Assembly (NCBI GenBank): GCA_017937095.1
Contig: JAGBEG010000022.1
Span: forward strand, 1-64,000
Length of the DNA: 64,000 nucleotides
Direction of reading: 5' to 3'
Source of the DNA: Roseburia sp.
GTDB lineage: Bacteria > Bacillota > Clostridia > Lachnospirales > Lachnospiraceae
Under the pieces are notes generated by a model. That model saw only the letters and a list, made by a program, of their open reading frames with translations, did no database searches and was not told the DNA's origin. The position numbers were made by a program, and so were the translations under genes. Below are positions 1 through 64,000 of this stretch, one piece after another. The first letter of the stretch is position 1, and every line of letters begins with the position of its first letter.

Positions 1-263
1 TCATCCAAAAGCTTAATTGCCTTTTTATTTCCGCATCCCATAGCCTCCATAATTTGTTCGATTGTGAATACGATATATACACGACCTCTGTCATCCAGCC
101 AACCATTTCTCGCAGACAACTGCATCCTGTCTAGGAAAATGCCATAAAGCGTCTTTGCTTCAACAGAAATCTCAGTAAATGCATCATCTGTAAACAGAAT
201 TTTGGGAATACGATAAAAGGCAAATTGCTCACATTCTGAGCCATAGTAATAATCAAAATTCAT
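1..263 (-). CDS. Replication initiator protein A, RepA_N family (partial)
   Basis: Only the first 87 or so codons are present; the gene runs off the left edge. The reading frame starts at ATG 263 and encodes YYGSECEQFAFYRIPK followed by LFTDDAFTEISVEAKTLYG, the typical opening of RepA_N-type initiators found in plasmids and integrative elements of Clostridia. Family knowledge says these proteins bind an origin and start element replication. The start codon overlaps the stop of the preceding small gene (ATGA), so translation is coupled. The family call rests on the N-terminal pattern only; the C-terminal part is out of view. Confidence 0.75.
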   Translation of the reverse strand, partial: MNFDYYYGSECEQFAFYRIPKILFTDDAFTEISVEAKTLYGIFLDRMQLSARNGWLDDRGRVYIVFTIEQIMEAMGCGNKKAIKLLD

Positions 264-484
264 CTTTTCCCATCTACTATATTTGTCTTGTCATTTATTA
301 GTGGTTGCTTTCGAAAGACATTATCACATATCCCATAACAGCATTTCGTCCATGTACACTTACGATATTTCCAATCAGGCTGATAATACATACACCCTCT
401 GCATCCTTTGGGTATTTCATGTGTAGAATTCATGGGGCACTCCTCCATAAGCTTTATCAACTTAAGTTCATGATAGTATCCCAC
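260..484 (-). CDS. Small cysteine-rich protein of the mobile element
   Basis: A 74-residue protein with nine cysteines, several in CxxC-like spacing (GCRGCMYY, TKCCYGIC), suggesting metal binding. It overlaps repA downstream by four bases and touches the next small gene upstream, so three genes are transcribed and translated together. No named family is recognised. Role unknown; the position suggests an accessory function of element replication or regulation. Confidence 0.6.
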   Translation of the reverse strand: MGYYHELKLIKLMEECPMNSTHEIPKGCRGCMYYQPDWKYRKCTWTKCCYGICDNVFRKQPLINDKTNIVDGKR

Positions 485-705
485 TATTCTACACCTCCCT
501 GCCCCATTATCTTTTTAAGACAATATCCAATACAAGGTTCTACACGACCATATGGACATCCGGTACACGGTGTTTTCTTAGGCTCCGGAGCTTTAATTAA
601 GTAATAGCATCGCTCCTTGGTAAGTATGCAACTCTTTTTCTGTGGACTCCACCAGTAGCAGTACTGGCAATCCTTCGGTTTATCTTCTGCATACAAATTA
701 CCCAT
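484..705 (-). CDS. Small cysteine-rich protein of the mobile element
   Basis: A 73-residue protein with cysteines grouped as CQYCYWW and CTGCPYGRVEPCIGYC, plausibly one zinc-binding knuckle. It is similar in size, composition and tryptophan/tyrosine pattern to its downstream neighbour, so the two may be old duplicates. It overlaps both neighbours by one base. Function unknown. Confidence 0.6.
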   Translation of the reverse strand: MGNLYAEDKPKDCQYCYWWSPQKKSCILTKERCYYLIKAPEPKKTPCTGCPYGRVEPCIGYCLKKIMGQGGVE

Positions 706-1787
706 TACAAAGCTTCCTCCGCTCTGGATTTCTTAGGTGCAGCATGTTCCTTTGGTGCTGGTGCTTTTTCTGCCACTTCTTTACTCTTTGCAGTTAAATC
801 CTTAAGTACGGATGCTTTTTCGCCTCTGTCTCCGGAATCTTTTTCCATATCAGCCATACGTTCCTCATGATGCTGTGCAAGCTCAAACACTTTTGCTTCG
901 GCATCATAATGATATACATTGTCAGAAAGACGTTCTTCCGGTGCTACCTGTGTTTCATTCACTTCACGAACCATTGCTTCCAGATCATGATAATTTTCTA
1001 CATCCTTTGCAGGGAAAAGTAAAGTTTCATGGATAGACGAAGGGATAATATAAAAATCGCCGCCGAGTTTATCAGCGACTTCGTCCATAAAATCCGGATA
1101 CATCAATACCGATGCTCCATGATGCTTTGATTCATTTGTACAAACATATACCCCCGGCATTGCAGGTTCTACTTCACCCATAAGTTCAAAGAAATCTTCT
1201 CCCATAATCTCTGCGGTTGTTTCAAAGAGTGTTTTCATAGATGGTGCTTCAATTTGTGGTGCACTCATCATCGCATCCTCATGAAGCTGCTCTGCTGTGA
1301 TACCATAACGGTCCAACATATCATTCTTAACAAGGATAGTTGATTGACCATGCTCATCCCTACCAACACTAAAGCGATACACTAATGCTAAATCCTCAAT
1401 CTTTTTATGAGGAATATTTGCAAGCATATCTTCATTGCCTGCCACCGGAATCAGCTGTGTAATCAAACTGTGCTTCATTACCTCATAATTCATAATCTGG
1501 GAAATATCAATCTTCGGTGCATCCTCAAAGCCTTTCTGAGCAATATCTACTGCGTAATGCAATACATCCTCATAGGTTCTGCCCTGCTCCAAATCGGAAT
1601 ATAATCTTGTGGCATCTACATTGACACCAATAGACTCATTTTCCTTTCTGACAACAATCCCATCATAAGATTCCTGCTGTAATTTGTGCACTTCGTTCTC
1701 TTCGACTGCTACCTCAGTTCCTACTCGTCTGGACAATGCCTCTTTCAGGTCTTCCATTAACTGCTGTTTGAATTCTTCAAAATTCAT
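705..1787 (-). CDS. DUF5688 family protein of integrative elements
   Basis: About 360 residues. I start it at ATG 1787 (MNFEEFKQQLMEDL), seven bases after GGAGGAAAA, rather than at the longer frame start at 1829. The opening, the VDATRLYSDLEQG segment, the middle YPDFMDEVADKLGGDFYIIPSSIHE region and the conserved DNVYHYDA stretch resemble the DUF5688 proteins that recur in conjugative elements of Clostridia. The last 60 residues are low-complexity, rich in Ala, Lys and Glu. Biochemical role unknown. It leads the cluster of small Cys-rich genes and repA. Confidence 0.7.
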   Translation of the reverse strand: MNFEEFKQQLMEDLKEALSRRVGTEVAVEENEVHKLQQESYDGIVVRKENESIGVNVDATRLYSDLEQGRTYEDVLHYAVDIAQKGFEDAPKIDISQIMNYEVMKHSLITQLIPVAGNEDMLANIPHKKIEDLALVYRFSVGRDEHGQSTILVKNDMLDRYGITAEQLHEDAMMSAPQIEAPSMKTLFETTAEIMGEDFFELMGEVEPAMPGVYVCTNESKHHGASVLMYPDFMDEVADKLGGDFYIIPSSIHETLLFPAKDVENYHDLEAMVREVNETQVAPEERLSDNVYHYDAEAKVFELAQHHEERMADMEKDSGDRGEKASVLKDLTAKSKEVAEKAPAPKEHAAPKKSRAEEAL

Positions 1788-1829
1788 CGTATTTTCCTCC
1801 ATAGAAATAAAAGTAAATGTTTGTCTCAT

Positions 1830-2163
1830 ACTTTTGGTCTCTGCCCCTCATCGCCCGTATGAATGGGAATTACAACGCTTGAAATCTATACTATTTCAAA
1901 CTGCACGTTTCGTCTTACGACTACTTACCCGACGCCCTCAGAATCTCTTCCAAGCACTATCTCCCCTGCCAGATGTTGTAGGGATAAGGACTGCGAATCC
2001 TCATAGGTGTGATTATCCTCCGCCTAGATGTTACCTTATCAGTGCTCGCTACACCTTTTCCCTCTCGGTACTGAGTCTCATCGCAAACTAACTTCAAACT
2101 CACGCCAATAAGTCTGAATTCTGATTTCCAACCGGATTTTCTCGTGCTGTAATTGCTGTTCAA
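1830..2163 (-). other. Structured non-coding stretch, possible RNA
   Basis: No convincing protein is encoded here. Read on the minus strand the stretch is more G-rich than its A+T-rich flanks and contains several stems, for example TTGAAAT/ATTTCAA around 1878-1904, GGATAA/TTATCC around 1978-2018 and short near-repeats AACATCTAGGC/AACATCTGGC. It ends just upstream of the DUF5688 gene and could be a leader or an independent RNA of the element. No Rfam family could be assigned; no group II intron domain V and no reverse transcriptase are present. Confidence 0.35.
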
Positions 2164-2273
2164 TTGTTAAATTAATTATAATTTGGAAAAAAATAAGATT
2201 TTGACCTTTATAGGGTCAATTTGATATGCAAACTATCCTTTTGAAGACTAGTTGAAAAGAATTTCATGAAATG

Positions 2274-2302
2274 AAAAGGTACTACCAACAATTGATAGTA
2301 CC
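2274..2302 (-). terminator. Rho-independent terminator
   Basis: Arms at 2278-2286 and 2294-2302 form a 9-bp stem (GGTACTATC/GGTAGTACC read on the minus strand) followed by TTTTCATTT. No gene clearly ends into it; a short open stretch with a stop near 2324 suggests the 3' end of a gene that has been lost. Confidence 0.5.
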
Positions 2303-2468
2303 CATCGTTTCTGCTTACTATTCACAAGCATTCCCCGAATCATCACTTGTGTTCTTGTACTGTTCGTAAAATGTTTGTTTGCTATTATTTCCATGTAAAT
2401 GTATACTTTAAATTAGCAAAACACCACTTTTATTAATTTGAAGGTACGATATTTGCTAACGATTATTC

Positions 2469-2496
2469 TTTTGAGGTAATAATAAGCCGATATAAT
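2469..2496 (+). promoter_or_regulatory. Putative promoter of the PIN-ATPase cassette
   Basis: TTTTGA at 2469-2474, 16-bp spacer, TATAAT at 2491-2496, about 50 bases before the PIN gene. An inverted repeat TTAGCAAA/TTTGCTAA lies just upstream at about 2413-2459 and could be an operator. Confidence 0.45.
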
Positions 2497-2546
2497 AAGA
2501 GTGCTTTTCATTAATTATAACTAAAACCAACAGGAGGTTCTTATAT

Positions 2547-3680
2547 ATGGGTATTATCAGTCCTATTGATGCTGTCATTGTTGATACATCTGCGTTTCAT
2601 AAAGAACAGTGTGATTTTCTTGGAATACAAAATCCAATTCTACCTGCTTTTTTTAGCATGCTGAATAAAAAGAAAATTAAACTTCTTTCGCATCCTGTTT
2701 TATGCGAAGAAATAAAAAGGCATATTTCGGAATCGGAAATCATTAACAAACTGTCTAACCTTAAGGCATCTCTACGAAAGTATAAAAACTTTCTCCCATT
2801 AATTAATCTTTCTTTAGATGATATTAGCCAATCCATTGATAAACTAGATCTAGAGACTAAGCTTGTCAATGCATTTTTCACTACATTAAAAAACTCAGAG
2901 GAATTGCCCTATCCAGATGTCGAGGATGTATTTGCGTTATATTTTGCAGGTCAACCACCATTTTCATCTACTGGAAATAAGAAAAGTGAATTTCCCGATG
3001 CCTTTGTTATTCTTGCTCTCAAGCAGTATATCCAATCACATCCATCAAAATGCGTTCTAATTCTCACTGATGACTCTGATTGGAAGAATGCTCTTGCGAA
3101 TATCCCACGTGCAATCCTTGCAGACTCGATCGGTGATGGCATGCGAATATTACAGAACTGCGATGAGCTGTTGCCTGTTTTCAAAGAGGCGTTGCCAGAT
3201 ATAGAGCGTCAAGCGCTTTCGCAACTTGAGTCTGAACCATTTACATTAATGGGTTATGAAATAATTGATGATCCTGAAATCACGGAAATTAGTATAAAAT
3301 CCATCAGCGATTTGTTCGTGCCATTAAAAATCACAGACAGTAGCATACTTCTACGTACAACTATAGAACTTGAAGTTACGGGATTTGCCACAGTACTTGA
3401 TGAAGATAGATCCATCTGGGACCATGAAGACAGAGCTTATATTTTTACAGCATACAGCGATGTTACTTTTGAAAAAGCTCTTGCAGAAATTGAATGCGAT
3501 ATTGAAATCACTTTTGATCCGGAAGATCATAGCAGTTATGTTGAGGTCGCGTATTTAAAGCTTAATGTACGCTTTAATATAGACATTGAGCTTGATGAAC
3601 ATACAGCAACTTTTATAGATCATGAATCAGATACTACAGCCGATATGATGAATGCTATAGAAGAATACTTCCACCATTGA
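2547..3680 (+). CDS. PIN-like (DUF4935-type) nuclease, defence effector candidate
   Basis: A 377-residue protein starting after AGGAGG with good spacing. The N-terminal 200 residues look like a PIN-like ribonuclease fold: VIVDTSAF gives Asp13, CEEIKRH gives Glu54/55, EFPDAFVILAL gives Asp151 and ILTDDSDW gives Asp175-178, a full set of acidic metal-binding positions. Family knowledge places such domains in toxins and RNA-cleaving defence proteins. The C-terminal half (about 220-377) is acidic and beta-rich with no recognised fold. It is followed 32 bases later by an ATPase gene in the same direction, so the two probably act as a nuclease plus its sensor or gate. Predicted activity and defence role are inference. 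Confidence 0.7.
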   Translation: MGIISPIDAVIVDTSAFHKEQCDFLGIQNPILPAFFSMLNKKKIKLLSHPVLCEEIKRHISESEIINKLSNLKASLRKYKNFLPLINLSLDDISQSIDKLDLETKLVNAFFTTLKNSEELPYPDVEDVFALYFAGQPPFSSTGNKKSEFPDAFVILALKQYIQSHPSKCVLILTDDSDWKNALANIPRAILADSIGDGMRILQNCDELLPVFKEALPDIERQALSQLESEPFTLMGYEIIDDPEITEISIKSISDLFVPLKITDSSILLRTTIELEVTGFATVLDEDRSIWDHEDRAYIFTAYSDVTFEKALAEIECDIEITFDPEDHSSYVEVAYLKLNVRFNIDIELDEHTATFIDHESDTTADMMNAIEEYFHH

Positions 3681-3712
3681 TATCTTAAAAATCATTATAT
3701 AAGGAGAAAACT

Positions 3713-5956
3713 ATGCTTAATGGACATTTTGAAAATTGTTACGGCTTAAAACAATTCAATCTACCAAATATAAATTTTACCCAATGCAATAAAGCACTTA
3801 TTTATGCCCCTAATGGTGTAATGAAAAGTTCCCTTTCAAAAGTTTTTGACGATATTTCAAAAGGGGCTGCAACAAGCGATCGTATCTTTCAGAATGTTGT
3901 CAGCAGTTATTCTGTGACACACTATACTAGCCAGTATGTTTTCAGTTCAGCTAATGCAGGAACCGTTCCAACTCCAACAGATCGCATTTATGTAGTTAAC
4001 ACTTTTTCAGATTCATTTGAATTTACAAAAGAAACTGTCAGCACCTTACTCGCAGATGAAACAACAAGAAATGCGTACAATGTTCTTATTGCACAGTTCA
4101 GCGGAGAAATTCGGCAAATTGAAGACAGATTGAGAGTCTTGACAGGACTAACCAAACCACAAATTAAAGGCAAACTTATCAATGATTTAAACTTAAATGC
4201 AACATCTGACTGGACAGATATTTTTGAAAAAATAAACGAATTAATTGCCAATCGCCAAATACTTGGGTATTTAGACAATTGCAAATATACCGAATTGTTC
4301 AATGATAAAGTCATGGCTGTTTACGGGAAAAGAGAATTTATTAATTCTGTCGAGTCATACATCTCAAATCTTAATTCCCTATTGGAAAATAACCCTATCC
4401 TAAACGAAAGATTCACTGAGCAGAATGCAGAAACTCTCGGAAAGGAATTGGCAAAGCATAATCTTTTTGACGCACATCACACAATTCGCTTGAAAGATGG
4501 CGTTACGGAAATCCATTCACTTGAAGAATGGAATGCTGTCGTGAATACTCAATTGGAAAGACTTTATACAGCACCAGAGCTCAGTACTATATTCCAGAAA
4601 TTAAAAAGAATGCTTACAGCTAATGGCGAAGTTTCTCGACTTCGAGATATCATCATAGCACACCGAGAAATAATTCCAGCGTTAAGGAACATAAGTACTT
4701 TAAAGGTGCAGACATGGCTGGATTGTTTTTCGAAGCTGGATGTTCCTTTTGCTGATTACTATGAGCGAATATCACAGTATACGACCCAAATCAGAGCATT
4801 GTACGAACAGGCATCTGCACAATCTCAAAGATGGCAAGCGGTAGTTGATGAATTTAACAGAAGATTTCGTGTTCCATTTGAAGTGCAAATTGAAAACAAA
4901 GCAAATTTCCTATTAAAAGATGAAGCGCCCAATTTAACATTCAAATATACAAGAGGAATCTTAACTCAACAGACAGCAACCTTGAAAAAAGGTGAATTAA
5001 TGGTTTCCTTAAGTACCGGAGAAAAACGTGCACTATATTTGCTATATATTCTTTTTGATCTTGAACGAATTCGGCAGCAAGCAAGTGCTGGCGGGGGGCA
5101 GTTCTTGATAATCGCAGACGACATAGCAGATTCATTCGATTATAAAAACAAGTATGCAATCATTGAATATCTGAATGATCTGGGAAATACTGCTGGTATT
5201 GACCTTTTAGTTCTTACCCATAATTTTGACTTTTATCGCACAATCAAGTTGAGATTAGGTGTTTCTCGCCCCAATTGCTATATTGCTCAGCGAGATGAAG
5301 AGGGTGTTGTTTCCATAACACAGTTTAAGTATCAAAGAGACTTTTTTAAGAATGTAGTCATCGAGGGTATTAAAGATGGTAATATTTCTGATGATAATAA
5401 GAAAAAATTATTATTTTCAAGCATACCATTTTATAGAAATCTTTGCGAGTATAGTGGAAAGGAGTCGGAATACTTACAGTTGACTTGTTTTTTACACTTG
5501 AAAACAAATCCTCTTGATACATTATCAGTTAAACTGTCCGATCTTTGGAACATAATTAACCCGTTTCTTAATAATGCACCATTCATTGGGATAGATGAGG
5601 ATTATTATTCTGCTATAATAAGAATTGCAAATATATGTGCTAATGATACTACTAATGAGGTTCTATTGGATAATAAACTTGTAATCGCTATCGCCATTCG
5701 TCTGTGTTCTGAGAAGTTTTTACAACGAACTATTACTGCTAATGGACAAACTTGCATCGATGCAAGTAGTAATCAAACAAGAGAATGGTTTATTCAAGCA
5801 GTGCCATTCTTAACCCCTGCTCAAAAAGCAATCATTGAGGAAGTAAATCTAATAACTCCAGAAAGTATCCATTTAAATTCCTTTATGTTTGAGCCATTAA
5901 TTGACATTTCGGATTGGGCACTTAAAGATCTTTATAATAAGATTTCACATTTGTAA
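3713..5956 (+). CDS. AAA_13/ABC-type ATPase partner of the PIN nuclease
   Basis: A 747-residue protein with an SMC/ABC-like ATPase head. Walker A is atypical, YAPNGVMKSS at residues 31-40, a form seen in AAA_13-like proteins; a long helical middle follows; the signature LSTGEKRA lies near residue 432, Walker B FLIIADDIADSFD near 464 and the switch histidine LTHNFDF near 501. The last 200 residues are helical and unassigned. Relatives include PrrC/RloC-type and other phage-sensing ATPases. It sits directly behind the PIN gene with its own ribosome site (AAGGAG). Likely role: ATP-dependent control of the PIN effector, by inference. Confidence 0.75.
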   Translation: MLNGHFENCYGLKQFNLPNINFTQCNKALIYAPNGVMKSSLSKVFDDISKGAATSDRIFQNVVSSYSVTHYTSQYVFSSANAGTVPTPTDRIYVVNTFSDSFEFTKETVSTLLADETTRNAYNVLIAQFSGEIRQIEDRLRVLTGLTKPQIKGKLINDLNLNATSDWTDIFEKINELIANRQILGYLDNCKYTELFNDKVMAVYGKREFINSVESYISNLNSLLENNPILNERFTEQNAETLGKELAKHNLFDAHHTIRLKDGVTEIHSLEEWNAVVNTQLERLYTAPELSTIFQKLKRMLTANGEVSRLRDIIIAHREIIPALRNISTLKVQTWLDCFSKLDVPFADYYERISQYTTQIRALYEQASAQSQRWQAVVDEFNRRFRVPFEVQIENKANFLLKDEAPNLTFKYTRGILTQQTATLKKGELMVSLSTGEKRALYLLYILFDLERIRQQASAGGGQFLIIADDIADSFDYKNKYAIIEYLNDLGNTAGIDLLVLTHNFDFYRTIKLRLGVSRPNCYIAQRDEEGVVSITQFKYQRDFFKNVVIEGIKDGNISDDNKKKLLFSSIPFYRNLCEYSGKESEYLQLTCFLHLKTNPLDTLSVKLSDLWNIINPFLNNAPFIGIDEDYYSAIIRIANICANDTTNEVLLDNKLVIAIAIRLCSEKFLQRTITANGQTCIDASSNQTREWFIQAVPFLTPAQKAIIEEVNLITPESIHLNSFMFEPLIDISDWALKDLYNKISHL

Positions 5957-6047
5957 ACTTTTGGGAATCCAATAATCATATCGCATAGAACAATTCAACA
6001 TGATGTGAGATCTTATGAGTGATTTCTAAACTTAATAATCAAAAATA

Positions 6048-6150
6048 CTGATGCCCAAAGAGCCTTTCGGCCCTCTGGGCATCAGTTATGTTATGGTTCG
6101 TGACCCATAACATAAAAAGGCACCATCCGACTTTCTCGGACAGTGCTTTC
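6048..6150 (+). terminator. Three consecutive hairpins after the ATPase gene
   Basis: Hairpin one (6048-6085) has 17-bp arms beginning CTGATGCCC with two wobble positions; hairpin two (6086-6115) has perfect 11-bp arms TTATGTTATGG/CCATAACATAA; hairpin three (6119-6146) has GCAC and TCCGA arms followed by TTTCTTT. Together they would stop transcription leaving the defence cassette. Confidence 0.65.
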
Positions 6151-6161
6151 TTTACAGTTGT

Positions 6162-6383
6162 CTGGGCATTATTATTTTGATATCGTATCTAATTTCATTT
6201 TTCAACTCATCCCACAGAATATCTACGTACCAATTACGTACCAATTTCCGTAGCAAATTCATAAAGATATATCGACTTTTATCGTTTTCAAAAATTCCTC
6301 TAGCACTTGAAATATCAAGCTTTATTGAACTTTATGGAGATATAGAAACTTGTATCGGAATCGTCAATTTATAACAATGCCCA
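6162..6383. repeat. MITE-like segment with terminal inverted repeats
   Basis: A 222-bp A+T-rich, non-coding segment bounded by 14-bp inverted ends (CTGGGCATTATTAT at 6162 and its complement with one mismatch ending at 6383). No clear target duplication is visible. The open frame inside has no ribosome site and no recognisable product. Nothing else is seen up to 6520. Confidence 0.35.
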
Positions 6384-6520
6384 GTTTCATATTTATCTAT
6401 ATCTCCTTTGTCTTCCTTTTTATATATGGTTCTCATATTCCCGGGATCTGCTTGCATACCCCAAAAGCCTTTATACCGCATTAGAGTGTATCATAAAAAG
6501 GAGCAAAAGTAAATTATTTT

Positions 6521-7318
6521 CTAACGGCTCTCCATACGAAGCAGCACAATTTTGTTATTTATATTTCTGATAAGCGGCAGCTTCGGAGCGATCTTAAAAA
6601 AGAACCCCTGATCCGTCAGTTCATCGAACAAATTCCACTCCCGCACGAAACGCAGACCGTCGCACATCTTTTCCATATCCTTGCCCGACCTGATTCCCCA
6701 TTTGAATACTGCCGAGGTCTTCTTGACCGTGTCATGATGCTTGGACTGGGTCGCAATAAAGGGATTCATGATCTCAGCCAATATCGTGCAGCCGGGAAAA
6801 TGCTCCTTGAGCATTGCAAGGAGCTGTATGACTTCCTCCTCCGTAAAGTACATCAGAATCCCTTCCAGAATGATAAGTACCGCCTTGTTCTGCTCTGTCA
6901 CCTCGAGGGGCCATGAAGCATCCAGCGCGGATTTTCCTATGCTTTTTATCTGATTGCCCTCATCCAGAACCTTATTTCTGAGCGCGATCACATCCGGAAA
7001 ATCCAGATTGTACCATGTGATATTTTTATGGCAAATCCGGTGGTATCTGGTATCCAGACCGCAGCCGATGGCGATGCAGATTCCATCCGGACGCTCCTCC
7101 ACAAAGCGCTGCGTCTCCCTGTCCAGAATCATGGTTCTTGCGATAACTCCCTGCTGGCTTGAAGCCTTTTCAAACTTTGAAAAATCGTAATCAATTTTAT
7201 TTACGACTTCTACTGCATTTTTATCATTTATCCGCGGATTGGCTTTTTTCGTCTCCACCGCCCTTGCAATCAGCGGTATCAGCAATGTCTCCTGTACACC
7301 GTCAAGTTTTACCTTCAT
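6521..7318 (-). CDS. LCM-family SAM-dependent O-methyltransferase
   Basis: A 265-residue protein, started at ATG 7318 because GGACGGAAG lies just upstream. It has the leucine carboxyl methyltransferase-like pattern: an N-terminal GVQETLLIPLIARA segment, the SAM-binding loop IAIGCGLDTRYHRI near residue 84, NLDFPDVIALR and the LIILEGILMYFTEEEV motif near 150. This family is often labelled as polyketide O-methyltransferase, but in gut Clostridia the substrate is generally unknown. It is monocistronic. The class is secure, the substrate is not. Confidence 0.75.
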   Translation of the reverse strand: MKVKLDGVQETLLIPLIARAVETKKANPRINDKNAVEVVNKIDYDFSKFEKASSQQGVIARTMILDRETQRFVEERPDGICIAIGCGLDTRYHRICHKNITWYNLDFPDVIALRNKVLDEGNQIKSIGKSALDASWPLEVTEQNKAVLIILEGILMYFTEEEVIQLLAMLKEHFPGCTILAEIMNPFIATQSKHHDTVKKTSAVFKWGIRSGKDMEKMCDGLRFVREWNLFDELTDQGFFFKIAPKLPLIRNINNKIVLLRMESR

Positions 7319-7501
7319 AAATTTCTTCCGTCCTTTCATGGCAGCGTCAATTTGCCGCCTCTTTTATTGTACGAAACCCTGTGCTTCGGCTTTCACATTT
7401 TTAGTTAGTTGCCGCTAACGCATTATATCATGAAATTATAAATAATGAAAAAGTCTTATCGAAAATATTTCTCATTTCCATCTCCACTGTTTATATTTCT
7501 T

Positions 7502-7559
7502 AAAAAAAAGAAAGCAATCGTACATTCAGAAATTATCCTGACTGCATAATTGCTTTCTT
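7502..7559 (-). terminator. Terminator of the long minus-strand housekeeping run
   Basis: Perfect 11-bp arms AAGAAAGCAAT (7508-7518) and ATTGCTTTCTT (7549-7559), followed on the minus strand by a run of eight T. It lies 13 bases beyond the thiN stop. Confidence 0.75.
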
Positions 7560-7571
7560 CTTTTTCTTCTC

Positions 7572-8228
7572 TCAGCACGCATCCCGCGCTTCTATCACAA
7601 GCAGGATTCCGCCGTCAAATGCGATTTCGGCTTCCTCATCCACAATTTCATTGCTCACGCCAAGGGAACAGAACCCTTTTAGACACGCATCGCTAAGCGG
7701 ATACTTAAATCCGGTCAGCGTCAGATGCTCGACCTGCTCCGTATAGGGAATCAGCGAGACATAGGTTCCGAACTGCCCGTCCCTCCGAAGCTTCATCCCG
7801 TGGTCTGTCATGCGGATGCGGTTATTCTCGTCACACATATAAATCGGCACCCCGGACTGCAGTCCGATTCCCAGCAGTTCAATATTGCCGAGCACATGAT
7901 CGAGCCTGCTGCCTGTCGCCCCGAGAAGTGTGATTTCTTCAGCGCCCATCGAGATAGCAAGCCGAATCGCCGCCTCCGTATCCGTGTCGTCCTTCTCCGG
8001 AACCAGTTCACGGATTTCTATATCCGGCTGCCCCCTGAAATAGGAAAGCGCCTCCGTTTTCACCGAATCAAAATCTCCGATAATGACATCCGGCTTTTTC
8101 CCGCTGCGGTAAAAATATTCCATGCCGGAATCCGCCGCGATCACGGCGAACGGCTTTATCTCTTCTAAAATGCGGTCTGCGAATGCATCACAGACGGCTC
8201 CGCCGGAAACTACAACAATCTGCTTCAT
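7572..8228 (-). CDS. thiN: Thiamine pyrophosphokinase
   Basis: Transfers pyrophosphate from ATP to thiamine to make the cofactor thiamine diphosphate. About 218 residues, started at MKQIVVVSGG after GAGAGGAAG; a GTG start 54 bases upstream is less likely. Visible family marks are AADSGMEYF near residue 34, IIGDFDSV near 52, the DDTDTEAAI segment near 82 and LLGATGSRLDHVLGNIELL near 100. Last gene of the run prkC-rsgA-rpe-thiN, a common order in Firmicutes. Confidence 0.9.
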   Translation of the reverse strand: MKQIVVVSGGAVCDAFADRILEEIKPFAVIAADSGMEYFYRSGKKPDVIIGDFDSVKTEALSYFRGQPDIEIRELVPEKDDTDTEAAIRLAISMGAEEITLLGATGSRLDHVLGNIELLGIGLQSGVPIYMCDENNRIRMTDHGMKLRRDGQFGTYVSLIPYTEQVEHLTLTGFKYPLSDACLKGFCSLGVSNEIVDEEAEIAFDGGILLVIEARDAC

Positions 8229-8281
8229 GCTCTTCCTCTCTGCGGCATCCATGCGCGCTATTCTTCCAATGACGGCGCACA

Positions 8282-8947
8282 CTATGATTTTAAAATATCT
8301 AAGAACATCCGGGTATTTTCAGCGATATCCCCTTGAAACACGGCGCTTCCGGCGACGATAATATTCGCTCCGGCATCCATGGCCTCCGTGACATTCTCAA
8401 GCGTGATCCCGCCGTCCACTTCGATATCGATTTTCAGGTTCTCTGCATCTATCATCCGCTTTAAATCACGCACCTTCTGCAGCGTGTACGGAATCAGCTT
8501 CTGTCCGCCAAATCCCGGATTGACCGTCATGATAAGCACCATATCCACGCGCGGAAGGATGTATTCCACCGCAGAAAGCGGCGTCGCCGGATTCAACGCC
8601 ACGCCCGCCAGAATCCCTTTCTGCTTAATGGCTTCCACCGTGCGGTCCAGATGCTTGCAGCTCTCCGCGTGAACCGTAATCAGATCCGCGCCCGCCTCCG
8701 CAAAATCATCAATGTAGCGTCCCGGCTCCTCGATCATCAGATGCACGTCGAAAATCCGGTCACTGCACGCACGAATCGACCGGATGACCGGCATTCCAAA
8801 GGAAATACTCGGCACGAACATACCGTCCATGACGTCGATATGTACATACTGGGCGCCCGCCTCGTCAAGCTCGCGCACCTGCTCGCCCAGTTTTGAAAAA
8901 TCTGCTGACAATATGGATGGTGACAAACAATTCATCTTCCTATTCAT
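8282..8947 (-). CDS. rpe: Ribulose-phosphate 3-epimerase
   Basis: Interconverts ribulose-5-phosphate and xylulose-5-phosphate in the pentose phosphate pathway. 221 residues, normal length, TIM barrel. Seen: LSPSILSADFSKLG at the start, YVHIDVMDGMFVPSISFG, FDVHLMIEEPGRYI, MTVNPGFGGQKLI and the phosphate-binding DGGITLENV. Two in-frame ATG codons (8947 and 8935) are possible starts. Lies 15 bases behind rsgA. Confidence 0.93.
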   Translation of the reverse strand: MNRKMNCLSPSILSADFSKLGEQVRELDEAGAQYVHIDVMDGMFVPSISFGMPVIRSIRACSDRIFDVHLMIEEPGRYIDDFAEAGADLITVHAESCKHLDRTVEAIKQKGILAGVALNPATPLSAVEYILPRVDMVLIMTVNPGFGGQKLIPYTLQKVRDLKRMIDAENLKIDIEVDGGITLENVTEAMDAGANIIVAGSAVFQGDIAENTRMFLDILKS

Positions 8948-8962
8948 CCTTTCCGCCCTGCT

Positions 8963-9853
8963 TTAGTACTTCTTCTGTTCTTTCAGTTCCTGATAAAGAA
9001 GCTTGTAGTTCTCATAGCGCAGCTCGCTGATTTTCCCCTCCGCAAGCGCCGCGCGCACGCCGCAGTCCGGCTCTGTGATATGGCTGCACCCGACAAAACG
9101 GCAATACGGCTCATACTCTACGAACTCCCTGTAATACTGCTGCAAATCTTCCTTCTCAAACCCCGGAATATAAAGCGTCGAGAACCCGGGCGTGTCCATA
9201 ATGTAGGTATCTTCCCCGATCGGAATGATTTCCGAGTGGCGCGTCGTATGACGTCCGCGCTCGATTTTCCTGCTGATCGCGCCCGTCTCCATCTTATGCT
9301 CTGCAGACAGACAGTTGATCAGAGAGGACTTGCCCACGCCCGACGGTCCTGCGACCGCCGCAGTCTTTCCGCTTAAAGCCGCGCGCAGTTCCTCAATTCC
9401 CTCCTGCCGCTTCGCAGAGGTATAGAGCACCGGATAGCCGCACTGCTCGTAGATATCCGCAAACTCGCGCAGTTCCTCCAAGGACAGCAAATCTTCCTTG
9501 TTAAAGCAGATCGTCACAGGCACCTTCTGATATTCCATCATAATCAGAAAGCGATCCAGCAGATTAAAATTGGGCTTCGGCTTTGCCGCCGCAAAAATGA
9601 CAAGCGCCATATCAATATTGGCGACCGCCGGACGAATCAGTTCGTTTGTTCTCGGAAGAATCTGCTCGATATTCCCAAGCTTCTCCGCTTCGTCTAATAT
9701 GGCAATCTCCACATTGTCACCCACCAGAGGCTTGACCTTCTGATTGCGGAAAATCCCCTTTGCCTTACATTCGTAAATTCCGGATTCCGCTATGTGCACA
9801 TAGTAGAATCCGGAAATTCCTTTTACAATCTTTCCCTGCATATTAGCTTCCAT
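8963..9853 (-). CDS. rsgA: Ribosome small subunit-dependent GTPase
   Basis: Circularly permuted GTPase that checks late 30S maturation. N-terminal OB fold (residues 1-70), then the permuted G motifs: NKED (G4) near residue 118, TSAKR (G5), GPSGVGKSSLIN (G1) near 169, and DTPGFS (G3) near 218, then the C-terminal zinc knuckle CRFVGCSHITEPDCGVRAA. Start ATG 9853 overlaps the prkC stop (TAATG); ATG 9841 preceded by GGAAG is an alternative. 296 residues, typical. Confidence 0.94.
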   Translation of the reverse strand: MEANMQGKIVKGISGFYYVHIAESGIYECKAKGIFRNQKVKPLVGDNVEIAILDEAEKLGNIEQILPRTNELIRPAVANIDMALVIFAAAKPKPNFNLLDRFLIMMEYQKVPVTICFNKEDLLSLEELREFADIYEQCGYPVLYTSAKRQEGIEELRAALSGKTAAVAGPSGVGKSSLINCLSAEHKMETGAISRKIERGRHTTRHSEIIPIGEDTYIMDTPGFSTLYIPGFEKEDLQQYYREFVEYEPYCRFVGCSHITEPDCGVRAALAEGKISELRYENYKLLYQELKEQKKY

Positions 9854-11946
9854 TATGACTCTGGTCGAAGTTCGACATTCTCTACCTGCTCACTAATTTT
9901 TCCACCCTCTGCATCCAGATAAGTCACTACCAATTTACCACTACTAACTAACAGCCCTCCCTGACTGAAGTTTACACTCTTTCCAGTTTCATTTGCCGAA
10001 AGCGGCTGACTTCCCCACTGCGCAATTACATTGCCAGATGCATCATAAAGCACAGCACTTGCCGCTGATACCGCCGCCAAAGTCGTTTCATCAATCTTAT
10101 CACTCGAAAGCTGCATCGTGACGTTACATCTATACGTCGCCGCTGTCACATTCTGCGACGGCTCCGGTCCCTGACTCACGGTAATCGTGATTGTCGTTCC
10201 CTTCTCCACCTGCTTGCCCGCATCGATGCTCTGTCCGATGACGATGCCTGCCGGTATCTCGTCATGATAAGCGCTCTTCGTGGTAACATTCAATCCCGCC
10301 GCGTTAAGCTCGATTTTCGCCTGCTCTTCGGATTTGTAATTGTTGGTCACATCCGGCACCGTCACTGCCTCTGCGCCCTTGCTGATCTCGATTGTGATCG
10401 TATCTCCCTTCTTGCCCTTGGCTCCGCCCTCCGGCGTCTGGGAAATAACATAGCCCTCCTGTACCGTATCGCTGTAGGAATAGGTCTTGTTCGGCTTGAA
10501 ATCCTTATCCTCAAGCGCCTTTACCGCATCATCCTCAGCAGAACCCTTCACATTCGGCACATCGACGCTGCCCTTGCCGTTGCTGATGACTACGCCGACG
10601 GTCGCGCCCGTTTTGACCTCATCGTCAGCTACCGGATCCTGATTTGCTACCTCGCCTTCCTCGTAATCATCCGAGGAAACCTCGCCCTTATTCTCAATCT
10701 TAAGTCCGAACTTCTCTAGCTCATCCTTTGCCTCGTCATAGGTCATGCCCCTGACATCAGGAACCTTGACTGCCTCACTCTGCTCCGTCGTCTGCGTTTC
10801 TGTCGTCTGCGTCTCCGTCTCTGTGCTGGCATTGCTTCTTCCGCCAATGCCCCCAAAGAGATTTACGAGCAGCACAATAATAATGATAACAATGACAACC
10901 GCTGCGGCAATTCCCATGATCGTAATCGCCTTCTCCATCTTCGGATTTAACTCGCTGTCATCTTCGTCATCGAGCTCATCGTCCTCATCCTCGTCGGCAT
11001 ATTTCGCCTCGTCAGCTTTCAGATGAACGCTTCCCGCTTCCTCCTTGATCTGCTTTAAGTCGTCCGCACCGATGATCCTCGTCTTATCCTGACTTGCCGT
11101 CGGCACCATAACCACAAAATCCTCGTTCGGGCTGACTAACGCTTTCCTCAAATCGGTCAGAAGCGCCGTCATGGACTCATATCTGCGGTCAGAATTTTTC
11201 TGCGTACACTTTAGAATAATCTTCTCCATGCTGATCGGGAGATTCGGCGCATAGGCGCTTGGCGGCACCATCTCCTCCTGCAGATGCTGGATTGCAACCG
11301 CAACCGTTGTATCTCCGTCGAACGGCACACGCCCGGTCACCATCTCATACATCACGATACCGAGTGAATAAATGTCGCTCTTGCCGTCCACAAAGCCGTT
11401 TCTCGCCTGCTCCGGTGAGGAATAATGTACCGACCCCATCACATCCGAACTGATCGTATTGGTACTCGCCGCCTTGGCGATTCCAAAATCCGTTACCTTT
11501 ACCTTGCCCTCCGTGGAAATAATGATATTCTGCGGCTTGATATCCCTGTGGATGATGTTCTTATTATGTGCCGCCTCAATACCTCTCCCGACCTGAATTG
11601 CAATGCTGACCGCTTCTTTGAACGACAACTGTCCTTTTTTCTCAATATAGGTCTTTAACGTGATGCCCTCTACATATTCCATCACGATATAGTGCATGCC
11701 CTTTTCGCTTCCGACGTCGTAGATATTTACGATATTCGGATGCTCTAAGCCTGCGGCAGACTGCGCTTCCGTGCGGAACTTTGTCACAAAGTTCAGATCC
11801 TCCGAAAACTCCGGTTTCAACACCTTAATTGCCACAAAACGTCCCAGTGTAAGATCCTTTGCTTTATATACATCTGACATACCGCCTGCACCGACTTTCC
11901 CGATGATCTCATAGCGGTCTGCTATATACATTCCTTCTGTCAACAT
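9853..11946 (-). CDS. prkC: PASTA-domain Ser/Thr protein kinase
   Basis: Membrane kinase that senses cell-wall fragments and controls growth and germination-type responses. Residues 1-270 are the kinase: VGAGGMSDVYKAKD glycine loop, AIKVLK lysine, IIHRDIKPQNI catalytic loop, TDFGIAK. A juxtamembrane stretch with a very acidic run (about 315-332) precedes one membrane helix near 342-365. Outside are three PASTA repeats (each beginning VPDV or VPNV, about 397-465, 466-530, 531-600) and a C-terminal beta-rich domain of about 95 residues. Its phosphatase gene is directly upstream. Confidence 0.95.
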   Translation of the reverse strand: MLTEGMYIADRYEIIGKVGAGGMSDVYKAKDLTLGRFVAIKVLKPEFSEDLNFVTKFRTEAQSAAGLEHPNIVNIYDVGSEKGMHYIVMEYVEGITLKTYIEKKGQLSFKEAVSIAIQVGRGIEAAHNKNIIHRDIKPQNIIISTEGKVKVTDFGIAKAASTNTISSDVMGSVHYSSPEQARNGFVDGKSDIYSLGIVMYEMVTGRVPFDGDTTVAVAIQHLQEEMVPPSAYAPNLPISMEKIILKCTQKNSDRRYESMTALLTDLRKALVSPNEDFVVMVPTASQDKTRIIGADDLKQIKEEAGSVHLKADEAKYADEDEDDELDDEDDSELNPKMEKAITIMGIAAAVVIVIIIIVLLVNLFGGIGGRSNASTETETQTTETQTTEQSEAVKVPDVRGMTYDEAKDELEKFGLKIENKGEVSSDDYEEGEVANQDPVADDEVKTGATVGVVISNGKGSVDVPNVKGSAEDDAVKALEDKDFKPNKTYSYSDTVQEGYVISQTPEGGAKGKKGDTITIEISKGAEAVTVPDVTNNYKSEEQAKIELNAAGLNVTTKSAYHDEIPAGIVIGQSIDAGKQVEKGTTITITVSQGPEPSQNVTAATYRCNVTMQLSSDKIDETTLAAVSAASAVLYDASGNVIAQWGSQPLSANETGKSVNFSQGGLLVSSGKLVVTYLDAEGGKISEQVENVELRPES

Positions 11947-11985
11947 ACTTAACCTCCAAATTGTTTCGTAAAAGAACAGAATCCT

Positions 11986-12729
11986 TTAATCCTTTTCCTC
12001 ATCTGAAAACGGCTCGATCAAGACAACCGTAATATTATCCCTGCCGCCGTTTCGATTGGCGGTCTGTACCAGACTTTCCGTCTTCTCTACAATATCCCTC
12101 TGACTCAGTATGATACGCCTGATCTCGGCGTCCTCAACCATATTCGTAAGCCCGTCAGAACACAGCAGCACGGTATCGCCCGGCTTTAAGACCGTCTCAA
12201 AAAAATCCGCCGAAACCTCGGGAATCACACCGATTGCTCTTGTTATAATATTCTTATCGGGATGCATCCTTGCATCCTCCTTATCCATCTCGCCCAGCCG
12301 GACCATCTCCTCTACCAGAGAATGATCTCTCGTCACCTGTGTGATCTGTTCCTGATTGATGATATACAAACGGCTGTCGCCGACATTTGCCGTATACAGT
12401 CTGTCGCCCGCCACAACTGCCGCAACGATTGTAGTTCCCATTCCGCTCTTGCTCGCATCTGCATGCGCCTCATCAATGAGCAGACGGTTTGCGTACATGA
12501 CAGCCTCTTTTAACACGGCAACAGGCTCCGTATTCTCCGCCCGCGCAGCGTACTCCACAATCCGCTCGACCGTGAACCGCGAAGCATAGTCTCCCGCCGC
12601 ATGACCGCCCATACCATCCGCCACAAGGAAAAGATTCGGCAGATTTCCAACGGCTGTCTCCGATGTATACATATAATCCTGATTCGTTTCACGCCGCTGT
12701 CCAATGTGCGTCATGGAAAACGTCTTCAT
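11986..12729 (-). CDS. prpC: PP2C-family Ser/Thr phosphatase
   Basis: Removes phosphates placed by the PASTA kinase. 247 residues, started at ATG 12729 directly after GGAGGAATAGC. PP2C metal-binding motifs are all visible: RETNQDY, LFLVADGMGGHAAGDYAS, SKSGMGTTIVAAVV, NVGDSRLY, TRDHSLVEEMV, LLCSDGLTNMV and GGRDNITVVLI. Lies between rlmN and prkC; the kinase-phosphatase pairing is universal in Firmicutes. The gene symbol stp is also used. Confidence 0.94.
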   Translation of the reverse strand: MKTFSMTHIGQRRETNQDYMYTSETAVGNLPNLFLVADGMGGHAAGDYASRFTVERIVEYAARAENTEPVAVLKEAVMYANRLLIDEAHADASKSGMGTTIVAAVVAGDRLYTANVGDSRLYIINQEQITQVTRDHSLVEEMVRLGEMDKEDARMHPDKNIITRAIGVIPEVSADFFETVLKPGDTVLLCSDGLTNMVEDAEIRRIILSQRDIVEKTESLVQTANRNGGRDNITVVLIEPFSDEEKD

Positions 12730-12743
12730 GCTATTCCTCCACA

Positions 12744-13796
12744 CTACTCTCCCGCATCCGCCATATAGCGTTTGCGCAACTGTCCGCAGGCACCGTCGAT
12801 GTCCCTGCCCATTTCCCTTCTTATAGTAACATTTATCCCGTATTTTTCAAGCTTATTTTTAAACGCGAGGACCGCGTGCGCATCCGGCTGCCTGTAATTC
12901 CGCTCTTTAATCGGGTTGACAGGTATCAGATTCACATGACAGTTCATACCGTGGATCAGCGCCGCAAGCTCCCTCGCATCCTCCGCCGTATCGTTGACTC
13001 CCGCCACAAGACTGTACTCAAAGGTCACGCGCCGCCCCGTCTGCGCAAAGTAGTACCGGCACGCTTCCACCACTTCGCCGATCTCATAACGGTTTGCAAC
13101 CGGCATCAGCTCCTTACGCTTCTTTTGATTGGATGCATGCAGGGAAAGCGCAAGCGTAATCGCAAGCTTTTTCTCTGCAAGCTCCCGCATCTTAGGAACG
13201 ATCCCGCAGGTCGAGACGGTCAGGTTCCGCTGGCTGATGTTTAATCCGTTCTCATCCGTCAACAGTTCGATGAACTTCAACAGATTCTCAAAATTGTCCA
13301 TCGGCTCTCCGGTTCCCATCACGACAACATTGGAAATCCGCTCCCCGATATCCTTTCCGATCTGGTAAATCTGGTCCAGCATCTCGGAAGGCGCAAGCCC
13401 CCGCACCAGTCCGTCAAGCGTGGACGCACAAAAGCGGCAGCCCATCCGGCAGCCCACCTGCGAGGAAATGCACACGGAGTTGCCATGCTTATAGCGCATC
13501 AGAACGCTCTCGATCACATTTCCGTCGGACAGCGCAAAGAGATATTTTCTCGTGCCGTCAAGCTTTGATATCTGCACTGCTTCCTTCTTAAGGGAGACTA
13601 ACACGCACTGCTCCCGCAGCTTTTCAATGAGGCTCTTCGGAAGGTTCGTCATCTCTTCAAAGGAGGACGCCTGCTTTTTGTGAAGCCACTCATAAATCTG
13701 CTTCGCCCGGAATTTCTTCTCACCAAGCGCCTCCACCCATGCAGTAAGCTCTGTTAAATTCATTGATTTGATATCCGTTTTCTCCTGCTGCATCAT
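12744..13796 (-). CDS. rlmN: 23S rRNA A2503 / tRNA A37 C2-methyltransferase (radical SAM)
   Basis: 350 residues. Radical SAM motif CRFCASTLDG near residue 115 with the preceding CISSQVGCRMGC; VVVMGTGEPMDNFENLL near 155; TVSTCGIVPKM; ALSLHAS; and the C-terminal TIRREMGRDIDGACGQLR holding the catalytic cysteine. Methylates the peptidyl transferase centre and some tRNAs for decoding accuracy. Its start overlaps the rsmB stop, so the two rRNA methylases are coupled. Confidence 0.95.
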   Translation of the reverse strand: MMQQEKTDIKSMNLTELTAWVEALGEKKFRAKQIYEWLHKKQASSFEEMTNLPKSLIEKLREQCVLVSLKKEAVQISKLDGTRKYLFALSDGNVIESVLMRYKHGNSVCISSQVGCRMGCRFCASTLDGLVRGLAPSEMLDQIYQIGKDIGERISNVVVMGTGEPMDNFENLLKFIELLTDENGLNISQRNLTVSTCGIVPKMRELAEKKLAITLALSLHASNQKKRKELMPVANRYEIGEVVEACRYYFAQTGRRVTFEYSLVAGVNDTAEDARELAALIHGMNCHVNLIPVNPIKERNYRQPDAHAVLAFKNKLEKYGINVTIRREMGRDIDGACGQLRKRYMADAGE

Positions 13797-15121
13797 ACGT
13801 CCGCTTTCCTCTTAAACTTCGCGATAAAAAAGCCGTCGCCCGCCTGCTCCTCCGGAAACATCTGCCGCATCGCAACCAGCTCGTACTGGGGATGCTCTGC
13901 TGCAAACCACGCGGCATTCTCCTCATTCTCCGCACGGTTGATCGTACAGGTCGAATAAATAAGCGTACCGCCCGGTCTGACATAGCCGCACACGACGGAT
14001 AATATCTGCCGCTGGAGCGCGGCAAGCGCCGCACAGTCCGCCGCGCTCGTCCGGTACTTGATATCCGTCTTTCTGCGCAGAACCCCAAGACCCGAACACG
14101 GAAGATCTGCGATCAGCACATCCGCCGCCTCCTTCTGTGTCTCGTCATACACCGTGGCATCGTGACATTCCGCCGTAATATTTTTAAGACCGCAGCGTGC
14201 GATATTTTCCTCGATCAGCGCTACCTTCTGTTCACTTAAATCACGCGCCACAACACGCCCCGTACCGTCTAACTTCTCCGCAAGATGAATGCTCTTGCCG
14301 CCCGGCGCGGCGCAGACGTCAAGACAACGGTCTCCCGGCTTTGGAGCGGCATATTCCGCCACCAGCATGGAACTGATATCCTGCACATAGAACAAGCCTT
14401 CCCGGAAACAGGAAAGCCCATTCAGATAATCAAAACCCGAAATGGCAAACGCATACGAAAGTTCGGGATATTTCTCTTTCTCTAACGGCTGTGCTGTAAC
14501 GCCCTCTAAGGCAAGCCGCTCTCTAAGCGCTTCCGGTGTAATCCGGCTTAGGTTCGTCCGGATCGTAAGCGGCGCCGGAGTAAGCGATGCGCGAAGAATC
14601 TCCTTCGTGCGCGCGCTTCCGTAATCCAAAATCCACTGTTCTACGATCCATTCCGGCATTGAATAGCGCACTGACAGCGCCCTGACGGGTTCCTTCTCCT
14701 CGTCCGGGTATGTAACAGCAGTAAGATTCCGACTGATATTCCGCAGCACGCCGTTCACAAAGCCGCCAAGCGACGCAAACCCCTTGCGCTTTGCGAGCTT
14801 TACCGCCTCATTGCACGCTGCGGACGCCGGAATCGCATCCATATATTTGAGCTGGTATACGCTCATCCTTAGGATTTCACGGATGACCGGCTTCATTTTC
14901 TTTGTCTTTACCCTGGAGAACTGATCTATGATGTAATCCAGCTCAATTTTACGCTGAATCGTCCCCTCGGACACTCTGGTGATAAAGGCGCGCTCCCGCT
15001 TGTCAAGATACTGGTACTTTTCCAGCACGGAGCGGATGACAAGATGGCTGTAGTTCTTCTCTGTTTCCACCTCTAAGAGTATCCCAAGAATCAGTTCTCT
15101 TGTATTTACGGAATCAGTCAT
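13793..15121 (-). CDS. rsmB: 16S rRNA C967 m5C-methyltransferase
   Basis: About 442 residues from ATG 15121 (MTDSVNTREL); GGAGGAAG lies upstream. N-terminal NusB-like RNA-binding domain (residues 1-130, ending AACNEAVKLAKRKGF) and C-terminal Rossmann methylase: CLDVCAAPGGKSIHLAE, DLSEQKVALIEEN, VLIADLPCSGLGVLRRKTD with the catalytic Cys, and LIYSTCTINRAENE with the second Cys. The 5' end overlaps the yugP stop by a few bases. Confidence 0.93.
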   Translation of the reverse strand: MTDSVNTRELILGILLEVETEKNYSHLVIRSVLEKYQYLDKRERAFITRVSEGTIQRKIELDYIIDQFSRVKTKKMKPVIREILRMSVYQLKYMDAIPASAACNEAVKLAKRKGFASLGGFVNGVLRNISRNLTAVTYPDEEKEPVRALSVRYSMPEWIVEQWILDYGSARTKEILRASLTPAPLTIRTNLSRITPEALRERLALEGVTAQPLEKEKYPELSYAFAISGFDYLNGLSCFREGLFYVQDISSMLVAEYAAPKPGDRCLDVCAAPGGKSIHLAEKLDGTGRVVARDLSEQKVALIEENIARCGLKNITAECHDATVYDETQKEAADVLIADLPCSGLGVLRRKTDIKYRTSAADCAALAALQRQILSVVCGYVRPGGTLIYSTCTINRAENEENAAWFAAEHPQYELVAMRQMFPEEQAGDGFFIAKFKRKADV

Positions 15122-15830
15122 CTCTGTTTCTTCCTCCAAAGAGCAGCACCAGACGCAGAAGCTGTAAAATCGCTGCCGCCGCACTCGCCACATAGGTGAG
15201 CGCCGCCGCCTTCAGCACCTTTCTCGTGTAGGGCAGCTCGCTGTCGCTTAGGATTCCCTGCTCGCCTAAGATGCGCAGCGCACGGCTTGACGCGTTAAAT
15301 TCCACCGGAAGGGTGACAAGCTGGAAGAGAACCGCAAAAGAGAAGCAGATAATTCCAAGATTGATAAAAAGCGCCCCTGTGTCTCTCGTAAAGAACAGGC
15401 CGATCAATATGAGCGGCCACGCTAACGTCGAACCGATATTTGCGACCGGAACAATCGCGGTGCGAAGGGTAAGCGGCACATATCCCCGCTGATGCTGGAT
15501 TGCGTGACCGCACTCATGCGCTGCAACACCCACCGCCGCCACGGAAGTGCTTGCATACACGCTGTCCGACAGATTCAGCGTCTTCTTCGACGGATTGTAA
15601 TGATCCGTCAGATTTCCCGAAACATGCTGGATTGTGACATCATAAATACCCGCCGAACGCAAAATCCGCTCCGCCGCCTGCGCGCCGGTCATTCCCGACA
15701 TGCTGCGGTAGGACGAATATTTATTATAGGTGGATTTCACCCGTGCGGATGCAAGCAGGCAGATGACCATCCCGATAATGACCAGAATATAAGTCGGATC
15801 GAATCCCCAGTAATAATATGAATATGGCAT
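15114..15830 (-). CDS. yugP: Membrane zinc metallopeptidase, YugP family
   Basis: About 238 residues, started at ATG 15830 behind GAGGAAT. Helix 1 near residues 9-27, then a soluble part with the zinc motif VAAHECGHAIQHQ near 110, then three more hydrophobic segments. Family DUF/PF04298 sits beside fmt and rsmB in many Firmicutes. Substrate unknown; quality control of membrane proteins is only a guess. Confidence 0.85.
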   Translation of the reverse strand: MPYSYYYWGFDPTYILVIIGMVICLLASARVKSTYNKYSSYRSMSGMTGAQAAERILRSAGIYDVTIQHVSGNLTDHYNPSKKTLNLSDSVYASTSVAAVGVAAHECGHAIQHQRGYVPLTLRTAIVPVANIGSTLAWPLILIGLFFTRDTGALFINLGIICFSFAVLFQLVTLPVEFNASSRALRILGEQGILSDSELPYTRKVLKAAALTYVASAAAAILQLLRLVLLFGGRNRDD

Positions 15831-15878
15831 ATTCCTCACCCTTTCTCATGCACAAAGCAGGCGAAAAACCGTCGCTTT

Positions 15879-16814
15879 TTAACCTCGTTTAAAATATGTT
15901 CCCTCTTCGACCTCATAGCCGTTTAAAAACGCGTCCACAGGCATCCGCTTTTTGCCCTCGAGCTGCACCTCCAAAAGGGCGAGCATTCCCTCGCCTGTCT
16001 GTACCAGAATACGGTTCTTCTCAACCTTTACGATACATCCCGGCGCAGCCCCGGAATTCGTAGGGATCACCTGCGCCCTCCAGATTTTAAGCGTCTTATC
16101 GCCCAGTCTCGTGTATGCGCTCGGCCACGGATCAAGCCCGCGGATCAGACATTCGATGCTCTTTGCATCCCTCGTCCAGTCGATGCTTCCGAGCTCCTTG
16201 TAAATCTTTTTCGTATGCGTTGCAGCAGACTCATCCTGCGGCGTGTAGACTGCCGTCCCCGCCTCGATTGCCTCCATCGTCTGCACACAAAGCTTCGCGC
16301 CTGTCTCAGAGAGACGGTCGAACAGACTTCCGCCCGTCTCGTCCTCTCTTATGATGACCTCCTGCTTTAGAATCATGTCACCCGTGTCGAGCCCCTCATC
16401 CATGCGCATCGTCGTAACGCCCGTCACAGCGTCCCCGTTGATGATTGCCCACTGGATCGGGGCAGCCCCGCGGTACTTCGGAAGCAGTGACGCGTGTACA
16501 TTGACGCAGCCAAAGCGCGGCATATCCAGAATCGCCTTCGGTATAATCTGCCCAAAAGCTTCGACAATTATGATATCCGGCTCATATCCGCGCAGATATT
16601 CGACGCAGGCGGCGTCTCTTATCTTTTCCGGCTGATACACCTCGATGCCGTGTGCAAGCGCGCACGCCTTGACCGGCGTGTATTTGAGCGCCTTGCTTCT
16701 TCCCACCGCCTTATCCGGCTGTGAGACGACAAGCACGACCTCATGTCCCGCCTTAATGATTTCCTCTAACGTTCCCACCGCGAAATCCGGTGTTCCCATG
16801 AATATAACTCTCAT
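15879..16814 (-). CDS. fmt: Methionyl-tRNA formyltransferase
   Basis: Formylates Met-tRNA(fMet) with 10-formyl-THF. 311 residues. RVIFMGTPDFAVGTLEEI opening, VVSQPDKAVGRSK, NVHASLLPKYRGAAPIQWAI with the catalytic Asn/His, GVTTMRMDEGLDTGDMI and the C-terminal OB-like domain. Start ATG follows AGGAGGATTTGAC. Lies next to def, whose product removes the same formyl group. Confidence 0.95.
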   Translation of the reverse strand: MRVIFMGTPDFAVGTLEEIIKAGHEVVLVVSQPDKAVGRSKALKYTPVKACALAHGIEVYQPEKIRDAACVEYLRGYEPDIIIVEAFGQIIPKAILDMPRFGCVNVHASLLPKYRGAAPIQWAIINGDAVTGVTTMRMDEGLDTGDMILKQEVIIREDETGGSLFDRLSETGAKLCVQTMEAIEAGTAVYTPQDESAATHTKKIYKELGSIDWTRDAKSIECLIRGLDPWPSAYTRLGDKTLKIWRAQVIPTNSGAAPGCIVKVEKNRILVQTGEGMLALLEVQLEGKKRMPVDAFLNGYEVEEGTYFKRG

Positions 16815-16882
16815 GTCAAATCCTCCTGCCGGAATCTGTTCTCCGGTTTAGTATCTTGTCTCATTGATAATCAGGCAAGACA

Positions 16883-17359
16883 CTAGTCTTCGTCCTCCTC
16901 ATACGTCACCTCGCGCAGAGGTCCGACCACCTTCTCGGTGTACATATGACCGTCCAGATGATCCAGCTCATGGCAGATGGCACGCGCCAGAAGCTCCGTT
17001 CCCTCGATCTCGAACTCTTCCATGTTCAGATCGAACGCATGCGCCTTGACATAATTCGGTCTTGTCACGGTTCCCGATTTGCCCGGGAGACTTAAGCATC
17101 CCTCGTCCCCGGTCTGCTCGCCGGACGCCTCTAAGATGACCGGATTGATCATAACGATCGGTCCCTCTCCGATATCGATGACAACGATACGCTTTAAGAT
17201 GCCGACCTGCGGCGCTGCAAGTCCGACGCCGTTCGCCTCGTACATCGTCTCGAGCATATCCTCCGCAAGTTCTTTGATCTTTGGCGTAATCTCCGTAACC
17301 TGCCTGCAGTTCTTGGTCAATACAGGATCGCCCTGTATTCTGATTGTCCTAAGTGCCAT
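16883..17359 (-). CDS. def: Peptide deformylase
   Basis: 158 residues from ATG 17359, preceded by GGAGGACATT. Iron-binding motifs GVGLAAPQVG, EGCLSLPG and ICHELDHLDG (HExxH) are all present. Removes the N-formyl group from new proteins. Sits between priA and fmt; the order priA-def-fmt is widespread in Firmicutes. Confidence 0.95.
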   Translation of the reverse strand: MALRTIRIQGDPVLTKNCRQVTEITPKIKELAEDMLETMYEANGVGLAAPQVGILKRIVVIDIGEGPIVMINPVILEASGEQTGDEGCLSLPGKSGTVTRPNYVKAHAFDLNMEEFEIEGTELLARAICHELDHLDGHMYTEKVVGPLREVTYEEDED

Positions 17360-17377
17360 AATGTCCTCCATTCTGCG

Positions 17378-19615
17378 CTAAAAGCCGTTCACCGAATTAA
17401 AGTCGAACTGAACCGTCACATCCTTATAATCCCGATTGTCTCTTGTAAACGCTTCCGCCATATCCTTTATCTCTACCAAAGTGCCATAATTTTCTGCTTT
17501 CAGGTAAATGACCTTCTTATAAATATCATTTACTTTTGCGACCGCGGCGTCCGCCGGACCGACGAGATACACCTTTTGCCCGGGATGCGCCGCACGATAA
17601 GCGTCCGCCTGCCCCTTAAGCTGCTCCGCCGCAAAAAGCGCCGTCTCCTCAGACCTGGAAGCGCATAAAATCACGAGCATATGCCACACCGGCGGATAAA
17701 ACATCAGCTTGCGGTATGCAATCTCCTTTTCGTAAAATGCATCGTAATCCTGTTCCTTCGCCGTCACAATGCTGTAGTGCTCCGGGTCATAGGTCTGGAT
17801 GACCACCGCCCCGGGCTTTGCACCTCTGCCCGCTCTTCCCGCCGCCTGTGTCAGCAGTTGGAAGGTTCGCTCCGCTGCGCGGTAATCGCCGACATGCAGC
17901 GAGAGATCCGCCGCAAGGACGCCCACTAGCGTCACATCGGGAAAATCGTGTCCCTTGACGATCATCTGCGTGCCGATTAAGATATCCGCCTTGTGATTGG
18001 CAAACGCGGAGAGAATCTGCTCATAGCTCTCTTTGCTCCTCGTCGTGTCCATATCCATGCGAAGAATCCCGGCTTGCGGAAACCGCTCCTTCACAAGCTT
18101 TTCTATCTTCTCTGTTCCCGCCTTAAAACCGCTGATATACTTCGAACCGCAGGACGGGCACACCGAAGGCGCCGCCTCGGAATAGCCGCAGTAATGGCAG
18201 ACCATCCGCCCGTTTCCATGCTGGCTTAAAGAAACATCGCAATGCGGACATTTTATCACATGTCCGCAAGCTCTGCAAGAGACAAAGCCCGCCATGCCGC
18301 GGCGGTTTATAAACAGCATCGTCTGCTCGCCCTTCCTTAGGCGATCCTCCATCAGTTCATCCAGCCTTCCGCTTAAGATCGAGCGGTTCCCCCGTCTTAG
18401 TTCCTCTCTTAAGTCCACGACCTCACACGCAGGAAGCGCACGCTCCTTTACACGGCGCGTCAATGTCAGAAGACGGTATTCGCCGCTCTTCGCCTTATAA
18501 TAGCTGTCGACGGACGGGGTCGCAGAGCCCAGAATTACGCTCGCCCCAAGCATCTTCGCCCTCTCGATCGCCGTCTCCCTCGCGTGATAGCGCGGAACCG
18601 TTTCACTCTTATAAGAAGGCTCATGCTCCTCGTCGATAATTATTAAACCCAGATTTAAAAACGGGGTAAACAGCGCAGAACGCGGTCCGATCATGATGTC
18701 GATCTCACCGTTTTTCGCCCGCAGGAACTGATCATACCGCTCGCCGGGCGTCATCCGGGAATTTAAGATAGAGACCCGGTCGCCGAAACGGTTATAGAAG
18801 CGCATCACCATCTGATAGGTCAGCGCGATCTCGGGAATCAGCACGATTGCCTGCTTTCCCTCCTCTATGATCCCCGCGATCAGCTCCATATACACTTCGG
18901 TCTTTCCGCTGCCCGTCACGCCCTTTAACAGGTAAGTGCCCCGGACACCCGCCTTGTAGTCTGCAAACACCGCATCGACCACACGCTGCTGCTCTTCATT
19001 CAGAGTAAGCGCGTATTCCTTTCTGGCAAGATGCCCGATGGGGTTGCGGTACGCCGTCTCACGGATGACCTTTAATACCCCCGCTTCTTCCATCGCGCGG
19101 ATCACGCTGCCGGATACGTTCAGCTTTCCGGTGATGATATCCCAGTCCAGTTCCTGCTGCGCAATCAATTCCCGAAGCAGCCTTGCGCGCGCGGTATTGT
19201 GCTTCCTCTCATATTCCCCGAGCTGGTTCTTCGCCTCCATGGGATGAAGCGCAAGGCGCACGCGCTTATGCAGAACAGCTTTCTTTTTCTCCTTGACCGG
19301 AATCACAGTCTTAAGCGCCTGATTCATGGTACCGCCGTAATTTTGCCGCAAAAATGCCGCAAGCGCGATTAAATGCGATTCGATTAAAACTCCGTCCTCT
19401 ACGATTCCCGCAATGTCCTTAAGCTTCGACTCGTCATAGGACGCCTCGTCGGAAAGCTCCACCACATATCCGGTGATCCGGCGGTTTCCAAAGGGAATGT
19501 ATACCTGCATTCCGATAGCGATCCGCTCCTTTAAATACGGCGGTATGCGGTAATCAAATGTCTTATCTAATTTTTCATGCGAGATATCCACAATGATTTT
19601 CGCATATTCTGCCAT
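17378..19615 (-). CDS. priA: Primosomal replication-restart helicase PriA
   Basis: About 745 residues from ATG 19615 (MAEYAKIIVDIS) after GGAGAG. N-terminal 3'-DNA-end-binding domain (1-100), winged helix, then SF2 helicase motifs: LLKGVTGSGKTEVYMELI (Walker A) near 235, LGLIIIDEEHEPSYKSE (DEEH), GSATPSVDSYY, the zinc-binding cysteines CRACGHVIKCPHC and CHYCGYSEAAPSVCPSCG, and LTQAAGRAGRG. Reloads the replisome at collapsed forks. Confidence 0.95.
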   Translation of the reverse strand: MAEYAKIIVDISHEKLDKTFDYRIPPYLKERIAIGMQVYIPFGNRRITGYVVELSDEASYDESKLKDIAGIVEDGVLIESHLIALAAFLRQNYGGTMNQALKTVIPVKEKKKAVLHKRVRLALHPMEAKNQLGEYERKHNTARARLLRELIAQQELDWDIITGKLNVSGSVIRAMEEAGVLKVIRETAYRNPIGHLARKEYALTLNEEQQRVVDAVFADYKAGVRGTYLLKGVTGSGKTEVYMELIAGIIEEGKQAIVLIPEIALTYQMVMRFYNRFGDRVSILNSRMTPGERYDQFLRAKNGEIDIMIGPRSALFTPFLNLGLIIIDEEHEPSYKSETVPRYHARETAIERAKMLGASVILGSATPSVDSYYKAKSGEYRLLTLTRRVKERALPACEVVDLREELRRGNRSILSGRLDELMEDRLRKGEQTMLFINRRGMAGFVSCRACGHVIKCPHCDVSLSQHGNGRMVCHYCGYSEAAPSVCPSCGSKYISGFKAGTEKIEKLVKERFPQAGILRMDMDTTRSKESYEQILSAFANHKADILIGTQMIVKGHDFPDVTLVGVLAADLSLHVGDYRAAERTFQLLTQAAGRAGRGAKPGAVVIQTYDPEHYSIVTAKEQDYDAFYEKEIAYRKLMFYPPVWHMLVILCASRSEETALFAAEQLKGQADAYRAAHPGQKVYLVGPADAAVAKVNDIYKKVIYLKAENYGTLVEIKDMAEAFTRDNRDYKDVTVQFDFNSVNGF

Positions 19616-19706
19616 TTTTCTCTCCATTTCTGCTTCACATCCAACGAATCGGGCGCTTCTTCAACCATGTTCTTCGACTGCTTCTTCCAGCGAACCGGAT
19701 GACGCT

Positions 19707-21284
19707 TCAGCCGTGTCCCTCCTGCGGCTCATCTGCCCGCCGCTTTTCTTCTGCGCTGCAGGCTTTTTGGTATGCATCCTCCACAAGCTTATATTCGCTC
19801 ATCGGATACCGGACTCCGCGTATCTCCTGATAGCCCTCATGCCCTTTTCCGGCAAGTACGAGGATATCCCCCTCCTGCGCCTGCGCCACTGCGTAACTGA
19901 CCGCCTCGCGCCGGTCGGCAATCCGCACATATGCGCCGCCTGTCGCACGGATTCCAACCTCAACATCGTCCAATATCGCTTCCGGCTCCTCCCATCTCGG
20001 GTTGTCGGAGGTGATGATCGAAAGATCCGCCAGATGCCCCGCCGTCTCTCCCATCCTGCTGCGGCGCAGCACAGAGCGGTTCCCGCCGCATCCGAAAATC
20101 ACGACCAGCCGCCGCGGTGCAAATTGCCTCAGCGTCTCTAAAAGATTCTTAAGGCTCATCTCGTTATGCGCATAATCGAGCAGCAGCACATAACGGCGCG
20201 AGGGGCTTATATTCTCGCATCTGCCCGGAACCTGCGCCGCACAGAGCGCACGCTGTATCTGCTCCCCCGTCACGCCCAGATGGCGCGCCGCCAAAGCCGC
20301 CGCAAGCGCATTGTACACATTGAACACACCCGGAAGCTGCATGCGCACCGGAAGCTGTCCGTCTCCCGCGCACATTCTAAAGCTTCCGAACAGCCTGCCC
20401 TCCTCCATGAAAAAGCGGATATTGTCCGCTGTCACAGCAGCCGGATGCCTTACGGAAAATGTCTCCACCTCGCAGGTATGTCCCTGTAAAATCCGCTCTG
20501 TATGCGGATCGTCGCGATTGACAATGCCAAGCTCGCACTGCCGCAGCAGCCGGCTCTTGCAGAAAAGATACTCCGCAAACGACGCGTGCTCTCCCGGTCC
20601 GATATGATCCGGTTCGATGTTCAAGAACATTCCGATCTTATAGCGGATGCCGCGCACCCGCTGCATCTTAAGCCCCTGGGAGGAAACCTCCATCACGCAG
20701 ACTGCACAGCCGTTTTCGACCATTCCTGCAAGATACTTCTGTATCTCATATGCCTCCGGCGTCGTGTGTGTGGCAGGCAGCGTCCTTTCTCCGTCGTCGA
20801 TGCAGATCGTGCCGATCATTCCGGTCTTATAGCCTGCTTCCCGAAGAATCGCTGCGGTCAGATACGCCGTCGTGGTCTTGCCCTTTGTTCCGGTAATCCC
20901 GATCATGCAGAGTTTCTCTGCCGGATGTCCGAAGAACGCCGCTGAAAGCTCTGCAAGCGCCTCTCTCGTGTCCTCCACGAGAATCACGGCAACGCCCCAG
21001 TCTCTTTGAAGTTCTGATATGCGCGCGCCGAACTTCTCCGTATACAAAAGGATGTCCCCTTCGACCCGCACCGTATTCTCCGCCGCGATCACGACGGCTG
21101 CCGCGCCGCCGTTAAGCGCATCCATCAGATAATCATGTCCATCGGCGTGCAGCCCTTTTAAGCAAACAAATAGGGAGCCTTCCTTCACTTTCCCGGAATG
21201 ATAACAAATATCCGTTATCTCGCGGTTCTGGCTTCCCTGCACTCGTTCATATGTAAGCTGTGATACTAATCTGTCTAACTGCAT
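19707..21284 (-). CDS. murE: UDP-MurNAc-tripeptide synthetase (DAP-type)
   Basis: 525 residues. Adds the third amino acid to the peptidoglycan peptide. ATP loop GITGTKGKTTTAYL near 115, MEVSSQGL, the carbamylated-Lys region SFAEYLFCKSRLL, LLDYAHNE near 372, and TSDNPRWEEPEAI near 440; the DNPR signature points to meso-diaminopimelate rather than lysine. Ends AGKGHEGYQEI. About 90 bases separate it from priA. Many Clostridia carry more than one MurE-like ligase, so it may not be the only copy. Confidence 0.9.
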   Translation of the reverse strand: MQLDRLVSQLTYERVQGSQNREITDICYHSGKVKEGSLFVCLKGLHADGHDYLMDALNGGAAAVVIAAENTVRVEGDILLYTEKFGARISELQRDWGVAVILVEDTREALAELSAAFFGHPAEKLCMIGITGTKGKTTTAYLTAAILREAGYKTGMIGTICIDDGERTLPATHTTPEAYEIQKYLAGMVENGCAVCVMEVSSQGLKMQRVRGIRYKIGMFLNIEPDHIGPGEHASFAEYLFCKSRLLRQCELGIVNRDDPHTERILQGHTCEVETFSVRHPAAVTADNIRFFMEEGRLFGSFRMCAGDGQLPVRMQLPGVFNVYNALAAALAARHLGVTGEQIQRALCAAQVPGRCENISPSRRYVLLLDYAHNEMSLKNLLETLRQFAPRRLVVIFGCGGNRSVLRRSRMGETAGHLADLSIITSDNPRWEEPEAILDDVEVGIRATGGAYVRIADRREAVSYAVAQAQEGDILVLAGKGHEGYQEIRGVRYPMSEYKLVEDAYQKACSAEEKRRADEPQEGHG

Positions 21285-21486
21285 TCTGCCCCTTCGCTGA
21301 ATACACTTTTTTTATTATATGCCAGATTTCCCCGTTTTACAAGTTATCCCCGCTTTTTTCATTTTTATTTCAGAAAATGTATATAATCTGTACCTCTGCG
21401 GAAAAACTATGCTACAGATAAGCTTCAAAGGAAACGAAACGCTGCGAAGACGCCGCATTGGATTTACGAAATGGAGGAAAGATGTG

Positions 21487-21906
21487 ATGGTAGGTCGTAA
21501 TTTTTTGGTCTGTGGTCTGACAGGCTGGTGTATGGAAATTCTGTTTACTTCTGCGGGCTGCCTGCTAAAGCATGACAAGCGGATGATCGGGCAGACCTCC
21601 GTGTGGATGTTCCCCATCTATGGAATGGCGGCGTGTATCGGTCCGGTCTACCGGAAAATCAGAAAGCTCCCCGCGCTCTTTCGCGGAGGCATCTACAGTA
21701 TCGGGATCTTTTCCTTCGAATACTTAAGCGGCTCTATTTTAAAAAGGCACCACCTGTGTCCCTGGGACTACGGTGATGCCAAAACGAGCGTCGACGGTCT
21801 GATCCGGCTGGATTACGCGCCCTTCTGGATGGCTGCCGGGCTTCTCTTCGAACGCATCCTGCTGCACATGGACGGCGGCGCCAAAAAGCCGCATTCCGGG
21901 CGCTGA
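21487..21906 (+). CDS. Putative ABC-transporter type IV (CmpB-like) membrane protein
   Basis: 139 residues from ATG 21487, preceded by GGAGGAAAG; the longer upstream frame has no good start signal. Hydrophobic segments with the family marks GWCMEILFTSAG, SVWMFPIYG, RGGIYSIGIFSFEYLSG and CPWDYGD. Family PF06541 is small, membrane-bound and of unknown function despite its name. It runs opposite to both neighbours. Confidence 0.65.
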   Translation: MVGRNFLVCGLTGWCMEILFTSAGCLLKHDKRMIGQTSVWMFPIYGMAACIGPVYRKIRKLPALFRGGIYSIGIFSFEYLSGSILKRHHLCPWDYGDAKTSVDGLIRLDYAPFWMAAGLLFERILLHMDGGAKKPHSGR

Positions 21907-21909
21907 TGT

Positions 21910-22317
21910 CTACAAATCCTCAGGATCATCCGCGCTCGCCCCGATATCCTGCATATTTAAGGTGCGCCGCTTGATCCTCGCCTCCTCGGACGCCTTTAAC
22001 AGGTAGTTCTTGATTTCTCTTGCGTGCTTGATGTGCACAAGCTTTAACTCCTTATCGGTGACGTCTCCGGTGTAGCAGACAATCGTACCAAGCCCGAAGA
22101 TCCGCTCGGGGAGCGTTGCCGTCAACTTCACGTCCTGCACCTTATACATGTAGCAATCGTTCTCCTCGACCTTTAAGAGTCCTTCGTCGATTGTAATCAT
22201 ATCTGCCGTAATCATATATTTGGTAAAGGTCCACGGTAAGCCGAAGAAAAGCAGGCGCTTGCGCTCTTTATACTTTACCTCGTCATCCGCTGCTTGATTT
22301 CTTACTTCTTCCGCCAT
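21910..22317 (-). CDS. Bacterial PH-domain protein
   Basis: 135 residues from ATG 22317 behind GGAGGATAAC. One domain (about 20-120) with the bPH pattern: WTFTKYMITADMITIDEG, YMYKVQDVKLTATLPERIFGLG and HIKHAREIKNYLL. There is no membrane helix. Such proteins are common in Firmicutes with unknown ligands. Its stop is three bases from the convergent membrane gene. Confidence 0.65.
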   Translation of the reverse strand: MAEEVRNQAADDEVKYKERKRLLFFGLPWTFTKYMITADMITIDEGLLKVEENDCYMYKVQDVKLTATLPERIFGLGTIVCYTGDVTDKELKLVHIKHAREIKNYLLKASEEARIKRRTLNMQDIGASADDPEDL

Positions 22318-22466
22318 GTTATCCTCCATTATAAAGTATTCACCGCCGTCAATCTTCCTGCAGCCGGGCGGTGTACCTGTAGTTTACTTCATTTTCACTT
22401 CCGTTGCAACAAAATATCAGAAAAAACGCACCACATTTCCCGATTCGCGCGTAAATTTTTTTGCTC

Positions 22467-22495
22467 TTGAATTTGCCGGATGATTATTATATGAT
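22467..22495 (+). promoter_or_regulatory. Putative pyrBI promoter
   Basis: TTGAAT (22467-22472), 17-bp spacer, TATGAT (22490-22495), 68 bases before the pyrB start. No PyrR binding loop or pyrimidine attenuator was recognised in the short leader. Confidence 0.5.
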
Positions 22496-22563
22496 AGTAA
22501 AAATGCCTGAGGATATACATTCATTTCTCTAATAAATCAGGCTATACTTATAAGGAGGATTTT

Positions 22564-23484
22564 ATGCGTCATTTAATGAGCCCATTGGACTTCTCCGTCG
22601 ACGAATTGGACAAGCTGCTTGACCTTGCCAATGATATTGAGAAGAACCCCGGAAAATATGCCCATGCATGCGAAGGGAAAAAGCTTGCAACCTGTTTCTA
22701 CGAGCCAAGCACACGAACCAGACTTAGTTTTGAAGCTGCCATGCTAAATCTTGGCGGTTCTGTTTTAGGTTTTTCCAGTGCCGATTCCAGCTCCGCTGCG
22801 AAAGGCGAAAGTGTTTCTGATACAATTCGTATTATTTCCTGCTATGCAGATATATGTGCAATGCGTCATCCAAAGGAAGGTGCCCCTCTTGTCGCCTCCC
22901 AGAAATCCCTGATTCCAGTTATCAATGCCGGTGACGGCGGTCATCAGCATCCCACACAGACCCTGACCGATCTGCTTACCATCCGCTCCTTAAAAGGACG
23001 GCTCGGCGATCTGACCATCGGACTGTGCGGTGATTTAAAGTTCGGACGCACCGTGCACTCACTGATCAACGCACTGATCCGCTACCCGGGAATCCGCTTT
23101 GTGCTGATCTCTCCCGAGGAACTTAAGATTCCAAGCTATATCCGCGAGGATGTGCTGGTCGCAAACGGGATTCCGTTTACTGAGGTAGAGCGCTTGGAGG
23201 ACGCGATGCCGGAGCTTGATATTCTCTACATGACCCGCGTACAGAAGGAGCGTTTCTTCAACGAGGAGGATTATGTCCGCCTGAAGAATTATTACATTCT
23301 GACCAAAGCCAAGATGGAACTGGCAAAGGAAGATATGCTGGTGCTGCACCCGCTTCCAAGAGTCAACGAGATTTCCGTCGAGGTGGACGACGACCCGAGA
23401 GCCGCATATTTCCGTCAGGCGCAGTACGGCGTCTATGTGCGTATGGCGCTGATTCTGACGCTGCTCGGTATCGAAGTCAACTAA
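22564..23484 (+). CDS. pyrB: Aspartate carbamoyltransferase, catalytic chain
   Basis: 306 residues; first committed step of pyrimidine synthesis, carbamoyl phosphate plus aspartate. Carbamoyl-phosphate loop [16 protein letters not shown] near residue 50, [34 protein letters not shown] near 138, [11 protein letters not shown] and [11 protein letters not shown] near 266. Good ribosome site AAGGAGG. Followed by its regulatory chain, so it should form the E. coli-like allosteric holoenzyme. Confidence 0.96.
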
Positions 23485-23539
23485 TCAAAAACATCCCCCG
23501 GCTGCGCTTTGCCGTATACGGGATAGAAAGGACGCATCT

Positions 23540-23977
23540 ATGTTAAATATCAGTGGAATCCATGAGGGTTTCGTATTAGACCATATCAAGGCGGGCATGA
23601 GCCTGCAGATTTACCATGATTTGAAACTGGACGAGCTTGACTGCACTGTTGCCATCATCAAGAACGCGCGCAGCAATAAAATGGGCAAGAAGGACATCGT
23701 AAAGGTGGAATGCCCGGTAGAGGCGTTAGACCTCGATATTCTCGGCTTTATCGACCACAACATCACGGTCAATGTCATCAAGGACGACAAGATTTTTGAG
23801 AAGAAGGAACTGCATCTTCCAAAGCAGGTCAAGAATGTCATCACCTGTAAGAATCCGCGCTGCATCACCTCCATCGAACAGGAGCTGGATCAGATCTTCG
23901 TCCTCACCGATGAGGAAAAGGAAATCTACCGCTGCAAGTACTGCGAGGAAAAATACCGGAATCCGAACAAGCGATAA
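23540..23977 (+). CDS. pyrI: Aspartate carbamoyltransferase, regulatory chain
   Basis: 145 residues. N-terminal nucleotide-binding domain (opening MLNISGIHEGFVLDHIKAG) and C-terminal zinc domain with four cysteines, CKNPRCI and CKYCEEKY. Binds CTP/ATP and couples them to PyrB activity. It lies 55 bases after pyrB. Confidence 0.95.
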   Translation: MLNISGIHEGFVLDHIKAGMSLQIYHDLKLDELDCTVAIIKNARSNKMGKKDIVKVECPVEALDLDILGFIDHNITVNVIKDDKIFEKKELHLPKQVKNVITCKNPRCITSIEQELDQIFVLTDEEKEIYRCKYCEEKYRNPNKR

Positions 23978-23986
23978 CGTTTCGCC

Positions 23987-24033
23987 AAAAGAACTGCCGC
24001 ATCAACAATAACTGTTTATGCGGCAGTTCTTTT
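23987..24033. terminator. Bidirectional terminator between pyrI and gatB
   Basis: Perfect inverted repeat with arms AAAAGAACTGCCGCAT and ATGCGGCAGTTCTTTT around a 15-base loop. It ends in T-runs on both strands, so it can serve the convergent pyrBI and gatB transcripts. Confidence 0.85.
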
Positions 24034-24092
24034 CACATTTTATCCGAGCATCTGTACGACATTTTCCACATTCTTCTTGTGGAAGCTGCTTC

Positions 24093-25523
24093 CTATAACA
24101 ATTCTTTTAACAGTTCATTGACCATCGCCGGGTTCGCCTTGCCTTTCATCGCCTTCATCGTCTGACCGACAAGGAATCCGATTGCTTTCTCCTTGCCATT
24201 GTGGTAGTCCTCCACGGACTGCGGATTGTCCTTAATCACCTGCTCTACCGTGGCGCGGAGCGCACCCTCGTCATTTACAGTCTTAAGTCCTTTCTCCTCC
24301 ACATATTTGTCGGGGTCGATGTCCTCTGTAAACACCAGCTCAAATACTTCCTTTGCCACGGTGTTCGTAATCGCGCCGGAATCCGCCAGGTTCACAAGCT
24401 TCGCCAGATTTTCCGGGGAGAACGGGATTTCATCCGGGTCCATCTCGTTGTCTTTTAACAGACGGATCGTCTCCACCATGATCCAGTTCGAGACCTTCTT
24501 CGGCTTTCCGCAGAGCGCCGTCGCCGCCTCGAACAAGTCCGCAAAGGATTTGTCCCCGGTCAGTATTTCCGCATCGTACTTCGGCAATCCGAACTCCTTC
24601 TGGTATCGCTCCATCTTCTCGGTGCGCATCTCCGGCTGGCGGGCTTTCACGTGCTCGATCCACTCGTCGCTTATCACGATCGGTACAAGATCCGGCTCCG
24701 GGAAATAACGGTAATCCTGCGCGTCCTCCTTGGAACGCATCGCATGGGAGGTTTCCTTGTTGTCATCCCAGCGTCTTGTCTCCTGAATGACCTTCTTCCC
24801 CTCCTCAAGCAGCTCGATCTGGCGGGCGCGCTCGCCCTCAATGGCTCTCGCAATTGCCTTAAAAGAGTTTAAGTTCTTCATCTCGGTACGCGTGCCGAAC
24901 TCTGTTGCCCCTGCCTCGCGGACGGACAGGTTGACGTCCGCACGCATGGAGCCTTCATTTAACTTACAGTCAGATGCGCCGAGATACTGGATAATCAGTC
25001 TTAATTTCTCCAGATATGCGATGACCTCCTCCGCAGAGCGCATATCCGGCTCGGACACGATCTCAATCAGCGGCACGCCGGAACGGTTGTAATCGACGAT
25101 CGACACATCTTCCCACTCGTCATGCACCAGCTTTCCGGCGTCCTCCTCCATATGAATCTCGTGAATCCCGACGGTCTTCTTTCCCGCCGCCGTCTCAATC
25201 TCGACACCGCCGTCCCTGCAGATCGGCAGATAGAGCTGTGATATCTGATAGTTCTGCGGATTGTCCGGGTAAAAATAGTTTTTCCGGTCAAATTTGCAGT
25301 ACTGCGTGATCTTGCAGTTCGTCGCAAGACCGACCGCCATCGCGTACTCGACGACCTGCTTATTGAGTACCGGAAGCGATCCCGGCATTCCGGTGCAGAC
25401 CGGACAGGTATGGCTGTTGGGCGCGCCGCCGAATGCAGTGGAGCAGCCGCAGAAAATCTTTGTTTTCGTCGCTAATTCAACATGGACCTCCAGTCCGATT
25501 ACTGTTTCGTATGTTTTGCTCAT
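24093..25523 (-). CDS. gatB: Asp-tRNA(Asn)/Glu-tRNA(Gln) amidotransferase subunit B
   Basis: 476 residues. YETVIGLEVHVELATKTKIFCGC opening cradle domain with zinc cysteines, DRKNYFYPDNPQNYQISQ, EDAGKLVHD, VDYNRSGVPLIEIVSEPD, RADVNLSVR, and a C-terminal YqeY-like tail ending GQTMKAMKGKANP. Activates the mischarged tRNA for amidation. Start follows GGAGGAAGAAATAG. Last gene of the aspS-gatCAB operon. Confidence 0.95.
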   Translation of the reverse strand: MSKTYETVIGLEVHVELATKTKIFCGCSTAFGGAPNSHTCPVCTGMPGSLPVLNKQVVEYAMAVGLATNCKITQYCKFDRKNYFYPDNPQNYQISQLYLPICRDGGVEIETAAGKKTVGIHEIHMEEDAGKLVHDEWEDVSIVDYNRSGVPLIEIVSEPDMRSAEEVIAYLEKLRLIIQYLGASDCKLNEGSMRADVNLSVREAGATEFGTRTEMKNLNSFKAIARAIEGERARQIELLEEGKKVIQETRRWDDNKETSHAMRSKEDAQDYRYFPEPDLVPIVISDEWIEHVKARQPEMRTEKMERYQKEFGLPKYDAEILTGDKSFADLFEAATALCGKPKKVSNWIMVETIRLLKDNEMDPDEIPFSPENLAKLVNLADSGAITNTVAKEVFELVFTEDIDPDKYVEEKGLKTVNDEGALRATVEQVIKDNPQSVEDYHNGKEKAIGFLVGQTMKAMKGKANPAMVNELLKELL

Positions 25524-25585
25524 CTATTTCTTCCTCCAACTTAAATCCATTCCAGTCTGTGAAACGATTTCACTTCAAAACCGCC

Positions 25586-27046
25586 TCACTGTGCAAGCGG
25601 ACTGTGCTCATAGCTTCTGGTCTGCTCAAACGCATATGCCGCGCGGATGATATTCTTCTCCTGAAAGCAGTCGCCGATGAGCTGCAGTCCGATCGGCAGA
25701 CCGTTTTTATCCCTGCCGCACGGAAGCGTGATTCCCGGAAGACCAGCCAGATTTACGGAAATTGTATAGATATCGCCCAGATACATCTTAATCGGATCGC
25801 TTAATGATTCTCCAAGCTTCGGCGCTGTCGTAGGCGCCGCCGGTCCCAAAATCACATCGTACTGCGCGAACGCCTTGTCAAATGCCTGCTTGATGAGCGC
25901 TTTTGTACGGAGCGCTTTCAAATAATACGCATCGTAATAACCGCTGCTTAAGACGAAAGAACCCAGCATGATGCGCCGCTTTGCCTCTGCGCCAAAGCCC
26001 TCCGAGCGGGTCTTTTTGTACATGTTGTGAAGTCCTTCGTACTCCTCGGTGCGGTAGCCGTATTTTACACCGTCAAATCGTGCCAGATTGGAGCTTGCCT
26101 CCGCACATGCAATAACATAATATGCCGGAATCGCGTATTCTACGAGGCTTAAATCAAATTCCTCCACAACAGCGCCCTTTTCGCGGAGTGCCTCTGCCGC
26201 CGCCAATACCGCCGCCTTTACCTCCGCATCAAGTCCTTCCCCGAAGTAATCTCTTGGGATTCCGATACGAAGTCCCTTCACATCATCGACAAGCGCAGAT
26301 GTGAAATCGCAGTCCTCGCGTTTTACAGACGTAGAATCTTTTGTATCATAGGACGCGATCGTCTCTAAAATCGTCGCACAGTCCGTCACATCCTTCGCGA
26401 TTGGTCCGATCTGATCGAGTGAAGAACCGTAAGCAATCAGTCCGTAACGCGAAACCGTTCCGTAGGTCGGTTTGATTCCTGTCACACCGCAGAACGAGCT
26501 CGGCTGACGGATCGAACCGCCCGTATCAGAGCCAAGCGCATAGCTGCACTCCTCCGCTGCGACTGCCGCACATGAACCGCCCGACGAACCGCCCGGAACA
26601 TGCTCTGTATTCCACGGATTCTTCGTCGCGCCGAACGCCGACGTCTCCGTCGTACTTCCCATTGCAAATTCATCCATGTTCGTCTTACCGATCACGACCG
26701 CCCCGGCGCGCTCCAGATTTTCTACCGCCTCCGCCGTGTAGGTCGGGACAAAGTTATACAGAATCTTTGAGGAACAGGTGGTGAGCAGCCCCTTCGTGCA
26801 GAGATTATCCTTGATCGCAACCGGAACGCCCGCAAGCGGCCCGGTAAGCTCGCCCGCATCGATCCGCTTCTGCACTTCTTTTGCACGCGCAAGCGCACCC
26901 TCTCTGTCCACCGTCACAAAGCTGTGCACTGCCTCTTCTTTCTTCTCGATGGCGGAAAGTGCGGCGTTCACTGCTTCCTCCACCGTCACTTCCTTCGCCT
27001 TTATCTTTTTGCCGAGTTCCACGGCAGTCAGACTCATCAAATCCAT
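25586..27046 (-). CDS. gatA: Amidotransferase subunit A
   Basis: 486 residues, amidase-signature enzyme that releases ammonia from glutamine. Catalytic Lys in VAIKDNLCT near 80, the cis-Ser/Ser pair in GGSSGGSCAAVA near 152 and LGSDTGGSIRQPSSFCG near 170. Start after AAGGAGAATAACA. Works with GatB and the GatC part of the upstream fusion. Confidence 0.96.
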   Translation of the reverse strand: MDLMSLTAVELGKKIKAKEVTVEEAVNAALSAIEKKEEAVHSFVTVDREGALARAKEVQKRIDAGELTGPLAGVPVAIKDNLCTKGLLTTCSSKILYNFVPTYTAEAVENLERAGAVVIGKTNMDEFAMGSTTETSAFGATKNPWNTEHVPGGSSGGSCAAVAAEECSYALGSDTGGSIRQPSSFCGVTGIKPTYGTVSRYGLIAYGSSLDQIGPIAKDVTDCATILETIASYDTKDSTSVKREDCDFTSALVDDVKGLRIGIPRDYFGEGLDAEVKAAVLAAAEALREKGAVVEEFDLSLVEYAIPAYYVIACAEASSNLARFDGVKYGYRTEEYEGLHNMYKKTRSEGFGAEAKRRIMLGSFVLSSGYYDAYYLKALRTKALIKQAFDKAFAQYDVILGPAAPTTAPKLGESLSDPIKMYLGDIYTISVNLAGLPGITLPCGRDKNGLPIGLQLIGDCFQEKNIIRAAYAFEQTRSYEHSPLAQ

Positions 27047-27065
27047 TGTTATTCTCCTTCCTGCT

Positions 27066-27129
27066 TGTGAGACTCAGATGCACTTGGCATCACGTCCATT
27101 GGCGTGATGTCTTAGTGCATCTTCTCACA
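27066..27129. repeat. Long hairpin between the gatC-fusion gene and gatA
   Basis: Near-perfect inverted repeat of three stem blocks, TGTGAGA/TCTCACA, GATGCACT/AGTGCATC and CATCACG/CGTGATG. It spans the stop codon of the upstream gene and most of the 78-base gap. There is no T-run, so it is more likely an RNA processing or stability element, or a palindromic repeat, than a terminator. Confidence 0.65.
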
Positions 27130-28132
27130 TTATGGTCTTCGGCACTTTAAATCCGCCGTCTTTCTTTACCGGGGCATTGGCAAGCGTATCCGCGCTGCCG
27201 TCTCCATGTGTCACAACGTCCTCGCGGAACACATTGTTGACCGGAAATACATGGGACATCGGTTCTACGCCCTCTGTGTCCAGTTCGTTCAGCTTGTCGA
27301 TATAGTCGAGCATCTCGCCCATATCCTTCTTCGCGCGCTCTTTTTCCTCAGCGTTTAATTCGAGTTTTGCGAGAATGCCGACATATTCGATGGTCTCATC
27401 CGAAATGACATTTTTCGGCGTGCGGGTATCTGCCGCCGGTTCCTGTGCCGCAGACACGCCGTCTGCTGCTCCGCTGCCTGATCCTTCGGATAAGCCGCCT
27501 TCTGCCGCTCCGCCATTCTGTACTACAGGCGCCGCATTTCCTGCCAATCGCGCGTCCGCTGCTGCATCTTTTGCCGTCTGTGCCTCTGTCACGCCCTTGA
27601 CATAGCCGTACAGCGCTATGTCACAGATTCCGGTAGTGTTATAGCCTGCCTGAATGCGGGTTCCCTCGTAGTGCAATCCGCATTTTTGCATCACCGCACC
27701 GGAATGCGGATTTCTGGTATCGTGTGCTGCCTCAATACGTCTTGCGCCGACCTCATCCAGCAGATATTTCATGACTGCCGCAAGCGCTTCGGAGGTAATT
27801 CCCTGGTGCCAGTATGCCCTGCCGATGCAATAGCCGATTTCAAATGACTCCGTCTTCTCGTTGGAATTTACAACACTGATGTTCCCGATCGGCTCGTCAT
27901 TTTCCTTCTTCGCAATGCACCACTGATATTGATTCTCATTATCATAGCAAGAAATCCAATCCGAAAGTACGCTCTTTGTCACCTCGACGCTCTCATGCGC
28001 CGGCCACGTAAGATATTTTGTCACCTCTGAATCATTCGCCCAGTTCTGATACATCTTATCGGCATCCTCCAAGACAAATCGTCTCAGCACCAGACGCTCC
28101 GTTTCTATGTTCCTCGTTCCCAAATGCTTCAC
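27125..28132 (-). CDS. gatC: GNAT acetyltransferase fused to amidotransferase subunit GatC
   Basis: 335 residues with two domains. Residues 1-178 are a RimJ/RimL-type [48 protein letters not shown] (acetyl-CoA loop) and [13 protein letters not shown]. Residues about 180-243 form an Ala/Gly-rich linker. Residues 245-335 are Gat[45 protein letters not shown]. No separate gatC gene is seen in the operon, so this must supply the GatC subunit. The substrate of the acetyltransferase is unknown. The start overlaps the NUDIX stop by four bases. Confidence 0.9.
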
Positions 28133-28725
28133 TGTCGTTCTCCTTTTCCTGCTTCTATTTTCCGGCTGCCGCCGCCAAGCTTCTCATTCAGCTTCCGGTA
28201 AATCCGCTCGATCATCCATGGCTCGGTACATGCGTCAAGCGCGTCCCCGAACGAAAACCACCGCACGCCGCTGTTCTCATCCGGCTTTACCCGGAGCACT
28301 TCCGCCTCATCCGCCTCCAGAAGATAGGTCACATTCAGATGCAGATGTGACGGAACATACACGCCCCTTTTCTCGTGCCCATCCACCGTCAGAATCTCTA
28401 GCGAAAAGATCTCCTCACTGACTGCCCGGATGTCGGTGACTCCCGTCTCCTCCATCGCCTCGCGCTTCGCCACAGCAAGCAGATCGCGGTCGCCGTCCGC
28501 ATGTCCGCCCGTCCACGACCAGGAGTGATAAATATTGTGGTAAATCATCAGCACCTTATCGTGTGTGCGGTTTAACAGCCATGCGGACGCCGTCATGTGC
28601 GCCACCTGATTTTCTCTCGTAAACAAATCCGGCTGTGTATCAAGCAGTGCGAGCATGATTGCTTTGTCGCGCTCCTCCTGCTCGTTGTAGGGCTGATAGG
28701 CTTCGATGCTCTTTTGAATATCCAT
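28129..28725 (-). CDS. NUDIX hydrolase
   Basis: 198 residues. NUDIX box [24 protein letters not shown]-like near residue 73 with the REAMEE metal-binding core intact; the first Glu of the consensus is Arg here. A leading segment [21 protein letters not shown] and [14 protein letters not shown] resemble housecleaning or IPP-isomerase-like NUDIX proteins. It is translationally coupled to the GNAT-GatC gene. Substrate unknown. Confidence 0.85.
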
Positions 28726-28750
28726 GAAAATATCTCCTATGGCTCTAATC

Positions 28751-28955
28751 GGCTCAAGGCGGCTCAGAGTCCCAGAGGGATTTAAGCCTTCTTATATTTC
28801 TTCATTCGTTTATGGCTCTAATCGGCTTAGAATCCCAACGCGACTTGAGCCTCTCTTTTTTTCCTTCTTTTACGGCTCAAGGCGGCTCAGAGTCCCAGAG
28901 GGATTTAAGCCTTCTTATATTTCTTCATTCGTTTATGGCTCTAATCGGCTTAAAT
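28751..28955. repeat. 123-bp tandem duplication with palindromic units overlapping the aspS end
   Basis: The stretch from 28751 to about 28830 recurs from 28874 with essentially no change, a period of 123 bp. Each copy holds a palindrome-prone unit (AGGGATTTAAGCC opposite GGCTCAGAGTCCC). The right-hand end overlaps the last codons of aspS (RDLSRLEP), and its downstream flank is copied too, so the duplication includes the aspS 3' end. Confidence 0.8.
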
Positions 28956-30264
28956 CCCTCGGGAATAATGTCGTCTCACGAACGTTGTCCTCGCCGACAA
29001 GCTTCATTGTAAGGCGCTCCAGACCGATGCCGAGTCCGCCGTGCGGCGGCATTCCGTGCTTAAATACAGCGAGATACTGCTCCATTCCTTCATCCGTCAT
29101 GCCGCGTTTTTCCATTTTTTCAAGCAGCATATTGTAATCGTGGATTCGCTGACCGCCCGTCGTAATCTCAAGTCCGTGATACAAAAGATCAAAGCTTAAG
29201 GTGTAGGTCGGGTCTGCCGGATCGTCCATCGCATAGAATGGACGCTTCTTAGACGGATAATGGGTCACAAATACGAAGTCCGCCCCGCATTCCTCTTTAA
29301 AATACTGACCGATCAGCGCTTCCTCCTCCGGCTCTAAGTCGTATGGGTTGCGAATCTGGCGGTTATACTTCTTTGCGACCTTCTGCTTTGCCTCATCGAA
29401 GCGTACCGTAGGAATTTTCTCCACGTTTGGAAGCGTGATGCCGAGAATCTTTAATTCCTTCGCATAATCGCGCGCCAGAAGCTTCATTGTATACTGCAAA
29501 AATCCGGTCTCCATTGCCATGATGTCCTCGAAACCGTCTATATAGCCCATCTCAAAGTCAAGACTGGTGTATTCGTTCAAATGACGCTTGGTGTTGTGCT
29601 TCTCCGCGCGGAACACAGGCGCAGTCTCGAATACGCGGTCAAACACACCGACCATCATCTGTTTATAAAACTGCGGGCTCTGCTGTAAGACTGCCGGTCT
29701 GTGGAAATATTCCAGACGGAATAAGTTCGCACCGCCCTCAGCGCTTTTCGCACCGATCTTCGGCGTATGAATCTCCGTAAATCCTTCCTGATACAGGAAA
29801 TCACGAAAGCCTCTGACAACGCCCTCCTGAATGCGGAACTTCGCGCGCTCTCTGATATTGCGCAGCGCAATCGCGCGGTTATCAAGGTTCGTCTCCAACG
29901 TCGTCGGCAGCTTCCACTTGGAAATTGCAAAGGGCATCGGCTCCGCCGGTTCGGATAAAATACGGATCGTATCGAGCCGGATCTCAAACCCATTGGGCGC
30001 GCGGTCTTCCGCCTTTACCGTGCCCTCCACTTCAACGGCGGCCGCCTCCTTTATATCCTTTAAATCGAATTTCGTCCTGCCCTCCTCAAATACACACTGG
30101 AGAAGCCCTTCTCTTTTGCGCAGGATGATGAATGCGACCTCACCCATATCGCGGATCGTGTGCACGGCTCCGTTTACCTTTACCTGCTTACCCTCGAAGT
30201 CCCCTGCGAGAAGCTCGCTGATTTCCATGGTGTCTTTCCTGTTTACTCCTGTCATAAATTCCAT
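28933..30264 (-). CDS. aspS: Archaeal-type, probably non-discriminating aspartyl-tRNA synthetase
   Basis: 443 residues from ATG 30264, preceded by AAAAGGAG with eight-base spacing. Short class IIb synthetase without the bacterial GAD insertion: OB fold (15-115), FTEIHTPKIGAKSAEGGANLF, QSPQFYKQMM, ETAPVFRAEKHNTKRHLNEYTSLDFEM and the C-terminal GGLGIGLERLTM with FPRDLSRLEP. Family knowledge: such enzymes often also charge tRNA(Asn) with Asp, which GatCAB then amidates; the operon context fits. Behind a T-box. Confidence 0.9.
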   Translation of the reverse strand: MEFMTGVNRKDTMEISELLAGDFEGKQVKVNGAVHTIRDMGEVAFIILRKREGLLQCVFEEGRTKFDLKDIKEAAAVEVEGTVKAEDRAPNGFEIRLDTIRILSEPAEPMPFAISKWKLPTTLETNLDNRAIALRNIRERAKFRIQEGVVRGFRDFLYQEGFTEIHTPKIGAKSAEGGANLFRLEYFHRPAVLQQSPQFYKQMMVGVFDRVFETAPVFRAEKHNTKRHLNEYTSLDFEMGYIDGFEDIMAMETGFLQYTMKLLARDYAKELKILGITLPNVEKIPTVRFDEAKQKVAKKYNRQIRNPYDLEPEEEALIGQYFKEECGADFVFVTHYPSKKRPFYAMDDPADPTYTLSFDLLYHGLEITTGGQRIHDYNMLLEKMEKRGMTDEGMEQYLAVFKHGMPPHGGLGIGLERLTMKLVGEDNVRETTLFPRDLSRLEP

Positions 30265-30310
30265 ATTGTACACTCCTTTTAAAATAATAAGGTGCGGGAC
30301 GGGAAATCCA

Positions 30311-30397
30311 AATGGCATTCTTACGAGCGTTGACTCGCAGCGATTTTTCTACGGCAAACCCGAATAGTGCTCTTACAAGTGTCAGGTCGCTGCGATT
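30311..30397. repeat. Imperfect 35-bp direct repeat in the aspS leader
   Basis: Copies at 30311-30345 and 30363-30397 share TTAC, AAG/GAG and the ending GC(A/T)GCGATT, about two thirds identical. They lie between the T-box terminator and the aspS ribosome site. The significance is unclear. Confidence 0.3.
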
Positions 30398-30404
30398 GGA
30401 AGAA

Positions 30405-30745
30405 CTCAAAAAGCCCCAGGAAAACATTTCTGTCTTCCTGGGGCGAGATATTCTTCTACAGTCTTCTGCTTATGATCCCGCGGTACCACCCGCTTTGAAA
30501 AATGATTCTGAGAAATCACTTTTCCACTCTATGTGCTTAACGCGCACTCACGTACTGACCTACTTTGCTTCTGTCCCTTGGAATGCTTCCGCTTCCATGA
30601 TGCGACAGCCGTCTGTTCAACCAGTCTGCTCCAGAGTGTTCCCGTTATCTCCTCTTCCAAACAGCGCTCTCAGTCGGTGACGCTGTATTCCTGTCGACGT
30701 CTGAAGATAAGAGTCTCCTTCATCGCTTTTAACACTTTAACAAAT
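30405..30745 (-). promoter_or_regulatory. T-box riboswitch controlling the aspS-gatCAB operon
   Basis: Minus-strand leader with the stem I opening AGCGATGAAGGAGA near 30715, an apical stem ACAGCG/CGCTGT, the T-box antiterminator core GCGGGTGGTACCGCGGG at 30477-30493, and a terminator with arms GCCCCAGGA/TTCCTGGGGC followed by five T (30408-30444). It reads uncharged tRNA to switch on the operon. The specifier codon (Asn AAC or Asp GAC expected) could not be fixed by eye. Confidence 0.92.
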
Positions 30746-30829
30746 TAATGCTGTAACATTTATACCACATGCTTTTTCCGATTGCAAGATATTTTTTGAA
30801 AAAATACAAGTTTTTCAAGAGGAAATTTT

Positions 30830-31378
30830 TCACAGTCTTCTGCCCATGATGATTTCATCACAGTAGGTTCCGTCCTTTAGGCGGTATGCATTGCGGATTG
30901 CACCCCATTTCTCAAAGCCCAATTTCCGGTACAATGCCCTTGCTCGCTCATTGTCGGAATAAACGCCAAGCTCCATCTGTTCGCAGCCCATATTCCGCGC
31001 CGCAGCAAGAGCTTCCTCTATCAATATCGTTCCTAATCCCGCATTCCAATATTCCTGCTCGATTGAAATTCCAAACTGCGCGCGGTGCTGCATCTTACTA
31101 TGGGGCGATACCCGGTTCACTCCGATACTGCCGATTAGCTTGTCGTTTATCCATGCCGCAAGCAGCATCCGGTCGTCGCACTCTAACGCTTCGCGGATAA
31201 TCTGTGCCTGACGCTCCGGCGGTGTTACGACCTCTTCCTCGTATCGAGCAAGAAAATGTGTTTCTCCCGCCACACGGCGCAAATGCGCGATATACGTTTC
31301 TGCTTCACTCTCCCTGGGGTTGCGCAGCGTACACTCTGTTCCGTTTTTCAAAAGGACTGTTTTCTCATTGTAATACAT
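30830..31378 (-). CDS. GNAT family N-acetyltransferase
   Basis: 182 residues: LKNGTECTLRNPRESEAETYIAHL opening, FGISIEQEYWNAGLGTILIEEAL with the acetyl-CoA loop (consensus QxxGxG is N-A-G-L-G here), and ARALYRKLGFEKWG. Substrate unknown. Stands alone upstream of the T-box operon, facing the same way. Confidence 0.85.
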   Translation of the reverse strand: MYYNEKTVLLKNGTECTLRNPRESEAETYIAHLRRVAGETHFLARYEEEVVTPPERQAQIIREALECDDRMLLAAWINDKLIGSIGVNRVSPHSKMQHRAQFGISIEQEYWNAGLGTILIEEALAAARNMGCEQMELGVYSDNERARALYRKLGFEKWGAIRNAYRLKDGTYCDEIIMGRRL

Positions 31379-31461
31379 TGCCGTTCCTTTCTCTGCGCTT
31401 GCGTTTTATCTGCCATCTGCTGTTCTTATATTTTTTATTGATTTTGCAGGCGAAAAATGCC

Positions 31462-31684
31462 TTATAATTTCCCATAGATGATGTTTCTATCAGGGTCATA
31501 AAAACTCATATTAGTAGCTCCCCAAGGACGTTGCACAGGCTTTTCAATTATTTCCGCTCCCATCTCAAGCAGCTTCTGATATTCTGCCGCAATGTCTTCC
31601 ACCGTAAATGCCAGACTGATTCTTATAAAAATTTGCAAGTGCTACCACATCGTTTGTGTTTAAACTTACTTCGCCAATTCTCAC
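31462..31684 (-). pseudogene. VOC (glyoxalase-like) protein, internally deleted
   Basis: A GTG start at 31684 after GAGAGGTG encodes RIGEVSLNTNDVVALANFYK. The frame then shifts and jumps to SLAFTVEDIAAEYQKLLEMG, ending in SFYDPDRNIIYGKL. The middle of a normal 120-residue VOC protein (the beta strands with the first metal ligands) is missing. Clearly non-functional. Confidence 0.75.
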
Positions 31685-31762
31685 AGCTTCACCTCTCAAA
31701 TATCGACTTGTCGATTTCTTCGAATACATTTTACAATCCAATTGTCTTTCCAGCAGCCGCTT

Positions 31763-32236
31763 CTAATATCCAAGCTTCTCAAGCAGCGCTTCACAACCTG
31801 CCGTAATCTGCTCATAGGTCACGTCAAATTTACGCGTATACCAAGGGTCGTCGATATCTCCCGGACGATTGGTAAAGTCGAGCAGGCGGCAGATTTTATT
31901 CTCCGGGTCATCCCCAAATTCCCGCATCATATTGCGGATGTTGAAATTCTCCATAGCAATCAGGTAATCGTATTCCGCGTAATCGCTGCGGCGGATGCGG
32001 CGCGCTGTCTTTGCCGCCACCTCCGCACGCAGGCGATCCGTTCCGATGCCATGGCAGGCGAGTTCTGCCTTTGCGGGCGGGTAGATGCCGTTTCCGATTT
32101 CTTCGTTGCTGGTAGCAGCGGAGGCGATGGAAAAGTCCGCGGCGATGCCGCGGCGGGTGGTCATGTCTTTTAAGATAAATTCTGCCATGGGTGAACGGCA
32201 GATGTTGCCTAAGCAGACGAATAGTATTTTTATCAT
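31763..32236 (-). CDS. Low-molecular-weight protein-tyrosine phosphatase
   Basis: About 157 residues from ATG 32236 after GGAGTTATGAGAAC; the longer upstream frame runs through the integrase att-like region and is not credible. P-loop FVCLGNICRSPMAEF near residue 6 with the nucleophilic Cys, and the general-acid motif DDPWYTRKFD near 130. Arsenate-reductase-like fold; may act on protein phosphotyrosine. Last core gene before the mobile block. Confidence 0.88.
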   Translation of the reverse strand: MIKILFVCLGNICRSPMAEFILKDMTTRRGIAADFSIASAATSNEEIGNGIYPPAKAELACHGIGTDRLRAEVAAKTARRIRRSDYAEYDYLIAMENFNIRNMMREFGDDPENKICRLLDFTNRPGDIDDPWYTRKFDVTYEQITAGCEALLEKLGY

Positions 32237-32348
32237 GTTCTCATAACTCCTCATATCTTTGTTTTTCCTTGTATTTAAAGAATTTTTACAACTTTGATTT
32301 TTCTTGCAGTTCATGTATCTTTTTATAAATTCACATATTTTCATGGGC

Positions 32349-32361
32349 AAAAGTTGTAAAA
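32349..32361. repeat. Left copy of 13-bp direct repeat (att candidate)
   Basis: AAAAGTTGTAAAA here recurs at 41357-41369. The same core, AGTTGTAAA, also appears in direct and inverted orientation at about 32284, 32363, 32384 and 32392, which looks like integrase arm-binding sites next to the integrase 3' end. Confidence 0.4.
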
Positions 32362-32399
32362 TAAGTTGTAAAACCACATCTATTTTACAACTTTACAAC

Positions 32400-33573
32400 T
32401 CATTGATTACATACCTCTTTCATCTCTTTTTGAATATCATCAAAATCTAAATGTGTGTAGGTATTTAATGTAACCCCTATATCAGAATGCCCCATTATCT
32501 TCTGCAAAGTCTTAGGATTCATTCCAGACTTTGCCATGTTAGAACAAAAAGTGTGTCAGCATACATGAGGTGTAATCTTTGGTAATTCTTCTTTGTAAAT
32601 CTTGTTGTACTTTTCACATATATGCTGGAAATACTTTTCCCAATGGAGGGCAACCATTGGCATTTCATTTTTATCAAGATACAAGAAACCCGTTTTTCCA
32701 TCTATCATAGGCTCTATCTTCGGTTTCTTACGATTGTGAATGATTTTACGGAAACATTCTTTTACTTCATCCGTCATGGGTACTAATCTTGTACCACTGT
32801 CCGTTTTCGTATCTTCTATAATGTATTCCATATTTCTTTTTCTCTGTAATTGATGATTGCCATTGATAACTCCCTTATCTAAATCTATATCTGCTATCGT
32901 CAATCCTACAAATTCAGAAATCCGAAGTCCAGTCTTAAACAGAATAAAAATGCTTATCGTTTTTCACAAATTCCAAAAATACTCTTTCCTGCTTTCGTGT
33001 GATAGCTTCTCTTGTTACGCTGTCATTGCCAACTACGGTTGCAAGTTGAAATTCAAAAGGATTTTTTCGTATCAAATCATCATCAACTGCCATCTGAAAA
33101 GCTGGTCTTACTACGCCCCTTACAGTATGTATGGTACTGTAGCCTCTACCGTCAGCCTGTAATTTTATCAGCCAAGCTTTCGCGTCAGATAATTTTACCT
33201 TATCAATTCGTTTCTGTCCAAACGCTTCTTTTTCAATGATGTTGATTACGAAATTGTAATTTGCTTCTGTATTCTGCCTTACACCTGTTTTCTGTGAAAT
33301 GTATTTCTTTACAAGTTCCAACACCGTCATATCTCCACCAAAAGAATCAATATTATCTTCCAAATCCTTATGAATCTGTTTTACTTTATCCCTCAATGGA
33401 ATATCATCTTTTGCTCCTTGCGGAACGGTATCGGTCTTGACCAACTTCCAGCTATACACATATTTTACATTGCCGGCATTATCCACATATTTATACATAT
33501 AACGTCCGTCTTTACGTTGGCTCTCTCCATTGCGTAAAATACGGTTTTTATTATCCCGTCTTTTCTCGCTTAT
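32400..33573 (-). pseudogene. int: Tn916-type tyrosine integrase, triply damaged
   Basis: The frame reads like Tn916 Int: SEKRRDNKNRILRNGESQRKDGRY opening, GLRISEFVGLTIADIDL, ITPHV-HTFCSNMAKSGMNPKTLQ and MGHSDIGVTLNTYTHLD. Three lesions are seen. The start is ATA (33571-33573) behind an intact AAAGGAG. A small deletion near 32940 shifts the frame between KHF and ILFKTG. An in-frame TGA at 32556-32558 replaces the Arg of the catalytic HxxR box. It cannot make an active recombinase. Confidence 0.9.
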
Positions 33574-33648
33574 CTTCGCTCCTTTCCACTTTTGAAAGAG
33601 CCCCGATATGACTTATCCCAATAATATCACATTCAAGGCTCTTTTGCA

Positions 33649-33855
33649 CTAAACAGTATTTATTTCATCTATGAACTTTTCAAACTGTTTTTTCTTAATC
33701 AACAGGCGGTTTCTGTTCATAATGTACCAGTCGGCGTGTCGGTTCTGTTCTGCCAGCCAGCAGATTTTATTCTGACCGAGCGTGAAATATTTTGACGCTT
33801 CTTCTACCGTCATGGTGTATTTCTCCCATACGGGAATATCTATCTTACTACTCAA
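33649..33855 (-). CDS. xis: Excisionase, Tn916 Xis-like
   Basis: About 68 residues. I prefer the TTG at 33855 (AGGGGG eight bases upstream); a GTG at 33864 is the alternative. [26 protein letters not shown] and [16 protein letters not shown] match the Tn916 Xis pattern, a winged-helix DNA-bending protein. Appears intact although its integrase is dead. Confidence 0.85.
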
Positions 33856-33867
33856 TCCGTACACCCC

Positions 33868-34917
33868 CTAACGCCTTGTATCATACAGGATAAAGGGTAT
33901 GAGTTCCTCTCTGCCTATCCTCTGCAAGTGTGCAGTCATCTTTCCGGCAAGAGAAGGACTGTAACTGACTTTTTCCAGCATAGTGTCTACACTCTCCAAA
34001 TCCCCCAATGCGTTATTTTTCTCCAAGTAATAAAATCCCTTGACCGCCGACAATACCCCGCCCTCTTTGAGCCATTGCTGTGTTTCCATGAGCGTATTAT
34101 GTATCTGTGGGATATGCAGTTTCAAAGGCTCTACATTCCCAAGAAAACGCTCCCAGAATCGACAGGTTTTCCATCGGCTACGGTTGCTCTCTTTCACGTT
34201 CGGAACAACAAAACGGAGATTGGAAGATAGCAGATTGAAAGCAAGCTTTCCTAAATCCAGCGGATTGTCTTTCAAAAGCATGGCGAACGCATGAGCCTGT
34301 TTTTCTCTCAACTGGATTTCCGTTCGTTTCCAGCTCCCGATTTCTTCCAGCATTCGGTTATATTTTGTGCTGACTTCTCTGTCCTTATCGTAAATGCGGA
34401 ACGATATATCCGATTTTCCAGCACCGGTATAAAGAGTGCCAGCCCAATCCTCATGGGGATATTTGCTCTCATTATTCCTACAGTATTCACTGCTGGATAT
34501 ATATTCTTCCTTTTCGCATTTCTTCTTTAACTGCTGTGGTGTAAAGAACGGAACCTCGTTTCTGTCATCAATGGCAATATCCAGCCTTGTAAAATGAAAT
34601 TCTGTACCAAACCAGCGTTCGCACTGTCTGAACAGTTCCCCAAAGGTATGCCCTCTGTTATCAAGGATTCGGAAAATATCATCACACCCTCTGCCCGTCA
34701 TAACGAGATAACAGCCTGTTCCCTGTGGGTTGTCCTCTGTCTTTTCTGCATTGCCCGACAGATAAATATCTCCAATCTGCCAACAGGTTTGATACGTCTT
34801 AAATGCGACTTTCTTAGGGTAAGTGATAAAAATATCGGGCGGAAGTTCCAAAACGTGCCTTATAACGTCCTCCGCCTTTGCACTGTCAAATACAATGCTG
34901 ATGTAATCAATCTTGAC
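33868..34917 (-). pseudogene. mobT: MobT relaxase (Rep_trans family), 5'-truncated
   Basis: About 350 codons open: KIDYISIVFDSAKAEDVIRH, GTGCYLVMTGRGCDD, WFGTEFHFTRLDIAIDDRNEVPFF, RIYDKDREV, SWKRTEIQLREKQAHAFA and TCRFWERFLG. This is the rolling-circle relaxase of Tn916-type elements. No start codon precedes the KIDYIS segment before an in-frame stop at 34927, and the usual N-terminal region is missing, so it is probably truncated. A TTG at 34851 could give a shorter product. Confidence 0.75.
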
Positions 34918-35035
34918 GGTTAAATTTTATCTTTTTGCGATACTACATTTCTCCTTTCGTTTGTTAAATTTCTGTGCAGTGGGGAAACAGCCTTTTCCCC
35001 TTGATTTATCGCAGTTTTGTGATGCTGTGACAGAT

Positions 35036-35091
35036 ATACGCAGGGCAGTGTTACATATACGCCCTGCAAGCGGAACGCCTGAAGGCGTTCC
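35036..35091. other. oriT-like double hairpin
   Basis: Hairpin GCAGGGC/GCCCTGC at 35040-35067, with TATACGC repeated directly on both sides, then hairpin GGAACGCC-TGAA-GGCGTTCC at 35072-35091. In Tn916-type elements the transfer origin lies beside the relaxase gene, as here. The rest of 34930-35320 holds no recognisable gene. Confidence 0.35.
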
Positions 35092-35321
35092 TATCCAAAA
35101 CCGTCTGTCTGTCCGCAACACGTTTGGGGAACGTGCCCCGTCCAGCCAGCCGATTTTGGAAACCACGATTTTCAGTCCGACAGTCCATATGTATTCATAC
35201 TGTCAAAGTGAAAACATCTTCTCTAAATGCTTACTCAAGCCTGTGATTCACCTTATTGTGCTTAATCACTCTATCCGATAGTATAATAACGCTGTCATGG
35301 TTACTTTTCAAGATATTTTTC

Positions 35322-35350
35322 TTGACTTTTCGAGCTAAATTAAGCATAAT
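35322..35350 (+). promoter_or_regulatory. Promoter of the Xre regulator gene
   Basis: TTGACT (35322-35327), 17-bp spacer, CATAAT (35345-35350), 36 bases before the start. Confidence 0.6.
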
Positions 35351-35385
35351 AGGTTTATAATTTGATTGAAAGGAGAAGTTATGCC

Positions 35386-36024
35386 ATGAATTATAAGCAT
35401 TTGGGAGAAAATATACAGACAGTGAGAAAGCTGAAAAAAATGAAACAGCAGGAACTTGCGGACGCTGTGGGAATCAATATGCAGAGCCTTTCCAAGATTG
35501 AAAGGGGCGTAAATTACCCGACCTTTGAAACGCTGGAAAAAATAATGGAAGTGCTGGGGGTTGCCCCAAATGAACTGTTATCGGGAGAATGGAAGAATAC
35601 TTCTCCAATGGAAAAGAACATCATGCAGTTTTTGAAAGAGGAAGAAAGGCTGAATGTGGAGCTGGCACATGGGCAGTACGATAACTTCTTTGACAGCGAG
35701 GAAGAATGGAAAGCCTGCGAACTGGAAAAATTGCGTGAATATATTATGGAATACATCAATGCAGAGGAAAGAAAAGCGTCTGACCTGTACCCGTTGAAAA
35801 AAATGATTGAATATTTCAAATTTCAAAAACTGATACGACGCTATGATGATTTATACAGTGTCGATATGTTCGTGGAAAATTTGGAGGGGAATAAACACAT
35901 GAATCCCTATACAGACTTTGACGAGGGAGAAGTTATCATCAATACCCACGTGGACGAGGACAGGGAGATTTTATCGAAAGCGCCGACCATCAAGGGATTT
36001 GAAGATTCAGACCGGATTGAATAG
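35386..36024 (+). CDS. Xre-family transcriptional regulator of the mobile element
   Basis: About 212 residues from ATG 35386 with AAAGGAG ten bases upstream. N-terminal helix-turn-helix (LGENIQTVRKLKKMKQQELADAVGINMQSLSKIERGVNYP, residues 4-60), followed by a charged, helical C-terminal part. Divergent from the transfer genes, as expected for an element regulator. No sign of damage. Confidence 0.8.
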   Translation: MNYKHLGENIQTVRKLKKMKQQELADAVGINMQSLSKIERGVNYPTFETLEKIMEVLGVAPNELLSGEWKNTSPMEKNIMQFLKEEERLNVELAHGQYDNFFDSEEEWKACELEKLREYIMEYINAEERKASDLYPLKKMIEYFKFQKLIRRYDDLYSVDMFVENLEGNKHMNPYTDFDEGEVIINTHVDEDREILSKAPTIKGFEDSDRIE

Positions 36025-36039
36025 TCTTTCTCCTCTTTG

Positions 36040-36250
36040 TGGAAGATACAATACAGCAAGTCGCCCCACCCGTAAAACGGGTGGCTCGGAACGCAGGCTC
36101 TAAGCACGCCCTACTTGGCTGCGCCTCAAAACGCTAGCTTTCTCTTTTATGCTATCGGAAGTCTGTTACACATCCATCCCATGGTTCCGTTCAAGCCACA
36201 TCGCTATTGACTCGTCGCTGCCCCCTAAAGGGGCGTTCGTACTACCTAGC
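36040..36250 (-). other. Structured 3' end of an IS200-like element
   Basis: Follows the tnpA remnant on the minus strand. Contains hairpin CCACCCGT-AAA-ACGGGTGG (36066-36084) and CCCCTTTAGGGG (36220-36234), no open frame, and a composition unlike its A+T-rich surroundings. IS200/IS605 elements end in hairpins recognised by TnpA; this probably includes that end. A longer non-coding RNA is possible but unproven. Confidence 0.45.
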
Positions 36251-36251
36251 T

Positions 36252-36387
36252 TTAACCCTTAAAAGGGGCTTCATATTCCTTTACACCAAGTTTATCCTGC
36301 ATAATATGCGCCTTTTCTTGATCTTAATCTTGTATATACTTTTTTATTGTGGCTTCATTTAATCCCACTGTACTAGCATAGCGGGCA
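36252..36387 (-). pseudogene. IS200-type TnpA transposase, C-terminal remnant
   Basis: Encodes STVGLNEATIKKYIQ and then EKAHIMQDKLGVKEYEAPFKG before TAA at 36252, matching the end of IS200/IS605 Y1 transposases. An in-frame TAA at 36324-36326 interrupts it, and no catalytic HUH or Tyr region remains upstream. Confidence 0.75.
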
Positions 36388-36421
36388 CGACTGCTCAAGA
36401 GTCATGCCTACCTGAATTCAA

Positions 36422-37552
36422 CTATTCCCATTTACACATTTGAAATTTTCCTCCTCCAGCCCATTCAACTGTTGAAGATATTCCACCTGTATCTCCCTTA
36501 CAAACCTTCGTAAGCCTGTCAGATGCGTATTTGAAAACCTTTTCATCGATATCTATCCCGATATAATTCCTACCCATTTTATGTGCAACGGCTGCGCTTG
36601 TTCCTGAACCCATAAAACAATCCAGCACTAAATCGCTTTCATTTGTTGCAATTTGCAGGATTCTATACAATAACTGTTCTGGCTTAGGTGTGTCAAAAAT
36701 ATCTTCATTATAAATATCCAAGGCTAGAAGTTCCTGCTTTGCATCCTTTGTTGTTCCTGCAAACTCAACATTCCATAAAGTTTCAGGAACGACACCAACC
36801 TTCGAGTCGCTAAGAAGCTTTTTCAATCTAGGAACAGCATTACCGTCGCTACCGAACCAAATATTATTTTTCTTGATTTCATCTAACATTCTTTCTTCGT
36901 TATAAATCCAACATCTTCCTTTCGGCGGATCATGTTTTTTCCCCGTTGGCGATATTATCGAATAGAATTGCGATTTAACAGCGTGCCCAGCCTGCACCGA
37001 CAAAGTGACTGACTGCCATAATCCTCTCGGGTCATTATCTGGATTTTTGTATCGTTTCAAAAGCTCATCCGTGGCTGGAAGTAAATTTCTTTTTTTCTTA
37101 AAGGATTTTATATCCTTTGCATACACCAAAATATATTCATGGTTGTTTGAAAAAATATTTCTGTTTTCTCTTGTGTTTCTTTTTTGCCAGACTATAGTCG
37201 ATATAAAATTTTTTCTTCCAAAAACATTATCGCAACAGACTTTCAGATACGCCATTTCGGAATCATCGATAGAAATCCAAATGCTTCCATCTTCTTGCAA
37301 AAAATCCTTCAACTCAAAAAGTGTATCGTTCATTGAGGAGAGCCACTCATCATGATTTTTAGCATCATTGTAAAACTTAAAATTATCTCCACGATTATAT
37401 GGTGGATCAATATAAATCAAATCAACTTGCTGCGCATATAGCGGATGAATATCCTTTAAAACGGAGTGGTTATCACCCAGTATCAAAATATGTGGGCAAG
37501 AATCTTTCTTTCCTAAGAATGTTTTTTTCTTTATCACCACGAAATCGCTCAC
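36422..37552 (-). CDS. DNA methyltransferase M1 (beta-class, N6A/N4C type)
   Basis: 376 residues. Motif IV comes first, DLIYIDPPYNRGDNF near residue 53, and the SAM-binding motif I last, LVLDCFMGSGTSAAVAHKMG near 318, an order typical of beta-class enzymes; DPPY fits adenine-N6 methylation. NTPEQLL-like FDTPKPEQLLYRI is also seen. It overlaps the second methyltransferase by four bases. Part of the C-R-M-M operon; likely modifies one strand of an asymmetric site. Confidence 0.88.
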   Translation of the reverse strand: MSDFVVIKKKTFLGKKDSCPHILILGDNHSVLKDIHPLYAQQVDLIYIDPPYNRGDNFKFYNDAKNHDEWLSSMNDTLFELKDFLQEDGSIWISIDDSEMAYLKVCCDNVFGRKNFISTIVWQKRNTRENRNIFSNNHEYILVYAKDIKSFKKKRNLLPATDELLKRYKNPDNDPRGLWQSVTLSVQAGHAVKSQFYSIISPTGKKHDPPKGRCWIYNEERMLDEIKKNNIWFGSDGNAVPRLKKLLSDSKVGVVPETLWNVEFAGTTKDAKQELLALDIYNEDIFDTPKPEQLLYRILQIATNESDLVLDCFMGSGTSAAVAHKMGRNYIGIDIDEKVFKYASDRLTKVCKGDTGGISSTVEWAGGGKFQMCKWE

Positions 37553-38883
37553 TTTCTACATATAATTAATCGTTCAGCTTCATAATTGATTTCATAATTG
37601 TTATCCAGCCGATTAAACCTGCTATGCATAAATTGACCCGGAGAAACAACCTCAACATGCTGATAATATTTTTTCGCCAAATCAACTATCTCATCAATGG
37701 ATAACAATCTAGGAGTAGCTCCACTGTTTGCATCAAAAGGAGAATAGGATAATATTAGCGAAGCCTGTGCATCATACACATATCTAAACATATCATCAAA
37801 TGCCTTAGGAGCCTTACTTTTAATGCAAAAAGGGGATTGATGCCTGTCGTTTCGATAAATAGCTCGGCTTAGTCCACCTTTTCCATTCGGGAAGGTGGTT
37901 GATATTTGAGGTGCATCATGCAAACATAGTGTCTCAAGGATATGGTAATAACGGCTATAATGATATCTTGTGTATGGAGGATCCGCATACACGACTTTAA
38001 CGTCACCCGGTTTTAAATTGCGGAGTGCGGTGGTGTAATCATCACAAACCACTTTAAAGTCGTGAGTTGTTTGCGGTCTTTCCACATAATAGGATAGCCA
38101 TGTATTAAAATATTCGAAAATATCCATACCCCTATCTGTTTTTATCTTATGTGCAAGATTCCTCTTTAACGATCCGTCTTTGTTTTTCACCTTTAGTGGC
38201 TGGGCGAATTGCTTCCCAACGGTGTTGACAACATCCGTTACTGCCCCCATTAATGCAGCCAGCATTTTACTCTTTAAAGGTTCCTTTTGCTCGAACGCAT
38301 ACGAGGCTATTGCATCAATATCTATAGCCTGTTTATACGTAAAATAAAGTCCACCGTAGTAGCGAACAAAAACCGAATCTATAGAGTTATTCCTATCAGC
38401 TATATTTTTCTGCACCCCTGAGAAAACTTTTGCTAATTCCGCTGATAATGCAGAATCAGCATATTCAAGATTTTCTAAATATGCGTATAGAGATCCCTTC
38501 TCTATGATTTCATACATTGGTTCCAAGTTGCCTTGCTCCAACGCCTTTTTGCATTCCTCCTCATAATCTAGTACAGGTTTATAATCATTCAAATTGATTT
38601 TACGCACCAATGAACTTTTGATGGTTGACTCGATTCCGTGGAGATCAATATCTTTTATTCCACCTGTCAAACGAGCCTCACAGTACACTTTTGAGTAATT
38701 CTGAATATCTACAGCCAGCACATCGTATTGCTGGAGGAGATATTCAGATACTACTCCTGAGCCACAAAACAAATCACACACCTTTCCGTTTTCCGGATTA
38801 AGTTCATCGATGTATTGTTTTATCGAAGCTAACATTCTTGTTTTGCTTCCTAAATAATGAACTGTTTTAACAGCAGTTTCCAT
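37549..38883 (-). CDS. DNA methyltransferase M2 (adenine-specific, D12-like)
   Basis: 444 residues. Motif order is opposite to M1: VHYLGSKTRML near residue 8, KVCDLFCGSGVVSEYL near 36, then VVYADPPYTRYHYSRYYHILE near 278 and LILSYSPF near 380. This fits an N6-adenine methylase of the D12-like class. Starts five bases behind the nuclease gene, so it is strictly in the same transcript. The two different methylases suggest a non-palindromic recognition site. Confidence 0.88.
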   Translation of the reverse strand: METAVKTVHYLGSKTRMLASIKQYIDELNPENGKVCDLFCGSGVVSEYLLQQYDVLAVDIQNYSKVYCEARLTGGIKDIDLHGIESTIKSSLVRKINLNDYKPVLDYEEECKKALEQGNLEPMYEIIEKGSLYAYLENLEYADSALSAELAKVFSGVQKNIADRNNSIDSVFVRYYGGLYFTYKQAIDIDAIASYAFEQKEPLKSKMLAALMGAVTDVVNTVGKQFAQPLKVKNKDGSLKRNLAHKIKTDRGMDIFEYFNTWLSYYVERPQTTHDFKVVCDDYTTALRNLKPGDVKVVYADPPYTRYHYSRYYHILETLCLHDAPQISTTFPNGKGGLSRAIYRNDRHQSPFCIKSKAPKAFDDMFRYVYDAQASLILSYSPFDANSGATPRLLSIDEIVDLAKKYYQHVEVVSPGQFMHSRFNRLDNNYEINYEAERLIICRK

Positions 38884-38888
38884 ACAAA

Positions 38889-40148
38889 TTACACCTTCCA
38901 GAGCCCTAACGTTGGAGTAGAAGGCTTAATACCATTAACATCAGTAATAATCCTCGCAATCCCTGTTACGCCTTGGGCGCTTTTCCATGATTTCACATAC
39001 TTATCTACTTCCGGATACCTTGAATCTCCGGGCATTATCAATTCGTAGATAAACGAACGTGTTGACGCCTCCGAGAAAATTACATATGGTCTGTCTCCAC
39101 CTGTGGGATAGGGTAATCCACTGGCTGCATTTATTTCAAAACGCCAGTTATGACTAGCTACGGAAACACTCGGTCTGGTTTCGGTAGCATCCAATTTTCC
39201 TGCAGCATCTACGTTTTTCAAAAGGATTCTATACGTACCACTGGCTCCTCCAGGAGTGGCACCAAAATAGTTTTCAAATGAAGCTTTGTCAAAATTCACC
39301 TGTTTCCATCTAGTGCTTGCTTTTGGCACTTCTGCAACCAAAATTCGATCCGTAGCCGATACTGTCCAAACAGGATTCGGGAACGGCGTTGTTGGTACAG
39401 GGGCAACAGTGGGCACTGGCGTTGCCAAAACAACTGTTGCTGTTTTGGGTTTTCTCTTCGCTACTGTTTTTTTTGTAGCAGTGGTAGGCTTTCTTGTCGA
39501 TATAGTCTTTGGCTGTTTTTTGTAAAGTGCCGCCAATGATGTATCAAGTTTGCTCGCCGTTCCAGCAGTGCTCTTTGCTGAGAATGCCCCTTTTTTCCTT
39601 GAAGCACTAAGATTCACGGCATGATCAACAATTGGATCGGAAATGTCAAAAACCAAATTATTAGTGATAGAGTAATCTAACCAATCCTCCCAATCCGTTT
39701 TTAATTTCGCAAAATCTAAATTGTTCAGATCGTTGTAGGAATACATTTCAACGTTATGGAATAGACCTCTTTCGGTTAAGTTTCCAGAACCGATGATGGA
39801 TAGCCCTCCGACTGCCGTTTCAAACCAAGTTAACTTTGGATGAAACAAATACTTCCTAGAATCATGCACATATGCATATACCGACAAGTTTTTATATTTT
39901 GCACAATAATCTCTGAGGCTCTTAACGGCTTTAGAATCCGTAATAGAATCTGTTCCTACTACAAGCACATAGCTATATGTTTTGATGTAGTTACTAAAAT
40001 CATTGTCCCCCAAAAATAGGTCGATACCATTTTCTTCAGCAAAAGCAAATGCGCCAGCTCCATCAGTTCCTTTATTGCACGCATCAATCAGAGCCTCACC
40101 TAATCTCATACTTGCTGCATACGTAGGATCTTGAATCATCAGTTCCAT
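38889..40148 (-). CDS. PLD-family restriction endonuclease (NgoFVII/BfiI-like)
   Basis: 419 residues. The N-terminal PLD half-site is visible: YLFHPKLTWF (His103, Lys105) and IIGSGNLTERGLFHN (Asn123), which dimerises to form one active site in BfiI-type enzymes. A Lys/Thr/Pro-rich linker (about 200-265) leads to a C-terminal domain (280-419) that resembles the B3-like DNA-binding domain of this family. Cuts without metal ions in characterised relatives. Preceded by its own C-box promoter. Confidence 0.8.
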   Translation of the reverse strand: MELMIQDPTYAASMRLGEALIDACNKGTDGAGAFAFAEENGIDLFLGDNDFSNYIKTYSYVLVVGTDSITDSKAVKSLRDYCAKYKNLSVYAYVHDSRKYLFHPKLTWFETAVGGLSIIGSGNLTERGLFHNVEMYSYNDLNNLDFAKLKTDWEDWLDYSITNNLVFDISDPIVDHAVNLSASRKKGAFSAKSTAGTASKLDTSLAALYKKQPKTISTRKPTTATKKTVAKRKPKTATVVLATPVPTVAPVPTTPFPNPVWTVSATDRILVAEVPKASTRWKQVNFDKASFENYFGATPGGASGTYRILLKNVDAAGKLDATETRPSVSVASHNWRFEINAASGLPYPTGGDRPYVIFSEASTRSFIYELIMPGDSRYPEVDKYVKSWKSAQGVTGIARIITDVNGIKPSTPTLGLWKV

Positions 40149-40163
40149 AAAAACACCTCCAAT

Positions 40164-40192
40164 ATAATATCACGTTTGTTACTTATAGTCAA
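40164..40192 (-). promoter_or_regulatory. Promoter of the restriction operon with C-box half-site
   Basis: On the minus strand TTGACT (40187-40192), 17-bp spacer, TATTAT (40164-40169). The sequence GACTATAAGT covers the -35 element and matches the arm of the palindrome upstream of the controller gene, so the controller protein should bind here. Confidence 0.65.
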
Positions 40193-40194
40193 CA

Positions 40195-40401
40195 TTACAT
40201 ATCCTTAAAAAAAGTTTCAAAAGATACATCTAATGCGATTAAAATTTTCTCAAGACTTTTTATAGACAAATTGCGTTTCCCACTTTCCACACCTGCAATA
40301 TAAGTTCTGTCTAGATCTGCTTTCAGAGCCAATTTTTCTTGGCTAATTCCGCCTAGGTTACGTAGTTCTTTAATTCGTTTTCCAACTTTATCGGTTATCA
40401 T
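40195..40401 (-). CDS. Controller (C) protein, Xre family
   Basis: About 68 residues from ATG 40401 behind AGGAGG. Single helix-turn-helix: VGKRIKELRNLGGISQEKLALKADLDRTYIAGVESGKRN, then LEKILIALDVSFETFF. Size and fold match C proteins of type II R-M systems, which time the appearance of the nuclease. Binding sites are visible on both sides of the gene. Confidence 0.85.
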   Translation of the reverse strand: MITDKVGKRIKELRNLGGISQEKLALKADLDRTYIAGVESGKRNLSIKSLEKILIALDVSFETFFKDM

Positions 40402-40434
40402 GCACAAAACCTCCTTTTGATATTTTCTCACTTA

Positions 40435-40465
40435 GTGACTTATAAGTCTACGGACTATAAGTCAC
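40435..40465. promoter_or_regulatory. C-box operator palindrome
   Basis: GTGACTTATAAGTC, four bases, GACTATAAGTCAC: 13-bp arms with one extra A. It lies 34 bases before the controller gene start. The GACT...AGTC design is that of known C-boxes. One arm sequence recurs over the nuclease promoter at about 40181-40190. Confidence 0.75.
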
Positions 40466-40481
40466 GCTTTTGATTAACACT

Positions 40482-40522
40482 AAAAAAAGACACAACCCTA
40501 GTTACCTTCCACATGAGTTGTG
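40482..40522 (-). terminator. Terminator before the controller gene
   Basis: Stem CACAACTC/GGGTTGTG with a 16-base loop, followed on the minus strand by seven T. Shields the R-M operon from transcription of the decayed gene upstream. Confidence 0.55.
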
Positions 40523-40606
40523 CTCGCTAAGAAATACTGTATTTATTTTACAATCATTATTATCATCGTTTATTCCATTTTCCTCATCAGAATAAGCCTG
40601 ACATAT

Positions 40607-40924
40607 TCACATTTCGGTCAACATAAAGGAAACTGTGGATTTAGTGACATCCATCGGAAGGCAATCAATCCCCAGCGCATTTTTAATGAGACCACTTTTG
40701 GACTCAATGATTTTTGCGAGGTTGTCGGGATTCACTTTACTGCGAGGAAGTGTTACCATCAGCCCGGTTTCCACCTTCTGTGTCTTGTCTTGCACAAAGG
40801 CGAACAAATTGTTCACTGCTTCACTCCCTTCAAAATCCTTCGCATTCACTATCGTGAAGCCTTTCTTCTCCAGCTCTCGTACAAGGTAAGCAACCTTAAC
40901 TGCCGATTCTCTCGGTATTGCTTC
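40607..40924 (-). pseudogene. Fragment of an ICE-encoded protein (so-called virulence protein family)
   Basis: Open for about 105 codons: IPRESAVKVAYLVRELEKKG, GLMVTLPRSKVNPDNLAKII and SKSGLIKNALGI resemble the C-terminal region of a protein found in Tn1549-type elements. The N-terminal part is absent, with a stop where the frame meets the next fragment, and the usual C-terminal SFPWF-like ending is lost. Function of the family unknown. Confidence 0.5.
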
Positions 40925-40925
40925 T

Positions 40926-41105
40926 TGCTACATTGGAGCTGACTGGGCAGCATTTTCTAACCCATACGGACAGGAGATTTTGCAAAAATGGAACATTCGT
41001 CACGATTACTATGCTGTTATGCAACTCTTATTAGGGTATCCACGTAATACTGATACACACCCTGTTCCAAAGCAATGCCGAGATAATAGAACATTGCTCT
41101 TTTAA
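40926..41105 (+). pseudogene. Nitroreductase-like C-terminal fragment
   Basis: Sixty codons: CYIGADWAAFSNPYGQEILQ, YYAVMQLLLGYP and PVPKQCRDNRTLLF. The YA-LGYP-PKPR-like ending is typical of nitroreductases; all upstream parts are missing. Followed by an intact terminator, so it is the real 3' end of a lost gene. Confidence 0.5.
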
Positions 41106-41167
41106 GGTAAATATAAATCTAATCAGCAAATAAGCATTATATGGACTTGCAGATGTGTTTTTTATAG

Positions 41168-41202
41168 CTCGTACAAACGGTATGTTTTGTACGAGTTTTT
41201 TT
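41168..41202 (+). terminator. Strong rho-independent terminator
   Basis: Perfect 10-bp stem CTCGTACAAA/TTTGTACGAG with seven T. Belongs to the nitroreductase-like fragment. Confidence 0.8.
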
Positions 41203-41272
41203 GTTAGGGCAAATGATAAAATCAATCTTGAAATTTGAAATCAGAGTGAAATAATCAAGATATGTAAATGAG

Positions 41273-41305
41273 AAATGGGAGATACACAATCTTATTGTGC
41301 TATCT
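41273..41305 (+). terminator. Hairpin in the gene-free stretch after the nitroreductase fragment
   Basis: GGGAGATA-CACAAT-CTT-ATTGTG-C-TATCTCCC, nearly perfect, then TTGTTGACTTTTT. The whole stretch 41210-41600 shows no other gene; only the direct repeat copy at 41357 is notable. Confidence 0.5.
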
Positions 41306-41356
41306 CCCTTGTTGACTTTTTATCACTCCAAATTTCATCATATCGGAACGTCTTTT

Positions 41357-41369
41357 AAAAGTTGTAAAA
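41357..41369. repeat. Right copy of 13-bp direct repeat (att candidate)
   Basis: AAAAGTTGTAAAA, identical to 32349-32361. A second copy of the core GTTGTAAAA follows at 41372-41380. Together the pair brackets the integrase, excisionase, relaxase and restriction genes. Confidence 0.4.
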
Positions 41370-41629
41370 CCGTTGTAAAATCTTCCTCTAATGTTTAAAA
41401 AGCCATATAAAATAAGGAAATTTCTTAAAACAGAAAGTCCTGCCATGGAAAACAAATAATACTTTTATCATAAACGAAAATCCTCCTAAAATGCCGTGTT
41501 CTACCCAGAGCATGAAACGCATTAAAATCACAGTAAGAACGAGGGTATTTTACTACTGCGAATATTCTACCATAAGTTACGGGCTTTGGGGAGTGGGGAA
41601 TGCAGAAAAAACGCTCTGCCAAAGCAGAG

Positions 41630-41765
41630 CGTCAATGTGTTCTTTCCTTTATAAATGTGGATATTCGCAATCCGCTTCAATTCATCCGCTGCATCCTCCA
41701 GACCAAGATGCGTGCAGGTATTCAGCGCTACACCGACACCCGAATGTCCATCAGGTATTGGAGGT
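41630..41765 (-). pseudogene. C-terminal remnant of a second tyrosine integrase
   Basis: Encodes GHSGVGVALNTCTHLGLEDAADELKRI, clearly derived from the GHSDIGVTLNTYTHLG ending of phage/ICE integrases, with the catalytic Tyr region altered (NTC for NTY). It is distinct from the integrase at 32.4 kb (LDFDDIQKEM there), so a second element was once here. Confidence 0.7.
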
Positions 41766-41862
41766 CTGCGAAGGAGCATCATCCCTGTCAAACAGAGCAA
41801 GCTTCCTGTCCGCAAGACCCGGGGTACACCGGGTCTTTGTATCAGATTCGGAATCCGAATCT

Positions 41863-41964
41863 CTACCGCGTGCCATGCGGGCGGTTCCGTAAAAACATGC
41901 TTCCCACCGCCCCTATAAAAAAGATTGCACCGCACACCCTTATCAAAGTTTTATGTTTGCTCAT
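41863..41964 (-). pseudogene. Truncated gene behind apbE (one-helix N-terminus)
   Basis: Starts at ATG 41964, overlapping the apbE stop (ATGA), and stops after 33 residues: a Lys/Arg start, one hydrophobic helix (CGAIFFIGAVGSMFL), then unrelated sequence. This looks like the 5' end of a membrane-anchored protein whose body was removed by the mobile block. Confidence 0.5.
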
Positions 41965-42998
41965 CTCGTTATCACATATATCTCCATATCTGAAAAGTTC
42001 TCATTCAGAGCAAAATCATCCTCGATTCCCTCCGTCAGATAGATTTCATTTTCGCTTGTTACCAGCAGCATCTCAAAACCTTCATTTTCTTTCCAGTATT
42101 CTGTTGCCTCATCAAGACCCATCACATAAATGGCTGTAGACAGGGCGTCGCACAGCCTGCCTTCTTTTGCAATGATGGAGACAGAGGCTAAACCGCTTTC
42201 TGCCGGATATCCGGTAGAAGGATCAATAATATGCCCGTATTGCTTCCCATCCCCGCCTATAAAATACCGCTCATAATTTCCGGAGGTTACCACAGCGCCG
42301 TCCTCGCTCTCCAAAACACCCAGACTGCCTTCTCCAAACGGGTTCTGTATACCAAGCCGCCACCTGCTGCCATCCGGCTTTCTGCCGACCATCTGAATAT
42401 TTCCGCCTATATCAAGCAAAGCCGAAGTAACTCCCTGTTCTTTGAGTAATTCCGCGATTATGTCGCCTGTATATCCTTTTCCCACCGCGCCGAGATCCAA
42501 TTGCATCCCGTCCGGCAGGGTTACAACGTTTTCTTCTAAAAGCACTTTTTCGTAGCCTGTATTTTGTAACAGGTCTGTCAATTCTTCATCAGTAGGTATA
42601 TTGTATTCTCCGCTGATAAAGCCCCAAGCGGTAACCACCGGGGAAATGGTCGGTTCAAGCGAACCGCCCGTTTGTTCCGCCATATCCAGCGCAAATTGCA
42701 GAATTTCTGCGGTTTCTTCGCTGACTTCTGTCCGCGCGCCGCCGCTGTGGTTTACTTTATAGATATCACTATTTTCATCTGTGGTTGACCACAAGGCTTC
42801 CAGTTCCTTAATTCTATTCTCGGAAAGCGTAAGCGCCTCCTCCGCAGATTCTCCGTAGGCAGTCAGTGTCATGTATGTACCCATTGCGAACACTCCGGCT
42901 GTGTGTTCTTCCGCTGATTTGCTCTGTGCGCTGCACCCGGAAAGCAGCAGCGCAAATAAGAGCAGAAGGGAAACGAATTTATTTCTTTTCCTCCACAA
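41961..42998 (-). CDS. apbE: FAD:protein FMN transferase (lipoprotein)
   Basis: About 345 residues. I start it at TTG 42998, seven bases after GGAGG, which gives a clean lipoprotein signal (FVSLLLLFALLLSGC). ApbE marks follow: GTYMTLTAYG, LDLGAVGKGYTGDIIAELL, ALLDIGGNIQMVGRKPDG, HIIDPSTGYPA near the FAD site, and LCDALSTAIYVMG. It attaches FMN to Thr of target proteins outside the membrane. The start lies inside the end of the DUF4405 gene. Confidence 0.9.
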   Translation of the reverse strand: MWRKRNKFVSLLLLFALLLSGCSAQSKSAEEHTAGVFAMGTYMTLTAYGESAEEALTLSENRIKELEALWSTTDENSDIYKVNHSGGARTEVSEETAEILQFALDMAEQTGGSLEPTISPVVTAWGFISGEYNIPTDEELTDLLQNTGYEKVLLEENVVTLPDGMQLDLGAVGKGYTGDIIAELLKEQGVTSALLDIGGNIQMVGRKPDGSRWRLGIQNPFGEGSLGVLESEDGAVVTSGNYERYFIGGDGKQYGHIIDPSTGYPAESGLASVSIIAKEGRLCDALSTAIYVMGLDEATEYWKENEGFEMLLVTSENEIYLTEGIEDDFALNENFSDMEIYVITR

Positions 42999-43680
42999 GT
43001 TCTTTCCTCCTTCCGTCAAGCCTTTGAATCCCCTTGGAAGTATAATGTGCCAGAAAAATGAACAGACCCATGATAGCGATATACTCCGTAAAAAAGAGCA
43101 GGACAGGTCTTTCAAAATCAAAAAACACAAAGGGAGATGTCAAAAACATATAGGACAAAAACTGGTTTTTCAGGAAAGCATAAAGACCATATCCGGCAAC
43201 CAGGACCGCGGCTATGCGCAGGAGGACTTGCAGCGGTTTAGAAGAAACCGGCCCGGCAGCTTTGCGCATCATGCCGAGAATCATATTCCAGTGCAGGCCG
43301 AGATGCAGGGCCATCAGCACAAATCCCCAAAATACGGAAAGCACATGAAGCGGTCTTGCCAGTGCAACCCCTCCGGAAATCGGCAGGAAAGCAAAAACCT
43401 CTCTGGAAAGAATGATTCCACTCACCATTAAGCCGAACATGGAAAGCAGCACGGCGAAATTTGTCACGGTCTGAAAAATGCGCATAGGCGTATATTTCCC
43501 TTTGAAAAGATGGATGTACCAGCTTCGGTTCAAAATGTGATGGGCGATCCACAGAATCAACATACCGGCTCCAAGCCACTCATGGGCCAAATCCCCGGTG
43601 AGCTGCCGCGCCATTAAAAACAGCAATAACACTGTCATTATCATATCAATGACGATTTTACATATAAATTTTTTCTTCAT
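42979..43680 (-). CDS. DUF4405 membrane protein, cytochrome b561-like
   Basis: About 233 residues from ATG 43680 behind GGAGG. Five or six membrane helices with paired histidines (HEWLGAGMLILWIAHHILNRSWY and LHVLSVFWGFVLMALHLGLHW), which could bind haem. Family knowledge: such proteins often sit beside ApbE and FMN-binding proteins in extracytosolic electron transfer. Overlaps apbE. Confidence 0.75.
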   Translation of the reverse strand: MKKKFICKIVIDMIMTVLLLFLMARQLTGDLAHEWLGAGMLILWIAHHILNRSWYIHLFKGKYTPMRIFQTVTNFAVLLSMFGLMVSGIILSREVFAFLPISGGVALARPLHVLSVFWGFVLMALHLGLHWNMILGMMRKAAGPVSSKPLQVLLRIAAVLVAGYGLYAFLKNQFLSYMFLTSPFVFFDFERPVLLFFTEYIAIMGLFIFLAHYTSKGIQRLDGRRKELVEEKK

Positions 43681-43768
43681 CAGAAACATTCCTCCCATTT
43701 GCAGATAAGGACCTGCCTGCTATCATATGCATTAGCGGATATTCGACGCCTTCATAACCGCAGAATAC

Positions 43769-44539
43769 CTATTCTGTGGTTAAATTAAGACCGTTCACCC
43801 AATTCACAACATCACCCTCTGCTCCTGATACACTGTTTCGGGAAATAGAAAGTCCGTCGGAAATAACGGTTGCGTCCGGCTGCAATTCCGAGATCGTCTG
43901 AATGGTTCTGGAAAATCCGCTTCCGCCATGGGTAGTAAACGGAATAATGGTCTTGCCGCTGAAATCATATTCTTCAAGGAATGTATAGAGCGGCATCGGC
44001 AGGTCAGCATTCCAGTTCGGATAACCCAGGAAAATCACATCATAGCTGTCCGGATTTTCAATCTGTGCTGCAAGCTCCGGTCTGGCATTGTCGGCTTTCT
44101 CATTATAAGCAAATTCCAGAAGCGGATCGTGGGTCGTAGGATAATCCTGCACTGTTTCAATGGCGAACAGATCGCCGCCTGTTTCACGCTGAATAAGCTG
44201 GGCAATGTACTCGTTATTTCCCAAAACCTCGCCATTCACTGCCACGCGGCTCGCACCGGCTACTGTATCCACGCCGTCTGTTTCCATGACGGAAAAATAT
44301 GCGATCAGGATATTACCGCTTCCTGCTTCGGCTGTATCCGAAGTTTCTGCGTTTTCTGTTTCATCATCTGTGGGTTCCACTGCGCTCTCTTCCGTACTGC
44401 TGCCATTGAATTCCGTTATCGGAGTTGTTACCTCTGTTTCTGCCGGTGTATTCTCTACAGTATTCCGATCGCTATTGCCACAAGCAGCCAGAGAAAGCAC
44501 CAGCAGAGCCGAAAGAAGTATGGCTGTTAATCTTTTCAT
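43769..44539 (-). CDS. Lipoprotein flavodoxin
   Basis: 256 residues from ATG 44539, preceded by AAAGGAG, with its own lipobox (LLVLSLAAC). An acidic, Thr/Glu-rich spacer (residues 25-75) leads to a flavodoxin fold: ILIAYFSVMETDG, the long VAVNGEVLGNNEYIAQLIQRETGGDLF segment, VIFLGYPNWNADLPMPLYTFLEEYDFSGKTIIPFTTHGGSGFS. Exported flavodoxins of this kind are frequent in Lachnospiraceae; the partner is unknown. The reading frame is open into the gene upstream, see the next entry. Confidence 0.85.
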   Translation of the reverse strand: MKRLTAILLSALLVLSLAACGNSDRNTVENTPAETEVTTPITEFNGSSTEESAVEPTDDETENAETSDTAEAGSGNILIAYFSVMETDGVDTVAGASRVAVNGEVLGNNEYIAQLIQRETGGDLFAIETVQDYPTTHDPLLEFAYNEKADNARPELAAQIENPDSYDVIFLGYPNWNADLPMPLYTFLEEYDFSGKTIIPFTTHGGSGFSRTIQTISELQPDATVISDGLSISRNSVSGAEGDVVNWVNGLNLTTE

Positions 44540-44932
44540 TGAATTTTGCTCCTTTATTTTATTATAGTAATCTATGTCAACAGATGCTTTTCCCCATCTG
44601 GTATGCTTCCTGCATTGCAGGATTCCTTTGAATATCGCCATGCTGCCATGCTCCGGCAGCGTCATACCTTTTGCAAATCTGTTCCTCTCGATCAGGGTCA
44701 TTTCCAGCGGCAGCATTGCCGCCAGATCCGCAGCAGCCCTCGAATCATTTAACGTGATAACTACCTCTGTATTTTCGGTAATCATTTTAATTTGAGTGCC
44801 TTCTACACTCTCATAGCTGCTGTTTTCAGATACGTCGCGCGCCTCTGCATCCTGCTGCCCGGCTGCTCCGCAGGCCGCCAGAGAGCAAAGCATAGAAAAA
44901 AGCAGTGCGACGCCAAGTGCTTTTTTGAACAT
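44540..44932 (-). pseudogene. Truncated cyclophilin-like lipoprotein, open into the flavodoxin gene
   Basis: Begins with its own lipoprotein signal (FSMLCSLAAC) and half of a cyclophilin-like domain: MITENTEVVITLNDSRAAADLAAMLPLEMTLIER and GMTLPEH. The rest of the domain is missing. After LPEH the frame runs through 30 unrelated codons straight into the flavodoxin start without a stop. A deletion is the simplest explanation. If translated through, it would give a 387-residue chimera. Confidence 0.65.
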
Positions 44933-44944
44933 AGGCTTTCTCCC

Positions 44945-45625
44945 TTATTCCATAAGTCCGAGCCCCTGAATCCACGGCTCGATATCATTCAGATCATTTG
45001 CGGTAAGTCCTTCTGCAATCTCAGCGTCCGGGCAGAGCTCGCTGAAAATATGGAGGCTGTTGCCGATGTCGTCGCTGGCGCTGGTGCAGAATGGGATGAT
45101 TGTCTTTCCGGAAAAATCATTCTCTGTAAGGAAAGTCGCTATCATCGCCGGAGCCTCATCCCACCAGATCGGATAACCCACGAAAATCGTGTCATACCCC
45201 TCGATGCTATCTACAGACACGGTAATCTCCGGGTGTACGCCATCCAGAATTTCCGCTTCGGCCTCTTCCTGCAAATCTCCATATTCTTCCGCCCTCTGGA
45301 TTTCGGCAAGATCGCCGCCGGTATATTCCGCAATTATCTGCGCTACTTCTTTTGTGTTTCCTGTATAGGAAAAATATGCAACTAAAACATTTCCGCCGTC
45401 CGCATCTGTCTCTGCGCTTTCCGTTTCCGTTGTTTCCGGTTCTTCTGTGGTTTCCTCGCTTACATCTTCTGCAGTCTCTTCTGTTTGCAGCGCCTCCGTC
45501 ACAGTTTCGGTTTCGTCAGCCGCAGAAGCTGTTTCTGCGGAAGAGTTGCTGTTGCCGCAGGCTGCCAGCACAAAACTAAGAGCCAACATTAAAGTAAGAA
45601 GTAAAATGCTTTTTCTGATTTTCAT
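44945..45625 (-). CDS. Lipoprotein flavodoxin
   Basis: 226 residues. Lipobox LSFVLAAC, a Glu/Thr-rich spacer (25-75), then flavodoxin: VLVAYFSYTGNTKEVAQIIAEYTGGDL near 80, VGYPIWWDEAPAMIATFLTENDFSGKTIIPFCTS near 148. The FMN phosphate loop SYTGNT is well kept, unlike the neighbouring paralogue (SVMETDG). Probably an exported electron carrier of the cluster. Confidence 0.88.
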   Translation of the reverse strand: MKIRKSILLLTLMLALSFVLAACGNSNSSAETASAADETETVTEALQTEETAEDVSEETTEEPETTETESAETDADGGNVLVAYFSYTGNTKEVAQIIAEYTGGDLAEIQRAEEYGDLQEEAEAEILDGVHPEITVSVDSIEGYDTIFVGYPIWWDEAPAMIATFLTENDFSGKTIIPFCTSASDDIGNSLHIFSELCPDAEIAEGLTANDLNDIEPWIQGLGLME

Positions 45626-45710
45626 TGTGTACCATCCTTTCTCGACGCCGCATACAAAGTATGCAGTTCTCGCACCATCTGCGCTCCGCTTCGGTCAGTG
45701 CCCGCGGAAA

Positions 45711-46658
45711 TCATTTTCTGTGTGTATTCAAATATTCTAATATCCAGTCGGTCGCCTGTCTGGCATCCTCGCCCGAAAAACCATGTCCGGCTCCCGGAAG
45801 CACTTCCAGCCGGGCCGAATCATAAGCCTCCACTGCTTTCTCCGAACAGGAAAGGGGAACTATGCCATCCGCATCCCCGTGGATCAGCAGCACATCTTTT
45901 TTATAAGCTGAAATCGCTCCATAAATATCATAATCCAGCAAGTCCTCCGCAAAGACACGTCCCACCGTCATCCACATGTGATAAAAGCTATCTGGAATAT
46001 CCTCCGCACTTTCAAAGCGTTCCTTTACATCGTCCACCATAACAAAGGCGGGATATAAAAGAATTGCACCTTGGATTTCTTCTTCATGCGCCGCAGCGGT
46101 AATCGCTGATACCGCACCGCCCATACTGGTTCCCATAAGGAAAATATTATCCTTGTCTACAAAGGCCTGTTCCTGCATCATACGAATTACCGCTTCTAAA
46201 TCCGCCTGCTCCGTAAAAACAGACATTTCCAGAGTAGAACCGTCACTTCTGCTTCCCGGGCTTCCTCCGCAAAAATCAAAGCAATAGACCACATAACCTT
46301 TCTGAGCAAGCGCCTTGGCATATTGCGCACCGACCTGATGATTTCCTCCAAATCCATGGGAGAAAATAACCGCCGGCATTTTTTCACCTGCGCCCTGTGG
46401 AATATAGAGCAGTCCATAAATCTGATTCCCATCGCGCTGCGCATATAATTCCTGCGTTTCATATTCATAAGTAAGCGCCTCAGATACCTGCATATTTTCC
46501 GTTTCCGGGACTGACGCTATCTCTGTTTCTTCTTCAACTGCGCCGCTGGCAGACGACTCTTCCGGCAATATAGAATCATCGCCGTTTCTGGCGCATCCGC
46601 CCAATGACGACGACACAAGTGTAAGTATACAGAGCATAAAAAGTACGCTCTTTTTCAT
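45711..46658 (-). CDS. Alpha/beta hydrolase lipoprotein
   Basis: 315 residues. Lipobox VSSSLGGC, a short linker, then an alpha/beta hydrolase of the dienelactone-hydrolase/peptidase S9 type: VIFSHGFGGNHQ (oxyanion region) near 107, LMGTSMGGAVSAI (nucleophile Ser), LLIHGDADGIVPLSC (Asp) and PGAGHGFSGEDA (His). Substrate unknown. Twelve bases behind the reductase gene, likely co-transcribed under the MerR-type promoter at 47.5 kb. Confidence 0.85.
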   Translation of the reverse strand: MKKSVLFMLCILTLVSSSLGGCARNGDDSILPEESSASGAVEEETEIASVPETENMQVSEALTYEYETQELYAQRDGNQIYGLLYIPQGAGEKMPAVIFSHGFGGNHQVGAQYAKALAQKGYVVYCFDFCGGSPGSRSDGSTLEMSVFTEQADLEAVIRMMQEQAFVDKDNIFLMGTSMGGAVSAITAAAHEEEIQGAILLYPAFVMVDDVKERFESAEDIPDSFYHMWMTVGRVFAEDLLDYDIYGAISAYKKDVLLIHGDADGIVPLSCSEKAVEAYDSARLEVLPGAGHGFSGEDARQATDWILEYLNTHRK

Positions 46659-46670
46659 TTCCGCCTCCTG

Positions 46671-47384
46671 TTATTCTTTGTTGCTTACGGTATACACCAG
46701 ACGAATGCCATTCGCCTTCAGGCGTTCTACATTTTTTAATTGAAATTCAACCGGCATACCATTGGGCAGGAACTCCGATCTTTCAAATACGGTAACGGAA
46801 TCCGAAGCTCCATCTGCAGCCGGAGCAATCAGCAGACTCAGCTCATCCACAACGCCCTGCTGCAAAAACGTCCAGTTGATCGTTCCGCCGCCGCAGATCA
46901 GCATCGTATCGATTCCAAACAGCCGGTACAGCTTCTCAGCGGCAATCTTGCCGTCCAGCCGGTCTGCGCCTGCCAGAATATAAGATACGCCGCATTTACG
47001 AAGATAGGCCCGGTAAGCCGGCGCTGTCGTTTCGGTCAGTACTTCGATCACATGGGCGTCCGGCCTCCCTGCTTTTCGGAATGTACCGCTTTCCCATCCG
47101 ATTTCGCCCTGTGTATCCACAGAAACATAGTAAAGCGCCGCATCATTTTCTGCCACGAAATCACCGTCCGGGACATCTGCCGTTGGATCAAGCTCCGGTT
47201 TACGTCCCTGTGTAAACTCTTTCGTCGTTACCGTCCCATAAAGCCATGCATCTGCCTGATACTCAGAACGGATACGTCCATATTCTCCGCTTACTTCCTG
47301 CACTGACTTCGTTCCCATAAAAGCTCCTGTAATCTTTCCGTCCAGCGCGCTTAATATGTGACAGATTGTATAGGGTTTTTTCAT
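46671..47384 (-). CDS. RibD C-terminal-domain (DHFR-like) reductase
   Basis: 237 residues: TICHILSALDGKITGAFM opening, GRIRSEYQADAWLYGTVTTKEF, and LICGGGTINWTFLQQGVVDELSLLIAP near 158. Family PF01872, NADPH-dependent reductases related to riboflavin synthesis and DHFR. True substrate unknown. Its promoter is one of the two MerR-type copies, so it is probably part of the stress response of the cluster. Confidence 0.85.
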   Translation of the reverse strand: MKKPYTICHILSALDGKITGAFMGTKSVQEVSGEYGRIRSEYQADAWLYGTVTTKEFTQGRKPELDPTADVPDGDFVAENDAALYYVSVDTQGEIGWESGTFRKAGRPDAHVIEVLTETTAPAYRAYLRKCGVSYILAGADRLDGKIAAEKLYRLFGIDTMLICGGGTINWTFLQQGVVDELSLLIAPAADGASDSVTVFERSEFLPNGMPVEFQLKNVERLKANGIRLVYTVSNKE

Positions 47385-47409
47385 AAAACAGCCATCCTCC
47401 TTGTTTTTT

Positions 47410-47489
47410 CAGGTTTTGTGCTACAATGCGTTTGCTTGAACCGATTGTTATAACCGATTATAATTTGCGGTAGTTACTACCGGTCAATA
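47410..47489. repeat. 80-bp repeat, copy 1 (MerR-type promoter region)
   Basis: Matches 48361-48440 at 77 of 80 positions, including the complete promoter and operator. The conserved part also includes two ACCGATT direct repeats downstream of the -10. Flanks are unrelated. Confidence 0.85.
47457..47487 (-). promoter_or_regulatory. MerR-type promoter with 19-bp spacer, upstream of the reductase
   Basis: On the minus strand TTGACC (47482-47487), 19-bp spacer containing the dyad GGTAGTAACTACC, TATAAT (47457-47462). The overlong spacer with a dyad inside is the hallmark of promoters activated by MerR proteins through DNA untwisting. Confidence 0.8.
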
Positions 47490-47555
47490 GCCTTTCAAAA
47501 ACGAAATGTGAATTTTCTATGTCCTCCGACTTCCGGTATGGTTGTCAGTGGCAGG

Positions 47556-48314
47556 TCATTGGTTTTCCACCGCTCTTGATACTTCGTCTATGATATTCAT
47601 AGCATTCAGGCTGCGGGGATAACCAATATAAGGCATACACTGTTCCACGATGCCGTACAGTTTTTCTTTATCGTTTCCTACTCCCAAATTTCCCGCCGTA
47701 TGACCGCGAAGCTGGTTCTCGCAGCCGCCCTGTGCGAGAATGAAGCAAAACGTAATCATCTCACGCTCCTGATCGTTCAGGCCGTTCCGGGTATAGTAAT
47801 CACCAAAGCAGTTGTCCGCCAGCCACCGGTTAATATTCCGGCGAAGAACCGGGCTATTTGCCTGCCGCTTCGCCATATCCTCCCCAAATAGCTCAACCTG
47901 TTTCGCAAGACCATCCTCAAATCTGGTGTTTTCTTTTGTTGTCGCCTGGGCTGCAAGCGGCAACCCGATACCATGCTGCTCCATAATCCGGTTTGCCGCC
48001 GTGAGAAAATCATAGGTACGGCCAATCCCAAGATAAGCGGTCGCCTGATAGATGACCTCCTTAATTGCAATGGGATCAATGCCCATATTGAGAGCGGCAT
48101 GGAGCATATTCTGAAATTCTCCCATTCCCTGACAACCGAGCAATGCAGATAAAATACATAGTAGTTGTTCCTTTTCTGTCAGTTTGTTTGCCTTTATTAC
48201 TTCATCCTGCGAAAAATTAGCAATGATTTCCATAAACTCAGGATCTGTTCTGCTTAAAGGGGATTCAGCCCCGCTAAACATTTTTTGAATCCTTTCTACT
48301 GTCTCTTTACTCAT
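47556..48314 (-). CDS. Carboxymuconolactone decarboxylase family protein
   Basis: 252 residues from ATG 48314 after GGAGGAGAG. Two CMD-like halves: LLCILSALLGCQGMGEFQNMLHAALNMGIDPIAIKEVIYQATAYLG near 40-90, and MITFCFILAQGGCENQLRGHTAGNLGVGNDKEKLYGIVEQ near 190-235. Members include AhpD-like peroxidase partners; the catalytic CxxC is not obvious here. Driven by the second MerR-type promoter. Confidence 0.8.
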   Translation of the reverse strand: MSKETVERIQKMFSGAESPLSRTDPEFMEIIANFSQDEVIKANKLTEKEQLLCILSALLGCQGMGEFQNMLHAALNMGIDPIAIKEVIYQATAYLGIGRTYDFLTAANRIMEQHGIGLPLAAQATTKENTRFEDGLAKQVELFGEDMAKRQANSPVLRRNINRWLADNCFGDYYTRNGLNDQEREMITFCFILAQGGCENQLRGHTAGNLGVGNDKEKLYGIVEQCMPYIGYPRSLNAMNIIDEVSRAVENQ

Positions 48315-48360
48315 AAAACTCTCCTCCATGCTTTCCTCATTTCTCACGCTTGTTTTTCTT

Positions 48361-48440
48361 CAGATTTTGTGCTACAATGCGTTTGTTTGAACCGATTGTT
48401 ATAACCGATTATAATTTACGGTAGTTACTACCGGTCAATA
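48361..48440. repeat. 80-bp repeat, copy 2 (MerR-type promoter region)
   Basis: Second copy of the promoter block at 47410-47489, three differences. It lies between the CMD gene and the divergent merR gene. Confidence 0.85.
48408..48438 (-). promoter_or_regulatory. MerR-type promoter with 19-bp spacer, upstream of the CMD gene
   Basis: TTGACC (48433-48438), 19-bp spacer with dyad GGTAGTAACTACC, TATAAT (48408-48413), minus strand. The dyad also lies 55-75 bases before merR and may autoregulate it. Confidence 0.8.
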
Positions 48441-48494
48441 TCTGTTTACAATTTTTCTATGTTTTTTTTGTGAACAACAGAGGAGGCAATCACA

Positions 48495-48893
48495 ATGTAT
48501 ACGATGATGCAGGTCTGCCGGGAATTGAATATGACCTATCAGACCTTAAAATACTATTGCAACGAGGGGCTGATTCCCAATGTCAAGAGAGATGAAAATA
48601 ACCGTCGTATTTTTGACGAGAGAGATGTAAAATGGATCAAGGACCTCACTTGCCTAAAGAAATGCGGCATGAGTATTCTGGAAATGAAAGAATATTTAGA
48701 CCTTTGTCTGCAAGGAGAATCCACGATTATGCAGCGTAAAGAAATGCTCTCCCAAAAGCAAGAATCGCTGCAGGCTTCTATCCGGCAATTAGAAGACAGC
48801 ATAGCCTATATCAACTGGAAGCAGAATTTCTATGATGAAGTGCTTTCCGGTAAGCGCCCGTATGTCAGCAACTTGATCCGCGCTGAGGAATAA
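48495..48893 (+). CDS. MerR-family transcriptional activator
   Basis: 132 residues behind AGAGGAGG. Winged helix MMQVCRELNMTYQTLKYYCNEGLIPNVKRDENNRRIFDERDVKWI (residues 4-48), then a long dimerisation helix (75-110) and a short tail. No conserved cysteine cluster for metals, so an organic or redox signal is more likely. Divergent from the genes carrying the 19-bp-spacer promoters and thus their probable activator. Confidence 0.9.
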   Translation: MYTMMQVCRELNMTYQTLKYYCNEGLIPNVKRDENNRRIFDERDVKWIKDLTCLKKCGMSILEMKEYLDLCLQGESTIMQRKEMLSQKQESLQASIRQLEDSIAYINWKQNFYDEVLSGKRPYVSNLIRAEE

Positions 48894-48917
48894 TGCCCTT
48901 CCCCCATTTTTAAGTTT

Positions 48918-49148
48918 TCCACTACTGTACGGAAGGTTATTTACACCACGAACGCAATCGAAAGTCTGAATGCCACTTACCGGAAGCTGAACCGTCAGCG
49001 CAGCGTATTTCCAAGTGATACAGCGTTGCTGAAAGCACTCTATCTTTCAACCTTTGAGGCTACGAAAAAATGGACTATGCCGACACGGAACCGGGGACAG
49101 GTTTATGGCGAACTGAGTATCATGTACGAAGGATGTTTACCAGAATAA
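48918..49148 (+). pseudogene. IS256-family transposase, C-terminal remnant
   Basis: About 75 codons without a start: RKVIYTTNAIESLNATYRKL, NRQRSVFPSDTALLKALYLS and ATKKWTMP ending in YGELSIMYEG, the standard end of IS256 (Mutator-like) transposases. The DDE catalytic region is gone. Sequence to about 49310 probably includes the IS end. Confidence 0.85.
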
Positions 49149-49232
49149 GTTCTGCATGAGTCATCGAAAAACAGGCGAAAATCACCGCCTGCTCTTGACA
49201 TGCACCGGCATGTCCTGTTATATATAAAGCAA

Positions 49233-49264
49233 GGGCTGAAAGCTCATCTGAGAGCCTTCAGCCC
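49233..49264. terminator. Hairpin between the IS256 remnant and sduA
   Basis: GGGCTGAA and GCTC arms pair with GAG and TTCAGCCC across a short loop. No strong T-run on either strand. The rest of 49150-49381 shows no gene. Confidence 0.5.
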
Positions 49265-49381
49265 AGTTATTATCATAGAAGATTTGTATTTACAGACTTT
49301 TGTTCACACACTCGTGTAACATATGTTTGACAAACCCACATTTTCAAAGTGGGGTAAGGAACCTACCCCATCTGCCCTTCA

Positions 49382-50239
49382 CTATTTAATATTTTTTGCC
49401 TCGGCAAGTAAAACAGCTTTTGCCAATGGATTAGTTGTCCTTTCAGCCAAAGATGCCGCATCATACTTGTCATTATAACTTAACGCCCTTCCGCTTAACC
49501 AAATATCTATTTGATAATCCTGTTCTTTTAAGATTTCAATATCTCTTTCTGAAATTTGCAAATATTCTGGTTTCATATACGCAAACAAACTCGTGGAAAT
49601 TTCTTGCTTTGGTAACTTCTTAATTTTAAATCCTTGTTCTTTCCAAGTAGATAATATTATCTTTTCACCATTATAAGGCACAGATTCACATTGCGAAACA
49701 AGGCTATCATACGTCATCACACGAATATCATTATCAGATTTTTCTGCAAACATTGCTCTTCGCTTTTCTGAATTATTTTTCTCAGAATTTCTTCCAATAA
49801 CTAACACATATTTAAACCTTACAGAATTCTCATTTAGAGGAACTCTTAATTTGTCTATTTGATGAAGAATTGCTTCTCTATTTTTATTTACATATGCCTT
49901 CCAAGATATAATCTGATCATATGCATGATTAAATTGTGAGTGAAAATAAATATTTTCCTTATCATTTGTAAAAATCTTCTTTTTTGCATCTTCCAATTCA
50001 ACTAATACAAATTCCCAATAATCAGAACTCTTAGTTAAATATGCAAAATCCGTCACAAATTCATTACCCAACTTAAATTTAGAAATCACGCAATTCATAT
50101 GCAAATGATGATTTAGTAAAAAAGGCATCGGAATAAATATAGTATTTTCCTCAAGAAATTCCTGTATCTGATTTTCTGTATTGCTTTTCTTCTCTATAAC
50201 ATCAAAATATTGTTGAACTAATTTTTCTTCTAAAATCAT
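49382..50239 (-). CDS. sduA: Shedu-type nuclease SduA (DUF4263)
   Basis: 285 residues. The N-terminal 120 residues carry the PD-(D/E)XK-like core of DUF4263: NQIQEFLEENTIFIP, EFVTDFAYLTKSSDYWEFVLVELEDAKKKIF (Asp64, Glu81, Glu83, Lys86) and FNHAYDQIISWKAYV. The usual E-x-K is E-L-E here. The C-terminal part (125-285) contains KYVLVIGRNSEKN and DIRVMTYDSLV. Shedu proteins are known anti-phage nucleases. The stop of the HEPN gene overlaps its start by four bases. Very A+T-rich compared with rlmD next door. Confidence 0.8.
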   Translation of the reverse strand: MILEEKLVQQYFDVIEKKSNTENQIQEFLEENTIFIPMPFLLNHHLHMNCVISKFKLGNEFVTDFAYLTKSSDYWEFVLVELEDAKKKIFTNDKENIYFHSQFNHAYDQIISWKAYVNKNREAILHQIDKLRVPLNENSVRFKYVLVIGRNSEKNNSEKRRAMFAEKSDNDIRVMTYDSLVSQCESVPYNGEKIILSTWKEQGFKIKKLPKQEISTSLFAYMKPEYLQISERDIEILKEQDYQIDIWLSGRALSYNDKYDAASLAERTTNPLAKAVLLAEAKNIK

Positions 50240-51201
50240 AATGTTTCCTCATCCTCAAATAATCTTCTGGTATTCATATCTTTTCCACAACAATTAGCAT
50301 TTTCTCCAAACATAAACTCTATAACACTCAGTGCATTCAAAATCTGTATACATTCATATCTTTCAACGCTTCTGCTCATTCGACCATGCATTAACCAATT
50401 TCTATTCAAATACGGAGGTTCGATGCCATTTTCGAACTTGTATGAACCGTCTATAAATATCCTATTCAAATATGTTATTAACGAAGGATACATTTCCAAA
50501 AAGTATATTTTCTTTGATATGAACCCTCGTTTTTCGGTAAGCTGTCTAAAATCCTCCGCCTTCTGATTTGCAAATCCCTCATTAGAATATTTAACTTTGT
50601 AACTCATACGTTGGTTCGGAAAATCAACTAATTTATTTACCCTATTATCAAGTAATGCAAGCAAGTACATAGCTGCAGTCATATAATCTTCATTTTCAAA
50701 AGCCTGCATACCATTCTTAAAATATAACTGTATCTCGTCTGAAACGTACTTTTCCTGTAACCCCTCTATAATCGCATCAAGAATTACAATATCTTCTCCG
50801 TCAAAAAACTCTGCTACCTTTGCTTCCCCTTCACATAATAATTGTTCCCAATTCTTAATATCTGCAGGATTTGAATGCTCAGAAATAACCCATCCATTTT
50901 TCCCGAACTTTTCACTCCACTCAATCTCAGCCCTATATTTTTCTTCAAATTCAGATTCTGTTAAACCTTCATTTTCGCTGACCTCTTGCTCATAATTTTT
51001 AAGCATTTCTGCCAGCTTTAAAAGCCCCGGCATATTGTTAAGCGACTTTTTCCATTCATTTAGTTTGTCACTGAGTTCTTGAAATTTTGCTAACGCTTCT
51101 GGAGATATCGCTTTCGTAACATTTTTATATAATTCTTTCTGCTTCTTGGCTATCTCAAATGCTTTCCTATACTCCTGTGAATTCTCAAAATCATTACTCA
51201 T
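50236..51201 (-). CDS. HEPN-motif protein, partner of SduA
   Basis: 321 residues from ATG 51201 (GAGGATGAG upstream). A GTG at 51336 behind GGAGG is an alternative; the frame between is open. N-terminal half is charged and helical (coiled-coil-like near 15-75). The C-terminal half carries YLNRNWLMHGRMSRSVERYE near 264, an R-x4-H motif typical of HEPN ribonucleases, in an all-helical region. Translation is coupled to sduA. An RNA-cleaving toxin or sensor role is inference. No exact family recognised. Confidence 0.65.
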   Translation of the reverse strand: MSNDFENSQEYRKAFEIAKKQKELYKNVTKAISPEALAKFQELSDKLNEWKKSLNNMPGLLKLAEMLKNYEQEVSENEGLTESEFEEKYRAEIEWSEKFGKNGWVISEHSNPADIKNWEQLLCEGEAKVAEFFDGEDIVILDAIIEGLQEKYVSDEIQLYFKNGMQAFENEDYMTAAMYLLALLDNRVNKLVDFPNQRMSYKVKYSNEGFANQKAEDFRQLTEKRGFISKKIYFLEMYPSLITYLNRIFIDGSYKFENGIEPPYLNRNWLMHGRMSRSVERYECIQILNALSVIEFMFGENANCCGKDMNTRRLFEDEETL

Positions 51202-51373
51202 CTTCTCATCCTCATGACGTGAAACAACTTTTGCGAAAAAGTACCCTTTCGCCAAAATGTATATCTCCTGTTCCCCAAAGCCTATCCACTGAGGTAAACC
51301 TCCGGTTATATCATCACTCCACGGAACCAGAAACACACATCCTTTTTCCTCCAAAATGGAAAAATTCTTTGAT

Positions 51374-52981
51374 TTATTGGACTTCTCTCGACAGAAGACA
51401 CACGGTTTCCACATGCACCGTCCCCGGAAACATATCCACACAGCACACCTTCTTCACCTCATACCCCCTGGCCTGCAGCACCTCAAGATCCCGCGCCAGG
51501 CTCGTCGGCTTACAGGAAATATAGACCATCTGCGGCACACCATAACGGATGATCTTCTCGAGCGCCTTCGGGTGAATCCCATCCCGCGGCGGGTCAAGCA
51601 CAATGTAATCCGGCTTATCAGCAATCTCATCAATGACCTTTAACACATCCCCGGCGATAAACTCACAGTTATGTAGATCATTGAGTCCGGCATTCTCCCG
51701 CGCCGCGTCCACAGCCTCCGGGACAATCTCCACACCGATCACCTTACCCGCAACCGGAGAGAGCATCTGCGCGATCGTGCCTGTTCCAGAATACAGGTCA
51801 AATACGACCTTCCCGCAAATTTCCTTCCCGCCGGACTGCTCCACCGCAGAGTCTTCCTCACCCGCTGCCTCAGACGCTTCCGCTTCGGACTGCGCCGCCT
51901 CCGTCAGTGCATCCCCGATAAACTCGCGCGCCGTCTCGTAGAGCACTTCCGCCCCAAGCGAATTTGTCTGGAAAAAGGAAAACGGCGTAATCTTAAACCG
52001 CAGTCCAAGCAGCTCTTCATAGAAATAATCCTGTCCGAAAAGCACGTCTGTTCCCTCATTCGTCACGGTATCGGCAACGCTGTCATTTCTCGTATGGAGA
52101 ATCCCCGTCAACGTTCCGTCATAGGACGCTGCAAGCAGCGCATCCCTCCATCCATCGAGCAGTTCCTCTTCCCTGCTCTGAGACCGCAGATTCTGTCCTT
52201 CCGTCTCATAGTTCCCCGCCGCGCGGCATTCTGCTTCTCCCTTCTGTCCTCCGTCATCCGGAATCCGTTCCGCCTTGACCGAATCACATCTGCAATCGTC
52301 ATTCAGTTGTGTCGTCGTCACCAGATCAACGAGAATCTCACCTGTCTTTGCAGCCTTTCGCACCAGAAGATGTCTCAGATATCCCGTATGGCGCAGCTTA
52401 TGATAATAAGAAATCTTTCTCTCCTTAAAATACGAAAGCGTCACGGAAAGAACCGTGCGGAAATCCTCATCCACGATCTGGCATTCCGGCACATTTACGA
52501 TATCATAAAAACTGCCGCGCTTATGCATTCCAAGCGCGAGCGGTCCGTCCTTATACTCGTCGCCGAAAGAAAATTCCATCTTATTGCGGTAGCCCTTCTG
52601 CCTTGGGCTCTCCTTGATTCCAAGAAACTCGTAGCCCGCGCTCTCCGGCGCGATCACATCGTCAATCAGCTTCTTTACCTGCGCCGCCTTCAGCGCAAGC
52701 TGTTCCTCATACGGCAGGCTCTGATACATACAGCCGCCGCATTCGCCTGCATGAACGCAGCCCGCTTCCGCCAGTTCGAGCGGCGACTTCTCCAAAACAG
52801 ACAGAAGACGTCCCTCGCATTTGCCCCCTCGCACCTTATTGATCGATGCGGACACCTTCTGTCCCGCAATGGTGTTCTTTACGATCACACGTCCGCCATC
52901 CTCCGTCACAACGATTCCTTTATTCGGGAACTCCACACGCTCCACAACTCCCTCGATTACCTGTCCCTTTTTCAAACCCAA
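51374..52981 (-). CDS. rlmD: 23S rRNA U1939 (or U747) m5U-methyltransferase
   Basis: 535 residues, about 80 longer than usual. TRAM domain (1-60), iron-sulfur cysteines CVHAGECGGCMYQ near 73, FFQTNSLGAEVLYE near 340, FDLYSGTGTIAQML near 398, VLDPPRDGIHPKALE near 465 and the catalytic Cys in MVYISCKPTSLARDL. Extra length comes from hydrophilic low-complexity inserts near residues 225-270 and 355-390. Also called RumA-type; the exact uridine cannot be read from sequence. Confidence 0.92.
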   Translation of the reverse strand: MGLKKGQVIEGVVERVEFPNKGIVVTEDGGRVIVKNTIAGQKVSASINKVRGGKCEGRLLSVLEKSPLELAEAGCVHAGECGGCMYQSLPYEEQLALKAAQVKKLIDDVIAPESAGYEFLGIKESPRQKGYRNKMEFSFGDEYKDGPLALGMHKRGSFYDIVNVPECQIVDEDFRTVLSVTLSYFKERKISYYHKLRHTGYLRHLLVRKAAKTGEILVDLVTTTQLNDDCRCDSVKAERIPDDGGQKGEAECRAAGNYETEGQNLRSQSREEELLDGWRDALLAASYDGTLTGILHTRNDSVADTVTNEGTDVLFGQDYFYEELLGLRFKITPFSFFQTNSLGAEVLYETAREFIGDALTEAAQSEAEASEAAGEEDSAVEQSGGKEICGKVVFDLYSGTGTIAQMLSPVAGKVIGVEIVPEAVDAARENAGLNDLHNCEFIAGDVLKVIDEIADKPDYIVLDPPRDGIHPKALEKIIRYGVPQMVYISCKPTSLARDLEVLQARGYEVKKVCCVDMFPGTVHVETVCLLSREVQ

Positions 52982-53018
52982 TCCTCCGTCTATAAATCTC
53001 TCTTCTTAATTTTCACAT

Positions 53019-53804
53019 TCAAACAACATGCATTCCGCCCAACCGCGCAAGAATCATCTCACGGTACCTGGTATGATGCGGCATATCCCCATTCGGCCCG
53101 GCATTATCCGGCAGCGTGAGCTTGAAATAAGTGCCGTTTTTCATGGTAAGTGTACATAGAATAGCACCCATCCGCCCCTTTTTTATCTCGCAGCTTTGCA
53201 CATCTTCCAATGGGAAACTCGTTCCGATATCTTCCCAAAGCAGCTCCGAGGTAAGCTCCTGTACATCCTCCTCCCGCACATCCGGATTGTCAACACATTG
53301 ATAGGCATGCCGGTTTTTGCCGCACTCACCAATCAGCAGATACGACTGTGTCATGCCAAGGTAAATTTCATACTCGAGCTCTTTTTTCTTGATAAGCGCA
53401 AGCGTATCCCCGTCTTCATCCGGCACCAGCCGTCCTTCCATGCAGCGGCACTTCCCAAAAACAGCCGTCACACTGCTTTCCTGCACAGTCGCATATATGC
53501 CCGCCAGCAAAGTCTCCCCGCGCGGTATGTATTTGCCCAACGTCTGCCTCATGTTGGCTTCACTGCAAATTTTATTGTGCGAAATCAGGCTTGGCAGGAT
53601 ATGTACGAACGCCAATACGAGGAAAAATATCCCCACAAAGACAATGATTTGACTGACCGTTACCAGTCGGTCACTCACAGCTTTCTCCGCGCGTTTTACA
53701 ATCACAAGATAAGCAAAAATTCCAAAACAAACCAACGCAATACATAAATAAGAAACAAATAAAACCATCGCACGCTTTTTTGCGGTTTTTTGTCCGTGAT
53801 CCAT
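53019..53804 (-). CDS. Two-helix membrane protein of unknown function
   Basis: 261 residues from ATG 53804 behind AGGAAG. Two hydrophobic helices near 16-35 and 50-72, then a cytosolic-type domain of about 185 residues with beta-rich, PH-like features (YEIYLGMTQSYLLIGEC, WEDIGTSFPLEDVQSCEIKKG, GAILCTLTMKNGTYFKLTL). No named family. Located between rlmD and a small membrane protein gene. Confidence 0.55.
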   Translation of the reverse strand: MDHGQKTAKKRAMVLFVSYLCIALVCFGIFAYLVIVKRAEKAVSDRLVTVSQIIVFVGIFFLVLAFVHILPSLISHNKICSEANMRQTLGKYIPRGETLLAGIYATVQESSVTAVFGKCRCMEGRLVPDEDGDTLALIKKKELEYEIYLGMTQSYLLIGECGKNRHAYQCVDNPDVREEDVQELTSELLWEDIGTSFPLEDVQSCEIKKGRMGAILCTLTMKNGTYFKLTLPDNAGPNGDMPHHTRYREMILARLGGMHVV

Positions 53805-53920
53805 GAAAACTTCCTGCCTTTCTCTCATTCTGCTTCGTTCCTCATCCTGCCCGGCAAGGCTTTTTGCTCTATAGGAATCAATACTTCACGCTTTACAACC
53901 ACATGGTATTTTCTACAGAG

Positions 53921-53950
53921 AAAAAAAGGGGCTGCACTCTCTGCAGCCCC
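53921..53950 (-). terminator. Rho-independent terminator
   Basis: Perfect 9-bp stem GGGGCTGCA/TGCAGCCCC, five-base loop, then seven T on the minus strand. Ends the transcript of the small acidic membrane protein. Confidence 0.9.
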
Positions 53951-53958
53951 TGCCCTTA

Positions 53959-54246
53959 CTACTCTTCGGTTGTCTCTTTCTCCGGCTTTGCTGTCTCCTC
54001 TTCCTCCTCATCGTCCTCGAAGAAATCATCGTCGAAATCGTCCTCGAAGTCGTCTTCAAAGTCCTCCAGATAATCCGGAGTGAAGAAGCGGTAGATGCCG
54101 TAAATCGCTGCCGCTACTGCAACGATGATGCCGATAATCGCGAACACCCATACGACCTTGGAGGCTTTCTTCTCCTCAACCTCCTCCTTCTTGTTCAAAA
54201 GCTCGTTTAACTTTGTCATGTTGATTAAATCTTCCATCTTGTTCAT
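53959..54246 (-). CDS. Small single-pass membrane protein with acidic tail
   Basis: 95 residues from ATG 54246 after GAGGAGG. A short charged N-terminus, one helix (VVWVFAIIGIIVAVAAAIYGIY), the motif RFFTPDYLEDF, then a tail almost entirely Asp/Glu/Phe. Similar small proteins are common in Lachnospiraceae. Function unknown. Confidence 0.7.
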   Translation of the reverse strand: MNKMEDLINMTKLNELLNKKEEVEEKKASKVVWVFAIIGIIVAVAAAIYGIYRFFTPDYLEDFEDDFEDDFDDDFFEDDEEEEETAKPEKETTEE

Positions 54247-54361
54247 TGGATTGCCCTCCTCGCCATTTATACTCCATAGAACCAAATTATTCAAACTTTG
54301 TTATTTTATTATAGCATATGTTTCCCTTTTCGCCTATAAAAAATTTATAAAAACAGAGAAT

Positions 54362-56602
54362 TTATAATTTTTTTAATTTTGCGAAGGCTGCAAACATTTT
54401 CTTGGTTCCTGCTTTGTCAAAATCGACTGTCACCTCGAAGTCTCTTCCGCCCGCGACAATATTTGTCACCGTTCCCTCACCGAACTTGGCATGCGCCACG
54501 CGGTCACCCACTCCATAGCTTAAGCTTCCGTTCTCCGTGTGCACCGATGAAAACACGCGCGCCTGCATACTCTGCCCCGAAGGCTGCTGCCGCATCGACT
54601 GTCTCGCCGGGCGCACCTGCTCCGGCGTGCGTTGCCTGCTGCTCTCCATAAATGCAGGCTTTTTGATTTCCCCGTTCAAAAGCTCCGCCGGAATCTCCTT
54701 CACGAAACGGGAAACCCTGTTGTACTGCGTCTCTCCGCGGATCATCCGCTGTCTCGCACAGGTGATTGCAAGCTCCTTCATCGCACGCGTGATGCCGACA
54801 TAGGCAAGCCTGCGCTCCTCCTCGAGCTCCGCACTCGAATTGTCCGAAGTGATGGACATATAACTCGGGAACAGACCGTCCTCCATTCCCGCCAGGAATA
54901 CCTTCGGGAACTCCAGTCCCTTCGCACTATGTAACGTCATGAGCACCACATACTCGCTGCCCTCCTCGAGTCCGTCGATATCCGCCACGAGCGCGACCTC
55001 CTCTAAAAAGCCGCTTAAGGTCGGCTGCTCTTCCCCTTCCTCGTAGGCAACGACCTTGCTCAAAAGCTCGTCGATGTTCTCGATCCTCGCGGTCGCCTCG
55101 TCCGTGCCCTCCGCCTCAAGCTCTCTCACATAACCCGTCTCCTCAATGACCTCCCGCAAAAGGTCGGCAACGCCGATGTACGGCAGCTTGCTGCGCATCG
55201 TCTGAATGAAATTCACGAATGGTCTGATCTTCGCCGCACTCTTGCCCATTGACGGGATTTCCTCCGCCCGCTTTAACGCATCGTAAAAACCGATTCCATA
55301 CGCGTCCGCATAATCGGACACGCGGGTTAGCGTCGTCGCGCCGATTCCGCGCTTCGGCACATTGATAATCCTTCGGACAGCCAGATCGTCCTTTGCATTG
55401 TCAATGGTCTTTAAGTATGCGAGCAGATCCTTGACCTCCTTGCGCGCATAGAAGTTCACGCCTCCGACAATCTTATACGGAATGTTCGACACAATAAACC
55501 GCTCCTCAAACAGGCGTGACTGCGCATTCGTGCGGTAGAGCACCGCATAATCTCCGTAGCCGTAGCTTCCGTCGCGGATGCCCGATAAAATCTCCCTGGC
55601 GACATAATCCGCCTCCTCATACGCCGTGTCGAACTGCTCAAAATCAATCTTCTTTCCGGCGTCATTTGCCGTCCAGAGCGTCTTTGCCTTTCTTCCTACG
55701 TTGTTCGCGATCACATTGTTTGCCGCGTTCAGAATATTCTGCGTCGAGCGGTAATTCTGCTCCAGCTTGATCGTCACCGCATCCGGAAAATGCTTTTCAA
55801 AATTTAAAATATTATAGATATTCGCACCGCGGAACTTATAAATAGACTGGTCGTCGTCACCCACAACGCAGAGATTCCTGTACTTTCCCGCAAGGAGACG
55901 AATCAACTCGAACTGCGCCGTATTGGTGTCCTGATACTCGTCCACCATGATATAGCGGAATCTCTCCTGATAATAAGCGAGCACCTCTGCATCTGTCTGA
56001 AACAATTCCACCGTCTTTACAATCAGATCGTCAAAATCGAGCGCATTATTCTTCTGCAGCACCGCCTGATATTCCTGATAGACCAACGCCTGCTTCCGCT
56101 TCATGAAATCCCCCGACGCCGCTGCCTGCAATGCGAACTGGGTCGGCGATACAAGCTCGTCCTTCGCGGAAGAAATCGCTGCGAGAAGGCTTCTCTCCTT
56201 ATAAATCTTCGTGTCGACATCAAGGCGCTTACAGATTTCCTTCATGACCGCCTTGGAATCGTCCGCGTCGTAAATCGTAAAATTTGTGTCATATCCGATA
56301 CGGTCGATGTGCCGCCTTAAAATCCGCACGCAGGTAGAGTGGAAGGTTGACACCCAGATACTCTCCGAACCGTAGCCCACAAGCCGGTCGATTCGCTCCC
56401 GCATCTCCCCCGCCGCCTTGTTCGTGAAGGTAATCGCCATGATATTATAAGGATTCACGCCGACCTCCTCAATCAGATATGCCGTGCGGTGCGTCAGTAC
56501 TCTCGTCTTGCCCGATCCCGCTCCCGCGAGGATGAGCACCGGTCCCTCCGTCGTCGTGACTCCCAATCGCTGCTGTTCATTCAGTGTATCATAACTACTC
56601 AT
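54362..56602 (-). CDS. pcrA: UvrD/PcrA-type DNA helicase
   Basis: About 746 residues from ATG 56602 (MSSYDTLNEQQR) after AAAAGGAAAC. SF1A motifs: LILAGAGSGKTRVLTHR, ITFTNKAAGEMRER, FDDLIVKT, MVDEYQDTN, LCVVGDDDQSIYKFRGA, LEQNYRST, TLHSAKGLEFPKVFL and RLAYVGITRA. C-terminal Tudor-like domain GDRVAHAKFGEGTV. Unwinds DNA in repair and clears transcription and RecA from DNA. The much longer upstream frame runs through a palindromic repeat and is not coding. Confidence 0.95.
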   Translation of the reverse strand: MSSYDTLNEQQRLGVTTTEGPVLILAGAGSGKTRVLTHRTAYLIEEVGVNPYNIMAITFTNKAAGEMRERIDRLVGYGSESIWVSTFHSTCVRILRRHIDRIGYDTNFTIYDADDSKAVMKEICKRLDVDTKIYKERSLLAAISSAKDELVSPTQFALQAAASGDFMKRKQALVYQEYQAVLQKNNALDFDDLIVKTVELFQTDAEVLAYYQERFRYIMVDEYQDTNTAQFELIRLLAGKYRNLCVVGDDDQSIYKFRGANIYNILNFEKHFPDAVTIKLEQNYRSTQNILNAANNVIANNVGRKAKTLWTANDAGKKIDFEQFDTAYEEADYVAREILSGIRDGSYGYGDYAVLYRTNAQSRLFEERFIVSNIPYKIVGGVNFYARKEVKDLLAYLKTIDNAKDDLAVRRIINVPKRGIGATTLTRVSDYADAYGIGFYDALKRAEEIPSMGKSAAKIRPFVNFIQTMRSKLPYIGVADLLREVIEETGYVRELEAEGTDEATARIENIDELLSKVVAYEEGEEQPTLSGFLEEVALVADIDGLEEGSEYVVLMTLHSAKGLEFPKVFLAGMEDGLFPSYMSITSDNSSAELEEERRLAYVGITRAMKELAITCARQRMIRGETQYNRVSRFVKEIPAELLNGEIKKPAFMESSRQRTPEQVRPARQSMRQQPSGQSMQARVFSSVHTENGSLSYGVGDRVAHAKFGEGTVTNIVAGGRDFEVTVDFDKAGTKKMFAAFAKLKKL

Positions 56603-56639
56603 TTGCTGTTTCCTTTTCTCATAAAAATATATGGCATTC

Positions 56640-56751
56640 GCCCGCAGTGCGCCATTCGGGAGCATAGCTCCCTCATTCGCGGGCTTCGCCCTATCAGGAC
56701 AGACAAAGACACCCTCGCCAGCAAGCTGTCGGTTTGTCTTTCCCTGTCCTG
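56640..56751. repeat. Two adjacent palindromic repeats upstream of pcrA
   Basis: Palindrome one (56640-56684) has outer arms GCCCGC/GCGGGC and inner arms GGGAGC/GCTCCC. Palindrome two (56695-56751) has arms CAGGACAG..AAAGACA and TGTCTTT..CTGTCCTG. They look like intergenic palindromic repeats rather than a terminator, as no T-run follows. Confidence 0.55.
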
Positions 56752-56904
56752 GCACTGCTCATTGCTTACGCGGACATTATACCATACATCCCTTCACTTT
56801 TCGATAGGAAACAGAACATATTTTCTGTAAAATATACATTTACTGTCTTTTGTCTCTTGCCATCTGGTTTTGAAAACTATATAATGTGATATGAGGTGAC
56901 ATAA

Positions 56905-57534
56905 ATGGACATTGATACAAAGCAGTTCTTAAATGAACTTTTAACCGAATTGAAAAAAATTGATTATGTGAAACCGGAGGATATTCCGAATATTGACCTT
57001 TACATGGATCAGATTACGACCTTCATGGACTCCCAGCTTGCGGCTTCCAAGCGTCACGACGACGACAAGATTCTCACAAAGACCATGATCAACAACTATG
57101 CCAAGAACGATCTGCTTCCTCCGCCGGAGAAGAAGAAATACACAAAGGAGCATGTTCTGACGCTGATCTTTATCTACTATTTTAAGAGCATCTTAAGCAT
57201 CAGCGACATCCAGAGCATCCTTAATCCGATTACGGACAAGTACTTCGGAAAGGGCAGCGAGGAAAGCTATAGTCTCGAGGACATTTACCGCGAGGTCTTT
57301 AGCCTTGAGAATCAGGAAACGAAAAATATCATGAAAGATCTGGCGAAGAAATTCACCACATCCCGCCAGACATTTGCCGACGCCTCGCCCGAGGACGCCG
57401 AGCTTCTCCGCAATTTCAGCCTGATCTGTATGCTCAGTTATGACGTCTATGTGAAAAAGACGATCATCGAACGGCTCATTGATACGGCGGCTGCCAGCCC
57501 AAAGCCGGACAAACCGGATAAGCCAAAGAAATAA
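56905..57534 (+). CDS. DUF1836 (BS_ykrK-like) regulatory protein
   Basis: 209 residues. A MerR-like helix-turn-helix region (KILTKTMINNYAKNDLLPPPEKKKYTKEHVLTL, about 50-85) followed by an all-helical domain and a Pro/Lys-rich tail. DUF1836 proteins are frequent in Clostridia, presumed regulators of unknown target. Preceded by GAGGTGAC. Confidence 0.75.
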   Translation: MDIDTKQFLNELLTELKKIDYVKPEDIPNIDLYMDQITTFMDSQLAASKRHDDDKILTKTMINNYAKNDLLPPPEKKKYTKEHVLTLIFIYYFKSILSISDIQSILNPITDKYFGKGSEESYSLEDIYREVFSLENQETKNIMKDLAKKFTTSRQTFADASPEDAELLRNFSLICMLSYDVYVKKTIIERLIDTAAASPKPDKPDKPKK

Positions 57535-57542
57535 ACGCATCG

Positions 57543-57590
57543 AAAAAGCCGCAGGCAAAGGGCTTGTCCCTTCGTCCGCGGCTTATTTAT
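57543..57590. terminator. Terminator between DUF1836 gene and yerC
   Basis: Arms AAGCCGC (57546-57552) and GCGGCTT (57578-57584) with an inner GGG/CCC stem. On the minus strand it is followed by TTTTT, on the plus strand by TATTTATT, so it may serve both convergent genes. Confidence 0.65.
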
Positions 57591-57613
57591 TGCGCGCCTC
57601 GCGGCGAACACTT

Positions 57614-57913
57614 CTATTCCGTTTTGGAATTTTGCATTCTGGAAAATACCATATCATAGCCGTCATTTCCATAATTTAAAGAGCGGTTCACACGGCTGAT
57701 GGTAGCTGTCGATGCGCCGGTCTTCTCTGCAATATCCAGATATGTCTTCTGATCCCGAAGCATCCCCGCAACTTCAAATCTCTGCGATAAAGAAAGCAAC
57801 TCATTCACGGTACAGACATCCTCAAAAAAAGTGTAGCACTCTTCTCTGTTCTGCAGGCTTAAGATCGCATCAAACAGGTGATCTACCGCCTCTGTCCTAA
57901 GCTTCTTGCTCAT
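57614..57913 (-). CDS. yerC: TrpR-like protein, YerC/YecD family
   Basis: 99 residues from ATG 57913 after GGAGAAGG. TrpR-type helix-turn-helix: LFDAILSLQNREECYTFFEDVCTVNELLSLSQRFEVAGML, then KTYLDIAEKTGASTATISRVNRSLNYG. Family members are small DNA-binding proteins of unknown ligand, often near pcrA in Firmicutes. Confidence 0.88.
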   Translation of the reverse strand: MSKKLRTEAVDHLFDAILSLQNREECYTFFEDVCTVNELLSLSQRFEVAGMLRDQKTYLDIAEKTGASTATISRVNRSLNYGNDGYDMVFSRMQNSKTE

Positions 57914-58090
57914 TATTCCTTCTCCTTCTTCCAAATTCACTCTCTGGTTATTTTAGCATATTAAAGTTTTAAAGTAAATACCAAGTTTTTCCTGGGCTTG
58001 CATTGCACACATCCGATTGTTATAATAATAGAAGTATTTGGAAATTGCAAGAACTTTGTTTCATATCTGATATAACCGGAGATTATAATA

Positions 58091-58981
58091 ATGAAGAATT
58101 TCAAGCACTTTATGTTCGCTTTTGTTCCGTCGCTTCTCGTCATCGGAATCCAGTATCTCGCCAGCTTTTTTGCCATGGGGCTTTCCCTGCTCGTCGAAAA
58201 TTCCTGGTACGCTTTTTCAGATTCCGCAGACATTTCCACCGTCCTTTACGACATCGAAAATCTATGGATGTCTTCCGACTTCAACACGGGAATCCTGCTG
58301 ATCTACAATGCATTTTCCATCGTTGTTTTCGGACTGTGGTACTATATGAAATACGGCGGCAACTATCTGCCGAACCCGCGCACGACGTTTCATCCCGCCG
58401 CGCTTTTTGGCATCGTGATGCTCACCCCGGGCACGCAATATCTGACTACATATATCATGGCATTTGTCGCATCCCTCTTTCCCAACTGGATGGATGCATA
58501 CGAGGAGCTTCTTGAGACCGCAGGAATGGATGAAAATATTTCCCTGCTGATGATTCTCTGCTCCGTTCTCTTCGCACCCTTCTGTGAAGAACTGGTATTC
58601 CGCGGCGTGACGATGAAACAGCTCCTAAAATGCCTGCCCTTCTGGGCCGCCAATCTGATTCAGGCAGTCCTCTTCGGCATCTTCCACATGAATATCATGC
58701 AGGGCATCTATGCCGCCTGCCTCGGCGTGATTCTCGGGTATGTCTGTGAAAAAGGCGGCAGCATTTACTATTCCATCCTGCTGCACATTTTATTCAATTT
58801 CTGGGGAACCGTCATCTCCGAATACATCTGGATCGGCGACTCCGTGTTCTCTGTGATTTTCTGGTTCCTGTTCGGTATCGCAATGACCGCTGGCGGTCTT
58901 CTTGTTTTTTACTTCGGCATCAGAAAAAGAAACGCCCGCACAGCGGACGCTGCCAAAGCAGATACCGCCGCGCAAGCGTAG
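58091..58981 (+). CDS. CPBP-family intramembrane metalloprotease
   Basis: 296 residues, eight or so hydrophobic segments. The family motifs are present: EELVFRG near residue 173, FGIFHMNIMQGIYAACLGVILGY near 200 and LLHILFNFWG near 238, giving the Glu-Glu, His and His-Asn sites of the glutamate protease fold. Possible roles include bacteriocin self-immunity or protein maturation; no bacteriocin gene is next to it. Confidence 0.85.
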   Translation: MKNFKHFMFAFVPSLLVIGIQYLASFFAMGLSLLVENSWYAFSDSADISTVLYDIENLWMSSDFNTGILLIYNAFSIVVFGLWYYMKYGGNYLPNPRTTFHPAALFGIVMLTPGTQYLTTYIMAFVASLFPNWMDAYEELLETAGMDENISLLMILCSVLFAPFCEELVFRGVTMKQLLKCLPFWAANLIQAVLFGIFHMNIMQGIYAACLGVILGYVCEKGGSIYYSILLHILFNFWGTVISEYIWIGDSVFSVIFWFLFGIAMTAGGLLVFYFGIRKRNARTADAAKADTAAQA

Positions 58982-59025
58982 TCCTGTGTCCGCCATGCAG
59001 GCGTAAGTCCTGTGCCCGCCATGCA
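58981..59025. repeat. 26-bp tandem near-repeat
   Basis: GTCCTGTGTCCGCCATGCAG is repeated 26 bases later with one T-to-C change. It fills the gap between the CPBP stop and the hisC stop. No role seen. Confidence 0.4.
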
Positions 59026-59026
59026 T

Positions 59027-60082
59027 TTACCCAAGATAATTCTTTAAAAATCTTACAAACGTCTCCATCTCTTCTCTCGTACCGATGCTGATGCGCAGAT
59101 AATCGCTAATGCGTTCCTTCGAGAAATAGCGCACATAAATGTGCTCCTTCCGCAGCGCTTCGAACAGCTCCTTCGCCGGAACCCGCTCATGCGCCGCAAA
59201 GATGAAATTGCTCATGGAATCCCCAAACGTAAATCCCAGCACCTTTAACTCCTTCTTCGTCCATTCTCTCGTGTCAATGATCTTCTGTCTCGTCTCCTCA
59301 AAATACGCCCTGTCACGAATCGCCTCAACGCCCAGCGCAAGCGCAGTCTGATTCATCGTATAGGAATTGAACGAATACTTCACGTCGTTGATATAGCGTA
59401 TCAGTTTCGGATTTCCCATTGCATAGCCGACGCGCATTCCCGCAAGGGATCTCGACTTGGAAAACGTCTGCACGACCAGCAGATTGTCGTATTTCTCAAT
59501 CAGCGGCAGCGCGGAAACGCCGCCGAAATCGATGTACGCCTCGTCCACGACCACGATCACATCCCGGTTGTGCGCGATGATGTCCTCAATCTCCGAAAGC
59601 TCCATCAGAATCCCTGTCGGCGCATTCGGGTTCGGAAAAATCACGCCGCCGTTCTCACCGTAGTAATCCTCCTTCTTAATGAGAAAATTCTCATCAAGCG
59701 CCCGCACCTCATACGGAATCCGAAGCATATCCGCCCAGACATCATAAAACGAATAAGTAATGTCAGGAAACAGAATCGGTTTCTTCGAATTAAAAAAGGT
59801 CAGAAAAATCATTGCCAGCACATCATCCGAGCCAACGCCCACGAACACCTGACTGCTGTCCAGACCGTAATTTTCTGCAATCGCATCCACAAGCACCTTA
59901 CAGGTCGGCTCAGGGTAGCGTCTCAGTTTATCCGTATCAAATTCCTTTAAGGCGCGCAGCACACCCGGCGCCGGCGGGTACGGATTTTCATTTGTATTCA
60001 GCTTGATCATCCGCTCGTCCTGCGGCTGCTCGCCCGGCACATACGGCACGACCTTTCTTACATAAGCTTCCCAGTTTTCCAT
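59027..60082 (-). CDS. hisC: Histidinol-phosphate aminotransferase
   Basis: 351 residues from ATG 60082 after GGATGGAG. Class I/II PLP enzyme: KLNTNENPYPPAPGV near 28, VGVGSDDVLAMIFLTFF, NPNAPTGILM, VVVDEAYIDFGG, and the PLP lysine in TFSKSRSLAGMRVGYAMG near 220. Makes histidinol phosphate; related enzymes also transaminate aromatic amino acids. No other his genes are in view. Confidence 0.85.
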   Translation of the reverse strand: MENWEAYVRKVVPYVPGEQPQDERMIKLNTNENPYPPAPGVLRALKEFDTDKLRRYPEPTCKVLVDAIAENYGLDSSQVFVGVGSDDVLAMIFLTFFNSKKPILFPDITYSFYDVWADMLRIPYEVRALDENFLIKKEDYYGENGGVIFPNPNAPTGILMELSEIEDIIAHNRDVIVVVDEAYIDFGGVSALPLIEKYDNLLVVQTFSKSRSLAGMRVGYAMGNPKLIRYINDVKYSFNSYTMNQTALALGVEAIRDRAYFEETRQKIIDTREWTKKELKVLGFTFGDSMSNFIFAAHERVPAKELFEALRKEHIYVRYFSKERISDYLRISIGTREEMETFVRFLKNYLG

Positions 60083-60203
60083 GCTTTCACTCCATCCTTC
60101 CACTCAGTCATCCCGCGGCTCTCGCATTACCTCTGCCACTTTCCGCTTTTATTCTGCAGTCTTTCACTCTGATTCCACTGCTGTTTACGCCCATTCTGCC
60201 GCT

Positions 60204-61421
60204 CTACTTCTCTGCGGTCAGTCCGCAGCTCTCCGCCAGCTTCGCAAACGCAGGGAGCGAGCGCTCAATCGTCTCATGCGATACGCAGTATGCGAGCCGC
60301 ACATAGCCCGGACAGCCGAAAGCGCCGCCCTTTACCATCAGAAGATGGAACTTCTTGCCCTCATTGACAAATGCTTCCTCGTCCTCCATCGGCGACTTCA
60401 CCCACAGATAAAATGCGCCCTCCGGCTTAACGCACGTAAAGCCGAGCTTTGTCAGCCCTTCGTAGAGCTTCTTGCGGTTCTCATCATAGAAGCTTACGTC
60501 CGTCTTTTCCTCAAGACAGCGCGCGACTGCCTGCTGCACCAGAGACGGCGCGTTGACGAACCCGAGCGTCCGGTTGGAAATCTCGATACCGCGGATCAGC
60601 TCCCCGGCGTCCGCCGCCTCATCCGGCACGACCACGTAGCCGATGCGCTCGCCCGGCAGGGACAGCGACTTGGAAAACGAATAACCTACAATCGTATTCT
60701 TGTAATATTTCGTGAGGAAATCCTCAGAATTTCCATCGTATACCAGCTCGCGGTACGGCTCATCGGAAATCAGATAGATATCCGTCCCGTACTCCTTCTG
60801 CTTCTTCTCTAAAATCGCGCCTATGCTCTGCATCGTCTCCGGTTTATAGATAACGCCCGTCGGATTATTCGGCGTGTTGACGATCAGCGCTTTTGTCTTG
60901 GCTGTGATCTTCGCCTCAAGGTCGGAAAGATCCGGCTGGAAGGTGTCAAGATCCGGCTGCACCGTCACAAGCCTGGCATCAAAATTCGCCGCGTACTGGC
61001 GGTATTCCCCGAAGAACGGCGCGAACGCAATGACCTCGTCCCCCGGATCGAGAATCGTCTTAAAGATAATATTAAGACCGCCCGCTGCGCCGACCGTCAT
61101 AATCAGATTGTGCGCGTCGAATTTCGTGCCGAAACGCCGGTTCAGATTGTCCGCAATTGTCTGGCGCACCTCCTGATACCCGGCATTCTCCATATAGCCG
61201 TGAAGCGCAAGAGAACCCGCAGCACCGTTTGCATCCGCCTCGTCAAGCAGATCGCGCACCGCTGCGTGAAACGCTTCCGGCGCCGGTGTTGCGGGATTCC
61301 CCAGCGAAAAATCATAGACATTTTCCGCACCGTATTTTGCCGCCATTTCCTTGCCCTCTACGAACATTGCACGAATAGCGGAATTTCCCAAAAGTGCCTT
61401 CTGAATTTTTTTTGAAACCAT
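60204..61421 (-). CDS. PLP-dependent aminotransferase (aspartate aminotransferase-like)
   Basis: 405 residues from ATG 61421 after AAAGAGGTTTGT. FSLGNPATPAPEAFHAAV, TVGAAGGLNIIFKTILDPGDEVI, NTPNNPTGVIYKPE, YLISDEPYRELVYDG and the PLP lysine in GYSFSKSLSLPGERIGYV near 220. Likely acts on aspartate, alanine or aromatic amino acids; substrate not certain. Same direction as hisC. Confidence 0.85.
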   Translation of the reverse strand: MVSKKIQKALLGNSAIRAMFVEGKEMAAKYGAENVYDFSLGNPATPAPEAFHAAVRDLLDEADANGAAGSLALHGYMENAGYQEVRQTIADNLNRRFGTKFDAHNLIMTVGAAGGLNIIFKTILDPGDEVIAFAPFFGEYRQYAANFDARLVTVQPDLDTFQPDLSDLEAKITAKTKALIVNTPNNPTGVIYKPETMQSIGAILEKKQKEYGTDIYLISDEPYRELVYDGNSEDFLTKYYKNTIVGYSFSKSLSLPGERIGYVVVPDEAADAGELIRGIEISNRTLGFVNAPSLVQQAVARCLEEKTDVSFYDENRKKLYEGLTKLGFTCVKPEGAFYLWVKSPMEDEEAFVNEGKKFHLLMVKGGAFGCPGYVRLAYCVSHETIERSLPAFAKLAESCGLTAEK

Positions 61422-61587
61422 ACAAACCTCTTTCCGGCGCACGACCACTGTGAAAAATCCTGCTTTCTCTTCTTCTCACATTTGCGCCTGTCTCATTCTT
61501 ATACTTTATCAAATTACCATATCAAAGTAAATCGTTTTCTAAAATCCCTTGGAATATTATAGCACCGAATGAGCGAGGTGTAAATTT

Positions 61588-63192
61588 TCAATTATTTTTA
61601 CGGTAAAGCGTCTGTCCCTCCTTTATCGTCTCAAGGACTTCAATGTCCGCAAGCCGCTCCTTCTCTGCCTTTAACGGATTCTCAGACAGAATGACAAGGT
61701 CGGCAAGCTTGCCCGTCTCGATCGTACCCTTGCTCTCCTCCTCGTGATAGGCGTACGCGGCGTTTATCGTCACGCCCTTTAACGCATCGAAAACGCTGAT
61801 ACACTGGTCTGCGCCGATTTTTGCACCGCGCCTTGTCACGCGGTTGACTGCACACCAGATGGTCTTCATCATATCCGGCGCGAGCACCGGGCAGTCCTGA
61901 TGAAAATTGTATTTTAGCCCGCAGTCAAGCGCCCATCTGACCGGGCTGATATTCGCGCCGCGCTTTGCTCCGAGATTTTTCAGATGAACGTCGCCCCAAT
62001 AATAGGTGTGCGCTACAAAGATCGACGGCAGCATTCCGATTTTCGCCATCTCCTCCAGTTGATCTCTCCTTGCCGTCTGGCAGTGGATCATTACCGGACG
62101 TAAGTCAGGCGCCTGATTCCCGGTCTGTTCCATGGCTTTTTCGTAACAGCGGATAAACTGATCCGAAGCGGCGTCTCCGTTTGCGTGTGCGAGAAGCTGA
62201 TAGCCGTTTTCGATTGCGCATACGGCTGCCGCCTCCACCGCTTCATCCTCGTGCGTCGGATAGCCCGCATAGCTTTCCTCTCCCTCGTAAGGCTTTGTCA
62301 GCCACGCCGATTTTCCCTGCGGCGAGCCGTCTAAGAGAATCTTTGCGCCGCCAATTTTCAAGCGGTTATGATACCTGTTCGCATACGCCGCATGGTCATG
62401 GAAAGCCTTCTCCGGCGCATCCTCCGCCATGACATAGGAGACCACATCCACCTTGAACATGTGATTTTCCGCCATCTGAATGAGCCCTTCGAGCGCCTGC
62501 CTGCCGGTGGCGCCGTCCTGCACCGTCGTGATTCCGTATTTCAGATAAATGTCCTGCACATTCTGCATCTGTTTTACCGGATCCATCTGAAACGTTGCGA
62601 ACACCTTCATCAGGACCGGACCGAACGCCGCCATTTCCTCCAGATAACCGTTTAACGTGCCGTCCTCATATCTGCCGTAGTGACCGCCCTTGGGATCAGC
62701 CGCGTCCTCCTTTAGCCCCGCCATTTTTAAAAGCGCTGTATTGACGACAAGCATATGACCGGACGCATGATACAGGCAGACCGGGATCTCAGAAGAAATC
62801 TGATCCAGCACCTTCCTGTCGGGATGCCTCTCCTCCGTCAGAAAATTGTGGTCGTATCCGGTCGCAAACAGCACGCCGCCCTCCGGCAGGGGATGCTCCT
62901 TTAAGTAAGCTCTGAGAAAAGAAATGATTTCCTCAAAGGATGTACAGCCCGACACATCGGGAAAAGAGGAGAACTGGGAGTACATTGCCATGTGGCTGTG
63001 CCCATCAATGAACGACGGCATCAGGGTTTTTCCCTTTAAGTCAATCTCTTCTGCATCCGCCCCGCACAGCAGCTTCGCATCGGCAAGTTTTCCTACAAAC
63101 GTGATTTCCCCGTCCTCTGCGACCACTGCCTCCGGCGCGTCGTTCTCATTTACCATGGTGATAATATCACCGCCGTAATATAACTTCTGCAT
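61588..63192 (-). CDS. Amidohydrolase (YtcJ-like, PF07969)
   Basis: 534 residues. Metal-dependent hydrolase fold: TLMPSFIDGHSHMAMYSQF (HxH) near 56-74, GYDHNFLTEERHP, LLAHANGDAASDQFI and MIHCQTARRDQLEEM (metal His), NFHQDCPVLAPDMMKTIW near 430, and the C-terminal GTIETGKLADLVILSENPLK. Substrate unknown for the family; exoenzyme-type amidases and deaminases are relatives. Located next to a P-II gene. Confidence 0.85.
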   Translation of the reverse strand: MQKLYYGGDIITMVNENDAPEAVVAEDGEITFVGKLADAKLLCGADAEEIDLKGKTLMPSFIDGHSHMAMYSQFSSFPDVSGCTSFEEIISFLRAYLKEHPLPEGGVLFATGYDHNFLTEERHPDRKVLDQISSEIPVCLYHASGHMLVVNTALLKMAGLKEDAADPKGGHYGRYEDGTLNGYLEEMAAFGPVLMKVFATFQMDPVKQMQNVQDIYLKYGITTVQDGATGRQALEGLIQMAENHMFKVDVVSYVMAEDAPEKAFHDHAAYANRYHNRLKIGGAKILLDGSPQGKSAWLTKPYEGEESYAGYPTHEDEAVEAAAVCAIENGYQLLAHANGDAASDQFIRCYEKAMEQTGNQAPDLRPVMIHCQTARRDQLEEMAKIGMLPSIFVAHTYYWGDVHLKNLGAKRGANISPVRWALDCGLKYNFHQDCPVLAPDMMKTIWCAVNRVTRRGAKIGADQCISVFDALKGVTINAAYAYHEEESKGTIETGKLADLVILSENPLKAEKERLADIEVLETIKEGQTLYRKNN

Positions 63193-63267
63193 AGTTCTCC
63201 TCCTTTTGTTATATATACATTCTTCCCTAATGCGGCATCCTCTTAATCATTCTTATGCGGCATCCTC

Positions 63268-63597
63268 TTAATCATCCTTGGAAGAACTTGAAATCGTATA
63301 ACTCTCCTCCACCGGAAGCACAAACACCTTTCCGTCGCCGGAGTTGCCGCTCTCTCCCGTGATTGCGGTCTGCATAATGATGTCAATGACTTCATTCTTA
63401 TCGTCATCCTCCACAACGACCATCAGTGCATTTTTCGTAATTTCCTCATAGCAGACGTCTCCTACCTGGATTCCCTTCTGGCGTCCTCTGCCGCCTACCT
63501 GCCACTTGGTCGATGCGTTATAGCCTGCCTCCGCAAGCGCGCTTGTCACTTCGTATACCTTCTCCGGTCTTACAACTGCCCATATCATCTTCATCAT
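63268..63597 (-). CDS. P-II family nitrogen-regulatory protein
   Basis: 109 residues from ATG 63597, seven bases after AGGAG. KMIWAVVRPEKVYEVTSALAEAGYNASTKWQVGGRGRQKG opening, NALMVVVEDDDKNEVIDIIMQTAITG and GDGKVFVLPVEESYTI. The T-loop is short and NifI-like, without the Tyr that GlnD uridylylates. Senses 2-oxoglutarate/ATP/ADP in relatives. It is followed 75 bases on by the amidohydrolase and preceded by the glutamate symporter. Confidence 0.85.
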   Translation of the reverse strand: MMKMIWAVVRPEKVYEVTSALAEAGYNASTKWQVGGRGRQKGIQVGDVCYEEITKNALMVVVEDDDKNEVIDIIMQTAITGESGNSGDGKVFVLPVEESYTISSSSKDD

Positions 63598-63660
63598 AAT
63601 CATTCTCCTTTTCTCTTCAATCATCTGTGCCATTCTACCATCTGTTTCATTCCATCGACG

Positions 63661-64000
63661 TCATTCTATCATCTGCGTCACGCCGCCCGGCTCCCGCAGA
63701 AAGCCCTGTACAAATCCAAGATCTCCGTCATCGGAGCCGTCGGAAATACGTCCTCTGTGAAGACCAAAGGTCGGCTTGTTCCACAGATGCATTGGCTTTA
63801 ACAGCAGCAGATAGATAATGCCGAATACCGCCATGATACCCACGCAGAGCGGTACGGAAATCACATTTGTCATCGCCAGCGTCAGAAAAATCATGCCCGG
63901 CGCCGACAGCAGCATCGTCATATTCATCATGCCAAGCTCTACTGATGTCGTCGTCATCAATTTCGGATCTACGATGCGCACAAGTGCGATGCCGCTCGGC
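63661..64000 (-). CDS. Sodium/glutamate symporter, C-terminal part (partial)
   Basis: The last 112 codons; the start lies beyond the right edge. PSGIALVRIVDPKLMTTTSVELGMMN, then two membrane segments (MLLSAPGMIFLTLAMTNVI, VPLCVGIMAVFGIIYLLLL) and LWNKPTFGLHRGRI, as in GltS-like carriers of Lachnospiraceae. Ends 63 bases before the P-II start, suggesting the P-II protein regulates the carrier or responds to its substrate. Confidence 0.6.
   Translation of the reverse strand, partial: PSGIALVRIVDPKLMTTTSVELGMMNMTMLLSAPGMIFLTLAMTNVISVPLCVGIMAVFGIIYLLLLKPMHLWNKPTFGLHRGRISDGSDDGDLGFVQGFLREPGGVTQMIE

Follow-up and report, generated by a model that had tools for sequence, protein, structure and literature searches.

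A Shedu-family nuclease gene and an overlapping HEPN-family gene as probable cargo of a mobile slot for defence genes at the rlmD 3' end in Roseburia sp.

Do two overlapping nuclease-family genes form one defence system, or did they come to lie side by side by sharing a landing site? The question is raised by a 64,000-nt stretch of Roseburia sp. DNA, referred to here as the window (assembly GCA_017937095.1, contig JAGBEG010000022.1, positions 1 to 64,000), in which a HEPN-family gene stands upstream of sduA, a Shedu nuclease-family gene. An earlier note on this DNA had proposed a composite system of a DNA nuclease and an RNA nuclease partner. The features of the locus are as follows:

49382..50239, minus strand: sduA, Shedu (DUF4263) nuclease-family gene, 285 aa
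50236..51201, minus strand: HEPN-family gene, 321 aa
50236..50239, minus strand: 4-bp overlap (ATGA) of the HEPN gene and sduA
50296..50766, minus strand: HEPN-like domain, residues 146-302, from a predicted fold
50386..50403, minus strand: R-x4-H motif RNWLMH, residues 267-272, seen in two family alignments
51205..51403, minus strand: conserved left end, made up of the last rlmD codons and a leader, from comparison between loci
49340..49358, minus strand: right-end remnant of 19 bp, cut off near an IS256-type fragment
48909..49148, plus strand: 3' fragment of an IS256/Mutator-family transposase gene (Transposase_mut, 3.4e-10)
51374..52981, minus strand: rlmD/rumA-type methyltransferase gene, whose 3' end is the landing site

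The physical description in the earlier note was accurate. The HEPN reading frame ends at position 50236, giving the claimed four-base overlap with sduA, and the pair lies near the transposase fragment and behind a gene for a 5-methyluridine methyltransferase of the RlmD/TrmA type. It is also A+T-rich as described, with a G+C content of 27-36% compared with 38-59% elsewhere between 44 and 56 kb. This low G+C, together with a conserved left end common to other genomes, supports the view that the genes are transferred cargo. Both reading frames are intact, and 41 of 61 and 32 of 47 differences of the two genes from their close relatives fall at third codon positions; because such changes dominate, both genes look selected. 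No recombinase gene was recognised by eye among the ORFs listed around the cargo.

The SduA identification is firm. The protein matches Pfam SduA_C (7e-30, 104.7 bits, cut-off 27) and, over residues 4-281, the PADLOC SduA model PDLC00378 (9.1e-106, 351.5 bits), and thus contains the DUF4263/SduA_C nuclease domain by which Shedu proteins are recognised. Its Shedu membership rests on this domain match. The active site is of a variant type: the window protein has E81-x-E83 where the canonical nuclease motif is E-x-K, leaving the catalytic lysine of PD-(D/E)xK absent from its canonical place. E-x-E occurs in all 11 rows of our SduA alignment (A5) and in 11 of 14 rows of another comparison, the other three (L009, L012, and L013) having E-x-K, and is thus common to many other SduA loci. 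A lysine mutant of a Vibrio Shedu protein is inactive (PMC12137116, accessible text). In the window protein, K54 is invariant in A5 and lies ten residues before D64, the likely catalytic aspartate, and it may stand in for the missing lysine. The window protein therefore resembles known Shedu proteins in its SduA_C domain and near full-length PADLOC match, and differs from them in its E-x-E motif, in lacking a large N-terminal domain, and in being encoded behind a HEPN-family gene.

The HEPN gene likely starts at the ATG at 51201 (321 aa). A mechanical ORF extends further upstream to a GTG (401 aa), and we rejected this additional 0.2 kb as coding sequence in favour of a conserved leader, because it is common to loci with other first genes; moreover, both close homologues (in L046 and L047) begin with MSNDFENSQEY at the equivalent ATG. 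The protein has a helical N-terminal half and a C-terminal domain that is HEPN-like by its predicted fold (residues 146-302), in agreement with the earlier note, which had asked for a structure prediction. The note had also pointed to RNWLMH as an R-x4-H motif, and this too was confirmed. An R-x4-H alone means little, since one arises in 365 of 5000 shuffles of the protein and is present in 18 of the 48 mechanical, non-overlapping window ORFs of at least 150 aa. The weight of the motif comes instead from the invariance of N266, R267, W269, H272, and G273, both among 12 sequences (alignment A3, the window and 11 relatives, leaving out the short broken match L068 from G418 and the truncated ORF L071 from G662) and again among the window protein and nine viral-contig relatives (A4, leaving out L102, whose protein equals that of L101), most of which are only 13-21% identical to the window protein. 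The window protein scores above no Pfam cut-off and is matched by no NCBIfam model, and Pfam and PADLOC scans of 12 family members gave no convincing match; weak, short or partial matches to eIF3m_C_helix, DExH14_plug, FliJ (Pfam), and MTase_II (PADLOC) were set aside. A search of the family profile against sequences of solved structures likewise returned nothing convincing. Among the loci retrieved overall, L004, a long protease-like ORF as judged by eye, was dropped as a chance match.

The closest functional parallel for this protein is Tha, an anti-phage HEPN RNase of Staphylococcus aureus prophages (PMC11087260, accessible text). Both proteins are about 300 aa long with no recognised N-terminal domain, both have a C-terminal HEPN domain with an equally placed R-x4-H (R265/H270 in Tha, R267/H272 here), and relatives of the window protein occur in viral contigs, as Tha does in prophages (PMC11087260). 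They differ in lacking a significant sequence match: a profile search of the HEPN family against Tha found none, and hhalign placed the motifs in register with Tha-1 and Tha-2 at probabilities of 2.7% and 1.5% (E 0.017 and 0.033, as single comparisons with a probability below 3%). By analogy, the HEPN protein probably acts like Tha, and its family is a testable candidate for another phage-carried RNase family of this kind. In five viral-contig loci (L101-L103, L097, and L099), the HEPN-family genes have phage packaging and head-type genes as neighbours (terminase-, portal-, and protease-like, by eye), a region that may be a place where phages carry defence genes.

The key to the neighbourhood lies in the DNA ahead of the HEPN gene. 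The left end is about 190 bp long, starts inside the methyltransferase gene, includes its last codons, continues as leader, and near its finish contains an imperfect palindrome just before the first cargo gene. In Eubacterium plexicaudatum ASF492 (L022, Clostridia), the left end is 86% identical over 51205..51403, and the DNA before the HEPN gene is 84% identical over 248 bp beginning inside the rlmD 3' end. A search with the window sequence found the left end in 12 of 150 genomes of the family, and a second search with the L022 sequence found it in 34 of 397, the window's own genome being counted in both. No left-end DNA was found in plasmids and phages, a blastn search with the 29-base palindrome gave no match, and viral contigs yielded one exact pattern match (L078). 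The left end could thus serve as a DNA signature for collecting fast-changing defence-type genes from one bacterial family.

We compared 28 such loci, 26 of them from 24 of the 34 genomes, together with L022 and L078; the other 10 genomes, which had weak left-end matches, were left aside, and at some loci (e.g., around L080) the neighbours were seen in part. By a motif rule, 17 of the 28 left ends follow an RlmD/TrmA-like ORF whose end falls within the shared stretch, three follow a large serine recombinase (LSR)-like ORF, and eight follow neither, although two of these eight lie behind an RlmD-like (L085) or LSR-like (L093) gene ending slightly further upstream. Several different RlmD/TrmA-type genes precede the left end, and in L046, L054, and L078 it lies away from a methyltransferase gene. 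In L082 and L084, a Pfam-confirmed LSR gene runs in frame into the same leader, and the recombinase tails (ETVCLLSRKAQ and ETICLLSRKAR) resemble that of rlmD. The last rlmD codons at the site thus belong to the shared, moving stretch that is followed by the conserved leader, and the methyltransferase gene has the element-derived 3' tail by which a rumA/rlmD element is recognised. With its three recombinase genes or gene pieces, L082 gives the impression of elements stacked on one another.

What follows the leader differs from locus to locus. Besides the window genes, the cargo includes an Mrr_cat-type protein (L022), an HNH-type protein (L046 and L047), and a SEC-C protein with a DUF6602/PD-DExK-like protein (L049). 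Ten cargo proteins were scanned against Pfam and defence models: those of L050 and L079 gave weak matches, and four others, encoded in L048, L082, L083, and by the second gene of L089, gave no match at 0.01 to either, so that part of the slot is called 'defence' by inference. In L054, L087, and L088, which form a related left-end group, a nearly identical 97-aa HTH-like protein comes first and a type I restriction-like gene next (by eye). The first 100 residues of the HNH-type protein in L047 (8422-9231) match another PADLOC SduA model (PDLC00406, 5.1e-8), and because of this match some Shedu proteins may carry the domain of the HNH-type protein fused to them. In L046, ORFs built from copies of an ISIHVPARGTT-like peptide, some 5.6 to 6.8 kb beyond the left end, suggest a CRISPR array.

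In 16 of the 28 loci the cargo is followed by another conserved stretch, which is at least 195 bp long in 10 (15 and 9 of 27 if L022, the source of the query, is left aside); contigs L053, L086, and L092 end within 130 bp of the left end, with nothing visible beyond. Only 19 bp of this right end remain in the window. In L022, the left end (about 3780-4010) and the right end (5879-6240) contain a 36-bp inverted match that none of 500 shuffles reached, and a similar inverted match was listed for four genomes. A plain direct repeat between the ends is weak, with 14 of 500 shuffles scoring as high. By eye, the right end closes with a promoter-like TTGACT-N17-TAATAT in L022 and also in L047, L049, and L050, and is overlapped there by a TTAC-N4-GTAA dyad that we take to resemble a BlaI/MecI operator. 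Beyond the right end, L049 and L082 both encode a P-loop NTPase of 625 aa that begins and ends alike, and the genes that follow it in L049 presumably resemble a Qat operon.

Comparison of close relatives bears directly on whether the HEPN gene and sduA belong together. On the sduA side, L022 is 94% identical to the window over 900 bp, beginning exactly at the start codon, and has a gene for an Mrr_cat-type nuclease in the position of the HEPN gene (this SduA region has three one-base gaps relative to the window, and the Mrr-type region was read in two overlapping frames). The earlier note had named as evidence against its proposal other genomes that carry this SduA without the partner and are equally protective; the first half of this, the same SduA without the partner, is found here at the level of sequence. 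The reciprocal case also exists: L046 (genome G432) and L047 (genome G299) encode HEPN proteins 91 and 92% identical to that of the window, followed after 12 bp by a gene for a 270-aa HNH-type protein. A tail of about 20 residues in the window protein (about 301-321) is absent from these two homologues, and its boundary coincides exactly with the point at which the neighbouring genes differ. Taken from both sides, the neighbours have been exchanged at the overlap.

Broader searches gave the same picture. The HEPN-family profile matched none of 621 ORFs in the retrieved flanks of 27 SduA loci (1.9-10.8 kb long, L021 repeating part of L018), and an SduA profile matched none of 1645 ORFs in 49 loci retrieved for the HEPN family or the left end. 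Within retrieved flanks, no SduA lay beside the HEPN relatives of ten viral-contig loci, and no HEPN relative lay near the SduA relatives of plasmids and chromosomes. Single-protein searches of viral contigs found no close relative of either protein, and tblastn found no HEPN partner in plasmids and phages. The neighbourhood search that the earlier note had suggested for DUF4263 genes thus gave no further pair within the retrieved flanks, and no second instance of the pair, hence no joint conservation of the kind expected for a dedicated two-gene system, was seen among the loci examined. Since the relatives show each gene swapped independently, the two genes probably represent a shuffled neighbourhood rather than one machine.

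These observations weigh against a dedicated Shedu and HEPN system in which both proteins are needed. The translational overlap of 4 bp, the common low G+C, and the intact frames would all suit such a system, but each gene has close relatives in which the other is replaced (L022, L046, and L047), no second pair occurs among the loci examined, and in L072 (6476-7309) a HEPN-family relative overlaps an unrelated gene (365 aa, no SduA) by the same 4 bp. The composite proposed in the earlier note is thus not supported, and we consider it very unlikely. More room is left for the idea of a general-purpose front module, in which the HEPN protein would serve as sensor, regulator or second effector to whichever DNA nuclease follows, in a functional pair with exchangeable partners. 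This reading is favoured by the DNA-nuclease-type gene that adjoins the HEPN gene in all three slot loci that carry it (the window, L046, and L047), at spacings of -4 bp (SduA) and 12 bp (HNH-type). It would also suit the selection apparent on both genes and the absence from the window SduA of the large N-terminal domain, a regulator in other Shedu proteins (PMC12137116 and PMC12904381, accessible texts). Against it, the ten viral-contig loci that contain a HEPN relative show no SduA, the next gene there appears by eye to be phage structural or packaging-like in L097, L099, and L101-L103, the retrieved flanks of plasmid and chromosomal SduA relatives show no HEPN relative, and in L067, outside the slot, the gene after the HEPN relative looks like a kinase (by eye). 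On balance we find the front-module arrangement unlikely. A stronger form, in which a constant HEPN RNase would be the universal front partner for swapped DNA nucleases (Shedu and HNH) in an rlmD serine-recombinase slot, seems doubtful to us as well; if true, it would mean that RNA-plus-DNA nuclease pairs are assembled combinatorially.

A decaying remnant without present function might be suspected from the right end cut to 19 bp, the nearby transposase fragment, and the E-x-E in place of E-x-K. However, both ORFs are intact with differences concentrated at third codon positions, and E-x-E is shared by every row of A5, making decay highly improbable. We instead consider it likely that the two genes are cargo in a mobile slot for defence genes at the rlmD (rumA) 3' end, with genes swapping one by one and each protecting alone. 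Several observations pull against this preferred reading: no recombinase adjoins the window cargo, the right end is reduced to its short remnant, the direct repeat between the ends is weak, four of the ten scanned cargo proteins match no Pfam or defence model, and in all three slot loci with the HEPN gene the next gene is of DNA-nuclease type, which fits functional coupling too.

We hypothesize that an LSR element integrated at the rlmD 3' end, a step suggested by the known rumA specificity of such enzymes and by the LSR genes that share the tail and leader. Behind the leader, different bacteria have different nuclease genes or genes of no recognised type, which would have been exchanged singly or in pairs, probably through homologous recombination in the shared ends or through repeated integration. 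In this way a HEPN gene directed at RNA and a Shedu gene directed at DNA would have landed in one likely transcription unit, side by side because both use one landing site for mobile defence genes. Most likely the two would protect independently: going by their families, the HEPN protein would be an RNase that infection activates, like Tha, and SduA a nuclease that acts on phage DNA. The 4-bp overlap would reflect co-expression and a recent junction rather than an evolved complex. More generally, where defence genes overlap tightly, the overlap can be a junction left by recombination and does not by itself mark a joint system.

A precedent comes from the SCC elements: these serine-recombinase cassettes sit at the 3' end of rlmH, likewise a gene for a 23S rRNA methyltransferase. 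The rlmD slot differs from them in gene, host, and ends. Our literature search, mostly outside subscription papers, found the target gene described in streptococcal elements and did not find this rlmD slot. A survey of LSRs reports that their target genes are not enriched within or near anti-phage genes (PMC10083194), and rumA is mentioned neither in the accessible text of PMC6907783 nor in the main text of PMC10083194. This counts against the slot reading, and the defence content here would therefore belong to the cargo and not to the target. Variable antiviral genes in mobile elements are also the hallmark of the defence hotspots described for phages, satellites, and islands (PMC9122126 and PMC12629846, accessible texts), from which the present case differs in lying at the rlmD end of LSR-type elements in the window's bacterial family. 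The nearest known relatives of the slot are streptococcal integrative and conjugative elements (ICEs), in which, according to the accessible text of PMC4701971, rumA is the target of single serine integrases, and their insertion swaps its 3' part with that of the integrase gene. The loci described here fit this arrangement: insertion in the 3' part of a like methyltransferase gene and the exchange of gene tails are common to both, and on our side the LSR genes of L082 and L084 have such a tail. The differences are that no integrase adjoins the window cargo and that the cargo of the slot is compact, lying between two conserved ends.
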